A stretch of DNA of 64,000 bases from Bryoerythrophyllum caledonicum (lineage: Eukaryota; Streptophyta; Bryopsida; Pottiales; Pottiaceae), in contig OZ020518.1 of the NCBI GenBank assembly GCA_963971425.1, forward strand, positions 9,651,989-9,715,988, written 5' to 3'. The position numbers and the translations under genes are program-made. Below, in pieces: positions 1 to 64,000 of the stretch. Below the pieces are notes generated by a model. The model did no database searches. It was given only the letters and a program-made list of their open reading frames with translations, and was not told the DNA's origin. Position 1 is the first letter of the stretch. Every line of letters begins with the position of its first letter.

Positions 1-559
1 TGTTGTGAACATACCGGACTCACTCGCTCCCCCTCGTCTCGAGTCTGACCAGTTCCTTCTTTGTTAATGCCACCTGCCGTCTGCAATCAAATTGGACTAG
101 GTGTTGATTAGAATCTTCTAATGCATAAGCAATCGTGCATAAAACCTAATGCCGAAGGTCTTCGCTAAATTCAGATACTATGGCGGAGATTGAATCACAA
201 GAATCTTACCATACCCCAACTGAAAATCCGCATTCAATCATGAGCTCACGAACTAGGCAATGACGAACTAGTTTATGAGCGCTCTGATTGAGTGACCCTT
301 TAATGACCCTTCAAAACTGGAAGGGCTCGTGCTCGCATCAAAAATGAAGAAGGTATTCTCACTAAGGGTCCACAGTTCAGCTCGGGGTAATCCACGGAGA
401 TTATCCAGATGTCCTAGTTTACCGCATAATAAATCCTTCAATCTCCTCTTTTCTACTATAATACCGGATTTAATAACATATTTTCTCGAAATCATAACTC
501 AGAATTTAGTTGCAAATACAAATACAAATTTATGAAACCACAGTTACTCTGCATAATGT
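1..559. other. No gene recognised
   Basis: Both strands have only short open frames here with no recognisable domain and no convincing splice structure. The stretch is moderately AT-rich and may be the edge of the decayed MULE to its right. No terminal inverted repeat could be paired with sequence right of 5,160. Confidence 0.4.
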
Positions 560-1192
560 TTAAGCGGTATGATGATATCGAACCTGTTTCGTTTGGGCCC
601 GTCCCTCCCCCAACAGTATCGATCCACTTTCCCCCGCACTTCCTCGATCGGTCCGTGATCGACCAATGGTCGCCCTAGACGAGGATCGGTTCCTAGTTTG
701 TGTAGATCGAGATAAATTTACCCGGCTTCTTGTTTCCATACTAGAGTCTATGCTTTGACAGTCATTGTCGTCAACAACAACGTTTGCATCCTTACCCCCA
801 TGCATCGAGCTTCCCGACGCATTAGGTCCTCTGGAATCACTCGTCATGATAACTTGTATAGACTCTTCATCCCCCCTTTCACTTTGCAGCTGCATGAAGT
901 AGCTAGACGACTAAACATACCGAGTGTAAGTATGACCTATCCAAAATTGCATTATAGGAAACCAACTGGAATATGAATATGAAACACTTACTCAGACAAG
1001 ATAATGCTTCGTCTCTTCTGCTTGCAGAATACTTGACAACTTCCTGAATCGAACGGGCCCCTCAGATGTCAGTTCCTCACGATTCTCCTCAGAAACACAG
1101 GCCTTCAGCTGTTCACGATGCGTTCGTGACCTCCTCTGCTTAGAATTTGAGTAGTGTGTTGTTCTTCTCTTCAGACCACCCTTGCTTGTCAT
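560..1192 (-). other. Two unrecognised minus-strand open frames
   Basis: Two open segments lie on the minus strand. One runs 1192 to 992 (66 codons, basic, starting MTSKGGLKRR). The other runs 895 to 560 (111 codons, rich in Ser, Arg and Asp). Neither matches a family I know. The first ends in a stop codon directly followed by a splice-donor-like GTAAGT, so they could be exons of one gene, but no clean join is evident. They are divergent from the MULE transposase that starts near 2095. Some Mutator elements carry a second gene, which makes an element-borne accessory gene possible; a chance pair of open frames is equally possible. Confidence 0.22.
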
Positions 1193-2030
1193 CCTCTGTA
1201 TGTCAAACTGGTTGCGTCACATTGAACATTTTCACACGAGTGTCGTTCCTATGATATGGGTATGAGTTGAAACTCAGCGACCCGTTAAGGGTGCTCTTTT
1301 ACTAATCTAAGCAGTTGACAACGGGTTGCCTCAAGATCTTTATCTATTTTATCACATGTTGTCTGTTTCAATGGAATTTTCAAACTCTAAGATAATTCTG
1401 GCAATTGCATCTCTGTTAAATGCTTTTGTAGTCACAAGCATTTCACTTAACTGGATTTAGCTATTGTATTTGGTGAATATCGACAACACCGGGTTAAAAA
1501 TATCTTAAACCTACTTTGGAGGCTTAGAGGATACATCTAGAACATATGTATTTGTAAATTGCTCACTCTGATCATGACCTCTAGCTTGGCTTCGAATTTG
1601 TCGTGTTCATTAAAGATGTGTCAGATTGTGTTAATGCCATACTAAGAATGCATTATTCCGCCGTAATAGAGAAACTGCGTCCTCTCTATTTCTACTACTT
1701 GACAAAATATTGTCCTCGCGTTCAACTAGTCATCTGTCATACCTCTTATATTTGGGTGTCCCTCTTATATTTGGGTGTTACTGATAATTCAGTGGACCAC
1801 GACTATACACGTCGAATGCCAACTGTATGGTACACTCCGCCTTACTTGGATCAACCTTTAAAATTTTCTCATAAATTTATAAATGTTTCCAAATTTATTA
1901 AAGTTTTGTCAGGGAACGTGCATTGGCATATGACAGAAGACACTAAATGTTTCAGGGATTTATGATCACGATGCGTTTCCGTAATTGGACACCTTCACTC
2001 AGATTTTTTCGCAAGCAATTGATTTCGTTC
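1193..2030. other. AT-rich stretch with one doubtful 120-codon frame
   Basis: A plus-strand open frame at 1603-1965 gives 120 residues with no recognised domain. It contains a small in-frame duplication that repeats the word YLGV-like around 1743-1780, and its base use is like the surrounding non-coding DNA. I see no promoter or splice evidence for it and treat it as probably non-coding leader sequence of the MULE. Confidence 0.3.
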
Positions 2031-2066
2031 AATATATATCCGCAATCATTATCTACAAACATTCCA
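2028..2066 (+). promoter_or_regulatory. Possible TATA box of the MULE transposase
   Basis: An AATATATATCC run at about 2030-2040 lies some 55-65 bases before the ATG at 2095, the usual place for a plant TATA box. This is seen in sequence only; transcription is not shown. Confidence 0.35.
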
Positions 2067-2094
2067 TTTCCTTTGCTGTAGAGAGCGCTTGACT

Positions 2095-5000
2095 ATGGCG
2101 TCACTCACATCTCAGAATGGTGGAGTTCCACTTGTAATGTCCGTTGGTGAAAATGGCTCAGTGAATGTTCCCGAGGCAGTCCTCAGTAGTCGCTTTGGGT
2201 TTAGAATTGGAACCGTTCACGTTGAACAAGAAGTCTTTGATAGCTCAGGAGTATTAGAACATTCTATATACCAAGTGAAAAATCGAGACGATTTCGATTT
2301 TCTGTGGAATCTGTGTCGTGGTTCTTTTAAAGTATATGGTGTTAGGGATACTCAAACGTCTGCTAATGCGTCGTGTGCCGTGATGGTCCCTCTTACCGAT
2401 TCCGGTGATACGATACTCGTGCCCGGTTTGGGCACTCGGTCTAACCCGAGCGTGCAGCTTCTAAGTGACACTGACGAGGACCTCTCCGATGTGAACTTGG
2501 GGGAATCCTTGTACACCTTTAAGTCACATGACTCTATCCGTCCCGATGCGTCTATCCATACCCCAAGTAGGTCGCACATGTCTCCGTCTCTGTCCTTCAG
2601 GAAACCGCCTGTCCCATCGAAATCTAAAAGTATCCGCAGTATCATTCCATATGTTCGCAGGACCTGTTCTAGAAAGGGATCCCGTTCTGAGTTGACACAC
2701 GTGGATTTCGACAGCATAGAGGTTTCACGTGTGAAGTATTTGCCTCCGTCTTACAACGGGGACGTGATGTTTGAGTTGCCTCCACTTCCAGAAGGCATAC
2801 CAACTCAGTTTGGAGGAGGACTGGATGATATGAGCAAGCAACACGATGGTCACACATGGTGCAGGACAATGACGACGAATATCATGAATGATTTTGGCCT
2901 GACATACCGGAAGTCATCTTGTACTGGCCATCTTCAGTGTCCTAACCTTCATTGTGACTATTAGTGCAGGAATGAAGGTCGTACTAATCAAACGGAGTGG
3001 AGTGGTCTCGCCATTTCCCCCTAGCCTGTCAAGAGCGCTCCACACCCAAAATCAACCTTGGCTTGTAAGGTTTGTCAAACCCCGCCTATTTGTCTAGCTC
3101 TATGTGATGCACGTATTTATTATGTGACGTGTACCGATTCGAAGCGCACCCGACTTGCCATTCATCTTGGTATTCACCAGCATCCCATCTCGAATGGAGT
3201 TGACCAAACCGCAATGGACTTGATGCATGAGTGCGTTGCGAAGGAAGTCGAGCGCACACCCAATGCCACTAATTGCAACAACGATACGATGTTAAATTCC
3301 AATGAACGATACGATGTTGAATCACGGAGTGGAGAACACGAACTTCAAAGGGTTCATGGCTGATAGTGCCGGAGCGAATTGGCACGCTGTTCGGCGAGTG
3401 TATGGCAATGGCGACAAGGACGTCCCGATCGAAAACAAAGAACGAACTTGTTTATTCCATTGGACCAAGTGCCTTCAACGAGCCACCACGAAGAGCATTC
3501 TACCAGCATTCCAAGATCAACACATTGCACTTTGCAGGATATGGAAGAACGCGAGATCACAAGAAGAGGCCGAAGCACAATACAACGTCATTCGTGGATG
3601 GTGGATTTCATCTGGAGCCACTACCGAAAGCGGGCGCCGTGCCCTAGAAGATTGGATGGCTTTTTGGCATTTCCGATATAGACAATGGAATGGAGCAATG
3701 CAACTAGTAAGTTCACGCAATGCCTTTTCTCAATATTCAAATCATTGAAATGTTAGTTGTGAACGTAGTAATAACATTTCGTGTATGATATTAGGACCTC
3801 ACACTCGACGAGCGAGCTGACATGCCATCATATAATCTTGCGGAGATAGTCCACAACCGCTGGCTTCAACAGTCCGGGAATACCATGACATGTTTATATG
3901 CGGCTACCGTGGATGACCTAATTCGGGCTTTCATGCAAATCACTTCGTACCGGGCATGGCTCAATGGAGGGACCTCCGGTAAAGATCCAGACAAAGGTAC
4001 GCTTTGATTAAGATCTGCCCAACGTTCTGGCGATCCAAGACCCATTGCAGAAGCAGTGCGGAGTTTCCCGGGGGCGGAGGATCTCTTGACAAAGACGGGC
4101 GGGCTCGAAGGAGCGGAGGTTTTTGGGTCCACTAAACGCAAACTTGACATGCCACCCGGGTCCAGCCACGACTCCCATTGATCCGATACGGTGAACTATT
4201 CGATTCCACGAGATGGCAGAAGAGTGACTAGGGCGCGGATCGAAGAGGCCCTAAATGGAGAAGGTTCCGGGGTCCGTCACACAACAGCAGTATTAGAATC
4301 GGATTGTAATCCCTCCAAGTGGCACATTGGTCGGCTTCCGAAGACCTCTCACCGAAAGTGCCAAGCATTGCAAGCTCACACCGGTGAGAGGTGTGATGCG
4401 AGAGTTGGGCGTGGGAGTGAGGGAACACCTGCCCCAACATATATTGGCAAGAAGAAGGAATTCAGGTCGCCCCGAAATACTTCTGTGGAGTTTTGGTTTT
4501 GTGCTGATGATATTAGCCGATGCGTGATGGGTTTGAAGAAACCGTTTGTAGTAGACTGGCCATCAGTTCCAATGACATGGCCAGTAAAGCTTGGGACGAA
4601 TCTAACGATGCAAGAAGTCTTATCGTTAGAAGAAGCAGGTTTTCAGTTAGAGCAACGTGGTGCTTTGTCGCCTCGTAGACAATTCCAGGTAACTTTGAAC
4701 ATGCCTCTTCCGCGATCTAACTTCCCGCTTCCAGAGAATCCGGACTCGTACCATACTTTCCGCAACGGCTACCAGATTCGCCGAACTACAGATGTGCCTT
4801 CCGTGGAGCACCGAAACAAGTGGTCAAGCGTAGCGTTGATGAAGAATTGCTACGTTACGAATGTCATCGCCATGCCGTATCCGGGATTTGGATGCGTCAT
4901 CACCCTTCTAACGAAGAAGGAGAAGTCGTATTGCATAACCTTCACAGACTATCCGGCGTGTACATGTCCAGATTTCCTGAAGATGTCAGTGGAGGCGTTG

Positions 5001-5162
5001 GGGAAGAAAGGGCAATGGAAGTATTGCAAGCATGTGTACTACATCCTACGCTATTTATGTAAGATGGACTACAAGGAGGACTTATTCATGCATGCCCCAA
5101 GCTACAGCTTTAACGAGGTCATGCGCATTCTAGAGCTTGCTAATATTGCCGAGCGAGCATGA
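2095..5162 (+). pseudogene. Decayed Mutator-like (MULE) transposase with SWIM zinc finger
   Basis: The reading runs from ATG 2095 (MASLTSQ) to a stop at 5160-5162. An N-terminal region is followed by a Cys/His cluster (CTGHLQCPNLHC, about 2920-2955), a MULE-type core with GFMADSAGANWH (about 3349-3390; the Asp is a likely catalytic residue) and CLFHW, and a C-terminal SWIM finger (CTC then CKH, about 4960-5045). A GT-AG intron at 3707-3794 joins two frames exactly. The copy is broken: in-frame TAG codons lie at 2962 and about 3022, in-frame TGA codons near 4005 and 4179, and a 25-bp tandem duplication near 3282-3325 (AACGATACGATG twice) shifts the frame. No terminal inverted repeats were found, so the element ends are unknown. 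A domesticated host gene of MULE origin is less likely given the breaks. Confidence 0.8.
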
Positions 5163-6000
5163 AAATCGCAATGAAGTATCTTCTTATTAGTATTTGTATT
5201 TTCCGGGAGCTCGTATTTGAACATGTGAAATTGGTTTTGCTTGTCACGACTATGGCTAGTAGTCAATACATGAGTGAATTACTCACTCGTACTTCTATTT
5301 ATGTTACAATGTATAATTTTTTTTTAACCTTTATTTAAATCAACTTGAGAGGTGTTATGGTAGCAACATGCAGAATATATGTCATGTATTGGCAGCATAT
5401 AACATCTTCAATTTTGAACCATGCAAACTCCATGTGGAGAGATGGGGTATCTTAAACCATTGGGCGATAGTTTATAATCAAATATTAGAACATTAGAATG
5501 TTATTTGTTCCAGACATTGTGTACTATAGCTATCTCTCTGAAATTATATGACTCCACATCCCATACTGTTGGACTTCACAATCATTGCAAGTTCTGTCGA
5601 ATTTTAATCAATTTATTTATTTGATTGTGACCTCTGTATTTATAATCTTTTAATAAATGGAAATATAACTGAGAGGTGATAGTCGTGGACAGGAGCGACG
5701 AAAGGGAATCACAAATAAATGGATATGGTTAGTGATTCCACGGCTATAGGGTACCTTCTAAGTTTAGAATTTTTTTCGAATTTTCATAGCAAAGTTTGAG
5801 AGACTTATCGATAATTTCCGTGAAAATAAAAAAAATCTAGAAAAAAACAACTTTTTTTTCCCGTTTTCTGACAATTTTCTGTTCACCGCTCGCCGCTCAC
5901 CGCTCACCGCTCACAAGATAGCGTCGCTGCTTCCACCCTAGTATTTATATGTAGCAACTTGAACAGCATGCCATCAACCGGTGGGAAAAATCAACAATAA
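5163..6000. other. Non-coding flank with short GC-rich repeat
   Basis: No gene is seen. Two details stand out. A copy of the recurring word CCACGGCTATAGGG lies at 5739-5752 (other copies near 12,695, 27,417 and 27,528). A short tandem run of the heptamer CCGCTCA/CCGCTCG lies at about 5886-5914. Confidence 0.4.
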
Positions 6001-6021
6001 CACACAACATATAACAAACGC

Positions 6022-7557
6022 TCAACCGGAAGACTCATCCGGTTGATCCATATAGGGATTGTCAAGAAGGTTGGAAGTATCCACATGGTCAAGAGAATCC
6101 ACCGGAAGGTTGGATGTCTCAACCGGAAGGTCTACTGGTAGATTGGAAATATCCACCGGAAGGTGAGATGTATCTATAGATACACGAGGAGCCTCCTTGA
6201 GATCAAAGAGTATGGCCACCGAAGACTCCACCAAGGAATCCGGTGGTGAAGAAGGGAGGTCAATTGGTTTCTTCTCGGTAGAGTTTACCGGGAGGCCTCG
6301 TTTCCTCTCATAAACTTTCACACCCCACTCCTTGGAGGATGGGGAATCCACCCGACTCAACGGTGTTTGAGTGGGTGAGTCATCCTACTCTGAAGAGGGA
6401 GATTTGTTATAGACAAATTTTCTCTTCTTCCAGGGCAGACTCCGGACTTGCAATGGTGTGGTGGTACTCGGTTGACCGGCAAACATCTTCGTCAACGTCA
6501 TGATTGTCTCTTGAGACGTAGTCTTCGAGTCATGGAGCTCCTTTTGGGTGGTCCGGAGATCCCTCTTCACCTTGATCACTAGTTCTAGGTTCTTCTGGGC
6601 GGCGGGTAAGATGTCGTCGTTGTCTTCCACTTCAAAAATATTCCGAAGAACCCTTTGGAGACCTCGTGCCTCCATTAGTTCTATCTCCATTTCTTGGACC
6701 TCCCGGGAGAACTTGGCTATGTTCTCCACGAGAGTGGGTTTCTTGGATGTCTTGGGTGGTTGTGGTGGTTACTCCCGGTGAGACCGAGAGGTCTTTCTCT
6801 CACTCAAGATCGCTTGATATGAAGAGGCTTCCCGTGGAGTTGCCGGTAACGCCAACTGGGACTCTGGGCTTTGAAGAGGAGCCCGGGGAGAGTGATCTTG
6901 AGAAGCCATCCCTTATCTTCACATCTTCTTTTCTTCCGGCTCTAGACAATGGTGATGCTCGTACAAATGCATGAGATATAAAGTCAAGAAGGTCTTGGAG
7001 CATCCACCTTGTTGAATTGCCCGGAGTTGAGGCAAAATTGCCTCAACCAACAAAGACCCCCAATCCGAAGAGGATTCCTCGAAAAACGCTTCGATGTAGA
7101 CGGTGGCCAACCGGGCCGTGACTCTTTCGTGTCGGTTGGGATGGAAGATTGGATTTAGAAACTCAATGGCCCTTCTCAACCGGTGATTCGTAAATTGGTC
7201 ACTCCAGTAGCATTCCGACACGTTGTAAGGGCTTGATACTTGTTCTTTTAGCAGCTCTTGGTTGACTCCAAACATCCACCCCTTATCTTGTCGAAGAGAG
7301 TACACTTTGCGCCATACCTCTGTCGTCCAAGACCGGGAATTGGCCCGGTAGACTCCCTAGGGCGTCCCGAGAGGCTGCAACTCCGCCATCGCACGTCCCC
7401 TTTGGAAGACCCACGGTTTCTTGTAGAGTCCTCTACACCCCATTCGGATGAGGTCCTCCTCCAACTGTTCACCTTTCGTAGTCTTCTCCCACTTGTTCGG
7501 GTCAACCTTTGAAAGCGTTATCGACACCGGTAGAGCCATGTCGTCCGGGATGGACAA
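6022..7557 (-). pseudogene. Broken reading frame of unknown family, probably retroelement-associated
   Basis: Four open segments on the minus strand share one frame between 7557 and 6022, which suggests a single former protein of roughly 500 residues. The upstream half contains an aromatic-rich, leucine-rich region (for example YLMHLYEHHHCLEPEE). The middle has a predicted coiled coil (about 6729-6560). The last part holds short repeats of the type SNLPVD. I do not recognise the family. Frequent CCGG-containing words resemble those of the gypsy copies at 45-53 kb, so an accessory or gag-like frame of an LTR element is a reasonable guess. It is broken, with several interruptions, and looks old. 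Confidence 0.4.
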
Positions 7558-7679
7558 ACTTCATGAAGTGCTTGTACTTCCACCAATCTCCCTATTAACT
7601 TATCACAAACTCCAGTCCGGCCCGGAAAACATAAGTATACCTGACAACCAATCTACTTTCTCTGGAAAACATTACTAGA

Positions 7680-8940
7680 CTAACGTGGATGTAGATATCG
7701 CACATATCTAGTAACACAATAAATAAAACAACATCACAATTGACCACTAGGAAGTGGTGACTTGGGAAATAAGAAGTTCGAAGAAGATTTTCCCGGTTGA
7801 CCGGGAAGACTCGGAAAAAGATAGAAAAATGAAAAAAGACCTAGAGATGAGGGGGGAAGTGGAGAAAACATCATAGAATGCTTTTGCCAAACAGTTTAGA
7901 CACTAAAGTAGACTCGTAAGTGCAAGAAATTAAGACCTAGGACATACAAGGTCTAGATAAAGTCTACCGGTGGACTTTTCTCTAGACCGGAGAGGATGTT
8001 ACTGGAGGACACCCTAGTAGAAAAAGAGATAAAAAGACTTACAAACAAGGAAGTTTGCACAAACAAAAGAAACCCCACATGGGCAAGAATCACCTTTATT
8101 CCCCAACTTATTGCCACCTCCTTGTTGCACCCGCAACCTCCGTCAACTCTTGTCTCTTGGATCTTCTCGTCGCGGCCACGAACCTCCTTGCACCACCAAA
8201 TCCTAGGAATCTCCACCAATTTGTCCAAAAGGCTCCTCCACCACCAAACCGTAGGTTGAGCGCACCTCTTCCACCACCTTCAAGACTCTTAAAGAAGTCT
8301 CCCAAAAGTCTCCCCAACCACCTTGAAATCTTCATAAATCTTCTTCAAAAACTTCTTCTTCCTCCAAACCCTTGTTGCACCACCAATCTCCTACAAACCA
8401 TAAAAGCCCAAATCCCCAACTTCTAAATCTAAGAGAGAGAGAGAGAGAAAGTGTGTGTGGGATCGGAGGAGAAGAGAAAAGAAAAAAATAAGGGGAAGAG
8501 GGGGGGGTCGTAGGAGTGCTGTGGAGGAAGGGAAGAGACTACGGGCGGTTGCCCCTCGCCAGCTGCCCGGACGTGTTGGGGCCTATGCCCGGGTTTGTGC
8601 TTGGGTTGGGCAAGGCCCAGCCAAGGTTGGGCAGGGTCCGGTTCAAGGCCTGGGTGGTGCTCAAGGCCCGACCATGCCCCTGTAGATTGCTATCCGGGCT
8701 GCTGCCTAGGTGATACCCGGGTATCCAGCCATATCCGGGTTGGTACCCAGGTATTTTTATTTTTATTTTTATTTCTTATTTCTTATTTTTATTTTATTTT
8801 TTTGTCTTTTCTTTTCTTCTCTTCTTGTTTCTCCTTTTTATATTTTGTTCCATATAACTAAATTCTTATTCTTTCAAATAAAAATTTATATCAACAACAA
8901 TCAAAAACAAAAAGAAGGAACTAAAGCTACTTTCTAATTA
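7680..8940. other. Non-coding: C-rich leader-like tract, GA microsatellite, GC-rich patch
   Basis: No gene is supported. A CCACC/CTTC-rich tract (about 8100-8420) ends in a (GA)9-type microsatellite at 8431-8449. This is followed by a GC-rich patch (8540-8750) with repeated GGCCC/GGGTA words and a T-rich tail. Open frames here arise from low complexity. The tract could be an untranslated leader or LTR sequence belonging to the minus-strand frame at 6.0-7.6 kb, which is inference. Confidence 0.35.
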
Positions 8941-9296
8941 ATCTAACTACCTTCTAAACTTCACTAATTAATTTAGGCTAAGTGGTGATTTTAGGAATAC
9001 ATCCCAGAATCTCTTCCAGGAGTCTTTGAAAATGTTTTTCGGGACTAAACTAGTGAATTTAGGACTCAGTTTTATCACCACTATAAACCTAATTAACTAC
9101 TAAAGCATTTCCCTATTTTTCCTATCCGTTATCTAATCTAATTTTACACAACACTAACTACTTTTCTAGTTAATTAAGACTAAAAATCCTATTTTAACTA
9201 ATTTTTTTGGTAGGGGCAATGAAGTGGGAGTTTCATTCTCCCACAGAGGGTCTATAGCAATGCCCACTACAAGTGTTAACTTGCCTAAACGACTGA
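8941..9296. other. No gene recognised
   Basis: AT-rich sequence with no open frame of note. A small inverted repeat (GTGGGAGTTTCATTCTCCCAC) lies around 9226-9246. Confidence 0.4.
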
Positions 9297-9530
9297 TATA
9301 TGGTTGTTTGACCTTAATTCTTTAAGGCCAATGAGCTCACAAGGCCTTAGATAATCTACAAGTATAATTAATCATGCAGAACAACATCTACACACAGGGT
9401 ACATTTCATTGCAACCCCATTGTACGGAAGTTTTTGTAGCTCGCCAATGCTTGCATTGATTTTGGTGGCACCGATCTTGGTAGATGCTCATCTTACTTGG
9501 CCTCTCAAATTTTCTCAAATTTTCCTCACT
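9297..9530 (+). repeat. Dispersed repeat A, copy 1
   Basis: Part of a family seen three times in the window: here, inverted at 31480-31705, and forward at 44325-44570. Shared landmarks, in order, are TTAAGGCCAATGAGCT, a CATCTACACA word, TACATTTCA, GTAGCTC/TGTCGATGCTTGCA, and GATGCCCATCTT near the far end. Copies differ at many positions, so they are old. No tRNA-like boxes or terminal repeats were found, so the class is unknown. Confidence 0.55.
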
Positions 9531-10137
9531 TGGAGAGGAGACTACCTATAATTAAAAAATGATTTCACCGTGAACTTCATTCCTAACTTAAACATCCTAC
9601 ATACCCAACAAAAATTATAAAAACTAATTTATTGATTTTTAACTTGAACATTCTACATACCCAAAGAATTTTTTTTGAAATAATAATTTATTGATTTAAG
9701 CAAACAACATTTTTTTTTGTTAATTTGATTTTAAGTAGTTAAATATATACTAGGGATCATGATTTTCTGGAGCTTGCCTTGTTTGATAAGACGTAGCTTT
9801 GAGTATACCTGCCCTTCTTCTTCCTCTTTGCAATCTTTTTTCCCATTATAGTCGTCAACCACTTTATAAATATTATATATTGTCGTAATCATGGTACACA
9901 AATCTAAGAAAATGAAGACTAGTCTATTGAAATATTATTTGTAGTCCGAGTAATAGTGTACAACTATAAATATTATATAATATCACAAGCTTTGAAAAAT
10001 AATTTAAAAAAATAAGTTTTCTTAAAAGAATTTGAAGATTTTGGCAATTATTTTCAAAAATAATTTTTTGCCAAATCCGATCCTTTGGTACAATAGTAAA
10101 TGAGTACATTTGTTTCTCTTGAGGAAAATACACCCCT
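9531..10137. other. AT-rich non-coding DNA
   Basis: Homopolymer-rich AT sequence; the minus-strand open frame near 9924-10133 is low complexity and not convincing. No feature recognised. Confidence 0.4.
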
Positions 10138-10403
10138 TAACCCCTAAATTTCAAAGAGGCCCCTCATGGGACTTTTGAAGGTTAGGGTAGGTTCCTACTG
10201 TGTCAATTTAAAACATTCTTTTTTGATATTTTTTTAGTAGATGGACATTACTAAAAGCTGTAAGTGAGTCTAAATTTTTCCTAAATCCGACATTTAATGG
10301 AAAAGTTATAGGGTTTTGAAGTTCAAATGGGGAGAGCGAGCACGTCGGACAACTTCCAAAACCTTTTGCTGGGACACTCTATTGAATGTGAGATTTTCAA
10401 GAC
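10138..10403 (+). repeat. Dispersed repeat B, copy 1 (cut by a LINE tail)
   Basis: Shares ordered landmarks with 28603-29025 and 39838-40247: CCCTAAATTTC, TAGATGGACATTAC, AAAAGTTAT, GGACACTCTATTGAATGTGA. The match stops at about 10403, where the LINE tail begins, as expected if the LINE inserted into this repeat with 5' truncation. Confidence 0.6.
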
Positions 10404-11685
10404 CAAACCATCCCAACATCCATGGTTGAAATGCTCCACAATTGCACACAAATCACCACACTACATAAAGTTCAAGCCCATGCTAACATAGACAGTAATG
10501 AGCAAGCCGACAAACTAGCAAAAGAAGGTCGTGAGAAAGCATACCAAGATGTCAAACACCCATACAAACATGCTTACGCCACTCCATACTACTTTCATAG
10601 ATATGAATCGCCCTCTATGGGCGAGACCCCTGACAAAGGCCCCATAAGATTCTTGGATAAATACCTCAAAAAACACGACCTAAAAAATAATTTGGAAATA
10701 CTTACGGAAAAACTCCCTAATATTGAGAAATGGACCGGTAATACAAAACATTGACAAAGAACTCTCCACCAATTTTTGGGAAAACCCCATTATTACAGAT
10801 TCACAAAAAAACTTGCCTAGTCAAATTCCGCACCGGACAACATATGGAAACGCCTGCAAACAATTCTTCTACAACATAGAAAGATTCCCCTCCACAACAT
10901 GCTCAATATGCCCCTCCACAGACCCGGACACATGGCTACACGTACTCCTCAAATGCCATAACCCTCATTTACATGCCCTAATTGTTAAATGCCACAACAA
11001 AGCGGTGTAGGCAATCCGTAAATTAATTGTGTCATCAAATAAATCCCATTGTTTTATCCTCATGAATGCCGGAACCTTCAATGACAACCCGCAAGAAAAT
11101 ACGGACCCCCCATGGTTGTTACCATGCACATGCGATACACAAAGATGTCATTGTAATGCCAGATTTAAACCCGACCTATTCTGTGTTAATGGGCTGCCAT
11201 ACAAAGACTCTCCACCAACCCACATTGACCCAAATTTTACCATTCAATTTATTGAATTCAAATATTGTAATGATAAATTCTCACCGGAAGCTATTGTTAA
11301 CAAAATAAATATATACCAACCACTCCTCAATGAAATCCAAGCACTTGGATGGAAAGTAGACCCCCTCATTGTCATCACCGCGGGTGCTAGAGCCACCACC
11401 TTTATCCCCTCAATGACAACCCTTGAAGAAACATTCAAAATCCCCATGACTACAATAAAAACCACCTTCACAAAAATTAACACTATTGCTATCCAACATG
11501 CTATGTCCATACTCCTACACAAAAGGAAACTCAAAAACGACCAACCCATACAAGACACACTAGACCCCCTTGAAAATCTACTAAGCATTTCATCGCATTA
11601 TGCCCCCCTAGCGGCATTGGTTCTTTGTTCCTGGATACTTGTTATGTGGTACATAGTGTCTATCCTCAAAGGTAGCTTGTAGCTC
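10404..11685 (+). mobile_element. 5'-truncated LINE tail: RNase H, CCHC knuckle, restriction-like endonuclease
   Basis: Three consecutive open segments encode the C-terminal part of a non-LTR retrotransposon ORF. First is the end of an RNase H domain (KVQAHANIDSNEQADKLAKE, about 10455-10530). Then comes a knuckle, C-x2-C-x9-H-x4-C (CSIC then HVLLKC, about 10897-10955). Last is a PD-(D/E)xK-type nuclease core in the 217-residue frame at 11029-11682: KPD at residues 47-49, E76 and K78 in IEFKY. A Cys cluster (CTCDTQRCHC) precedes it. The frame ends with a hydrophobic segment (residues about 193-212). Reverse transcriptase is absent, so the copy is 5' truncated. It is also broken: a frameshift lies near 10,730 and an in-frame TAG (probably from TGG) at 11,008. 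A second copy lies at 17455-18024. R2-, Dualen- and Utopia-like groups use such nucleases; the exact clade cannot be assigned here. Confidence 0.75.
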
Positions 11686-11689
11686 TTGC

Positions 11690-12680
11690 TACAAAGTTTA
11701 ACGTGCCCAAATGACCAAAAAATGGACATTAGGCCTATAGAATTGAAGGGTTTTAAATCCTTGAAGGACGAGATGGCTATAGATGGTAAGAGATCTTTGA
11801 ATGTAAAATATGATATTTTACATAATCTATTATACTCAAAGATTCTTCCATCATCCATACCCACCTTGTCTTAATCCTTTAAAGACGAGCAACCATCTAC
11901 TAGCGAGAGAATCTATAAACATCATAGATTATACAAAGCAACATGGTGGTAGTAGGTACTTTTCAAATTCTGTACATGGTCGTTTGTCCTTGAAGTCTTA
12001 AAGTGTTAAGAAAAACTCTAGTATCATTAATCCTTTAAGGAGAAGGCCTAGAGCAACCATCGGCGGAATATACCTGCTACCATGATCATGGACAATAGCA
12101 TCTAAGATCCTAATAGATTCCGTCCATGGTTGCTTTGGGCCATGTCCTTAAGGAAATGGGTCATGAAACTTGCTTCATTGAGGTAATCATGTTATATCTA
12201 AAGAAGAAAAAGTTTTCACAAACTTCTCACTTTAGCTCTAAATCTAAATTCAGGTAGTTCAAATGATATTTTTTGATTTTATGTCCCACAAATGAAATGA
12301 GGTTTATAAAGCCTAGTTTCCATTCCAGTATCAATTTTGAAAAATACTCAAAACCAAATATGTTATAGCGATTTGAACTTCAGGCCCATAACCAATTTTT
12401 TCACTTTAGCCAAACACGGAAGTTCCATTTACACCACAAGTTTTGTCCCTACAATGATACCCTATGGAGAAATTAATTAATTTTTTTTAGCATGCTTTGA
12501 ATTCAATATGAATTTTCTTCACTTTTTCTTCCAAAAATCACAATAAATTCAAATCTTCCCAAAAACATTTGTGTTTTTTTGTCCGAGCAACAAAACAGGT
12601 GATCTTATCTCTGAAAAATGAAAAATAAAATAAAATTCCACTAATATTTGATGAAAAATCAGAGCACACGGTAGAGTGGA
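11690..12680. other. No gene recognised
   Basis: Degenerate AT-rich sequence with several CCTTTAAGG-like words (about 11870, 12035) also seen in other repeats of the window. No coding evidence. Confidence 0.4.
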
Positions 12681-13220
12681 AATTGGGGTTGATTCCACGG
12701 TCATAGGCTCCGTCCTTCAAGGGTCGAGTATCCGTTGCAGGACGAATAGCCGTTGCCGGACCCAACCTAAGGTCGGCTTCGACGAAAGGCGAATATACAA
12801 CCCGCCTAGATGACGATTCTCCCAATCTACACCCGCTGGGGATTTGCGCGTCGTCCAGACCTTACAAAGCACGGACGCATGTGCGCGGTGCCCGCACATT
12901 AGTTTAAGTCTGATGCGGAGGCGCGGGTGCCCGTCCTCCGCACATGATCGTCGTCTGCCGTCTCTCGCACATGATCGTCGTCTGCCATCGCTCGCACATC
13001 ATGATATTCACGCAGGGATGGCGTCGATGCGGCACCCAGGCGGTCCTGCGACCAGCAGGTCCCCGGAACGATGATGCCAAATGCACTCCGACTTCGGCAT
13101 AGCCTCCGAGTAGGCGGCCCGGCTGTCCTTCCTTGCGGGGGACAACCGCCGCCTCTCGTTCTGTGGGCCCCGAGTGTGAGGTCACGAAGGCGAAGCTGAG
13201 TTCTGTGTGTGCGTTTGTCT
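12681..13220. other. GC-rich patch with a short tandem repeat
   Basis: A GC-rich block much unlike its surroundings. It starts with a variant of the recurring word CCACGGTCATAGG (12695). At about 12936-13010 a unit of about 27 bp containing CGCACATGATCGTCGTCTGC is repeated twice plus a partial third. It ends in GTCTTAGGGTTTTGG (about 13217), a word common in plant 5' leaders. Open frames exist on both strands but none has a recognised domain; a degraded gene start is possible. Confidence 0.3.
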
Positions 13221-14340
13221 TAGGGTTTTGGTTTTGTGCAGTTTAGACCACCTCCTTCTCTTGCATTGAATTTTGTCGTGAGAGGTTCAGGGGTAACTCC
13301 TTTCACGTTTTGGTTCGGGACGCTCTTCCCATGGCATGCCTTTTTGTACCGCTCGAGTTTTCGTTTCCACGGTATCAGATTTAAAGTCAGTCGGGAACCG
13401 TATGTACAGAAAACTCCGTAGAATATAAAAACTGTATTAGCAAGTGAACCCTATTTTTGAACCTTTTCTCCAGGTTACTACATTCTCTCAAAACTTGTCT
13501 GTCACAACCAATACCGTAGAGCTTCATCAACAAGAAATTCCTCAATTTACCATGCAGTAGTACTTCCTCCAAACGGATAAATGTTCTGCCCAAAGATATC
13601 AAGCAGTAAATTACATATCTGCAGTCATACCCCAATAAATGGGTTGACAAACGACCTAATGAAATGGGTGTACTATCTAACAGATAAAACCTCCTGCAAT
13701 TAATGGCTGTGCAGTACAGTTCAGATAGATCTTCACGAAGTAAGGAGGATAGAGAACCAGTAACCGGAAAACTTGTCTAATGCGGAAATTGCATGTGAAA
13801 TGACTTTGGCAGACAGTTGCATCCCGGGACATGTTTGAAACCGAATAATGTTATAAGGTATACGGGGCGCTCACTTTGGAGCGTCCCAGGAATTACAAGG
13901 TGATGACTAACTCAATTCTGTACACACTAACTCCGAACTTACTTCAATATGCAAGAGGACCCCGAAGCCTCAAACTCCAGCCAGGACTAGGGACTAGGAA
14001 TAACGATCGTCGTAGGAGCAGGCTGAGGTTCACATATAATTTCTAAAACTATATACTTCCCTCCAATTGGAGACTCTTCCGCCATGCGTTACGACGCAGA
14101 AATCACCACATCCTCAATCAATGCACATCTTGATTGCATTGTCTTCATCTCTGCAGAAATTATGGCCGGCAGATCAGATTAACCCGGAGAATACAAGTGC
14201 GACTTCAGAGAAAGGACCGCATCAGGATAGTGCACCGAACCCTCGCTAAAAATGACGACGTGAGGACAGACCATCTAACCACAAGTGTGCTTGACTAGTA
14301 ACAACATAGAAAGAAGGGAACATCACCGCATTGTGCAAGA
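13221..14340. other. Unassigned; possible large intron of the UBP-type gene
   Basis: No UCH-family motif (such as a GNSCYxN Cys box) is visible on the minus strand here, although the UBP-type gene's exon 2 donor at 14360 points into this stretch. The minus frame 13650-13387 (87 codons) has no recognised domain. Confidence 0.35.
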
Positions 14341-14360
14341 GATGCAGCGTGGATGGTTAC

Positions 14361-15419
14361 CAGCTCCTGGGACTGTTGAAGTCGGAAAAATTGCGAGTAT
14401 CGCCATCCACGGAGCTTCTAGGGCTGGGATTCGCATCCACCGGCCGACACTCGAACTTGTGTCCATCGTTCCAGTGCTGAACTTGACATTCTTTCGAGCT
14501 GGAACACAAGGCAACCTAGTTAGACGGATGGGTTCTGCTGAGAAAATACCACAATGGGGAGAACGACAAAAAGATGTGGGGCATACCAGTAGTTCATGCT
14601 CTTACACCGCGAGCATCGCCGTCTCATTTTGGTAGGCTTGTCACAGACGACGCAGGTTAGACCCGACGATTGCGCCCTCCGCGGAGAGGGAGCTTCCTGT
14701 CTAGACTGAGCTTCTAGTCTTAGAGCTTCCTCGTGTTTCCACCTCCTCTGTCTCTCCTCTTCTTCGGCCTCAGCTAGTCTCCTACGCTCCTCTTCTGCCT
14801 CTCGCCTAGCCTGCGCTTCTAGGTCTGCGCGCCTCCGCTGCCAATCCTGCTCCTCCGTTTGCCTCCTCCTGATCTCCTCCTCTGCGTCCCTGCGCTTCCG
14901 GTCCTCGATCTCGGCGCGAAGCTCCTCGGCCGCCGCCTGCTTCCGTCGCATGAACTCCGCTTCTTGCTGTTTCCTGCGCTCTTCCTCCTCCTCAGCTAGC
15001 CGCCTCCGGTTGAACGCGGAGTCTGCTTGTTTCCTACGCTGCTGCTCCTCATCTTCAACCTGCTTCCGCCTACGCGCGTCGCCCGACTCGTGCGGGTCCC
15101 GCCATCCACCTCCTAGCGCTGCATCGCCGCCGCGATCGTTCCCGTAGCCATTCCCCGGCGGCGGTCTCCGATGCGGCGATGAGTACTCCATTCCGGCAGA
15201 GGACTCCACCGGCGGCTTGTGCCGCATGTACTCCTGCTCCAACTCCCTCTCCGCCCGCGCATGCTCCTCCATCGCCAACCGCCGCAGCCTCTGAAACTCG
15301 GCCCGCCGCACATCGGTGGACTTCGCGTTTTGTTGCAAGCACATCCATACCACTACTCCTACTGCTATCAGCGGGAACAACACTACAGCAGGTATAGAAA
15401 TATCCAAAATTTCCCACAT
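14361..15419 (-). CDS. UBP15/16-type ubiquitin protease, exons 1-2 with MYND zinc finger (partial)
   Basis: Exon 1 runs 15419 to 14587 and exon 2 runs 14498 to 14361. The ATG at 15419 (MWEILDI) is chosen over upstream in-frame starts because a membrane segment follows at once (residues about 9-27), as in plant UBP15/16/17/19. A long charged Arg/Glu/Ala coiled-coil region (residues about 35-245) leads to a MYND finger. Its first half (C-x2-C-x9-C-x2-C) ends exon 1 and its second half (C-x3-C, HW, H-x3-C) opens exon 2. Joining TACTG to CTCGAAAG across GT-AG sites restores the canonical Cys, which is strong evidence for the splice. Exon 2 ends at a GTAACC donor. The catalytic UCH domain was not found, so this is either a gene with a very long next intron or a truncated copy. 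The family removes ubiquitin from substrates; the MYND finger suggests protein binding. Confidence 0.72.
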
Positions 15420-16037
15420 TTTAACCTCGTCCCCGCCTCCCATGCATCCAACCAACTCCCGCTCAGAAACCCTGAATCCAACTCCCGAACCCAAATAAGT
15501 ACACTCCACTTCCACCACAAAATCACAACGTCCTCACCAGCCGAATCCCCTCTCCTCCACCAAAGTCTAGCCACTGCCAGTACAGCATTGTACAAACACA
15601 CACAATAAACGCCGCCACGCCACGAATCTCGAGCCTCGCGACCAAGTCTAAACCCCACGCACCTGAACCGCACTCCCACCACTCCTCAAAAGACGTGCAC
15701 ACGCAATCCGAGACCACTCAATCCGCAGACGCATAATCGGAGACGGAGATCTCGACTGTGAAAACTACATGCCAAGGTGAAGACGTTTAAAGGCTGCGCG
15801 CGACTCAGCTGGCCTTGACAGAGGCCAGCGCCGTATTTGGACCAGGCCAGGGCTGGCTGCCGCTGCAACGGCTATGCGAAGAGCACGGAGCGCTAACCGT
15901 CGCCTGCAAGTTCCTGCGCACACATGCTCGGGCCGCAACAAATGTGCCTGCGCGGAGGTCGCGCGACGGCCGTCGCAGATTCCCGGGAAAGTGATGAACC
16001 CACCGGCGTCCGAATCTCCGTCACCACGGACGCGGCG
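15420..16037. promoter_or_regulatory. GC-rich upstream region of the UBP-type gene
   Basis: GC-rich sequence directly upstream of the minus-strand ATG at 15419, with CpG density well above the window average. Open frames on both strands come from this composition and carry no domain. It probably contains the promoter and leader; no specific element can be named. Confidence 0.4.
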
Positions 16038-16700
16038 CGATCTTGCCTTTTTGAAGATTCTGTGCGTGTGGATCTAGGATTCGGGCTTCACGGTTTCAGG
16101 TGATGTGACGGTTCTGTGGTTGAATCTCGCCATGGCTGCGTTGCATCATACAGAGGGTAGTACGTAAATGCGTCATACGATCCTAAAGGTGATAGACGTG
16201 TAGTTTACCGTGTTCCTGCCCTTTTTCGAAGATTTGGGAACCTGGGATCTAGGATTTGGGCTTGACGGTTTCAGGTGATGTGACGGTTCTGTGGTTGAAT
16301 CTCGCCATGGCTGCGTTGGATCATGCAGAGGGTAGTACGTAAATGCGTCATACGTTCCTAAAGGTGATAGACATATATTTTACCGCGTTCCTGCTCTTTT
16401 TGGAGATTTTGGATTGTGGGATCTAGGATTCGGGTTTCGCGGTTTCAGGCGATGTGACGGTTCTGTGATTGAATGGAGAGCGCGTTCAGGGGAGAGTAGT
16501 ACGTAAATGCGTCATGTGATCCTAAAAGCGATAGACATATAGTTAGCATTGTTCTTTCCTTTTTTTAGATTTTGGGGATGTGGATCTAGGACTCGGGCTT
16601 GACGGTTTCAGGTGATGTGACGGTTCTGTGATTGATGACTGCGCAGTGACAAGTAGAGGGTAGTGCATAAATGCGTCATCCGATTCTAGAAGCGATAGAT
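16038..16700. repeat. Four-unit tandem repeat, unit about 163-175 bp
   Basis: The word GGATCTAGGA(T/C)T(C/T)GGG recurs at 16070, 16245, 16419 and 16582, each time followed by CGGTTTCAGGTGATGTGACGG-like sequence and, about 90-100 bases later, TAAATGCGTCAT. Units are about 175, 174 and 163 bp. Similarity falls from the first two units, which are nearly identical, to the fourth. The array lies about 650 bp upstream of the UBP-type ATG. Confidence 0.85.
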
Positions 16701-17454
16701 TTTTTAACTCCTGACCGACCAAGTGTTCCTCTGGGGACGAATCTTTTTCATTTTGAACGTAATCATCTTTCAATCTATACGGTCAAAATTCGCAAAATGT
16801 TTACCATATCATCTCATGCAAGTGTAGAAGAAGATCCTATGGTTACATTCTCAAAAAATTCCTCTTGGAAGATTTAAAACAATGGAGTAGAGATTCCTCT
16901 AAAATACCTTGGTCCTTCAAGGGTTGAAGATTTTGGTGGCTCTAGATGATGTTGGTTTTAGGTGCAGTGTTGGTTCTGTTGCCATGGCTCAATTGTATCG
17001 TACGTGGTACTGTTTTTTTTGTGGCAAAATTTTGCCTAATGGCTAAATTTTTTACCCCAGCCACATTTCAAGTAGAATTACTCTGCATTATCATGAAATT
17101 AAGTGCTAGAGATGGGCCAGGATGCCCCTCCCCTATTTGCCATCTTTCTTCCCAGGAATTTAGAAAGGGTATAGAAGGAAACTATATAGAATTGTCGATT
17201 GTTTTTGGATTGTCCTACCTCAGTGGATGGTGTCAGTGTTAGGGAATTGGCTAGTCGCCACCCTGTCAATATTATGTTTATTTTCTAGATGAATATGTCT
17301 CCTTTTTATGGTGGCAAATGTTTAGCTAAAACTGAGCACAAAAAAGGGTGCTTGATGGATTCTACAATATATTCTGTTTGGTAGTCTTTATCATTTATCT
17401 CCCTTTTCTAGTTTGCTCCTCTATTCCCACCAAACCACATAGACCCTAGTCTCA
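16701..17454. other. No gene recognised
   Basis: Contains a short stretch related to dispersed repeat C (CTTTCAATCTATACGGTCAA, about 16768-16787). No coding or structural feature is convincing. Confidence 0.4.
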
Positions 17455-18024
17455 CTATTTAGTTTATTGAATTCACATATTGCAATGATAGATTCTCTCT
17501 AGACACTATTGCAAACAAAACAAATAAATATCAAAAACTACTTGACGATATTTAAGCACAACGATGGAAAGTAGACCCCCTCATTGTCATCACCGCGGGT
17601 GCTAGAGCCACCACCTTCATTCCCTCAATAATAACCCTTGTAGAAACATTTAAAATCCCCATCACTTCAATCAAAACCACCTTTTCAAATATTAACATTA
17701 TTGCAATTCAACATGCTATGTCGATCCTCCTACATAAACGAAAACTTGAAAACAACCAACCCCTTCCTGACACTTCGGGCCCCCCTCTATAGACTAACAT
17801 TTGCATTTCACCGTTCACGCCCTCCCTCTTATGGAGACTTTTGGAACCTATGGTCCTTTGTTCTTGGCTACTTGTTACTAGGTACATAGTGTCTACCCTC
17901 GAAAGGGGGAGGTAGTTCCATACTATTAACCCATGCCCGGTGGGCATGGACTTAGTGGTGGAATGAACGGACACTTTATTCACGCCGGCCCCCTCCGGGG
18001 ACCGGCCTTCTTCTTCTTCTTCTT
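17455..18024 (+). mobile_element. Second LINE tail fragment with intact-looking 3' end
   Basis: Homologous to the nuclease part of the LINE tail at 10404-11685, starting at the E-x-K region (TTATTGAATTCACATATTGC) and including a near-identical stretch around GTCATCACCGCGGGTGCTAG. The stop TAG is at 17913-17915 and the last codons again encode a hydrophobic segment (VLCSWLLV). The short 3' untranslated region then carries two hairpins: a perfect 8-bp stem with a GGT loop (CCATGCCC/GGGCATGG, 17931-17949) and a GC stem (GCCGG.../...CCGGC, 17984-18006). It ends in (CTT)6 at 18007-18024. Hairpins and a microsatellite tail are known 3' features of some LINEs. Heavily 5' truncated and not coding-competent. 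Confidence 0.7.
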
Positions 18025-20548
18025 GCTCCTCTATTATTACATTTTGAACTAATGCTACGATCTCATTGTGGCTAAGCTTGCATTTTAACCTTTTAAGGAC
18101 AACACCTGCGACTAGGCCTGAAGATGTCACTATTGGGTACATTTCACCACGACCGGTCATTACATCATCTACTCATTGGATACATTTCATTGTGACTAGT
18201 CATCACAAACATCACTATAGTTCGCCCGTCAAACTCCAAAGCACATTCTCATCGCATTCATTGGAAGCATAGGGATCCAAGGAACTTTAATAGGCCGCCA
18301 ATAAAACATAGATGAAGTATTGCTCCGCAAATTCACAAAATTATTCCAAAATGACCACCTGTGGGCTTCTTGTCCTTAACCCCCTTCCAGTGCCCAAGGA
18401 AAGTGTGGCTACCTTTTCTAGTTTACATTGCATTTTCCGGCACCTTTAGGCATTAAAGAAGCGCTTTACACAGCTCTTCTGCAAGGGCAGTGCCCAAAAG
18501 TGTCAACCAACATTTTTTCGGATAGATCTTGATTTAGGAATTCAAATGTAGCACTGTAGTAGATTAACAATTTTTGTACATGATGACGATTTTGTGTGCT
18601 TTTCAATCTCCAGCATTGGGATACTTATGCTGTGATACTCGGGTGATACTATTGATACTCGTATTTTCAGCTTCTCCACAACTAATACCCTGGTGATACT
18701 ATGTTTGTACTATGGGAATGCTAGGGTGATACCCTACTAATGCTTTGGTGTGAGTGGTGGATATGTCTGAACATTGGTTGCCAATTGAACATAGGTCCAA
18801 AGCGCAATTGGGACTAGAGAAGGGAGAAAAAGATAAAGGGTCTCGTTAGAAAACAATAAATTGTAGACACCATCAAATCACTTTAGCAATTTCTTAAGAT
18901 TTTTGTGGCATGGAGTGAGTGGCAAGAATGGATGGTAGAAAGTCGCGAGTAGTGTGAATCTGCAAGCATAATCAAACCTCATTTCCGTTACGGCAACCAA
19001 GCGATTTTTTGCACATCATGTATCTAGACTTAAAAAAAAGATAATGGTGAATATGGCTGATTGTTGTGAAACCACCACGTGGCATTAACACTCAAGCCCT
19101 AGTTTTGAGCTACATGGCGTGTCTTTCTAGGTTTCAAAACATATGACACATACTGTTGAGCTACATCTCTGAACTTGCGAGGACTTCGCACTTCACTGAT
19201 GGCAACCATCCTCATCAATTGTTTTGCTATGTGGACAAAGTGAGCCCTCAAAGGTGGTCCTTGATGGTTTTGGGGCAAGGGCGTGGGAACAACTCAATCA
19301 ACCCCAAGATTGTCCACATTGGAGAAAGTTCATCCACGTGAATCTTATGGTTGTGCTTGGGCTTGACTTCACATGATTTGGTCAACAACTTCAGATTTTA
19401 GCAAAGGGCCATGGTGGTTGGGTGAGGTCATTTTTTTATTTTTTTTTTAGATTGGAAAAAAATCGGGCACAAGTGACAGAAAGAGTGGATTGCTTTGAAT
19501 GATTGGAGTGGGGGCGCTGCTAGAACATAGGTTTTGGGACCGGTTTTCAATGCCATAGTGGATGGTGATTGGTTGAGAGTTTGATGAAACTTTGTTGCCT
19601 TTCATTTGAACGATTGACCATACAAGTTGGAACGTTGGAGGAAAGTTTAGTGGATGAAAAGTCTATTTGTCTATACAGAAATGGAATAGAGTTATTTATG
19701 TAGTCACCATTGTTTCAATAAGATGTCCACTATTGATTTGCTCTTAACCCCAAAGGATAATTTGTACAAATTGAGTTTGTGCAAGTTTCTAGAACTCAAT
19801 TTTGAAGATAATATTTTGAAAATTTTAGAGAGAATAGGAATATGGATTATCTTTGCGAGGTTTTTCCTTCTATTTTTTTTATTAATTCTATGGAAAAAGT
19901 TATGGTGCTTCGAACATCAAAAGCTCGAGCTTGGCATGATACCATAGAGATGAAACTATTGCACTTTTTTGAGGCAGGTAGGAGTGAAGAAAAGTTCTTG
20001 GCAACCCTCATTGTATTTACTTTTAAAAAATAAATAATGGATTTTACTTTATTTCAACAAAAACAAAATTACTACAAGGCATTAAAATTATATCCACTAT
20101 TCTAATTTTAGATCCAATGATTCATTTTGTATCTATGAAACAAAATCACTTGTCTATATAAATGCCTACTTTCTATATCCCTAGTAATTACAAGTCCAAT
20201 TCTCTTATCCAAAAAATCTCCATCACTTGTGATTTTTGGCGTGCAATGACCTCACACAAGGTAGAACATATATCCATAAAAATTATGCAATGTGTAGTAA
20301 GAAAATATGCCATTATCTTGAGTCAAAGTATGTTAACCTTGTTCGCGCAAGGGAAGGAAAAAAACATATTGCACTCTTTGTATGCATGTATTTTACAATC
20401 CATGCAGTCAAAGTTTACAACATGTTTTGAGTGTCTTCTTGTACTAGTGTACTTGAAGATTCTATAATTGAACATAGTAGAAAATTGTTTCAGTTAGTCT
20501 TGCAACGACTCATCTTAGAAAGGCAGTTTTGGGGTGGTTTTGGTGATA
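18025..20548. other. Unassigned intergenic DNA with degraded repeat fragments
   Basis: No gene is recognised over about 2.5 kb. A plus frame at 19156-19341 (61 codons) and the frames around 19723-20467 are AT-rich or lack any known domain. The 18,600-18,760 stretch repeats GGTGATAC/TGATACT words, also seen near 38,270. Confidence 0.4.
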
Positions 20549-21441
20549 CGTAGTCTTGGGACCAAGCTATTTTGCGTGCGTAATTTTGCGAGCCGCGAGC
20601 TGCGAGCCTAGGATTGCAAGCCTTGTTGGCAAAAATTGAGTTCTTAATTTGAAAAGGGCATAAAAAAGTAAAAGTCTTAAGGTTTTTTTAGAATGACATT
20701 GATTAAATGCATTACATCAATGGACCTATTACCGTGGGGAAGGGTGGAGAAATTGTATGCAAGAAGGATCTAAAAATGACAATATTGTTGATTTTTTAAT
20801 TTTAAAATGGACTTATGACCGTGGAGTCTAGGGTTCTACAATGGAGGGAAGATAGAATTTCTGAGGTTATAAAGCTTTAGAGGATGATTTAGTATATATA
20901 AAAAGACAGTGAGAGGGAGAGAGGGGAGGGAGAAAGGACGAAGTAGGGGGAGGAAGGTTTTAGAATTTGGAGAGTGGTAGTGGTTCTAGGAATCTGGGGA
21001 TCGGAGGGGGTGGGAATAGTGCGATTTAAGGAGATGGCAAGTATAGTCTGGAAGGTTTTAGAGATGGAGCGTAGGGGACAGTGAGAGTGGGACACCTGAA
21101 AATATTGGTTGAATTTAGGGTACTGTAGAACAAAGATTTAGAGTTAGGATTAGCGGTTTAGAGGTAGACGATTAGGAGATAGACGATTCAATTTGGTGGA
21201 TGATGACCCGGGGCACGATAAATTTGGGAGATTTAAAAGGTGTATTGGCGGTAAAGCTAGTGCAAGGGAGAGCAAATGATTTAAAGTATGAAACTACTGG
21301 TAGAGGAGAAATAGTAAGTGGTTAGAACCAAAGATAAGGGAGAAAAGTGGGGAGATATGAAGGATAGTTTAGGGACAATTTGCAACCCCCGAATGTAGTT
21401 TTTGGAACTGGAAAAATTAGAAAGAGTCTTGGAGGGGGACA

Positions 21442-23112
21442 TTAGAAGAGTGAGATATTAAACTTGACTACTATATACTTGCAAGGGAAGTGTAAATCTC
21501 CAATCTCAGTCTCCCTCTGTCCCGTCATTTTTACGAAGTATAGACTCATGAGTGATGGACAAGAACTAGTACAAACGGTGGAAGTGGCCCTTTTAGTCTC
21601 ACTGCTTTTTATATAGAATTGGAGTGACACAATATAAGTTTTGAGGGGACAATGCCTTACGCTCAGTGCGACGGTACTCGACGTTTTTGAGGGCAAATAT
21701 CTCCATCATGCTCTAGTTTGTTCCCATCTCAACTGGTCAGAAGTCTGGGATATGTAGCTTAGATTGGATCCACCTTTGTCGTGTGTCCATAACACAACAA
21801 TGAATGTCGTTGTTGCAAAAGAAGAATTGCATTCTTTTCATTCTCAATTTCTTGAAATTGTCCATCAGTCCCATGTATGTTGAGGCAGATGTACTTCTTC
21901 CGTGCTGCACAATCCTGCCCACACACTACTTCCTTATATCAGCCTATAGAAATATACATGTTTTACTGGATGTCTTAGGAAGCCTTCCAATGTGCCATTG
22001 CTTCTCATCACAGACAATCTCTTGCACAACTTTGACGTGTTGAATCGGGAAATAAATTGCAGGTGACACCAATGGAAGTACTTCAGTTGCTTCAGAAGAG
22101 CAAGTAGAGTGTTGTGGTCGCTCTTCAATTGTTAGGTCAACAATCATTGGATCAATACGACAAACCTTCATCATTAAGCGTGATGCCCTTATTTTGTCGG
22201 GGTGATGCTAGTCAAATTCTAATCCTAGAGAAGAAATTATTTTTCTTTTTAGAGATACAAAAATTTCCTCACCTTCTAAGTGAAGATTGCAGGTACAGAA
22301 CTCGTCTGCACCGAGCATATTGGCGAGTGCAGCATGATTTCCAGAGCGTTGAATGATGCGATAGGCAATGGAAAGAGTGAGTTAATCCTTCCCAAGATTG
22401 TTGCCTAGTTTTTTCACCTTTCAGATATTGGTAATAGGCAACAATCCGTATGCATACCCAGACCATATCATCCATAGCCGCAACATACATATGATAATTT
22501 TTTACCTGATTGTTGGAACCACTTGATGTGCACCAATTCCGTCAAAATATATGACAACATCTTGACCTGTTTGAACAGCTTCCGATAGATCGTTTGATGA
22601 ATAATTATGATTAGTACAACGTTTAGCATGGCGAACTGATAGAAGACCTTAGGTTATAAAATATAGCTAGTAGCGGCATAAGGTGGTATAATTAGATAAG
22701 TATGACAACAGCCAAAAGAAAGTGCCGATGTCGGCACTCCTTTGAGAGTGACTTCTAGCAATGAATAGTGTAGTACTAACAACGGGATGCCGAAACCGAT
22801 TCTACTCTAAAGTAATATTGATGTCGGCATCCTATTGTTGAATCTTGATGTCGGACATCAATTCTTTGAGATTTGGATTTGAATTGTCATGCCTACTTGA
22901 AATCGCATTGCATCATCTCCAGAACACTTGCTGAAATACCACATTCTAGAGTACATATCAAAAACCGCAATCGTCATCACGAGACAATAAATAGAGTTGT
23001 ACACATAGGCAGCCATAGTGGTCCAAGACTTGACACTATTGACATGGTTAAACATCATCCACGCATCCTCTAAGTCATCTCCAAGTTGCATAGTCTTAAT
23101 TAAATCAACCAT
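21442..23112 (-). pseudogene. Downstream fragments of the captured BTB-type gene
   Basis: Open minus-strand segments at 23112-22858, 22490-22269, 21922-21737 and 21696-21442 have protein-like composition (for example QLGDDLEDAWMMFNHV and QRWIQSKLHIPDF). They lie in the same orientation as the BTB fragments further right. No domain is recognised. I infer that they are later exons of the same captured gene because they are collinear and in the same element. Splice sites between them were not established. Confidence 0.35.
22700..22870. repeat. Outlying units of the palindrome-cored repeat
   Basis: GTGCCGATGTCGGCAC occurs near 22721, followed by the degenerate relatives GATGCCGAAACCG and GATGTCGGCATC. 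These match the core of the main array at 23.4-24.7 kb but are separated from it by a BTB-gene fragment. Confidence 0.65.
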
Positions 23113-23404
23113 GATCTCAAGTTTCTATCTCTGCCATCTTGAAGATGAAAAAATTATTGGGTTCATTGCTTGTCCTGGGAAACGCTTCTCCTAGATGAAG
23201 GCCCAATTATTAAAGCTTCTCAGTTTAATAAAAATGTCCATTACTTCAAAACAACGCAGATATCTAAAAGTGGTTATTTCATTTCAAATACTAGGGTAGA
23301 ACATTTGCTTGAACTTGACCAAAACAAGGACAAGTTCCTCATAAACAAGGGTCTTCTCAAGAATATTTTTTGGACATAAAAATAATTTCCGAGCTAATCC
23401 TTAC

Positions 23405-24720
23405 ACGCTCCAACCATTATGGAGGTGCCAACATCGGCACCCTTCTACAGAATCTCTCCTATATTTTAAAAAAAAAACCTCCAGAGGAAGTGCAAACATC
23501 GGCACTCTACAAGAGAATCCATCCTACATATGAAAAAAAACCATCTAAAGAGGATGCCGACATCGGCATCAAACTAGAGGATCATTCGCATGTCTAGAAA
23601 AAAAACCTAGAAATGGAATGCTGACATTAACACCCTCTAAAACACCTTTTCAATGTTTTTAAAAAAGAATCTTTAGGGAAGGTACGGACATTGGCACTCC
23701 ACTAGAAGGCCCTTCATATTTTAAGAAAGAGAACCTCCAATGGGATTGCCGACATCGGCACTCCTCTATAGGATCCTTCTTATATTTAAAAATGGAACCT
23801 CCAAAGTGGATGCCAATATCGACACTCTTCTAGAAGGCTCCTCCTATATTTAGAAAAGAGACCTCCAAAGGTAGTGCCGACATCAGCACTCGTCTAAAGG
23901 AGCTTTCTCATTTAAAAAAATCAATCTTTAGAGGGGTGTCGACAACGGCACTCCTCTAGAGGATCTTTTATATCTTTGCAAAGGAAAATTGAGACCTCTA
24001 AAGGAGGTGCCGACATCGGCACCCCTAGGACGCCCTTACATTTTTATTAAAAGAAACTTTCAAAAAGAATTTTGACATTAAAATTTAACATCCCTCGAAA
24101 AGATCTTTTCTATTGTTAAAAAGAGAACCTCCAAAGGGGGTGCCAACATTGGCACTCCACTAGAGGACTCTTCTTTTGTTTAAAATGAGAACCTCTAAAG
24201 GGGGTGCCGACATCGGCACTCTACAAGAAGGCCTATCCAATCTTTTAAATGGAACTTCCAAAAGGGAGTGCCGATATCGGCACCCTCTGAAATTTACATT
24301 CACACTCTAGAAAATTTTGAGAGAATTCCAGAATGGTATCACACTTCATCATCCAACACTCAAAGAATAAGTTATCTACGGATGAAGTCTTGGAATTCAC
24401 TACTTCATCCGTGGATAACTTGTTCTTAAAGTGTTGGATGATAAAGTTTAATATCATTTTGGAATTCTCTCAAAAATTTCCAGAGCGTGGATATGAATTC
24501 TAGGGGGTTGCCGATGTCGGCATCCCCTTTAGAAGATCCATTTTTGAAGATAAAAAAGGCCCTCTTATGGATTGCCGATGTCGGCACTCCCTCTAAAGAT
24601 TTCCTTTTTACAGATAGCAAGGATCTTTTGGATGAGTGTCAATGTGTCCTGCCTTGGAGACTCCTCTCAAAGGATATGGGAAGAGCGTCCTAGGGGGTGC
24701 CGATGTCCGCACCCTTTTTA
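23405..24720. repeat. Foldback array of about 65-bp units with a palindromic core
   Basis: From about 23,425 the 16-bp palindrome GTGCCGACATCGGCAC, or a close variant, recurs roughly every 60-70 bp (about 23490, 23556, 23618, 23686, 23748, 23812, 23877, 23937, 24007, 24142, 24207, 24270). It is usually preceded by ACCTCCAAAGG and followed by CTCTAGAGGA. At 24295-24496 the array passes through a large inverted repeat. It then continues to the right in inverted order with fewer units (about 24510, 24575, 24640, 24700). The whole is therefore a foldback whose two arms are built of subrepeats. It lies inside the 7.2-kb inverted-repeat element. Confidence 0.8.
24295..24496. repeat. Hairpin element, copy 1 (centre of the foldback array)
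   Basis: Arms of about 94 bp (24295-24388 and 24402-24496) are inverted copies with a few mismatches. The stem near the apex reads AAGTTATCTACGGATGAAG and its partner CTTCATCCGTGGATAACTT, with a loop of about 13 bases. Related hairpins lie at 54476-54630 and 57915-58060. Confidence 0.75.
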
Positions 24721-24959
24721 CAAGTATGATGATTGTGAAGAATATTGCATGATATTATATTGAATCTTATCAAATCTTATCAATCAACCACGCCATTTAG
24801 CTAACTCCAAATCCTTATCTACTCAAATTTGATTCAAATAAGGGCTCACAAATGCATTGTTTGTGTCTATTTCTTTTGTCCAAAATGAAAGGTGCAAGTG
24901 CTTGTGATTGACAAAGTATTGCTTGTAGTCATCTTTTCCACTAATGTTGAAGGTCATGG

Positions 24960-25450
24960 TCATTGATCAACGCCAATTCATATGCCGGAGATTATCGTGG
25001 CCTTCAACGACCTCACTCCATACTTAATGCATGCATCAAAGAGTTCATGAAAATGGTCATCAATATCTTCCTGAAAACTCTGTTGGCGTTTTCTGCAACT
25101 TGTCTAGTCCAATCAAAGTATATTCCATCAAGAACATACAACACAATGAACAGCTATAGACTGTCCATGGAAGCAATTATTTCCTCCATCTTGTGCTTCA
25201 CCATTGCTCTAAATACCGCCAAATACATCGAGAAAACTTCCTTGTGTGCCTTCACCAATCTTACGATTATATGAAATGTTACATCTATATTATCTTCAAT
25301 GTCCAATTAGATGAGGACCTTGTAATTTCATCAAAATGGAAGCTTTCAAATAATCTCCCTTCCCACGCTAATTAGCTCTGAGATGCCCAAATTTAGCGCG
25401 GAGTTTTCTATCATGTCTGCTTCATCTTGAATCCTATTGTTTGACTATAT
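24960..25450 (-). pseudogene. BTB/POZ-type gene fragment, copy 2
   Basis: Read on the minus strand from about 25320, the sequence encodes a degraded version of the BTB region at 26.3-26.8 kb: DNIDVTF, then VKAHKEVFSMY, then GIYFD and ELFDACIKYG in shifting frames. The order of blocks is the same as in copy 1, and the flank at 25350-25450 also matches the flank of copy 1 (26840-26960). This shows a duplication of a genomic segment. In-frame stops and frame changes make it non-coding. Confidence 0.6.
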
Positions 25451-26299
25451 CCAAATCTCAAGTGCCAACAATTACAATAGCTATAAAGAATTGAAACCAC
25501 ATCTCTCACAGCCTCCTCAACACTCTCGTCCCTAGCATTGATACACAACCAATCTTAAGACTCTAAAATTCAGAAAGACAAAGATCTATTGAAAGAGACT
25601 AAGAAATCTAAAACTAACCATATGATCCAGTCTCCCTCAACTCTCCTTTTTTTTATTGAAGCCCTCTAACTCTACAAGAATAGGACAACTGCGTTTGCAA
25701 TTCATTGTAGAGTTTATTTCTCAATTTCTAGTAGAGCAACCTAACATCTGCAATTCACAAAGCTCATCAATTGGAATACCGCTATCGGCGGCCCTATCAA
25801 GGTGCTTTTTGAATTGATCATTGACAATTGTTGATTTTCTGCATTTGCTTTGTCTGATGGAGGCCCTTGGGAGGCTTTGTTTCATTTAGATTTGACGTCT
25901 TCCCTGACGTCTTCTTCACGATCAAACAACCGCTGCACTTGTTGATTCTTTCATGTTTAAGTATATTGTTGATTCTTCATGTTTATGGACTACCTGGCAT
26001 TTTTTTTATGATCAAACAATCTGCAAAGTTACAAAGAAAATTGGATTGAGTAAGTTAGTTGGAGTTCTTGTTATTTCCTCAAACATCATTCTTTGTTTAT
26101 TTATTTCACAAATATTTGTATAACTTCGTTAGGCTGATGGTGGAGCATATCTCTCCTGACTCAGACTGCGCCATGGCCCCGTGGATGTTGCAATTGCATA
26201 TCATTTCAATTGCCCGCATTTTTAAACAAATCCATATTCTCTTCTCGGAGTTTGCTTAAAAATGCGGGTGTAAAACCACTACCACTGTCCATTCCCTTT
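25451..26299. other. Spacer between BTB copies
   Basis: AT-rich sequence inside the 7.2-kb element with no gene recognised. It may hold degenerate introns of the captured gene. Confidence 0.35.
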
Positions 26300-26960
26300 G
26301 TCGACCTTGACTAGTGGTGTTGAACGTAATGCTTGATATAGCTCTTACAAATCCACATTCCATTTGCGTTCTAGGTCATTGTCGTACTCTGGCGCCAATA
26401 CACATTGCAGTTTCTCGCGTCAAATGGTCTTTCATTTCGGCAATGACTGTGGCCTCCAGTGTCCACGCTTCATACTTTATGCATGCAACAAATAGCTCAT
26501 CAAATAGCATATCAACGGCTTTCTGAAACTCTCGCGGCATAATCAGCAACTCAACGGGTCCATCAAAGTAAATTCCTCCAAGGAATATACAAGATCACCA
26601 TGAAGACCTTCAGTTCTTTAATTGAAATGTCCAACACATCAACCTCCAAAGTGATTGCTTCCCTCATATTATTCTTGAACATTGTTTCAAATACTTGAGA
26701 GTACATCAAAAGGACACACTTGTATGCCTTTACCGAACTACCAACCGCATTGAAGGTGATGTCAATGTTATTACCCACATCTAGTTGCATTAAAAGTCAT
26801 AGTATAGTAAAAAAGATAGTTTTGAGTTTTCACCATTTCCCAAGCAAATGAGCTTTGTGATGTCCACATTCAGACTTATTTGCTCCATCTGTGTCACCTC
26901 TACTTGATTTCTAGCAAATCAAAATGATTCTATCAATCAAGCAGATCCATATCAATTAAA
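26300..26960 (-). pseudogene. BTB/POZ-type gene fragment, copy 1
   Basis: On the minus strand from 26790 the frame reads DITFNAVGSSVKAYKCVL and then FETMFKNNMREA. This is the classic BTB pattern of a start strand, a V-x-AHK/AYK-x-VL box and an F-x-x-MF box. It continues in another frame as GIYFDGPVELLIMPREF and FDELFVACMKYEAW, typical of the second half of a BTB fold. A frameshift lies near 26,578. BTB proteins are usually substrate adaptors of CUL3 ubiquitin ligases. Here the gene is broken and sits inside a transposon-like element, so it is most likely a captured host gene. Confidence 0.65.
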
Positions 26961-27738
26961 CAAAACTTCTAAGACTCTATGATCCAGTTGCGCAACTCTT
27001 AGGACTTTTTGAATAACGCTCATGAATACCTACTACTCTCTCCACCCTTATATACTCACTACTTCTAGCTGCATCAATTTAAAGTACAATTTCTAAGTCC
27101 CACAATATGACTCTAAACCACAACATAACTTGAACTGTCAAGCCTCTCAAGAATTGCTCTACAGAGTTCAATACAAGGTAGCTTTGAATAATGAAGCCCA
27201 TCATTCTACTTAAGAGTCCATTCTATTGCCCAAGACTATCTATGACAAACGTGTGGGGAAACATCTACCCGAGGCTATCTATAATATGAGCGTGAGGAAA
27301 TCTTTATGTTAAATCACTCTCCAATAAAAATTTATGTGGAGTGTGATATAATGATTATAAACCTATGGTGTATCCATAGGTTTACCAGTTTATTTTGAAT
27401 CAAGGTTCAGACGCCCACGGCCATAGGGTGCCTAAACCATTTTAGCAGTCAAGATCACCTCCATTTATAACCCAAAGCCCTAATAACAAAGGACTAGGTT
27501 AATATAAATGACAACGGTTCATCAATTTCCACGGCTATAGGGCCCCTTCTTTTGAACTTTTACTTTTAACTTCATTTTTTTTCTAACTTTTTTTTTAAAA
27601 ATTATATTTTTCCTAACTTTATGCTTCTCTTTAACTTTTACTTTTGTAAAAAATACACAACTTTTTTATTTCTAGGCTCGCAATCCTAGGCTCGTGGCTC
27701 GCGGCTCGCAAATTTGGGCACGCAAAATAGCAATCCCC
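26961..27738. other. Right end of the 7.2-kb element
   Basis: Non-coding. It contains two copies of the recurring word near 27417 (CCACGGCCATAGGG) and 27528 (CCACGGCTATAGGG), a T-rich tract, and the right terminal inverted repeat (about 27650-27738). Confidence 0.5.
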
Positions 27739-28104
27739 CGTAGTCTTGGTCCTTTAGAGGTTAATAGCTATTAGATCAATAAAAGAACTTGGTGATGTCT
27801 CAAGTAGAACTTTCCTTCACTACTACCCGCCTTAAAAATGTGCAATTGTCATGTTCACTATTCATCTCCATAGTACCCTACCGATTTGCCAAAAGAAACA
27901 TGCTTCTTATGATTGAAGCACCATAACCTTTTTCCTATAAGTCCAAGGAAAAAAATAAAAATTTCCCTGCAAAGATAACCCTTATTCCTATTCTCACAAA
28001 AAATTTCAAGAAGTTATCTTCAAAAATGGATTTTTAGGACATTGCCCAATATTGATTTGTACCCCCTAGGTTCACATGGTCCTTTCAGGGTTAAATTAGA
28101 TTAA

Positions 28105-28560
28105 GTTCACAAAGAACAAAACATAAGTTGGCATTTTTGAACCTCCACTCTTTGCATAATTGTTTTGAATATGGTACACCCCTGTTTTACCTTTTAAAAT
28201 TGGTGTACAGTACAAGGAACCAATATCATGCTTGACACGATGGTAATGAATTTTAGACCTTGTGTAGTGCAAACATTTGACACCAAGTGAAGTCAGAGTC
28301 TACTGATCCACTCAACGCAGGGAAGGAAAGGAACCGCTTTTTCTACTTCAAACACTACAATCTTTCAATATGTGCTGTCAAAGTTTATGAAATTTTGTAC
28401 GTAGGGTACTTAGTAAGTCTAATTTAGATACTAGGGTAGAAATTGGAATAGAACTTTTTGCCCTTTCCATACTCATTGCACTAGAATCAACAGTTTTGAT
28501 GTGATTTTGGGAAGAATTTGTTTCAGAGATTAATCTACCATTGCTAATCCGTGAATACAC
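28105..28560 (+). repeat. Dispersed repeat C, copy 1
   Basis: Shares ordered landmarks with 32940-33400, 40340-40445, 56770-57185 and 63875-64000: TTTGAACCTCCACTC, TGCACAATTGTTTTGAA-like, a GGAAC(T/C) word, GACACCAAGTGAAGTCA, and TTTCAATxTxTGxxGTCAAAGTTTATGAAA-like sequence. No coding function is seen. Confidence 0.6.
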
Positions 28561-28602
28561 TAAATTCCTTGATTGGTATTAGATACACAATTTACAAACC
28601 AC

Positions 28603-29025
28603 AAGTAATTAACCACTAAATTTCAAGAGTCCCCTTGGGGGCTGTTGAAGGTTTGGACATGTTCCCACGATGTCAATTTTACAATAGATGGACATTACCA
28701 AAAGCTTTTCGTCATTATATATTTTTTCTTAAATCAGACATTCAATGCAAAAAGTTATGTTACCTTGAAGCAAAACTTCGCAAGAGTGGGCACAACGGAC
28801 AACTCCGAAAACTTTTGCTAGGACACTCTATTGAATGTGAGGCTTTTTTTTTTATACTAGCAAATACTATTGTTTCCATTCATACTGTCAAAAAAAAATT
28901 CTTATCTTTAGTGAAAAATAGCATGCTAATCCATGTCAAAAAATTCCAAACATTGTCACACATTGTCGGACAAGGTACCCAAAAACTTCTTCTTTTCTAC
29001 ATAAGAACTGATGGAATAAAGAAAA
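28603..29025 (+). repeat. Dispersed repeat B, copy 2
   Basis: Longest copy of repeat B, from CACTAAATTTCAAGAG to CATTGTCGGACAAGGTACC and the following CTTCTTCTTTTCTACATAA word. The same order occurs at 39838-40247, and the end portion at 63645-63790. It abuts repeat C on its left here, while at 39.8 kb and 63.6 kb repeat C follows it on the right, so B and C probably belong to one larger family. Confidence 0.6.
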
Positions 29026-29670
29026 GGAAATAACAACCGGCACCCGCCCTCAACAATCCCAGAAAACGGAACCGGCGCCGACCAACGTCCACGTGTGAAC
29101 GGGGCCCACCCGCGGCAGCCGGTCAACCCCCAGATCCCTGAACGCCACCACCGCCGATCACCCGCGGCCCCATCAGCGTCGCAGCCACAATACAAACTCC
29201 CAACTTCGTCGTCTCCCATCATTTGTATCAATATCAGAGCCCTTCCAGCAACAACCACCTCACAAGGTACGCTCCGCAACCACCTCTGTACTCAGTTTTT
29301 CTCTTGTTTTCCAGAACTGTTTCGGCATCTTTGTTGAAAATGGTGCTGGTTGGAAGATGCTAGCAGTGATTGAGATAGCAAAATTCAGTCATTGATGGTG
29401 GATTTTCTATTTAAGCTTGGAGGGATGTTATGTGATTGAGGAGGCGGATTGAGTTAGTATGACTTTTTCCGTTTTTTTTTTGTTTGGTTTTGTTTTGAAC
29501 GTGGAAGGTTTGGAGAGATGTCTATGTGATTGAGAAGGTTCGGGGGCAACTTTTTATGTTGTTTTTTTGGTGGATTGGTGATCGGCAGTTGTTTGGCGAG
29601 TCTGGAGAGAAGTTCTTTTGTTGAATCAGCTGCTTGTGTGCCTGGGGTGGGATTCCGGTTCCTTGGTAAA
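29026..29670 (+). promoter_or_regulatory. Upstream and 5' leader region of the thioredoxin h gene
   Basis: A GC-rich block at 29035-29280 starts just after repeat B and is unlike the surrounding AT-rich DNA. CACAAGGTACGC at about 29268-29279 resembles a splice donor, so a 5' untranslated exon with a leader intron ending before the ATG at 29671 is possible. No clear TATA box was found. Confidence 0.35.
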
Positions 29671-30714
29671 ATGGGGAATGCATGTTTCAGTGGAAACAAG
29701 GACCGGGTGGAGAAAGAAAAACCAGTTACAACAGTTGAAGAAGCGAAACCAGTCCAAGAAGAGAAACCAGTAACTTCCGAGGAGAGAACACCTGAAGAGA
29801 AACCAGTTCTAGGTCTAGCATCTCTAATGGGCTGAACCTTTTTTCCACTATTTTATTTTATTTTATACATTTTTTTTCTTCCAGTTGCCTCATTTTCATT
29901 TCTCCCCCTTTTTTTTTTTGCAGCACCTGCTAAACCGGCTGCTGCTGCCGACATGGCTGCCGATCATGGCAACATCCAGATCATCAACAACGCGGCAGCA
30001 TGGAAGGCGAAGTTGGAAGAGGCCAAGACGAGTGGCAAAATTGTGAGACACCGCTTTGGCACTCTTTTGTTACTGTTTTGATTATTGTGTGAAGCGAGGC
30101 TTGATTGTTTTCGTGTCCTTTGTGGCAGGTGATTGTGGATTTCACCGCCACTTGGTGCGGCCCTTGCCGACTCATGGCGCCCATCTTCACTGAGCTGAGC
30201 AAGAAGTTTGAGAGCCTCATCTTCCTCAAGGTGGACGTCGATGAAGTTCAGGTATTACTACTTCAAAAACATGACAGAAAATAGTGGAACATCATAGGTA
30301 TATCTGCAAAGTATCAGAAGTAATGAGAGATATCTATGAGTTTGATTAACGTGTTTGCTGTATCAACATCTATGATGGTAACCTTTACAACTCACAACCA
30401 AAGGATAATATCTCTGAGATTACAAGGTGAATAGACTCCATATTCACGTTGGTCTTCAAGGAAAGGATTCGAGTTTGTCCTGAATCCTACCGTTAACCCC
30501 CAAGGCTTGTTTTATTTTGATTTTTCAATGATGTCCTGATTTTTATTTCATGTTTTTTCAGGATGTGACAGCAGAGTGGGAAGTGCGTGCTATGCCCACA
30601 TTTTTGTTCATCAAGGATGGAAAGCAGTTGCACAAGGTTGTTGGCGCCAACAAAGAGGAGCTGGAGAGGAAGTGCAGCCAATACAACTCCTCCGCTGTGT
30701 CCCCCTCAGCTTGA
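29671..30714 (+). CDS. Thioredoxin h with N-terminal acylation-type extension
   Basis: Four exons: 29671-29812, 29924-30042, 30129-30251 and 30562-30714, all with GT-AG introns. They give 178 residues with no internal stop. Residues 88-128 carry the core: buried Asp91, the active site WCGPC at 96-100, and the cis-Pro of MPTF at 140. The enzyme reduces target disulfides, normally fed by NADPH-thioredoxin reductase in the cytosol. The first 57 residues are an extension starting MGNACFSG (Gly2 and Cys5 could be myristoylated and palmitoylated, as proposed for membrane-associated thioredoxin h members). It has about four EKPV/AKPV repeats, then an Ala/Pro stretch, and no typical plastid transit peptide. 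Three introns in the coding region are more than the two common in flowering-plant thioredoxin h genes. This is the best-preserved gene of the window. A CxxS or glutaredoxin identity is excluded by WCGPC. Confidence 0.93.
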
Positions 30715-31440
30715 GGACAGTGTTGTCTGTATGTAGCAATTCGAGATTGGATTTCTCTCACATCTTGTACATATACACAAACCGTTTGTTTCGAAACAGG
30801 ATGACTTCCATTGATTGGTCTCCCCTCCAAGCTCTGGAGTTTCTATGTGTAAATTTCTTTTCTTTTCTTGGCATGATTTTGTAAAGAGCAAATCTAAAGC
30901 AGAAAAATATACAAAAAAATCACGCTCATCACACATAGTTTTTCCATGAGTGGGGGAACAGTTCCAGTCGTCAAAAGGCCAGATTTTGGTGACAATAGGA
31001 TGAAAAAGTGGGGCGTGTCTGATTTGCAGATGGTTGTGTACACTTGTGCACCTTGTCCTGACTTTGAGGCATCTGGATCCTCAACAGAATGAGCTGTAAA
31101 GTGTGTGGTGGCGCTGTGGCCCCGGCACCGGAGATGGATGTTCCTTGCCTCTGACCTTGTCAACTTCTACAATCTTGTGTGTACCAATAGACAGCTGGTT
31201 TGGTCGTTTGCATTTGTCTATTGATAGACCGCTTTCACAAGATGGCGGATTTAAGGTTGTACATATTCATCTTTCTTTCTTCATTCTTTTTCACCTAGGC
31301 ATGGGTCATGGCCCACATATTTTGAGTTTTGGCTGGTTTCTTGTGGGTGTAGCGGATCTCTATATTTTGGTGGCACTGGTTTGCGGTGGGGTAAAACCTA
31401 GCCCCTATTTTATTTTTGGACGGGGGGCCTATTTAACCCT
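30715..31440. other. 3' flank of the thioredoxin gene and unassigned DNA
   Basis: The first 200 bases are the likely 3' untranslated region. Beyond about 30,950 no gene is recognised. Open frames (for example 31103-31444 on +) have no domain. Confidence 0.4.
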
Positions 31441-31479
31441 GTAAGGTCGAGCGACCATTTTTCGGGTTGTTTCGGCACG

Positions 31480-31705
31480 ATAATCTCGCTACAAGCCACC
31501 TCGATGAATGGCTTCAACTATGATAAAGAGGTAGAGGAAAATGGGCATCTATTGAGACCAGCGCCACAAAAATTGGTACAAGCATCGATGAGCTACAACG
31601 ATTTCCATGAAGTGGGGACGTACCCTGTGCGTAAATGTTGTTCTGCATGATCTAGAACCCTTGTAGATTATTGCAAGAGCTCATTGGCCTTAAAAGGATT
31701 AAAAC
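31480..31705 (-). repeat. Dispersed repeat A, copy 2 (inverted)
   Basis: Reverse-complement copy of the repeat at 9297-9530 and 44325-44570. The GAGCTCATTGGCCTTAAAAGG word at 31677-31697 corresponds to the start of the other copies, and GATGAGCTACAACG and ATGGGCATCTATTG follow in the expected inverted order. Confidence 0.6.
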
Positions 31706-31784
31706 ATATGGGGGCCTCCAAAAATATTCTTTTAAAAGCCTTTGGGCCCCCTAAAATGAGAGGACCAAAAAAATGAGAAGGTGC

Positions 31785-32940
31785 CATGAAGATGAAGGCC
31801 CACCTCTGCAAAGAAGTTCCTGCCACCAAAATATAGAAATCCAAGTTTAGCTCGTAGCCAACCTACATTAGAATTTTCTTGAGTACACAAGATACCACAC
31901 CTAGTGGTCACTTTTGCCACCTCCTAGCCGAATGGATTATTTTTTTGGAGGCAATGGTTCAGAAACAATGGGTCTTGCCTTGGTATTACATGGATATCAC
32001 CTAGACAAATCTCTTGAATTTTCCAAATTTTTTGGACACTCTCCATTTTGAATCAACTATGTACGAAAGTGACCATTGTGTATGATAGTGCCTCCAAACG
32101 TGACTCTTGTATCTTGAAAATGAATGGTTGAACTCAAAGTCAAATGCAAGAATAGTGGGTGGCAATAGAGAGGGTAAAATAAACATGTCGAGGAGATAAA
32201 GAAACAAACAAGCCTATCAATTTATGGCATCATCCATGGAAGGAATATTGATGATACGAACTTTAAATAGAGTTTTTCTTGCCAAGCACATTCCTTGCAA
32301 CGGCAGTGTTCTTCTTGGATCTCCTGGCGTAGGAAATAATTAGAGTCAAATGTTTCACGAAGCAAGAATTTTTGTTTTTAACATCTAAAGGACTATTCCC
32401 AGTAGGGAACGTTTTTCATGTCAAGCAAGTTCCTATGCCCGGGGCGAATTGACCCCCTCATCAGGACTTATCTGAGGTGGGCCCCGTCTTGATTGCATAG
32501 GGTCATTTTTGTGGCCCTCCTATTTTGGGAGGTCCAGTGGCTTTTAAATTTTTTTTTGACAAATTTGGAGCCTACGGCCATTGTTTACCTTAGAGAACCC
32601 TCCTTTGTTATAAATAGGACCCCATCCAAAAACAATATAAAGGCCAGGTTTGGCTCCACCACCTCGTGGCCCCCTCGGGTAAGTCCCACTGAGGGGGTCA
32701 ATTCACCCTAGGCGGTTTCTATGGTCTCAATTCTGATTTCACATTTTTTAACTTTTTATGAAGATGCGGCATAGTAGTAGCTTTGTGGGAAAATATAGAT
32801 TTTTGTACACTTGCCCTTGAGAAGAAAAAGTTTTGCTATTCTAATGCAAACTTGGGGATTCCTAGCAGCTCCAAACCTTTGCAGTAAGTTTCCATTGGCA
32901 TCAAGATTTTCTGTACAGATATCAAGTTCACTATATCAAG
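31785..32940. repeat. Dispersed repeat D, copy 1 (carries a MITE insertion)
   Basis: Matches 62787-63640 from GATGAAGGCCCACCTC through CACCTAGTGGTCACTTTTGCC, CTATGTACGAAAGTGACCAT and TGCAACGGCA to TTTCCATTGGCATCAAGATT, with only scattered differences. A short minus-strand frame (VTTRCGILCTQENSNVGW) is conserved in both copies, but no family is recognised. At 32438-32714 this copy has an extra element that the other lacks. Right of 32930 it runs into repeat C, missing about 220 bp that the second copy has. Confidence 0.75.
32429..32723. mobile_element. 277-bp MITE with about 50-bp inverted ends and 9-bp target duplication
   Basis: The element spans 32438-32714. Its ends are inverted: the left contains GCGAATTGACCCCCTCA and the right, read inward, GGTGAATTGACCCCCTCA. 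The similarity continues through GGACTTA and GGCC blocks to about 50 bp. It is flanked by GTTCCTATG (32429-32437) and GTTTCTATG (32715-32723), one mismatch in nine. The related repeat copy at 63.4 kb reads straight through a single TTCCTATG, which is a natural empty site. A 9-bp duplication and long ends suggest a non-autonomous Mutator-type element. Confidence 0.85.
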
Positions 32941-33400
32941 TTCACTAAAAAAATTATAATGTGAATTGGCAATTTTTGAACCTCCACTCCTTGCACAATT
33001 GTTTTGAAAATGCTAGACCCCTTTTCTACCTCAAAAAGTTGGTTTACAAGGAACTCATATCAAGCTTAACATGATGGTAATGCATTTTGACCTTGTGTAG
33101 CACAAAAGTTGACACCAAGTGAAGTCAAAATCTACTTACCCACTCAACGAAACTTAAAAGAAGAAAATGAATAATTTTCTCTACTTGAATGACTATAATA
33201 TTTCAATCTATGTGGTTGAAGTTTATGAAAGTATGTTACTTAATTAACTCTTCTTTGAGATCGTATGGTTAAAATTAGGTGTTCATGTTTTCAAGGTTTC
33301 CTTCTCCATTATTTACACTAGAATCAACAATTTTGAAGTGTTTTTACTGTGAGATTGTCAAGGAACTTTAGAGGTTCAAATTGACACCACTTTTTGTTTG
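32941..33400 (+). repeat. Dispersed repeat C, copy 2
   Basis: Same ordered landmarks as copy 1. The first part is nearly identical to 63875-64000 (TGTGAATTGGCAATTTTTGA and GAAAATGCTAGACCCC). It continues through GACACCAAGTGAAGTCAAAATC to AGGAACTTTAGAGGTTCAAA. Confidence 0.65.
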
Positions 33401-33594
33401 AAAAAGGACAGAGGGTCCAAAAAAGGGTGTTGCACTTGGTTTTTTAATTGACATACGCTAGTCCGTCCCTTAAACACAAACTTTCAGGAAAAGTTCTTTG
33501 TGTTTGTTGTTACCAAGAAGAAATTGAGGAAGAAAAATAAGCTCAGTGTAGCAACGACACCGTGCTAAAGTGAAGGATGGCCAACGTACAAATT
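33401..33594. other. No gene recognised
   Basis: Short spacer between repeat C and the hairpin MITE. Confidence 0.4.
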
Positions 33595-33738
33595 TCAGGG
33601 GTGGTTTACACGACGGACCAAGAACTTGTCCCATGCACCTCTAAAATCTGTGATTGGCTCCATCAACTCGATTGGCCAATCACAAATTTTAGAGGTGCAT
33701 GGGACGAGTTCTTGGTCCGTAGTGTAAACCGCCCCTCA
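33595..33738. mobile_element. 138-bp near-perfect palindromic MITE
   Basis: Element 33598-33735 is almost entirely two inverted arms of about 62 bp. The left begins GGGGTGGTTTACACGACGG and the right, read inward, GGGGCGGTTTACACTACGG. The arms meet around a short ATCAACTCG-type centre. TCA flanks both sides (33595-33597 and 33736-33738), a 3-bp duplication. Size, GGGG start and 3-bp duplication resemble Tourist-like (PIF/Harbinger) MITEs, although TCA is not the usual TAA/TTA. The 70-codon frame across it is a by-product. Confidence 0.85.
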
Positions 33739-34273
33739 GGCAACGAGTTCAAGTGTGGTTGTGGGAGAAATCAACATTTTGGCAATTGAGAGTTTTAGCG
33801 GATGCGACGGCTTTGACTTTCAACTGAAGATCGGTTCCCTTGTTATCACATGCTTGTTTATCACTTTTATTTAAAAAAAGAATTGAGCTAAATTAAATCT
33901 TGGTGTTAGCTTACAAATTAGTCATTGCATACTATTGGTGAGGCTTGAACGTGGCAAAAATGACCATTTAAGCAATTAGGGGTTTTGAGGGCTGTGATAG
34001 CAGCAACAATCAACTCTTTTTTGTTGTTATTTTGAGTTGTTGTCCTTTTGAGTTTTGTCTAATGGATTTAAAAAATATTAGTGTTTGTAGCTTAAGTTTC
34101 CAATTGTCCATTGGGACAAATTTCTTCATTTTCCAAGTGATATGAACACTTGAATTTAAAGGGATTTTGGGCCTTTGAGTTCGGATAGGGTTTGAGGTTA
34201 GAGTAGAGGATCAGGACATTTAGGCACTAAGAATAGCTGTTGACATTGTACTAAGTCTCATGGCACTTTTACA
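33739..34273. other. No gene recognised
   Basis: AT-rich spacer between the hairpin MITE and the Tc1 element. Confidence 0.4.
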
Positions 34274-34505
34274 TACACTGGCTCAAAATATTGAGTAAAT
34301 GTTTCAATTAGTTACATTAAATCTACAGTGCCATAAGAATAGATGAACAAATTGAAAAACTTTGTATACAAAAGTTGTAAAGCATAAAGTAATAAACAAC
34401 ATCTAAGTGAAAAAACACAAACTAAATTGATAGATTCCAAGATATGGAATTTGGAAATTGGATACATACATGGACTCAATTTTTTGAGCACTTTTTAGAA
34501 TACAC

Positions 34506-36299
34506 TCAAAAATTTGTCCAACTTCCTTTGGATTTCAAAACAGCTGTAATTTGAGCAGGCATCCTAGCATACAACTTCCTACACTCACCTACACTGATAG
34601 AAACAGAAACCTCTTCAATACGAGTCTACAATTCTTAGAGATTCCTTGGAGCAGTGGGATAATAAATCAATCTCTGTTTCACAGAAGCTCACACATGTTC
34701 AATGGGATTCAGGTCGGGAGACTGAGCAGGCCACTTCATAACATCATATGGTTGCTCCCAAAACCATTCTCAAACAATCTTAGCCGTGTGCACAGGAGCA
34801 TTGTCTTGTTGAAAAATAACTTCATCGAGATCAAAGTCAAAATCTACCAATGTAGTGTATAATTCCTCCTGTAACAGCTCAAGATAATTTATAGCATTTG
34901 TAGTTATTGTTTTTGGTCGGATTGGAAATAAACCCAAAGCACCAAATCAATATAGGTGGATTTGTTCGCGGGGAAAGACTGTTTATATGAATGCCACTAT
35001 GTTATTGTCACGATTGATTACACACTTGCTTGCTAACTTCTCTTAACAGTTATCAACACTCAATCACTCTCTCTTGCATCACTCTAAACCTAAACATTTT
35101 CCAATTCTCCATTCTTCATTCCTCATGATCTCATAATCATGTCAATTTCTATTTTCTTCACTGTAATCACTGTACAATGCATTCAATAATACGTGATTAT
35201 CTTACCGTAATCACTTTTAATAACCAATTCTTTCACAGAGATTACAATCTCTTCACATTCATAATTCCATTCTCTAACTTTTCTATCTTCACAATTCTCA
35301 TACAATACTCATAAACTTCACTTCCAATCACACAATCACAGTTCTTTAACTCCAATTCCATTAATACTTCATCTAATCACAATCCTACAAAAGAAAATAG
35401 AAAATCCAAAAAAAAACAAAGAGGTAGCACCAAGCTTGCCCCGGCTTACGACTATCACAGTCTGGCCTCGAATCCATCTTCCACAAAGTCTTTATCCAAA
35501 AACTGAATCTAACTTCCAGATTCCAAACGTCACATGAATTTTCGCTTCTGAACCAACTTTTCACGTAACTTTCCAATCTTACTACTGAACTACGAAACTA
35601 ACTTGCTAACTTCCAAAACTAACCAATTCTAATCCGCATGTGAACACAAAAACTAATTACACATTCTACAGCATTCATCCTCCCATCTATCTTGTGCACA
35701 TTACATACTCCTCTTGAAATTAAACAACTCCAAAACATGACTGAACCTCCTCCACGTTTCACAGTTTGTTTGACAGTATGACTTGGAAGGTTCTTTTTAT
35801 CACGAATCCAACACCAAGTCCTTCCATCGGAATTAAAACGATTGACTCTTGTCTCATCACTAAAAACAACCCTCTCCGAATCCTTAGCTGTCCAATACTT
35901 CTGTATTTTAGCAAAAGCTAGTCTATCTTTCACATTCTTGGCATACAAAGCTGGCTTGGAAACCTTCTCTATTGCCCCTAAACCTACGTCTCTCAAAGCA
36001 TTTCTCACTGTTTCAACAAAAACATCCACTCCCGTCTCAGTTTTGAGTGCTCTCGTTGCTTGAACTGCATTCTCCAACCTACCTACAGTCATTGAGCGTA
36101 CAACAAATCTCTTCTCATAACTTTTTAAAGCCTTTAAACGCCCTTTTTTTGACATGTCAATGTTCTCAAAGCATTTTTTTCTAATTATATTCACCGTAGA
36201 CTGCAACAATCCCACCGCTTGTCCTACTTTTCTACTGCTGAAATTCTTTTGCAAAAGCGCAACTACATTCAACTCTTTTTCATTTGAAATGGACCTCAT
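34506..36299 (-). pseudogene. Tc1 transposase reading frame (split)
   Basis: The first part, 36299 to about 35670, is open for about 210 codons (MRSISNEKEL onward). The last part is recognisable from about 34895 down to the stop at 34506-34508. Together they have the size of a full Tc1 transposase (about 340 residues). It would cut and paste DNA at TA sites as a nuclear enzyme. It is inactive, because the coding sequence is both interrupted and mutated. Confidence 0.85.
34894..35675. mobile_element. Solo LTR inserted in the Tc1 transposase
   Basis: The insert spans 34899-35670 (772 bp), begins TGTAG and ends CTACA, and is flanked by GCATT on both sides (34894-34898, 35671-35675). TG...CA ends with a 5-bp target duplication are the signature of an LTR. 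No internal coding region or second LTR is present, so it is a solo LTR left by recombination. Superfamily unknown. It is younger than the Tc1 copy it interrupts. Confidence 0.8.
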
Positions 36300-36700
36300 T
36301 GTGCCTCACAACTTCTCTAGAAACACTAGAAACCTTCTACGCCCTCAGATAAACACCAACTACAAAAAATTTCACTCAAAACTGATCAAAATTGACAAAG
36401 TTTCACTCATCACAAGTTGCTTCAAAAGTGCTAAAAAAACTGAGTCTGTAAAGGCCGCCTCTCTTCCTAATCTCTCACTCAAATTCGACCACCTGTAATG
36501 AGATTAGGATTATGTGGCATGAATCTACATAAAAATTTCTTCAAACTATCATAGTTTCTAAAATTAGACAACTTCTAGAATGCCAGATGTTGCTCTCTAA
36601 AGTTGACAAAGTGAAACATTGAGTCAATATTTTGAGTCAGTGTATTTTGATATAATTTGGAAAGAATCGTGTTTCTATCTTTTTTTTCTTTATGACCCAA

Positions 36701-37229
36701 TAAGGTAGAGGCACCCAATTCCGATCGGCCACCCAATTTCAATCAGTAGAGTATGTATGGCATGGTGCATGAAGTGACCCAAAACCGATAACCCAAAATC
36801 TGAAAACACCAGTCATTATCGGCATTGGGTCATGATGTGCGCAATTTTGGGTTGCTCCAACCCAATTTTGGGTCATGATGTCTCATTGGTGGCATTGCCT
36901 TGAAAGTCGATCAAGGCCGATCGGCATTGGGTACCCTCCATGAGTTGGTTATCCATGGCATGTCTTCTCTCTTTTTCTCACTCTCACTTATTGGCATTGG
37001 GTGAAGGAGGGCACCAAATCTCACCTACTCTACAGTTTGATCATGGGCTCCAGTGGTTTCTAGGCTTTTAAATTCTACATCAATTCCAAATCTTTGTGAT
37101 TAAATTTGAAAAAATATTTGTTGAGTTTCATTCCTAATTCCGCATCTTTCTACATAAATGTTTTGGACATACAATATCATTTGAGTCCCAAACTGGCTTA
37201 AGTGATCGAAATTGGGTGCCTCTACCTTA
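36701..37229. mobile_element. 525-bp MITE flanked by TA
   Basis: Element 36703-37227 has inverted ends of about 24 bp (AGGTAGAGGCACCCAATT on both sides, then CCGATC or TCGATC) and TA on each side (36701-36702, 37228-37229). Inside are several words of the type ACCCAATTTTGGGT and GGCATTGGGT. TA duplication points to a Stowaway-like or Tc1/mariner-type non-autonomous element. It starts only 60 bp from the right end of the Tc1 copy, but their terminal repeats differ. Confidence 0.82.
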
Positions 37230-37860
37230 GAAGCCATGGACCTTCAAGTTCTCCCAAAGAGACTCTCTCTCTTGACCCCCAATTGTTGTTCTTTTGTGCA
37301 CCAATTCTTCTACTGTTGCTGCTCTTCTGTGTTCCACTACTTTTGTTGCTGGTCTTGGGTTCCGGTTCTGTGTTTTTCTTCTTTCGAGCCCCAACTGTTG
37401 TTTTTTTGTGCTTCTTGCTATTTTTGTACTTCTGTTCTACGATTGTTGTTGCTCTTAATGTTATGAAAACTATATGTTTAAAAAGCTGTTATTTAATTTT
37501 ATACACCCATTATTTACTTTGTGTATCCGCTATTTACTTCAGATACCCATTCAATACGTGTTTCAACAACCTTGACCACACTCATGAACGGAAATCAATT
37601 CTATCATCTTCATATCATAAAAGAAGAAGGGGTATACCTGGATACCCCTTGGATATATAACTTATACTTTGACTTTATATACCGAGACAACCCGGACATC
37701 TACTTATAGTAAATCATAGGCACATGTTTACTTATGGGTATTGCTCTTGGCCCGTACGAGACGTGGGGCCCACTAGTCTCTCTCTTCTCTAAAGAAGCAG
37801 GGGTAAGCGTGGTAATGACATGTGGGAGATACTGGACATGGACTTGAGTGCGGACTTAAG
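37230..37860. other. No gene recognised
   Basis: Low-complexity T/G-rich sequence. The 152-codon frame at 37202-37660 starts in the MITE end and is Leu/Phe/Val-rich through base composition; no domain is recognised. Confidence 0.4.
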
Positions 37861-38625
37861 TGGGAGATAAGTGGGAGGTATTTCTAAAGAGGAGGACAAT
37901 GACTTAGCTTGGGATGGAGACTTAACTTTTACTCATACTTTTACTATTTTGGTTAACTTGTCAAAACTTACATTATCCGTTGGAGACAACAGGTCAATGT
38001 ACCATTTCAATATATCAACTGTCAAAGTTAAAGCTAAGTCTTTAAATAGACATAATTTCTTTTCCTTCTATAATCCTCTATAAGAGTAATAAAGAAGATA
38101 TTTCAAAATAGGATAAAATTGTTCTCTATATTAAAACATACTTTCACAAGTAAGAGTTTCAAAGTAAATGTATCAAATAAAAGTATCAAAGTAAAAGTCA
38201 TAGGTTCATCTTCTTCTATTCTTCTACTTCATAAAAGATGATGAAAGAGGATACCTGGTGATGGAACTTGGAGATACCTAGGTGATACCCACCGTAGGCA
38301 TTGGCAACACTTGGCATTTACTTTATTCTTTTTCTTTTATTTTAACAATTTTAGTTGACTGATCTAAACTTACATTACATGTTAGAGACAACGAGTTGGT
38401 ATACTAGTCTATATATATCTTCATAAAATATATAAAAGTGCTAACGGATACCACTAATATCCATGTGATACTCGCCACTCAAGTGGAAGGTAATTGGGAT
38501 ATATTTCCATAGAGGAGGACGGGGGCTTAACTTGGGACATGGACTTTACTTTTATTTTTACTTTTACAATTTTAATTACCTAACCTAGACTTACATTACT
38601 TGTCGGAGACAACAAGTGAGTAAAC
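37860..38625 (+). repeat. Three degenerate repeat units
   Basis: A block with GACTTAACTTTTACT-like, a TTTTA-rich stretch, CTTACATTA and GTTGGAGACAAC-like words occurs at about 37905-37995, 38315-38395 and 38530-38615. Related GTGATAC and GTGGGAGGTA words precede each one. Copies are clearly diverged. Function unknown. Confidence 0.55.
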
Positions 38626-38821
38626 TAGTATGAGCATAGATTCATATCCATTAGATATATATATTTCTTTCATCATCACCACTAATATCCTCCATCGTCG
38701 TGTCTACATTCAGGTCAATTTCTTTCATTGGTGTTTTCTAGCATCACGACCACTATTTTCCCCTCTGCCACATCTAAATTCAAGTCGAGGTTTTTCCAAC
38801 ACCATCAGCACTTCTTTGAAG

Positions 38822-39202
38822 ATGAGCAGCATGGATGCGCAAGTTATCATCACGCAACACCATGAGTGCATGCGCGTACAACACCCCCTTCACCGGGCCG
38901 CTCCCTTGGACTTCTACGACGGTTGCCGACACTTTGTCCCAGCGGGAGCCCCGGGAACGGCGGAGGCCGCAACTTGCGCCACTTGCACCTGCCCGCAATT
39001 GTATCACCGCAAGGTGCAGGTGCACGCCGCTGTGACGCATGGACGCAGTTGCATGACCGTCACCATAAGGCCTTGCACGCCACCGCCTTCTTGTCCGCTC
39101 TGCAGGACGCCACTCCCATGCCCCATCCTTCCCCCTGTCGTAGACCATCCCAGTTGCCCATGTGCTGCCCAATTCTGTGAAAAAAATAGATGTGATCACT
39201 AG
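38822..39202 (+). CDS. ZF-HD / mini-zinc-finger (MIF)-like protein, divergent, possibly decayed
   Basis: An open frame of 126 residues starts MSSMDAQVI and sits in a GC-rich island unlike its AT-rich flanks. Residues 15-64 match the plant ZF-HD dimerisation motif: ECMR then His21, YDGCRHFVPAGAPGTAEA (residues 32-49), and C52-x2-C55-x-C57 then YHRK (61-64). Known ZF-HD proteins have this finger before a homeodomain; MIF proteins have the finger alone and act by dimerising with ZF-HD factors. No homeodomain follows; the tail is Pro/Cys-rich (SCPLC). Two oddities point to loss of function or divergence: the His usually following the C-x-C is Pro58, and the first Cys-His spacing is one residue long. 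The start is chosen because the upstream extension (to 38630) is AT-rich and non-conserved. An opposite-strand frame here is a shadow. Confidence 0.55.
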   Translation: MSSMDAQVIITQHHECMRVQHPLHRAAPLDFYDGCRHFVPAGAPGTAEAATCATCTCPQLYHRKVQVHAAVTHGRSCMTVTIRPCTPPPSCPLCRTPLPCPILPPVVDHPSCPCAAQFCEKNRCDH

Positions 39203-39837
39203 TATGGAGACCTTCATTGTTTTGCCTCCGTTTCATGGATCATCATCTTTGACATCCTAGCATGAAGTTGATCAAGCCATGTGAAATCAACCCTTAGGGG
39301 TATGAGAAGCCACATTTCCGTTGCAACATGACATTTTATGTGTATTTTTAGAAATAAAAGTGTGAGAATTGATGCATACAAAAGAGTTTTTTGAAAGTGC
39401 TTCCCAAAGAGGAAAGAGAGGGTGTCACATGTGCTAGACAAGGTGAGGTTTTCTTATGTACCAAAATCTATTGTCAAAAGTCTCATACTTTGTTGTTTTG
39501 CACCATTGAAATGCATGAGTAGTAATGGCAATCAATGCTCTTGAGCCCTACCCCATGCAAATTAAAGCTCCTCCGTAATACTCTAAGTTCTCAAAAACTT
39601 GATTGATGGTTCCCCCACATCTTTTCTAAGCCATGCCACTATGAGCATGTGGTCCTAGTTCGGGGTGACATGTAGGCTTCCCTTTACTTTCAAGAAAACC
39701 CTAATAGTTACAAAGTTTGTGCTTGTGATGAGCCCAATCCAATGACACATGGCATTTAGATCATTATTGGACCTCCTACATGTTTGAGAAGTTGCAAAAT
39801 GGTCATGTATCCTATATGTACGGTGTCGTATTTGAGC
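39203..39837. other. No gene recognised
   Basis: AT-rich spacer with no domain-bearing frame. Confidence 0.4.
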
Positions 39838-40247
39838 ATAAGACCCCTAAATTTCCAAGGTTTGGGTAGGTTAGTACGGTGTCATTTTAGAACATTATCC
39901 TTTGAATATTTTTGATGTAGATGGACATTACCAAAAGCTTTTTGTCAATACAAATTTTTCCGCCTAAATCGGGCATTCAATGCAAAAGTTATGCCATCTT
40001 AAAGGAAATTTTTTTGAGAGTGGGCACGTTGGGCAACTTCAAATACTTTTGTTAGGACACTTTATTGAATGTGAGATTTTCAACACTAGCAACTAATATT
40101 ATTTCCTTTCATAATGTTTTTTTTTGAGTCTTTAATGAAAAGTAGCATGTTAATCCAAGTCAAAAAAACTCACACTTTGTCACCCATTGTCGGGCAAGGT
40201 ATTAGAAACCCTTTTTTTTCTACGTAAAAACTAGAGATCTTAATGCT
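39838..40247 (+). repeat. Dispersed repeat B, copy 3
   Basis: Ordered landmarks as in the copies at 10.1 and 28.6 kb, including TAGATGGACATTACCAAAAG, GGGCACGTTGGGCAACTTC and CCATTGTCGGGCAAGGTA. Repeat C follows at 40340. Confidence 0.6.
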
Positions 40248-40339
40248 TTTTACTTTTTATTTTTCGTACTATAAGATGTGATGTAAACCTTCTTATTGAC
40301 CACTTGGAATATCATTTGTAAGCATATTAAGTTAAAAAA

Positions 40340-40445
40340 TAATGAAAACGTGAATTGGCAATTTTTGAACCTCCACTCCTTGCACACTTGCTTTGAACAT
40401 GCTACACCCCTTCTCTACTTCTAAAAATTGGTATACAAGGAACTA
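40340..40445 (+). repeat. Dispersed repeat C, copy 3 (partial)
   Basis: GTGAATTGGCAATTTTTGAA, then CTCCACTCCTTGCAC and a GGAACT word, cut off where the cpFtsY-like DNA begins. Confidence 0.6.
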
Positions 40446-40598
40446 TTATCATTGTACTATCATTCACATTGAAAAGAAATCATTTATTCAAAGGGCTATG
40501 TGCCTGCACATAAAGTTTTCTGATTTACACATATACTTCATAGAAACTGCAGTAGTATAAACTGGGGCTCGAATTCCTAATACTTCTATGTTTTTCAG

Positions 40599-41082
40599 GA
40601 GGTGCTGCTAGTCCTTGATGGGACCACAGGACTGAATATGCTGCCACAAGCAAGAGAGTTCAATCAGTCCCTCACCTTTGAAGCTTTTCTTTGTTTTATT
40701 TTTCATGACTTGTGATTGTTAGCAAAATTACTTATTGGAGTGGGAATCAGTTTACTTGAGCAGTTATCATTTTGAAACCACTTATTTGATATCCTCACGT
40801 GCAATCTTCTAATTAGTTGAGTACCAAAACAGGTGGTCGGTGTAACGGGTTTCATTCTGACGAAGCTAGACGGCACTGCGTCTCCTACATCTTCTCAACT
40901 TATGCGCTCCCACATCCACAATTACTCGGCTTTCTTATCATGCTTTTCCCTTTCATGGATGTCTTCAAGTAAGCGTTGTGGACGACCTCTCAATCCCAGT
41001 GAAGTTCGTGGGCGTTGGCGAGGGACTGAACGACTTGCAACCTTTTGACGCGGAATCGTTTGTGAATGCTCTATTCCCTTGA
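40599..41082 (+). pseudogene. cpFtsY (chloroplast SRP receptor) 3' gene fragment
   Basis: Two exons of the C-terminal GTPase region are recognisable. Exon a (40599-40667) follows a TTTTTCAG acceptor and reads EVLLVLDGTTGLNMLPQARE. After an intron (acceptor AG at 40831-40832), exon b starts VVGVTGFILTKLDGTA, with the TKLD nucleotide-specificity motif. At 40881 about 76 bases of foreign sequence replace the expected ARG codons. The match then resumes in another frame at 40957 (GC, then VSVVDDLSIPVKFVGVGEGL) and ends FVNALFP and stop at 41080-41082. The exon a donor is also not canonical. cpFtsY docks the chloroplast SRP at thylakoids for light-harvesting protein insertion. No upstream exons were found and the frame is broken, so this is a truncated genomic duplicate with introns, not a retrocopy. 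Confidence 0.85.
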
Positions 41083-41932
41083 CCATCTGTACTTTATCTT
41101 TGCTAAATCAACAAATTTTGACCTTAGAAGAGTACGGTTACGTTGTACTCATTCTTCATTATTTTCACTTCAATGGCTGAAGTAAAGCTATTGTTGCAAG
41201 AGTGACCTAGTTTAGACTATGACTTGCATTTTAGATTTGATAGTATTTTGATTGAATTATATCAGCATATCAGACCAACATCTTCCTTGCTCTTCACACA
41301 ACCTCAACCCAAGTACTAATCAACTACTGTTTGATTTCCAACCTGTTTAATTTCCCAAAATCAAAAACACCGAGTTCCCAAGCTTATTAAGTCGATGAAG
41401 TTAACTTAAGTTACAGCAAAAATTAATTTAAGTTACAATTTTACTTTAACTATTACTTTTACTTTTGGTACCCTGTAATATTTGTATATAAATACATAGA
41501 GTGCTTGATAGTTTAAATATATTTTGCTTAAACTATTGCTTGAATATATTTTGCTTATAATTTTTTTTGCTTACGATTTTCTTATAGATTTGCTAATATT
41601 TTCAGAATAGTAGATCTCCAGGGACTATTAAGTTACCTTTGTTATGAGTAACTAAATGACATATCTTACTCACGTAAATTACTAGTTTAGGATGATTAAC
41701 TGACATATATGCTCTAATTTATTGAACTAAATATCAATCAATCAAAGTTTATTCTTAAAATCCTAGTCTAAATCGATAAGAAATTTCAGGGGAAAAAATA
41801 GAAGTTCAAGAAGGTTGGAATAGTTACCTAACTAACAATATCATATGGGTAAATTTATGAAATAGTTTGCAATAAAGTATAGATTTGATTTGGTCAAATA
41901 AGAATAAGTATTGGGTCATAATATGAAATTCA

Positions 41933-41978
<46 letters not shown>

Positions 41979-43805
41979 CATAATAATTGTCAATTAGAGT
42001 GTATATTTATATTATATGAAATTAATAAAAACTAAGTAGTTAATATTTTTTATATATCAGAGTATGTTATAATGATGAGTAATCCACTGAAATGATAAGG
42101 TTACTAAGATATAAACCATCACTTACAACTTTATATATACAAACAAAAAAGAAACAATACAGTTCCGAAACTTATAAAAACAAACAAAAACCAATCAACT
42201 ATTTATGAATTCATGTATAATTAGCTAAAACAATAAAGATGATAAGAGTAATATATCCTTATGGACCTTAAAACCCTTCAAAATTAAAACTTTATTTTCT
42301 TGGCAATTTCAACACATTTCTAAAAAAATTAGGTTTTTCCAATACTTTAATTGCACTTGAAAACATTGAATAATATGCATGTTATAAAATATTCAAAAAA
42401 AAATTCTAAAATTCATTCATAAAATTCTTCATCAATTTAGTAATAAATGTCTAAAAACTTTCATAAAATCTATAGGTTCAATATTACAACAGTTTATCTT
42501 ATAAAAACCTGAAAAAATTGCATTAGACATGTATGCCTACACAATTAGTTGGTAGCAAAAACCCTCACAAAGCTAAGTATTAATTAAAATCTTAATCCTA
42601 TTTGTATCCAAACCATAATCAACACAACCACTAACTTTAATTGATGAAGCCCCTATTTGTAATCATAAAATCCATGGTCTTAATTAAATAAAATCCATGG
42701 TCTTAAATAACTAAAATCTAGGTTCCAGTTAGTCAAACCTCTAGTCTCAATTATTCAATCTCTAATTATACCTAACCAACCAAAATCTAATATCTAGGTA
42801 ATCAAAATTTTAATTTCCATTTCAATCTTGGTTATAAGTTGTGATAATTATAAAGTAATTTCAAAATTTAATTGGCCAAAGTCATGATTTTTATAAATCA
42901 AGATTCTAAATATTTTTAGATTAATTTCTAATTCCTATCAACAAAGTATTCAATTAGATTGTATAATTCCAAAATTGAAGAAAACAAAAAATTGAGTCCT
43001 AATTAACTTATCCTCTTCTTTTACTAAACAAACCCTATTTGTAGTTGAATAGATTCCTTATTTTAAAAAATATAAGCGTTCATTCCTAATTGATTGTCTT
43101 CTTAACTTGATAAATCTTAATTTTAAAATTTTAATTCACTTGTAAAATTATTAAAGGTGCTCATTGGAAACAAATTTTCACCAATTAATCAAGCAAATTT
43201 TTTATACCAAATGATCAAAATCCATGATTTAACAAACTAAAATCTTTATCTAAACCAAATGATCAAAATCCATGATTAAACCGACCAAATTGTTTATTTG
43301 ACCTAAGAAGAGATTATTCAATATTCTAGCTCATGTTATTCCCAAATTTGATCATGCAAGGCCTTATTATTAATTGACGACCTCTTACTAAAGTAAACAA
43401 ACCTCAATTTTCAATTAACGAGTATCCTATCAAAACATTATAGCAAGGTTTGAGTTTTTTTTCAAAATGAGGTCCACTACATAATTTGATTACATTTTAA
43501 TCAAGGCCATTAAAAAGTAGAGAGAAGCTATTATTTTTGTCATGAAGGCAAAGACATAGTCTCGGGAACAAACAATCACTAGTTGGAGACTGGAGTTCTT
43601 GCTACTACTAAAGAAATGCTACAAAATGGAGGTACTTACACTCTCACGTATGAAAATATCTTTCTGGCTATAATTACTAAAAAAATTACCTTGTGGAAAA
43701 TAATGAATATTGCATGTATGTTTTGCATTGTTTTCCTTCTTCAATTATTTTAATTTCTGCAAACTTTCTTCAAATCTTAACTCATCATACATTGATGAGT
43801 TAGGA
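41083..43805. other. Long AT-rich stretch without genes
   Basis: About 2.7 kb with no domain-bearing frame. It contains a (TA)19 microsatellite at 41937-41974 and locally repeated words such as AAAATCCATGATT/TTAAT (42660-43290). The T-rich to A-rich composition suggests old, decayed transposon DNA. Confidence 0.5.
41937..41974. repeat. (TA)19 microsatellite
   Basis: Uninterrupted TA dinucleotide run. Confidence 0.95.
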
Positions 43806-43860
43806 ATCCTTGGTCTTCTAGTGGTGAAGGGCTAAGCCAGGTTCAAATCCTGCCAAGGAT
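43806..43860 (+). tRNA. tRNA-like sequence with shrunken anticodon arm (pseudo-tRNA)
   Basis: ATCCTTG (43806-43812) pairs perfectly with CAAGGAT (43854-43860) as an acceptor stem. A D-arm CTTC-TAGTGGT-GAAG follows with a standard GTGG-type A box. The T-arm contains GGTTCAAATCC, a standard B box. The anticodon arm is reduced to about GGC-TAA-GCC, so total length is only 55 nt and decoding is not possible. It may be a deleted tRNA gene or the head of a tRNA-derived SINE. Confidence 0.5.
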
Positions 43861-44324
43861 GTGCTTTGTTCATTCTAGTATTAACCTAAAGTTTCCAATT
43901 CTTGATTTCAAAATCGGAGAGTTCCATTGTCTAATATGAAGTATTTTTTCAAAGCATTGAAATGGTGATTTTTGAAAATCCTAGGAAACCTCAAAGCCTT
44001 AAACAAGAAATTCAACCTCTAGGGAACTCTAACACAAATATTTGACTTTGTTGTCCTTTTATACTCTTTGCACCAAAATGTTCACTCTTTGTACCAAATG
44101 GTTCACTTTTGAAGTATTTTTTGGCATAAAAATAGTCAAGGAATTTTAGAGGTTCAAACGATAAAGTTTTGAGGCGGACTTTTGAAGATATTGGAGTTTT
44201 CTTGAAAGTGAAACTCGGTCACCGTGCATGTCACCCCGTACATTTTGGTCACACATGTCAATAACCAAGACCACACGGACATGATGACTTGGCTTGGGAA
44301 AGGTATGGAGGCACTACCAGCCAA
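43861..44324. other. No gene recognised; weak repeat C remnant
   Basis: A short block near 44140-44190 (AGGAATTTTAGAGGTTCAAA) resembles the right part of dispersed repeat C. Otherwise unassigned. Confidence 0.4.
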
Positions 44325-44570
44325 CTCTTAATCCCTTAAGGCCAATGAGCTTTTCTGGCCTGTAAGGATCGGCGAGTGTTCTAAGTCATGCAAAATGGCA
44401 TCTACACAATGGTTACATTTCAGAACAAAAATCTACGAACTTGTTTAACGGAAACCATTGTAGCTTGTCGATGCTTGCACCGATTGCGGTGGCGATGGTC
44501 TCAAAAGATGCCCATCTTCCTTCACCTCTAAGTCATGGTCAATTTCTTCCCTTTGAGGTGGCCTACAACA
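44325..44570 (+). repeat. Dispersed repeat A, copy 3
   Basis: Forward copy matching 9297-9530, with TTAAGGCCAATGAGCTTTT, GGTTACATTTCA, TGTAGCTTGTCGATGCTTGC and GATGCCCATCTTCC in order. Frames across it are not genes. Confidence 0.6.
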
Positions 44571-45109
44571 CTTTTTGTAAACATTTTTGTCCAGAATCAA
44601 CCCATATATGGTTGATCGGCCTCGAAGGGATAAAGAACACGAGGTATCCATCTAGCTTGCATTGGGTAGGCCCCAAAGACTCACATTAATTGCCATGCTT
44701 TACAGCGGCACAGAAAAAGGGACCATGAAATTCCCCAAGCTCTCATTCCCTGCCCTTTTTTCATACATTTTACCTTCAAGGACTTTCAACAAAGACACGA
44801 AATTTCAGCCACCTACAACTTCCAAAATCCACCTGCAAATGCAATAATTTTCACAAGTGATTAGTAGCATTTTGGACATGGATAATGAATACCCACCAAC
44901 CAAAATCAAAGAGATTGCATCATCACATGTTCCAATTCCAACCTACCAAGAACCATTAAGCGGGGCGGAGTAAAGACAAAAGGACTAACTTAGGTCACCA
45001 CCAACACAGACCACTCCGCCCTGTCCACAACCCTCTCACACCAAAGATTAGGTACCTCTTCCCTCCCAAAAAAAACACTCCCACACACCCCTCGTTTGCT
45101 GCTAAACTA
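44571..45109. other. No gene recognised; left flank of a gypsy copy
   Basis: C/A-rich near its right end (45000-45100), as in some LTR-element leaders, but no LTR boundary or primer-binding site could be identified. Confidence 0.35.
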
Positions 45110-48100
45110 GCTCCGGAACAAGCACCGGCATGACTCCAAAGTTCGGAGGACTCTCCGGAGGAATTGTGACAAGGATTCGGAGAGTGAGTCCAAATCCGAC
45201 ACGGAGAGCGCCGAATCGAGCGGAGTTAGTCCACCATTTCGGAGAGCTTCTATTATTCGGAGTCACCGGAAGGACGGCGACGAACTGAGAGTCAAGGTGA
45301 AGGTGGAGACTCCGGACCCGGCAAGCAAATAATGAAGGACCTCACCAAGGCCATGACCAAGCTCTCCGTACAATTGGCGGCACCCCAAAAGACCTGGAGA
45401 GTCATCCCAAGCAACCGGAAGAATGTCTCGTGCAGCAACTATGGAGAGAATGGCCACAACAATAGTGAGTGCACACGCTCACTTCCCGTTCACTTCGTAG
45501 ATGTTGATGAATGAGGTACTATTCTGCGGAGTGCGAAGAGGAGGTACCGGAAGAATCAGAGGTCTACAACGTTGTTCCATCTACAGCCAGGGAAGAGGTT
45601 CCTATCCTTTCTACCAGCCCAGACAACAGGCCACCGGGAACTTCCAAGATAATACTTCACAGTCTAGGTCTACACTTCCAGTTCATAGGCAATTGGTGCC
45701 ATTTGTGAAGCAGTATGGTGTATGTTTTCTGTGTAGGGAAGCCGGGCATTTTTCCCGGGATTGGTTGGCAAGAGCTCAATTTGATGTGGGATATAACCAA
45801 GGAGCTACCATGCCAGAATTGTGGAGAGAATGGCTATACTGCAGGACAATGTCAGGAGCCTCTCAAGCCAAAGGTCATCTACAAGAAGGTTGACAACCCT
45901 CCCGGGAACAAATGGCCTTGAACTAGGGGCACGCGGGAGGCGTGGAACGGCCTAACAAGTGACAACCACCGGTGGAGCTGCAACCGGATATCGGAGTAAA
46001 TCAGGTAAGCACCCACAGCTTCGTTACCGATAGAATAGGAAGACACTCTCACCGCAGACCGGCCCGGCATGATCAGAGTCGTAGAATCCGGACCCCGGAA
46101 ACATCTGATGTATCCGGAGGTTCGGAGGAGGAGCCAAACCCTAAACCACTTATAGTGACTCCTCCACCGGTAGCTCAAGCTGAAAAAGGGGTAGGACTAG
46201 TCAACCCCCTTCCGAACATTAGCTAGGTAGTTAGAGATCAGATTAATAGAGATAGAGTAGAGCCTGGCACTAGGAAGGCGACATTTGCCGGTAGCCCGGT
46301 AATCATCCACCCGAACATAGGCATTCGGGTAGATGGGTTTGACATCTTACTGGATCTCCGGGCACATAAGGCCAATGTGACAATCGGTCAACTTCTACAT
46401 GACAATCTGAATTACCATAAGCAACTCAAGGACTCATTGATCCGGCCTTGTAGGCGTAAGATCAAGTTGCCGCTAGTAGCGGTTAATTTTGCAGAAGTTG
46501 AAGACCTTGGCGCTCCGGAGATCTTGGTAGAGATAGATGGATGCCTAATCCAGAATGTCCCGGTAGATGGTGGATCCGAAGTTAATCTTATGTTGGAGTC
46601 TACGGCTTCTGACCTAAGGTACACTAACCTCAAATCCACCGAGCAAACTCTCCGGATGGCAGACCAATCGAGAGTAGTTCCCGCCGGTAAGTTGTCCGGT
46701 ATCCCAACCTTGATTTGTGACACTACTTACCTTTTGAACTATATTGTTATCCGGGTAGGTTTGGGGAAACCGTTTCCTCTTTTGTTAGAGAGACCATGGC
46801 TCTACTTAGCCGGTGTCAAGGTGAATTGGGAGAGGAAGGCCTTTATCTTCAGTAATTCTCCGGTAAGCATTCCATCGCTTCTGGAAGAGCACCAAGGTGA
46901 AACCTCAGAATCTAAAGGGTATACCTCAGATTGGACAGACCCGGCGGAAACAGATTGTGTTTCATCCTACAGAAGATATGGAGCAGTGATCCCAAGATAT
47001 GGAGTTGGATTTTGATTTTCTAGAACCCGTCCCGGAAATAGGAGTGGTTAGCCCGGAATTGGACTCGGAAGACATTTCAAAAAGGAAATCGGTGGACCAA
47101 TCTTTAGGAGAATCTCATGATCTCTTTTCCTCGGAGTGGATTTGACAACAGATCAAGGACCAAACCCTCCCACTGGTGCCATGTAGTTCCAGTGGTAGAT
47201 CGGTAACTTGAGCGGATTTGTATGCCATTGCCGATGTGGATGAAGCTGAGAAGATCAAGATGGTGGTTGCTCCGGATGACTACAAAGCCATGGAGGTAGA
47301 GGTAGGTAAGACCTTCTACCAAGGGAAAAGACTATCTAAAAGAGAAGGTCAGGAGTAAATGGCTTTGTTAAAAGAGTTCTCTGATGTCTTTGCTTGGTCA
47401 CCGGTGGACTTGAGAGGAATCCCTCCGGAGTTGGGAGAACATGCCATTGATTTGAAAGAGGACTCCACTCTGGTCTGGCAACGACAATACTGGTTGGACC
47501 CCAAGTACTCCTTAATGGTTAAGCAGGAGTTGGACAAGTTGTTGGAAGCCGAAATTACTTACTCGGTAAAAATAATTCCAAATGGGTATCACCAATCGTG
47601 ATAGTGCTTAAGAAGGTAGGTGCGGATGGTAAGGTAAAGATCGAGGTTCGTCAAGATTTTCGGAAGCTAAATGCGGCGACTCGGAAGGATCACTTTCCCT
47701 TACCTTTCAAGTTTCATTGATATGGTTTTTGATTATGTTGCCGGTCAAGAATATTTCAGTTTTCTTGATGGGTTTTCCGAATACAACCAAATGTTTGTCT
47801 GGAATGTCGATCAATTGAAAACCACCTTCACTACCAATTGGGGTACTTTGCGTTCAATAAAATGCCATTTGGTCCTTGCAATGCTCCGGCTACATTTCAG
47901 CGGCTCATGACTAACATTTTCCGAGACTTTTTGAAGCATTTTCTGGAAGTCTTTATGGATGACTTCGCAATTTTTAGCCGGTGGGTAGATCACTTGACCT
48001 ACCTCCGGAAGCCATTTCAGAGACGTCGGGAAACAAATTTGAAGCTTCATCCCGATAAGTGTTTTTTTGGAATGATAAGTGGCTTGCTACTAAGTCATAT

Positions 48101-49557
48101 TGTTAGTAAACGTGGCTTAGAAGAACACTTTGACAAAGTGAAGGCAATATTGGCCTTGCTTCTTCCTAAAAGTGTCCAAAAAATTAGAGGATTTCTAGGA
48201 TGTGTGGGGTATTATTGCAGATTTATTTTCAACTATGCCCAGCTAGCTTCTACACTAACTGAACTACTAAAGAAAGAAGTTGAGTATGTATAGACGGAGT
48301 TTAGGCAACAGGCTTTCGAGGATCTCAAGAAGAAGTTGGCAACCGCCTCCATTCTAGCTCCTCCGGATTGGAGTAAGCCGTTCCACGTGACTTTGGATGC
48401 CTCCGGATGGTGTTTGGGAGCCATACTCTGGCAAGCAGACGAGGAAGACTGCGAGCATCCAATTTACTACGCCAGCCGGCAAATGAGCCCGGCAGACAAG
48501 AACTACATCGCAATAGAGAGAGAGGCTCTAGCCGTGATCTACGCTTGCAAGAAGTTCTGGCACTATCTATTGGAATATGAGGTGATTTTCTACACAAATC
48601 ATGATGTCTTGAAATACCTAGCAAACAAACCAGATTTGTCCGGAAGACTTGCTAGGTGGATTTTATTACTACAAGAGTTCAATTACGTCGTTGTAGTAAA
48701 ATCCGGGAAGTCTAATTGCAATGCGGATTATATTTCTAGGCAAAGAGGCCTAGAAAGTTCTACTAATATGCCCGCAGAGTTCCCAAATGAGTTCCTACAG
48801 CTCCCGGAGACTAGCCTCCCGGAGCCTGAAAGAGATGTTCCGGTATACCTAGTTGTAGGGACCGGACGTTCTAACTTCCAAAAGATTATAGAATACCTTC
48901 AGACTGGAAGATACCCAGCCCACCTCAACCGGAAGGAGAAGAGTGTTTTCTAACACCAGGTGCTGCCATATTGTTTGATTAGAGGAGTTTTTTCGAATGG
49001 GAGCGAACAACAAGCTTTGCTGTTGCTTAGAACCGGAGTTCCGGAGACCGGTCATTCGAGCATTGCACAAAAGACCGGCTGGAGGACATTTTGAGGCGGT
49101 GAGCACCATGGCGCCTATCCGGGAGGCCGGATATTGGTGGCCACATTTGAATAGAAATGTTAAGAAATTGGTGTGTATTTGTGACCCATGCGAAAGAACT
49201 GGGACGCCATCATTTCGGCATCATTCCGTCATCATTGGCGTCTCACATCCATAGTTTCGTTAGCACCTATTGCCAAATGGGGTATCGATTTCATCGGTCC
49301 GATTGCACCGGTAGGTTCCGGTAGTCACCAATATATAGTCCTGGCTACAGACTATTTTACCAAGTGGGTAGAAGCTAGAGCCACCAAGAGGAATGATGCT
49401 ACCACTGTCGCCACGTTCCTATTTGAGCAGATTTTGATGAGGTTTGGATATCCTCTGGGGTTGGTTAGTGACTGGGGTATCCATTTGTTGAACGACGCCA
49501 TTGAGCATATTACCGAGCGCTATCACATCAAGCACCGGAAGACAACGCCTTACAACC
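45110..49557 (+). mobile_element. Ty3/gypsy LTR retrotransposon, internal region, old and broken
   Basis: Parts appear in the normal gypsy order. A gag region has three zinc-knuckle-like boxes (about 45430, 45725 and 45810). An aspartic-protease-like region (VDGGSEVN, about 46570) follows, then reverse transcriptase (FMDDFAIF, about 47955), RNase H (TLDASGWCLGAILW, about 48390), the integrase zinc region (about 49080-49200) and the integrase core start (GIDFIGPI, about 49280). PR-RT-RNase H-IN order defines Ty3/gypsy. No 5' LTR was identified; on the right the element is cut by an LTR-like insertion at 49558. It is broken with many interruptions and looks old. A related copy faces it at 50.2-53.6 kb. 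Confidence 0.88.
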
Positions 49558-50029
49558 TGTAGAGCCTAAATTCTAAAAATAGCCTTTAATTTTTTTGTAA
49601 AAAGGGTTGTATATATATTGAGAATTAGATAATTAATGATTATGTTTATACTAAGTAGTTAATTAATTAAAAAGTACCTATTCATATCCAAAAATTAGGA
49701 TATAATGGGAAAAGGGTTGAACTCACATCCTTTGGGAAGGGTGTGCCTTTTCATGAATAGATGTGAATAGATGTGAGGGTTCAGCGGAATTAATCTTAAT
49801 GGTTAATTCTAGGGAAAACCTCTTGCCAAGAGGTGTGCCTTTTGGATTTAATGTAGAATGAATAGCTTGAATTTTTAGCATTCTTGGCCGTTGCCATAGC
49901 CATTCCTTGGAGGAAGATTGGAGTGAGCCCTAGCTTTAGGTGAAAAAGCTAGTTGATGACTCTTAATGTTGTAAGAGTATTTATTTTTACATATATATAA
50001 TTATTATTGAATTTGCATATGTAAAGTCT
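49558..50029 (+). mobile_element. LTR-like sequence inserted in the gypsy integrase, runs into the gap
   Basis: Starts TGTAGAGCCTAAA exactly where the integrase match ends, and shares ordered blocks with the minus-strand sequence ending at 56665: TGTAGAGCC, AAAAATAGC(C)TTTAA, TGTAAAAAGGGTTGT, a paired CTCTTxCCAAGAGGTGT word and AAGATTGGAGTG. The TG start and shared end suggest the 5' edge of an LTR of another family. Its other end is hidden by the gap. Confidence 0.6.
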
Positions 50030-50229
50030 NNNNNNNNNNNNNNNNNNNNNNNNNNNNNNNNNNNNNNNNNNNNNNNNNNNNNNNNNNNNNNNNNNNNNNN
50101 NNNNNNNNNNNNNNNNNNNNNNNNNNNNNNNNNNNNNNNNNNNNNNNNNNNNNNNNNNNNNNNNNNNNNNNNNNNNNNNNNNNNNNNNNNNNNNNNNNNN
50201 NNNNNNNNNNNNNNNNNNNNNNNNNNNNN
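50030..50229. other. Assembly gap (200 N)
   Basis: A run of 200 undetermined bases; the round length suggests a placeholder of unknown true size. It lies between two convergent gypsy copies and next to an LTR-like sequence, a typical place for assembly failure. Confidence 0.95.
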
Positions 50230-53200
50230 CCCAATGAAGTCTATCCCCCACTTTTCAAAAGGTGCAATGGGCACAATTGGTGTAAGTGGCGAATGATTCC
50301 GGAAAGTTGGATTTCCGGTCCGTTGGCAGAGGTCACATCTTTGGATGAAGGCTCCTGTATCCTTGCTCATGGTCGGCCACCAGTACCCTACCGCTCTGAT
50401 TTGTTCCACCGTGGTGACGGAGGCAAAGTGCCCCCCCCGCTGGTCCGTCATGCAGACTCCGGATGACCTTCTGTCAATATCTTGGCTCTAGACACCGTCT
50501 TAACTTTTCATCCGCTCCCATCCGGAAAAGTACTCCCCTGATGATGGAATACGGAGTTGCCTTTTGCTGGAACATGCTCTTTTCTTCCCTATTGAGGCCT
50601 TCCGGATAGTTATGAGTTTCTAGATAGTGTCTGATCTTCTCAAACTCCGGGTTGCTCTCCTCCACAACTTAGTAAATGGGAGCTAGAATCTCCGAATGTG
50701 GATCCTCTATTTCCTCGTTAACTTCAATCGGATCTGGAAACTCATTTGGAAACTCCGACAGGAGCTCCGTTAATTGTGGTCTCCCACGCTGTCGGGAGAG
50801 GTAGTCAGCGTTGACATAAATAACCAAACGCCTCTTCAGCTCTTCGAACGCTACTTGACGAGCTTCCGTCCAGATATAGGGAATTTCCTTCTTGAGCAAT
50901 TCTGTCAACGGCACGGCTATCCGGGCATATCCTTCAATAAACCGCCGGTAGTAGTCCGGATGTCCCACACATCCTAAAAACCCGCGGATTTCCCAGAGAT
51001 TTTTGGGAGGGAGGAGCACGAGCATGACCATGATCTTTCCCAGGTCCACTGCAATCCCATCCCTACTGACTATGTGTCCCAGTAGTAGTCCGGATGTCAT
51101 TCCAAAGAAACACTTACCCGGATGTAGCTTGAGGCGGGTCTCCCGGCACCTTTGGTATGTTTTCCGGAGGCAGTCCAAGTGGTCCTTCCGTCGGCTGAAT
51201 ACTGCAAAATCGTCAATGAACACTTCGAGGAAGTGTTTGAGGAAGTCCCGGAAAATGTCCATCATAAGTCGCTCGAAGGTGCCCAGTGCGTTACACAGCC
51301 CAAATGGCATCCGGTTGAAGGCATACGTTCCCCAGTCCGTCGTAAACGTCGTCTTCAGCTAATCCTTGTCCCGGATGGAAACCTGATTGTAGTGGAAAAT
51401 CCATCGAGGAAACTAAAACACTCTTGACCGGCTACATAATCCAAGACCATGTCTATGAAGGGCAGTGGAAAATTATCTTTCTTTGTGGCGGCGTTCAGTT
51501 TTCGGAAGTCTTGGCAGACCCGGATCTTGACTTTTCCGTCAGTTCCTACCTTCTTGGGGACAATCACTATGGGGAATACCCATTCTGAATTGTTGTCAGG
51601 ATAGATGAAGCCGGCTTCCAGTAATTTCTCCAATTCTTCCTTGACTAACATGGAATACTTGGGATTGAGTCGATATTGGCGTTACCGAACGGGGTTTGCT
51701 CTCTTAACCAGGTCGATGTGGTGCTCACCGAGTTTGGCCGGAATGCCTACCAGGTCAGACGGTAGCCACGCGAACACATCCTGGTACTCCGCCAACAGTT
51801 GCAGGTAGTCCGTCCGTTCTTGAGCCGACAGGTGCTTTCCTAGAAAGAAGGTCTTTCCATCCAGTACGTGGAATGGCTCGTAGTCCTCTAGAGATACCAC
51901 ATTTTTGATCCGATCCGTTTCCTCCACTTCTTGGTCGGTACTCAGCGCGGCCCATGAAAGGTTAACCGTTGATGAACTGGAAGGTATCGGTGGAAGTTTT
52001 CCCTCAGATAGTTGCGTCCGGATCTAAGGGAAATATATTTCCACATTGCATTCTCCTACCGACCGATCACCACCCTTTTCCTCCGAAGAAGATGAACCCC
52101 CCTGTTGTTCACAGATGACTCCCTGTTCCGGAGTTGGCTTTTCGAAACCAAAGTCCCTTTCCGTCACCTCTCAAAATTGCTGGACTTGATAAGACTGGAC
52201 AGAGTTCAAGCCTTCCGGATCCGACCATGTTGAGGTGTAGCCATCCGTATTGTCAGTTTCCCCCTGGTATACCTCTGCCATCTAGTCGCCAAGAGAGACT
52301 GACCGCCGGATCTCCGAACAAAAAGGCTTTCTTGGCCCAATTTACTCTCATTCCTGCTAGATAGAGCCATGGCCTTCCCAGCAGCAAAGGAAACGGCCTT
52401 CCTTCCCCGACCCGGATCACCAGGTAGTTGAGGTTGTAGGTAATCCCTGATATACTCGTGGGAATCCGGATAAGCGCCCGATCGGGACGACTCTCAACTG
52501 ATCTGCATACTGAGAGTTTGGTTGGTTGGCTCGAAGGTGGTGTACCATAGGTCTGCGGCGGTACTTTCAAGGATAAGGTTGACTCCGGATCCTCCGTCCA
52601 CTGGAACATTCCGGATGATACAACCATCGATCTCCACGGAAATTTCCGAAGCTCCAAAGTCCTCGATTTCTGCAAAGTTGACTGCTACCGGTGGTAGCCT
52701 GACCGATCGCTTCCTTGGCCTCACCAAGGCTCCTTTGAGCTGCTTCTGATAATTTGCATTGTCATGGAGTAGTTGGCCAATTGTTACATTGGCTTTCTGC
52801 GCCCTGATGTCCCGCAAAATATTGTACTCATCTACTCTCACCCGTGAGTCGGGTTGGATGAACTGATGAGTCTCATCAAACCTTACACGGCGTTCCAGGG
52901 TCTCCTGCTTCCGGTTAACCTCTATCCTGACCTCTGGACTAATATCGGGTATGAATTTGGATGGCTCCACCCCTTTCTCAACTCCTGCTGCTACTTGGGT
53001 GGCTTCTTCTCCTGACTCTCCGGATGGCTCGGACAACTCCGGGGCACTTTTTCTAATCCGGACTGTCTTAGCCCGCTCAACTATTGGGCTTCTCCTCTTT
53101 TTCTCTTTCGTGTTTCTGGCGGCGCTACGCGTACTGGCCTGATAAATGTTGTCTTCCTACGCTTTCGGTAGCTCTACCGTACGCCGTCAACTCGGGGGGT

Positions 53201-53650
53201 TCTCCACTCCGGCCTTGTGACCGTAGTTCAACGTTGTTTGCTCCCTAGGCGGAACCTCCACCTCTTGATAGACCACTCGAGATTTGGCCAGTTGCTGGCA
53301 TTGTGGTGCCGTGTGTCCGTAATGGCCACAATTTTGGCAAGGCAATTCTAGCGGAGCTCCCTGCCCTCCGGCGTACGGGCAATCCGGAAGGTAATGTCCC
53401 GGTTGGCCACACCCGAAGCACAATTTGTGTTGAGGTTCAAATGAAACCGGCCTTTGCTGCGCCCCTTGTTGACCTCCGGCGGGTGGATTCATCCCAGCTG
53501 CTTTGACTGGAGCGAAGCGTGGTTTAACCATAGGGACTTGACCTCGGCCCATTCCATAAGTAGGATTGGTTTGGTATACCGTCCAAGTGTCCTCTTCTGC
53601 CTCTTCTGCACAATTGGTGGATAGGATCTTTAGTGCAGATCTGCGGGCCT
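50230..53650 (-). mobile_element. Second Ty3/gypsy copy, internal region, minus strand, old and broken
   Basis: Read on the minus strand from about 53650: a gag part with CCHC knuckles (CFGCGQPGHYLPDC and CQNCGHYGHTAPQC, about 53470-53310), a protease-like region (VDGGSGVN, about 52585), reverse transcriptase (IDDFAVFS, about 51215), a short stretch before integrase, and the integrase zinc region with GIDFIG (50450-50230) running into the gap. Same family as the + copy, since the region before the protease (IGQLLHDN) and RT are close, but the proteins differ at many residues. The two are therefore separate, old insertions or different subfamilies. Broken, with several interruptions; no LTR assigned. 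Confidence 0.87.
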
Positions 53651-53801
53651 TGGCAGATAAGTTTCATTCGTTTTAGAGCTTCCTAGAGAGCACTTCGGTT
53701 TTCACAACATTTCTTTTTAGTTTCTTGTGGATGTGGTATGTTGACGAAATTTAGATGAGTTTAGTTGAGACACTGTTGTTAAATTGTTTGTTCATTGTGT
53801 T
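53651..53801. other. Spacer left of the RNase H-like fragment
   Basis: Unassigned short stretch. Confidence 0.3.
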
Positions 53802-54100
53802 ACAGAGGAAGACAACAAAATGATTGTAGAAGTAGAGAAGGTGTATTTTGTGTGCTTCAAGTATCCCACTCCTTTGAATGATCCATCACCAATAAAGCCA
53901 CAACCTCCCCCTTCATCCCATGGTTGGTGTACTGTGAATGTGGATTCTTCTACAAGCATAAGAAAAGGATATGGGCATGTTGGCTTGGTGCTTCATTATG
54001 ATGATATTTCAAAACTTGGGGTGATATTCCTAGGTACGAGAAATCCTCAGCAAGTGCATCACTTTGTGCCAGGGTTACCAATTCGACATCTTTGGGGGTC
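53802..54100 (+). pseudogene. Possible RNase H-like fragment
   Basis: An open frame includes GWCTVNVDSSTSIRKGYGHV and GLVLHYDD. The pattern of a V-N-V-D strand, a glycine-containing turn and a following G-x-V-x-x-D strand resembles the start of plant RNase H-like domains (often found in LINE remnants). The other catalytic residues are not visible and the frame runs into GC-rich repeat DNA, so it is at best a fragment. Confidence 0.35.
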
Positions 54101-54440
54101 TGGGAGCGTCCTGAGACGTCGTCCGGACGAGGGCGTCCGGACGTCTCATCGGACGCATCGTCCGCGGGATAGAAAATCATTAACCAGGGCTACAGTAAAT
54201 ATTTTTACTGAAATTATTTTTACTGAAATTGGACGGCGTGGGCGGACGGCAAAATCAGTCGGCACAGGCCATTATCGACCGTTCAATTCCACGTGGAACA
54301 ACGTGGACATCTTGCGGCCGTCAGATCAAGCGGACGGCTCGCCGAACGTTTGATCGCACGGACGGAGAGTCGGCCATCCGATCGCACGGACGGCCCAACG
54401 GCTGTCGGATTGTAATCGGTCGGCCCGCCGTCTAATTTCA
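54080..54440. repeat. GC-rich island dense in CGGACGG-like words, island 1
   Basis: Words such as GTCCGGACG, CGGACGGC, GTCGGC and GGACGGAG occur every few tens of bases, in sharp contrast to the AT-rich flanks. The same words dominate 58680-59020, 59330-59580 and 59645-59880. Open frames here are composition artefacts. Origin unknown; LTR or other repeat DNA is possible. Confidence 0.6.
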
Positions 54441-54475
54441 TGTCACACTCTTCTCTATATCCTGTTGATTCTAAG

Positions 54476-54630
54476 TTGGTGTGGCAATTGCCCATCGGGC
54501 CAAAATTGCATGAGTTATGAGCGGATGAACATTTTCGGCGGAATACTTCATCCGTTCATAAGTCCTTCGTCCTTTGTCGGATTGTTAGTTGCCACACCAT
54601 TTTGAAATTAGCAGCATAGTTTCCGGAGCA
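54476..54630. repeat. Hairpin element, copy 2
   Basis: Outer arms TTGGTGTGGCAA and TTGCCACACCA are inverted, as are the inner arms near the apex (TTATGAGCGGATGAA and TTCATCCGTTCATAA). The apex word TACTTCATCC is shared with the hairpins at 24295-24496 and 57915-58060. Right of the arm, the flanks of copies 2 and 3 also match (an AATGTxTTACAAATATGG-like word). Confidence 0.7.
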
Positions 54631-54639
54631 TAATGTATT

Positions 54640-55700
54640 ACAAATATGGTATACCATGTGAACGGCAAGACAAATTTGTAATGGTTAAAAAAAAATGCCT
54701 TCGATTGATGGATCTTTCTTTTATTGAGATGTATTGATCATGCACAACCTTCGTCTAATCCTTGAAGGAACAAATCATCCCGGGGATAAACTTTTCACCT
54801 CGTGCACGTTCCTATGATTGTGATTTTAGTTGGAATTTTGTGACTTCCATAATGTTCCCACTAGGCTTGCATTAACATAGATTTCCATAATGCAAGCCTA
54901 GTGGGAACATTAATTTTGTCCCACTTGGATCTCTGGAGACAAAACAATGTTTTTCTAATCACACATAGTTTGACTCCGTGCAACTCCAAACAATTTGCTA
55001 GAAGCTTCCATTGATTTTAAGAGTCTTTGTAATACTAGATCGTACCTAGGTTTCTTAAAAGCGTCAATAAATATTTCATGTCTTCCATGAAAGATCTCAT
55101 TTCCAAGCAAAGTAAAAAAATGTTCACACATTTCTAGGTAGTGTAATGAGAACCATTAATCATTTTGGACATTTTCACATCTTTGGGTCTAGGTTTTTGT
55201 AAGGTTTAAAAGTTAAAACGGGTCAACTCACAAAACACCCAAGACTCACACATATTCTCCTTCTGATTCCAAACCCATTCCTCGGATGGTCTAGCGACTA
55301 TTGTATTGTAATTTGACTCTAATTTCTATATAAAAACTCTCTTCCATTAACAAAACTTAAGTTTTAACCCAAACTCTTAAGAATTTAAGGTTGTTATGCA
55401 TCACTCTTAAGGAACAAGGTATTAATTGAACCCAAGGACTAAGTGCCTAGTAGGAACATTATTTCTTTATCAATTGTGCATGTGGTCAACCGTGAAGACT
55501 CTCAAATCCATGCCTAGATAGGCCGATGGAAGATTCCATCAAATTTCAATGCAAATCATTAATTATGTTCTCCTTAGAATTCAAACCTTACCTCATGCAA
55601 TAAAGCTTTCTCCAATTTCACTTAATCATTATGATCGTCTTATATTCAAGTTAGTCTCAAAGAATAACACAAAATTAAGTCTAGGAAATTATCTCAATTT
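54640..55700. other. No gene recognised; contains a perfect hairpin
   Basis: AT-rich DNA without a convincing frame. The only structured item is the perfect hairpin at 54851-54911, listed separately. Confidence 0.4.
54851..54911. repeat. Perfect 23-bp inverted repeat
   Basis: The arms 54851-54873 and 54889-54911 are exact reverse complements (AATGTTCCCACTAGGCTTGC plus ATT), with a 15-base spacer. A related word, CCTAGTAGGAACATTATT, occurs alone near 55,446. Confidence 0.9.
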
Positions 55701-56130
55701 CCATTACACTTAATTCTCAATCGTCTTCGTCACATAAAACACAAATGCAATTAATCCACCTTAAGGAATATCTCCTTTCTAGGTTAGACTTAATTCAACT
55801 TATTAACGTGCACATAACACTCTTAACATGCTATGCATCAAGGAATGCATCTCTCTTGATGATTTTTTATATCATTAGCATTAAAAATTACTCATACTCT
55901 TATGCCTCTTTAATTTTCAACACTCAAACTTAAATCCTTATCAAGTGGCAAGTGCCCATGCATTCATGGGAATATTGCATTACGTCACTGATTACACATT
56001 AAAACACACACATGAATCTCTCATTCATGAAATCACTCCTTCAACATCTACAATGCCACTCAAAGCTTCAATCAAATCATACTCTTACTTGCACTCAAGT
56101 TTTACATTAATTTAATTCAATCACACTCAC
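55700..56130. other. AT-rich, no gene; possibly the rest of the LTR-like sequence
   Basis: No domain-bearing frame; repeated CACTCA/ATCATT words. It may be the continuation of the minus-strand LTR-like sequence to its right. Confidence 0.35.
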
Positions 56131-56665
56131 ATCTCATCACAATGTTTATAATTAATCTTCATACACACAAAATTGTATTAGTTAGACAAATTAGAGTAAT
56201 TTTTAAATTTATAATGAAGTACTAATATTCAATGTATTACAAATGACTCAATTCACAAAATTAAGACAATAATTATACAATGAATAATCACATATATTAA
56301 TCATAAATCAAATACATATAGCAACCAAAAAAACTAGCTTCCAAAGCTAGGACACACTCCAATCTTCAACGTGGTAGTGGTGAAATTATTGTAATTTCAA
56401 TGCTATTTATAATCTAAATTTTGGGAAAGACACCTCTTGGGAAGAGGTGTATATTATAACTTCTTTAACTTCCACAACCGTTCATTAAATGGATGCACCT
56501 CTTCAAATCTTAACTAACTTTTAATGAACTCTTGGCTTAATATGTCTTTTAGCTATTTAAACTAATAGATATGAACTTTTAACACTAATTACTAATTTTT
56601 GAATATACACAACCCTTTTTACACCTAATTTTTTTTAAAGCTATTTTTAATGTTTCGGCTCTACA
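56130..56665 (-). mobile_element. LTR-like sequence, minus strand (relative of 49558-50029)
   Basis: Read on the minus strand from 56665 it begins TGTAGAGCCGAAAC and follows the block order of the 49.6-kb sequence, including CACCTCTTCCCAAGAGGTG (an inverted pair around 56430-56450) and a TATA-like ATTATAAATAGC nearby. The far end and any partner LTR were not located, so the extent is approximate. Old; substitutions and indels are frequent between the two copies. Confidence 0.55.
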
Positions 56666-56769
56666 ATTTAATTTTACTATATGTTGCGATATATGTCATC
56701 CTTTTTACTATTGGGATTCTCATTTTATGACAAATTAGGTTCACCACTAAAAATATATATATATATATA

Positions 56770-57185
56770 TCATGATAGTATTTGAACCCCAATTCCTTCC
56801 ACAATGTTTTTGAATATTTTGCACCCTTCATATTTCTCTTTGATTTTTCTTGCAAGGAACTAACATTGTATATCAAATTTTTGCAAAAAATTTGATCCTA
56901 AACTAATGCTCGAAATTTACATCATAAAAATTCAAAGAGAGATGATCCACAAAACACATGGAAGAGAAAAAAAAACCTTGTTTTTGCTTCAAACTGTATA
57001 ATCTATCAATCCGTACCGTCAACTTTCATGAAATTTTGAACGCATGTTATTCTAAACGTATTGTTGAGGATGTCACGGTTAAAGTAGAGCTTCAAGCTAT
57101 TTTTTCCCTCATTTCTTTTTGCACAAAGTAAATGTACATTTTTTATAAGAAATACTCAAAGAATTTTAGGGGTTCAGCTTGCAAA
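56770..57185 (+). repeat. Dispersed repeat C, copy 4
   Basis: Diverged copy with TTTGAACCCCAATTCCTTCC, AAGGAACTAAC, ATCTATCAATCCGTACCGTC and TTTTAGGGGTTCA in the family order. Confidence 0.5.
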
Positions 57186-57914
57186 AAGAAACTTATTGAA
57201 AATGTAACTATAGGAAGTTTTTTTCCAACTTATAAGAGATGATGTGGTCAAAATTTTGTGAAATTTAACCACTTGAATTGAAAGATGATCGCAGTCAAGG
57301 TAAACATAATAAACCCCATAAAGTGCACTTAGGTCCGCAGGGGTTAAACTTATATGGCTCAAGAGTAAGATGAGTTTAGATTCTTGTTACAAATTTTTTG
57401 CCAATAGTGTTTCCAACAATAACTAGTAGTGTGGTCTTTTGACGAAAACAATAAAAACAATTATTCTAAATAACCATTGTTTTTTCCTTGAACACATAAT
57501 TAATTTCAATCAATAGTAGTAGCATCATAGGTGCAAGAGTGATATTCCATATAACATGTTTATCGATATGAAATTGCATGGATATATACAAATTTTGATG
57601 GTGGTTGGTTTTCCAAATATATCTTGCTTAACATGTAAATTTTGGAATACATGTCATTGCCATATCTAACTATGGAAGATCTAGACATTACCTTTTGCCA
57701 CTAGGACTGTGTCACTGTACCCGTACCTTTTATTAAAATGCGGCACTATTGGGCTATTCCATAATTCTATCGTGGCATTCTAAAAATAAAAAAGTGGTCC
57801 ACATCCAATGATTTAAGCTTATGAGCTCGACCTTGTAGTATATTTCTAAATTTTGAGATCTCAATAATAAGTGCTTTTGAAGGCTTTCACGCTCTTCTTT
57901 TTGACATGCTCATT
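57186..57914. other. No gene recognised
   Basis: AT-rich sequence with no convincing frame or structure. Confidence 0.4.
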
Positions 57915-58060
57915 CCAAGATGGTATGGCAATAGTCCATTGGATAACTAATGGATGCGTTAAATGCGGATGAATTCTTCCAATGGAGTACTTCATCCATT
58001 TAAAAGTCGTTGGTTCTTTGTCGGATTCTCAGATGCCATACCATTCCGAAATTGGCAATA
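57915..58060. repeat. Hairpin element, copy 3
   Basis: Outer arms GATGGTATGGCAA and, after the apex, GATGCCATACCATTC are inverted. Inner arms TTAAATGCGGATGAA and TTCATCCATTTAAA flank an ATGGAGTAC apex. The overall match is to 54476-54630, including GTCxTTxGTxCTTTGTCGGATT right of the apex. Confidence 0.7.
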
Positions 58061-58680
58061 TAATGTCAAGAGCATTGTGTATCAAAAATATGGATTTTCA
58101 TATGAACGAGGAGGTCCGATTCTATCGGTCCAACACTTCATCTTTTAACTTCTGCGTTTTTTTTTTGATTCCAAGTGTGTTTAGAAAGTTCAATCCAGGT
58201 TCAAACCCCCAACTTCCAATTCTATCTGAAACACGAACATTGCCACCCCAAAATGGTGTAGAGTTTGAAAATATTTTAAGACATTTCTAAGGTAATTACA
58301 TTGTTTGTAGAACATTATCGACATTATGATTTTGGAAAGTATCGTTAAACACTTGCACCTTTCTCCAAGTTCCAAATTCACTACATACATCTTTGCAAAA
58401 ATAATTACTCCTTTCAAATGTAATGTTGGAGACGTTAGAATGCATAAAATTTTCTCATTCCACATATCCACTTATACAAAACAGAATCAATCAAGTTTAT
58501 TTAAAAATGGATAACATACAATGTATATTCTTTGTTTACATTGACATGGCCGCAATGTAGAAATAAACATCCACTAAAAGATCTTAAAAAACGACCTTCA
58601 GAATTTACAGAATAGTGTTCATGCACCAAGACATTATCCACATAGACTACATAACAATGTGCCCATGTACAATTAATCTT
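58061..58680. other. No gene recognised
   Basis: Short frames on both strands have no known domain. The first 60 bases continue the flank shared with hairpin copy 2. Confidence 0.4.
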
Positions 58681-59020
58681 CATCTAAGTTAGTATCATGT
58701 CTTGGACTTTGTCCAGCCTCACTTGAGATCACTCAGGCTGTCCGATGGCGGACGGACTTGGCCATAATGCTCGATCGGACGGCCGCGCGGTCGGCACCAT
58801 CAATCGTAGCCATTCGATCACTCTTATCCATGGCCGTTCGATTGCGGACGCACTTGACCGCGCTCGCCTAATTGGACGGTCTCGCTCCGCCCGATGCCGA
58901 TCGAACATCCTTGATCAATCGACTTGAGATCAGTCGGTCGGCACTTGGTGGTCAACCGCCATGCCGTCCGCCCCTAAAGCTTTGCGGATGGCCACCACGC
59001 CACCAAGCCTCAAATTTTAG
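58680..59020. repeat. GC-rich island dense in CGGACGG-like words, island 2
   Basis: Same word usage as 54080-54440 (GGCGGACGGAC, ATCGGACGG, GTCGGTCGGC, CCGTCCGC) on both strands. No gene. Confidence 0.6.
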
Positions 59021-59329
59021 CAACTCCCTCCCCTCCCCTCCATTTCTCTCTGCTCTTTGGCAACACAAAAGTGATTTACAACTTTTCTTTTTTGGGTAGT
59101 TTCACATTGCACGTGCAGTCTAAATAAGGAGAAAGAGTCACATGCATTATTAGTCAGAGCAATGTTTGGAAGATTTTATGCAAATACAATTGGATATTCC
59201 ATTCCAAATATCTTATGTGCTTGAAAACATATGAAGAATAGAATTTGTGAACAGTGGTTCTACTTAAAATAGACTACATAAGAAATGTTGATTCATTTTC
59301 TTTCTTTACCAACCACAAGCATATTGGAA
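59021..59329. other. AT-rich spacer between GC islands
   Basis: No feature recognised. Confidence 0.4.
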
Positions 59330-59880
59330 TGGCCGACTGCCAGGCCGTCCGTACGGCGGTCGGCCACCCGCCGTCCGCTCGGCGATTGATTTTTGCCATT
59401 TGGACGTCCCCCTGCCGTCCGCCTTGCCAACCGCACATCGTTCGGTCCTTGGGCGTTTGCTCCACGGACTGCAAAGCCGACCACCGTTCGGTCGGCCCTT
59501 GGGCGTCCGCCCGGCCGACGGCTTGGCCGACCGAAGTGCGGACGACCCTTAGGCATCCACTGCGCGCTTTATACCGTTGAAAGCGTATTTTCAAGACGCT
59601 TTTAACGATATTCAAAAACTCCCCAAAATGAAGGAGTTATGTCCAAAAACCTGTGCGGACAGCTAGGCAGTCAGCCGCGCGGACGGAATGGCCGTCCGCA
59701 GCGCGGTCGCCTCCAGCGGTGGACGCCCGGCACCGTCTGCTGAGCGGTCGGCTGAGGTAGCGGACGGCTATTTACGCCCGGGTAAATTGACCAAAGTCGT
59801 TATGTCACTGGACGTCGTCATGGGGCCGAGGACGTCCTCTGTCCAGACGACCGGACGTCATGGACGTCGACCGTCCTGAC
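59330..59880. repeat. GC-rich islands 3 and 4
   Basis: Two dense blocks (59330-59580 and 59645-59880). The first repeats a phrase of the type GTTCGGTC-CTTGGGCGT or GGTCGGCCCTTGGGCGTCCG three times, about 45-65 bp apart. The second has CCGCGCGGACGG, GGCCGTCCGC and GACGTC words. All open frames over them come from composition. Confidence 0.6.
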
Positions 59881-60023
59881 AACTTTGCTTGGTGCCGAGG
59901 TTTGGGACGGTTAGAAAGGCATTCTAACCCTTGGCGCCATTGGAACTGGATCCTCTTGAGGCATTTTGTAATTGGCCTGGCTACATAAATTTTAGCCACG
60001 CAATTCTTGTCAAGGTTATTGAC

Positions 60024-60584
60024 ATGAATGATCCAGTTTTCCCTTCCATTCCCGGTATGGCCATGGTCCGGGACATGGTGGTGAATGGGGACCTTGTGAA
60101 TATATATGTGTGTCCAAGTCTAATCGCATACTTCCAGTTGTTGCTTGCTAACTATTGGTTGGGAAAGAGATTCTCTCAAGATGGATTTAACCTTTCAAAT
60201 TCCAACCTGGGGGACTCAGAAAGTGAAGGTGGAGGCAATGGCATAGGAAGTGGGGGTGGCTCAAAAGGTGAAGGTAGAACTAACTCAAGCAGTGGAGATA
60301 CTTTTGGTGGTGGAGGCAAGAGTTTGAGTAGCGGCATTACAAGTTGGAATCCCATAGATGGAAAGAGTGGTTTGACTCACTCCACCAGGGTAAAGATGAC
60401 GATGATCCAAGAGCATGAATGGTTTTTGCAAGCCCAAATCATGGATGGAGAGCTTGACGTAGAGGGATTTGGAGACCCAGTCCCTTGTTTTTTATCTCTG
60501 CTAACAAAGAACATGCTCAAAGAGTTATCGGATGTCAAGAATGAAGACAACTTCCCATACGAACTTGCGCCAACTAATGTGTAG
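60024..60584 (+). CDS. Unrecognised 186-residue Gly/Ser-rich open frame
   Basis: The first ATG at 60024 opens MNDPVFPSIPGMAMV; the frame is open back to a stop at 59925 and ends at 60582-60584. Residues about 1-55 look folded and hydrophobic (LIAYFQLLLANYWLGK). Residues about 60-115 are a Gly/Ser/Asn linker. The last third has a charged, amphipathic stretch (LLTKNMLKELSDVKNEDN). No domain, signal peptide or neighbour indicates a role. It follows the GC islands and could be an exon of a larger gene or a transposon-borne frame. Confidence that it is a real coding region is low to moderate because it is intact but isolated. Confidence 0.35.
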   Translation: MNDPVFPSIPGMAMVRDMVVNGDLVNIYVCPSLIAYFQLLLANYWLGKRFSQDGFNLSNSNLGDSESEGGGNGIGSGGGSKGEGRTNSSSGDTFGGGGKSLSSGITSWNPIDGKSGLTHSTRVKMTMIQEHEWFLQAQIMDGELDVEGFGDPVPCFLSLLTKNMLKELSDVKNEDNFPYELAPTNV

Positions 60585-60734
60585 TTACCCAACAACTCAC
60601 AAGTATACTCATTTAGACTTATCAATCAAAAACTGGATTTCAAAGTTTGGAAACTTACAATTAAACACATGTGAGCCGCAGCAGCAACGAGGATCGGGCC
60701 TGTGCTGACAAGGAGGTTGAGTGCGGCCTAGTTA

Positions 60735-60944
60735 TTAAGCGAGTTGTCTTCGAAGGTTTGGAGTGACGTGAGCTGCAGCGGTTCTCTTTGTTGAGGTGGA
60801 TTTCGGGAGGAGCAGCCGGGACCGTAGGCGAGGCAGCCGTAGAACGCCACTCTGAGACGAAGGCCGTTTGGCGGTTGGGGCGAGCGAGGACACCATCGGC
60901 CTCGGAGAAGGCGCGATGTCAATGGTGCCGGAGCTGCTTAGCAC
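60735..60944 (-). other. GC-rich minus frame resembling a transit-peptide exon
   Basis: An open frame of 69 residues (starting MLSSSGTIDIAPSPRPMV) is rich in Ser, Arg, Pro and Ala and poor in acidic residues, as in plastid transit peptides. It lies in an isolated GC-rich patch. It stops at 60735 with no visible continuation, so it may be a lone first exon, a gene remnant, or chance. Confidence 0.22.
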
Positions 60945-62786
60945 TAAGGCGTTTGTAAATGATGGTTCTTGTGAATTTGTTTCTTTTCTTGTTTAAGTGT
61001 TCTGGTGGGACGATAGTGGAGGTAGTGATGGCGGCCTTGGTGTTGCAGAAGCACTGCTTGAACTAATCTGGGAAGACTCTATTAATTGAGTTGCTCATTC
61101 TTGTTGCGGTGTGGAATTTGATAGATTGGCAGTAGGTTTTGTTGTAGTTGTGACGGTGGCTTAAAATCGTATGCACAAGTGCTGTCAAATTGTGTTGTGA
61201 GTTAAGCTTTAATCAAATATTTGTGAAAACCAAAATAGCCTTTTGTGTGTATGTATTATACTATAATGTGGTGTCAAAATCGTGGTTGACTGTGCTTGTT
61301 AGTTGTGATTGTGTTGAGTGTTGGTATCATAAGAATTAGAGTCGAGTAACTTGTGAATTGACCCAAGTTGTGAGAAAAAAATCCAATTTCAATTTACCTT
61401 GGTTAATTTGGAGTTACTTAGGGTTTAAGTTAAATGATTGTGGATAAGGTTAATTATTAGAGTTAAAAGTAGAACGGAGATCCCAAATGCAGTGTAGTAT
61501 AAACTCCCTATTTCCATTTTATGAGCTAATTGTTTTGTGTACACAAGGCACACAAAAATATATTCCTCTTTTTGAATATGAGTCGGTTCAGGTTTCCTTC
61601 TTTTCGCATTTTTGTTTTTCATGTTTATTTATTTAGTTATTAGATTATTTATTTCATATGTAGTATGTTTGCCCTTCTATTTGCTCTTTCCAAGATTTTT
61701 GTACTAGTTCTTTTGCTCTACAGTATTACATGAACGTCTTTTCTCGATGTTAATTTCTATGGTCTTTGTTATACAGAAGTTGTCACTTTTCCATCGTCGT
61801 GTACAACATATTTCTCACAGTACATGTTGAAAAAGATTATATTGCATGTTTAAATTGCACCACAGTACTAGCTTTGGTATTTTCCTTTATAAATATAATT
61901 CATGATTAACGAAATTTAAGATTCCATCGGCCAATTAAAAAAAACCCCTCTTTTTAGAGTTTCTACAGTAAGACCACAACTTTATCTTGATGGCATATTT
62001 ACAAATTTTGTATATAACGAGCTTAAGTTTTATTTTGTTGGCATGTCCAAATCAGAACGTTCTTCAGTTCTCCATTACCGCGGAGGGATTGAGGTCACTA
62101 CCAGATACTTTTTCCACTGAAGCACATCATTGCAATATCAACAACAATTAAGGTCCGTCTCTACACTCTTTTTCAATTATCAGATATTTATATGTTGGCA
62201 TATCTTTAACCTTTAAGGTCTATGGAGACCATAAATACAGCCACTTATTTACTCTTAAAATACAAATTCTTTTTGCAAATTTTTGCAAGATATTGACCTT
62301 TGGATGGAAGATTCTTCAACTAGCATCTTTCATTTCAAGGTCATTTCAATATCTCAATCTTATCATGATCAAATACGACACCATACATGTAGTATACAAC
62401 AATTTTTACACATGTGACCTTCTAGGTCATATACATAGACAACACCATATTGCAACCCAAATGTGGCTCTCAGACCTAGGTGGATTAGATGTTCCTAGGT
62501 TTAGAGTAGATGATAAAAAAACCCGAGCTTTGTCTAATCATCAAATTCATTGTTCTTCTACGTGCACCATTTTATCTTTGCGGAATTCCCTAAGGATTAC
62601 AATCTATGCACTATTTTCCTCTAAATTCCATTGTCCTATTTTCTTCTAAATGGAGTTCCAAGGGTTGCTAAGATTTTGAGAGTTTGATGCACGATAAAAA
62701 TCCCTGGAAACGATCTGGTTAGGTGGACTCGCTTAAGGTTAACCTCGGTTAACTTTGAGAATTACGAACCACTAGACTACAACAGT
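60945..62786. other. AT-rich intergenic DNA, no gene recognised
   Basis: About 1.8 kb without a domain-bearing frame. A plus frame at 62293-62649 (118 codons) is AT-rich and unrecognised. Confidence 0.45.
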
Positions 62787-63640
62787 GCCATTAAGATGAA
62801 GGCCCACCTCCGCAAAGAAGTTCTTGCCACCAAAATATAGAAATTTAAGTTTAGCTCGCAGCCAACCTACATTAGAATTTTCTTGAGTACACAAGATACC
62901 GCACCTAGTGGTCACTTTTGCCACCTCCTAGCCGAACGAATTCTTTTCTTGAACACAATGGTTCAGAAATAGTGGGTCTTACCTTGACATTACATGGATA
63001 TCACCTCGACAAATCTCTTGAATTTTCCAAATTCTTTGGACACTCTCCATTTTGAATCAACTATGTACAAAAGTGACCATTGTGTATGATAGTGCCCCCA
63101 AACGTGACTCTTGTATCTTGAAAATGAATGGTTGAACTAAAAGTCAAATGCAAGAATAGTGGGCGGCAAAAGAGAGGGTAAAATAAACATGTCAAGGAGA
63201 TAAAAGAACAAACAAGCCTATCAATTTATGGCATCATCCATGGAAGAAATATTGGTAATACTAACTTTAAATAGAGTTTTCTTGCCAAGCACATTCCTTG
63301 CAACGGCACTGTTCCTCTTGGATCTCCTGGTGTAAGAAATAATTAGGATCAAAAGTTTCACAAAGAAAGAATTTTTGTTTTTAACATCTAAAGGACTATT
63401 TCCCCGAAGGAAAGTTTTTCATTTCAAGCAGATTCCTATGGTCTCAATTCTGATTTAACATTTTTAAAATTTTTGTGAAGATGCGGCATAGTACTAGCTT
63501 TGTCGGAAAATATAGATTTTTGTACACTTGCCCTTGAGAAGAAAAAGTTTTGCTATTCTAATGCAAACTTGGAGATTCCTAGCAGCTCCAAACCTTTGCA
63601 GTAAGTTTCCATTGGCATCAAGATTTTCTATACAGATAAA
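62787..63640. repeat. Dispersed repeat D, copy 2 (empty site for the 277-bp MITE)
   Basis: Matches 31785-32930 almost base for base over long runs. At about 63430 it reads AGATTCCTATGGTCTC without interruption where copy 1 carries the MITE, so it preserves the pre-insertion state. Confidence 0.8.
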
Positions 63641-64000
63641 TGACATCATTTTCTTAGGTCTTTTCAAAAGCAACAAATTTAGTCATTAGTGTAAAAAAAC
63701 ATTTTTATCCCAAGTCAAACATTTCCACTTATTGTTGGCCAAGGTACCAAAAAACTTCTTCTTCTCCACATAAAAACTAGAGATCTTAAATTTTTTACCT
63801 TATGTTTTCCTACAACAAGATGTGGTGTAAGCTACTACCGTTTGGATTTAAATTCTAAAACATATCAAGTTCACTAAAAAATTATAATGTGAATTGGCAA
63901 TTTTTGAATCTCCACTCCTTGCACAATTGTTTTGAAAATGCTAGACCCCTTTTCTACCTCAAAAAGTTGGTTTACAAGGAACTCATATAAAGCTTAACAT
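63641..64000 (+). repeat. End of repeat B followed by repeat C, running off the window
   Basis: 63645-63790 matches the end of repeat B (GGCCAAGGTACCAAAAAACTTC, then CTTCTCCACATAAAAACTAG). 63875-64000 matches the start of repeat C. The order D-B-C here suggests one composite element longer than 1.2 kb, cut by the window edge. Confidence 0.6.

Follow-up and report, generated by a model that had tools for sequence, protein, structure and literature searches.

What kind of LINE leaves behind, in a plant-like genome, a 3' end in which an RNase H is followed by a CCHC zinc knuckle and a nuclease core? This is the question raised by the window, a stretch of 64,000 nucleotides corresponding to contig C6:9651989-9715988 of a searched assembly of 437 Mb and 894 contigs. 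An initial annotation had read the arrangement as the C-terminus of a LINE ending in a PD-(D/E)xK endonuclease, set it apart from LINEs that carry an apurinic endonuclease (APE), grouped it with R2-, Dualen- and Utopia-like elements that use a restriction-like endonuclease (RLE), and pointed out that many of these insert site-specifically. The new analysis retains the reading of the C-terminus and changes the answer. With a probability of roughly 85%, the two pieces found in the window are what is left, after 5' truncation, of 13-kb LINEs with a Dualen/RandI-like architecture, a family for which nuclease activity is predicted from sequence.

The first piece is a decayed, 5'-truncated LINE 3' part on the plus strand (10401-11685), delimited by blastn, tblastn and repeat comparison. 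Compared with a full-length relative (L031x) by blastn, it aligns at 10405-11547 and 11619-11672 with 82% identity; compared with ORF2 by tblastn, it is covered at 10401-10742 and 10684-11559, and an internal repeat match (D8) extends to 11685. Roughly the last 100-120 nt of the element, which hold its 3' hairpin and tail, are absent. All parts of the order that had been noted, namely RNase H, knuckle and nuclease core, can be read in translation on the plus strand. Specifically, the C-terminal end of the RNase H (HKVQAHANIDSNEQADKLAKEG) and the following linker lie at 10401-10742 (also found by tblastn of ORF2), and the knuckle CSICPSTDPDTWLHVLLKC, of the form C-x2-C-x9-H-x4-C, at 10900-10956. 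The KRHN landmark of R2-type RLEs, here decayed to KCHN, follows at 10987-10998, as identified by translation and alignment. The RLE core itself is contained in an open frame of 223 aa (11011-11682; ORF listing and alignments), with KPD at 11167-11175 (translation and alignment), an E-F-K at 11254-11262, whose E stands 27 residues past the D and which reads E-F-T or E-F-A in other families, and, in the alignment, a helix with a conserved lysine running through to the GAR motif at 11299-11391. This helix reads NKINIY here and NK..KY in most other aligned copies. The RNase H and the knuckle lie in different frames with stops between them, and because of these frame shifts the copy is considered dead.

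The feature is nevertheless not a product of chance, since a genome search with 672 nt of this copy returned 41 matches, counting the window itself, with identities of 81-100%; two of them lie 1 kb apart and possibly belong to a single copy. The core pattern KPD..[DE]x[TAK]..K..Y..GAR, which was composed after R2 and these LINE copies had been inspected, does not occur elsewhere in the window (123,396 residues translated in six frames, both copies set aside), and none of 20,000 shuffles of the C-terminus produced it.

The second copy that the initial annotation had reported within the window is confirmed at 17426-18024 on the plus strand by blastn and repeat comparison. It is a 5'-truncated 3' end that retains the 3' hairpin and a (CTT)n tail, is 88.8% identical to L031x by blastn and resembles a younger lineage in reading E-F-T at the E-x-K site. 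Flank comparison places a target-site duplication around it, with the left copy (TTGCTCCTCTATT) at 17413-17425 and the right copy at 18023-18035, the first TT of which is common with the tail. This duplication measures 13 nt, a length reached at none of 4922 control positions. Adjoining this copy, at 16041-16699, are four tandem units spaced about 163-175 bp from start to start.

The genome-wide search for longer copies, which had been proposed as a check, led to the element behind these remains. Specifically, three full-length copies of 13,115, 13,436 and 12,943 nt are bounded by target-site duplications, all three exact over 12-13 nt; L031x has a duplication of 15 nt with one mismatch. The 3-5 hits per 300 in the matching control do not constitute a clean null, because its random windows could overlap the true site (maxima 25). 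At the 3' end of the element, a hairpin precedes a short stretch of (TTC)n, and a search with the 3' UTR gave 40 scored matches out of 2,695 candidates, 16 of them at 98-100%. Among the next 20 copies from the DNA search with the first piece, the reverse transcriptase (RT) could be seen upstream in three long ones (L011, L021 and L026), and L021 also displays APE motifs. A protein search with the RT part, in which 79 matches were scored among 6,825 first-look candidates, identified 26 whose listed open frame reaches 2,400 aa or more, with an internal stop in one case. Five copies with long frames (L029-L033) were read closely. Three of them are mutually 99.46-99.71% identical over 7.7-7.9 kb, and the other pairs reach 86.7-90.2%; the near-identity of the three intact copies indicates that the family was recently active, so that the description "once-active", although right about activity, was an understatement. 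A copy on contig C10:657853 lists an open frame of 4,622 aa, long enough to hold ORF1 and ORF2 in one frame.

The intact copies reveal an unusual layout. ORF1 has 528 aa in each of the three copies whose upstream sequence was read, and ORF2 continues for about 2,340 aa past a 2A-like motif (GDIExNPGP), with the domain order APE, RT, PCIF1-like domain, RNase H, CCHC knuckle and RLE. The 2A-like motif, GDIETNPGP or GDIEKNPGP, is present in all five copies and follows a low-complexity spacer coded largely by (AAC)n. It fits the StopGo core, given as (D/G/C/N)(V/I)ExNPGP in the available part of PMC12846837, and ribosome skipping may occur at this putative 2A site. Such sequences have precedents, as N-terminal 2A-like sequences are described from sea urchin in the accessible text of PMC4981915. 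Relative to ORF1, ORF2 lies in the -1 frame, the overlap being 22 nt in L032 and L033 and about 120 nt in L031. In the five copies, a reading in the ORF2 frame meets no stop before the 2A-like motif, spacer included (in four from inside ORF1; the L030 stretch begins later), whereas the two remaining frames are each interrupted 3-8 times upstream of the repeat, counted from the ORF1 stop or from where the stretch starts, and 0-7 times between the repeat and the 2A-like motif. As evidence of recoding, this upstream open frame is weaker than it appears, because the five copies had been chosen for their long open frames. A 2013 paper by Odon reportedly has 2A in APE-type LINEs as its subject. Two further features of L029-L033 deserve mention: in the 5' region, palindromes of the form AGTATA..TATACT are found downstream of ORF1 and ahead of the (AAC)n array, and the longest (AAC)n run differs by copy, from 41 to 180 units.

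The domains of ORF2 differ in how readily profiles recognize them. A Pfam scan of whole ORF2 proteins reported only RVT_1 (E 1.2e-29), PCIF1_WW and weak low-complexity matches; the APE and the RNase H went unreported there and appear only when their segments are scanned alone. In the intact copy L033, the RNase H segment then matches PF00075 with E 9.3e-15, and its D-E-D-H-D set keeps the H (AHANIDGNEQAD). The APE segment of the same copy matches PF03372 with E 1.5e-5 (25.3 bits against a cut-off of 24.5) and PF14529 with E 4.2e-6, in the latter case just below the cut-off (27.0 against 27.4 bits). Compared with PDB entries, the RT scores best against the R2 proteins 9nl2 (111 bits), 9nl3 (101) and 9dou (100), followed by human L1 (71-74) and Bombyx R2 (54-58, with 58 for 8gh6). 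The Pfam scans, which covered two ORF2 proteins, one ORF1 and two ORF2 segments that had no domain assigned, detected no protease family.

How strongly these parts are maintained was estimated from omega between L029, L032 and L033 (three pairs). The values are 0.08-0.14 for the APE, 0.05 for the RT, 0.09-0.14 for the PCIF1-like domain, 0.04-0.06 for the RNase H and 0.06-0.12 for the CCHC-RLE module. ORF1 gives 0.10 in two pairs with dS near saturation (0.95-1.33), and dS is also saturated in some values for the N-terminal segment. Both nucleases have thus been kept under purifying selection, the APE being about as conserved as the RLE. Selection does not single out the nucleases, however, because most interdomain linkers show a similar omega (0.06-0.14), only the linker between the PCIF1-like domain and the RNase H being looser (0.24-0.39).

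The proposal that the C-terminus carries a PD-(D/E)xK nuclease has gained support from several sides. The R2 proteins 9nl2, 9nl3 and 9dou display C-x2-C-x8-H-x4-C, RRHN or KRHN, KPDLIFV, VDVTV, EKVR[HK]Y and GAR; the young ORFs of the family display C-x2-C-x9-H-x4-C, KRHN, KPDLLCV, IEFTY, NK..KY and GAR, in the same order. The full series CCHC, [RK]HN, [KR]PD, [DE]x, K..[KH]Y and GAR is found in all five ORF2 proteins and in four of five further copies (L039, L041, L043 and L044), L042 being frameshifted there and the frameshifted L040 having been left out of this test. An hhalign comparison with R2 joined the CCHC, HN, KPD and K..Y landmarks over 115 columns at 25% identity with the acidic strand misregistered; its score was reached by 2 of 300 column shuffles (P 0.021, probability 2.2%). 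The corresponding values for the core alone are 0.017 and 2.7%. A profile search of the PDB with the RLE alignment A1 gave no match. At the structural level, an AlphaFold model from nine rows of several families reached pLDDT 52 and pTM 0.49, with blocks of 57-76 at residues 91-160 and an element order of alpha-beta-beta-beta-alpha-beta; an earlier model from 6 close rows had reached pLDDT 34. Foldseek placed R2 proteins in the top three PDB positions for the nine-row model (E 8.4e-5, 1.0e-3 and 2.3e-3, probability 1.00; TM 0.43-0.48 of the query, rmsd 6.7-8.1). They were followed mainly, at E 0.03 and above, by viral cap-snatching endonucleases, which have a PD-(D/E)xK fold. When a typed R2-like probe was used on its own, R2 came up at E of about 0.007-0.012 among what was largely noise, most of it designed PPR proteins; the E-values of the probe parts against R2 carry no meaning because the probes were written to match R2, and only the R2 letters were used from this comparison. 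Together with the low omega of the module, these data indicate, with moderate structural confidence, that the C-terminus is a PD-(D/E)xK nuclease of the R2-type RLE kind, as modelled.

One detail of the nuclease core has to be read differently. Both KPD and an E-x-K 27 residues further on are present as had been noted, but the lysine of the latter is not conserved across the group: of 20 old copies, 18 have K as the third residue, one has R and one cannot be read; the first window copy also has K, whereas all five young copies and the second window copy have T, as do four further copies, and another two have A. As such, the motif was correctly read, and the role of its lysine as a catalytic residue appears doubtful. 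A lysine is retained in the next helix, where NK..KY aligns with EKVR[HK]Y of R2.

The change from K to T invites the interpretation that the APE does all the cutting and that the RLE is a catalytically dead DNA-binding remnant, its loss marked in the young lineage by T and echoed by the A in two copies of another family. R2 itself, however, has D-V-T at this place, so that the change need not mean loss of the nuclease and loss is ruled out as a necessary reading. Moreover, the acidic residue and the lysine of the helix are retained, as is KPD (or RPD), and the module evolves under strong constraint, though purifying selection alone is no proof of catalysis. We therefore regard a dead RLE as unlikely. 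The converse, that the RLE cuts as in R2 and the APE is a relic, can point to the R2-like character of both RT and RLE and to an APE score close to the Pfam cut-off. It has to be set against the presence of N, E, D/N, D and S-D-H, which make up the APE catalytic set, against an omega for the APE about as low as for its partner, and against insertion sites that are unrelated to each other and fit an APE better; a relic APE is quite improbable.

The PCIF1-like domain is the most unusual part of the element. PCIF1_WW (PF12237) lies above the Pfam cut-off in two ORF2 proteins (E 2.6e-9 and 1.7e-8) and in two further copies, and a genome search with the profile, in which 150 of 2,614 candidates were scored, found all 150 above the cut-off. 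That the match might be a chance profile hit could be argued from the phmmer comparison with the PDB, in which the solved PCIF1 is reached at E 0.25 only, and from the catalytic NPPF motif of PCIF1, which is absent from the copies readable there. The breadth of the profile matches, and the fact that PCIF1 was the sole PDB match up to E 10, make a chance hit very improbable, and homology to PCIF1 is supported by these sequence comparisons. The domain was read in 15 copies: L011 and L023 are frameshifted at the motif, and the remaining 13 have A[H/Y]PH in place of NPPF. Methyltransferase activity of the PCIF1 kind is accordingly not expected from the motif, and we propose a binding role as a prediction. 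Copies from several of the PF12237 places differ by up to 37%, which implies more than one family. Specifically, 33 of the 150 matches have one common score and an open frame of 3,087 aa, as if a sister family had undergone a very recent burst of its own. An ORF1-ORF2 fusion was considered for it and rejected, as the upstream 216-nt piece (72 codons), taken as in frame by arithmetic, is open but low-complexity and not ORF1-like. Scans of viral contigs with the RT, RLE and PCIF1 alignments yielded nothing informative.

With the intact copies at hand, the question of site-specific insertion can also be revisited. For L029-L033 and the second window copy, six insertions in all, the 150 nt beyond the 3' end were compared for a common target site, as the initial annotation had suggested; they have no similarity among them, and for this reason there is no sign of site specificity. 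A LINE of the R2, R4 or Utopia kind with the RLE as its only endonuclease and probably a fixed target, to which the RLE landmarks and the best RT matches from R2 might have pointed, is hardly tenable and is in effect ruled out by the APE, which stands in one ORF with the RLE in intact copies, while the unrelated flanks and an RNase H located downstream of the RT, rather than upstream as in oomycete Utopia (according to the available text of PMC4640811), speak against it as well. Because of this N-terminal APE, the family is neither RLE-only nor R2/Utopia-like, and the part of the initial annotation that removed it from the APE-bearing LINEs does not hold. A longer copy with an APE had been named there as evidence against the proposal if it came with a C-terminus devoid of nuclease-fold support; the APE was found, and so was support for the fold.

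Target-primed reverse transcription is the natural mechanism for such an element, given the 12-13-nt duplications, the 5' truncation and the simple-repeat tail. Most likely, a nicked target would allow the RT to begin copying the element RNA at its 3' hairpin and (TTC)n tail. Staggered nicking would generate the 12-13-nt duplications, and early stopping of reverse transcription the 5'-truncated copies. The APE may set a first, weakly selective nick, the CCHC-RLE module may contribute DNA binding, the second cut or both, and the RNase H would remove the RNA strand. A more far-reaching joint reading, which we consider possible and put forward tentatively, would combine these elements as follows: -1 recoding takes place in the short overlap, the asparagine spacer coded by (AAC)n is read through, the ORF2 protein is freed at the 2A-like site, the PCIF1-derived domain without NPPF and with a selected A[H/Y]PH recognizes the element's own capped RNA, and the APE and the RLE share both cuts. 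If this were true, a recently active land-plant lineage of 13-kb two-nuclease LINEs would have built a new module for expression and RNA handling.

Several other features of the window and the assembly were recorded. The region 45501-53663 holds two polyprotein pieces on opposite strands, flanking a stretch of N near 50000-50250, with RT_RNaseH at 48294-48953 on the plus strand and RVT_1 (50669-51358) and a zinc knuckle (53187-53663) on the minus strand; we take these polyproteins to be Ty3/Gypsy-like. On the minus strand at 35619-36305 lies a Tc3-like transposase piece (PF01498, E 4.1e-9), here in a genome of plant-like character. An open frame at 14520-15533, also on the minus strand, combines a MYND-like cluster of cysteines with a hydrophobic segment and a charged part that resembles a coiled coil; it has no Pfam match at E 0.01 and is, we presume, reminiscent of plant ubiquitin proteases. 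Marker genes suggest a bryophyte-grade land plant as the probable host: rbcL stands beside a frame resembling accD, AUX/IAA matches occur at two places, LEAFY-family matches are present, one of them strong, and a YABBY search gave no match, which by itself does not establish absence. Small contigs of the assembly (C821, C590 and C894; L037 and L038) carry rbcL in two or more clearly distinct versions, which may represent a plastid and a transferred copy or, alternatively, a contaminant.

How, then, does the family relate to known LINEs? Plant L1 elements with an archaeal-like RNase H likewise unite APE, RT and RNase H in one element; we know of no RLE in L1. The archaeal-like RNase H, furthermore, has an R in its catalytic set according to the available text of PMC4640811, in contrast to the H of the D-E-D-H-D set found here. 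R2 (9nl2, 9nl3 and 9dou) shares the ordered series CCHC, [RK]HN, KPD, D/E-x-T, K..[KH]Y and GAR and is the best Foldseek match, but its CCHC has the spacing x8 instead of x9, and the RT of Bombyx R2 (8gh6, 58 bits) scores below human L1 (71-74 bits) against this family. To our knowledge, R2 has no APE, unlike the elements described here. R2 inserts into rDNA, as stated in the accessible part of PMC12203849, whereas the insertion sites of this family are unrelated. Utopia is similar in its RLE and, in oomycete families, its RNase H; it differs in inserting into U2 snRNA genes and in having the RNase H, where present, upstream of the RT (available text of PMC4640811), while here the RNase H lies downstream and no common target is seen.

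Of the groups initially suggested, the two-nuclease architecture of Dualen is therefore the one that stands, and the RLE-only R2 and Utopia are set aside. Dualen reportedly carries a cysteine protease, according to its 2005 abstract, a feature not found in the Pfam scans of this family, and for this reason we file the family as having a Dualen-like architecture and not as a proven Dualen member. The assignment as Dualen-like, with a PCIF1-like domain and a 2A-like motif added, is set by predicted domain architecture and not by RT phylogeny. Set against the descriptions of Dualen/RandI, the family differs in its length of 13 kb, its probable land-plant host and its (TTC)n tail and, within the coding part, in the PCIF1-like domain and in the 2A-like motif that follows a long in-frame (AAC)n spacer.

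In the portions of the literature available, Dualen/RandI is known from Chlamydomonas relatives (PMC8226300) and cryptophytes (PMC12747079); a 2015 survey (PMC4438587), which covered 257 species and included 80 land plants, has it in its accessible text only under 'protists' (green algae), and the LINEs named in the available part of a 2022 review of land-plant elements are L1 and RTE only (PMC9033089). Within a literature search whose scope left aside most subscription papers and Repbase, no title or abstract start concerned a land-plant Dualen or PCIF1 in a LINE. The likenesses are nonetheless substantial. Dualen/RandI is described as the group with both APE and RLE (excerpts of PMC4640811 and PMC3636483), and this family likewise combines an APE with a PD-(D/E)xK-type nuclease in one element; it shares the RNase H (PMC4640811, available text) and a 3' simple-repeat tail, which in green-algal RandI is (ATT)n or (CTATTT)n (PMC3747384, available text) and here (TTC)n. 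LINEs with two nucleases are regarded as marking the stage of LINE evolution in which the APE took the place of the RLE (PMC4640811, available text). Which nuclease makes which cut becomes a testable question in a family that was active recently and in which selection acts similarly on both. Its captured PCIF1-like domain, which has lost the catalytic motif and is strongly conserved all the same, furthermore hints at a new way in which retrotransposons may handle RNA.
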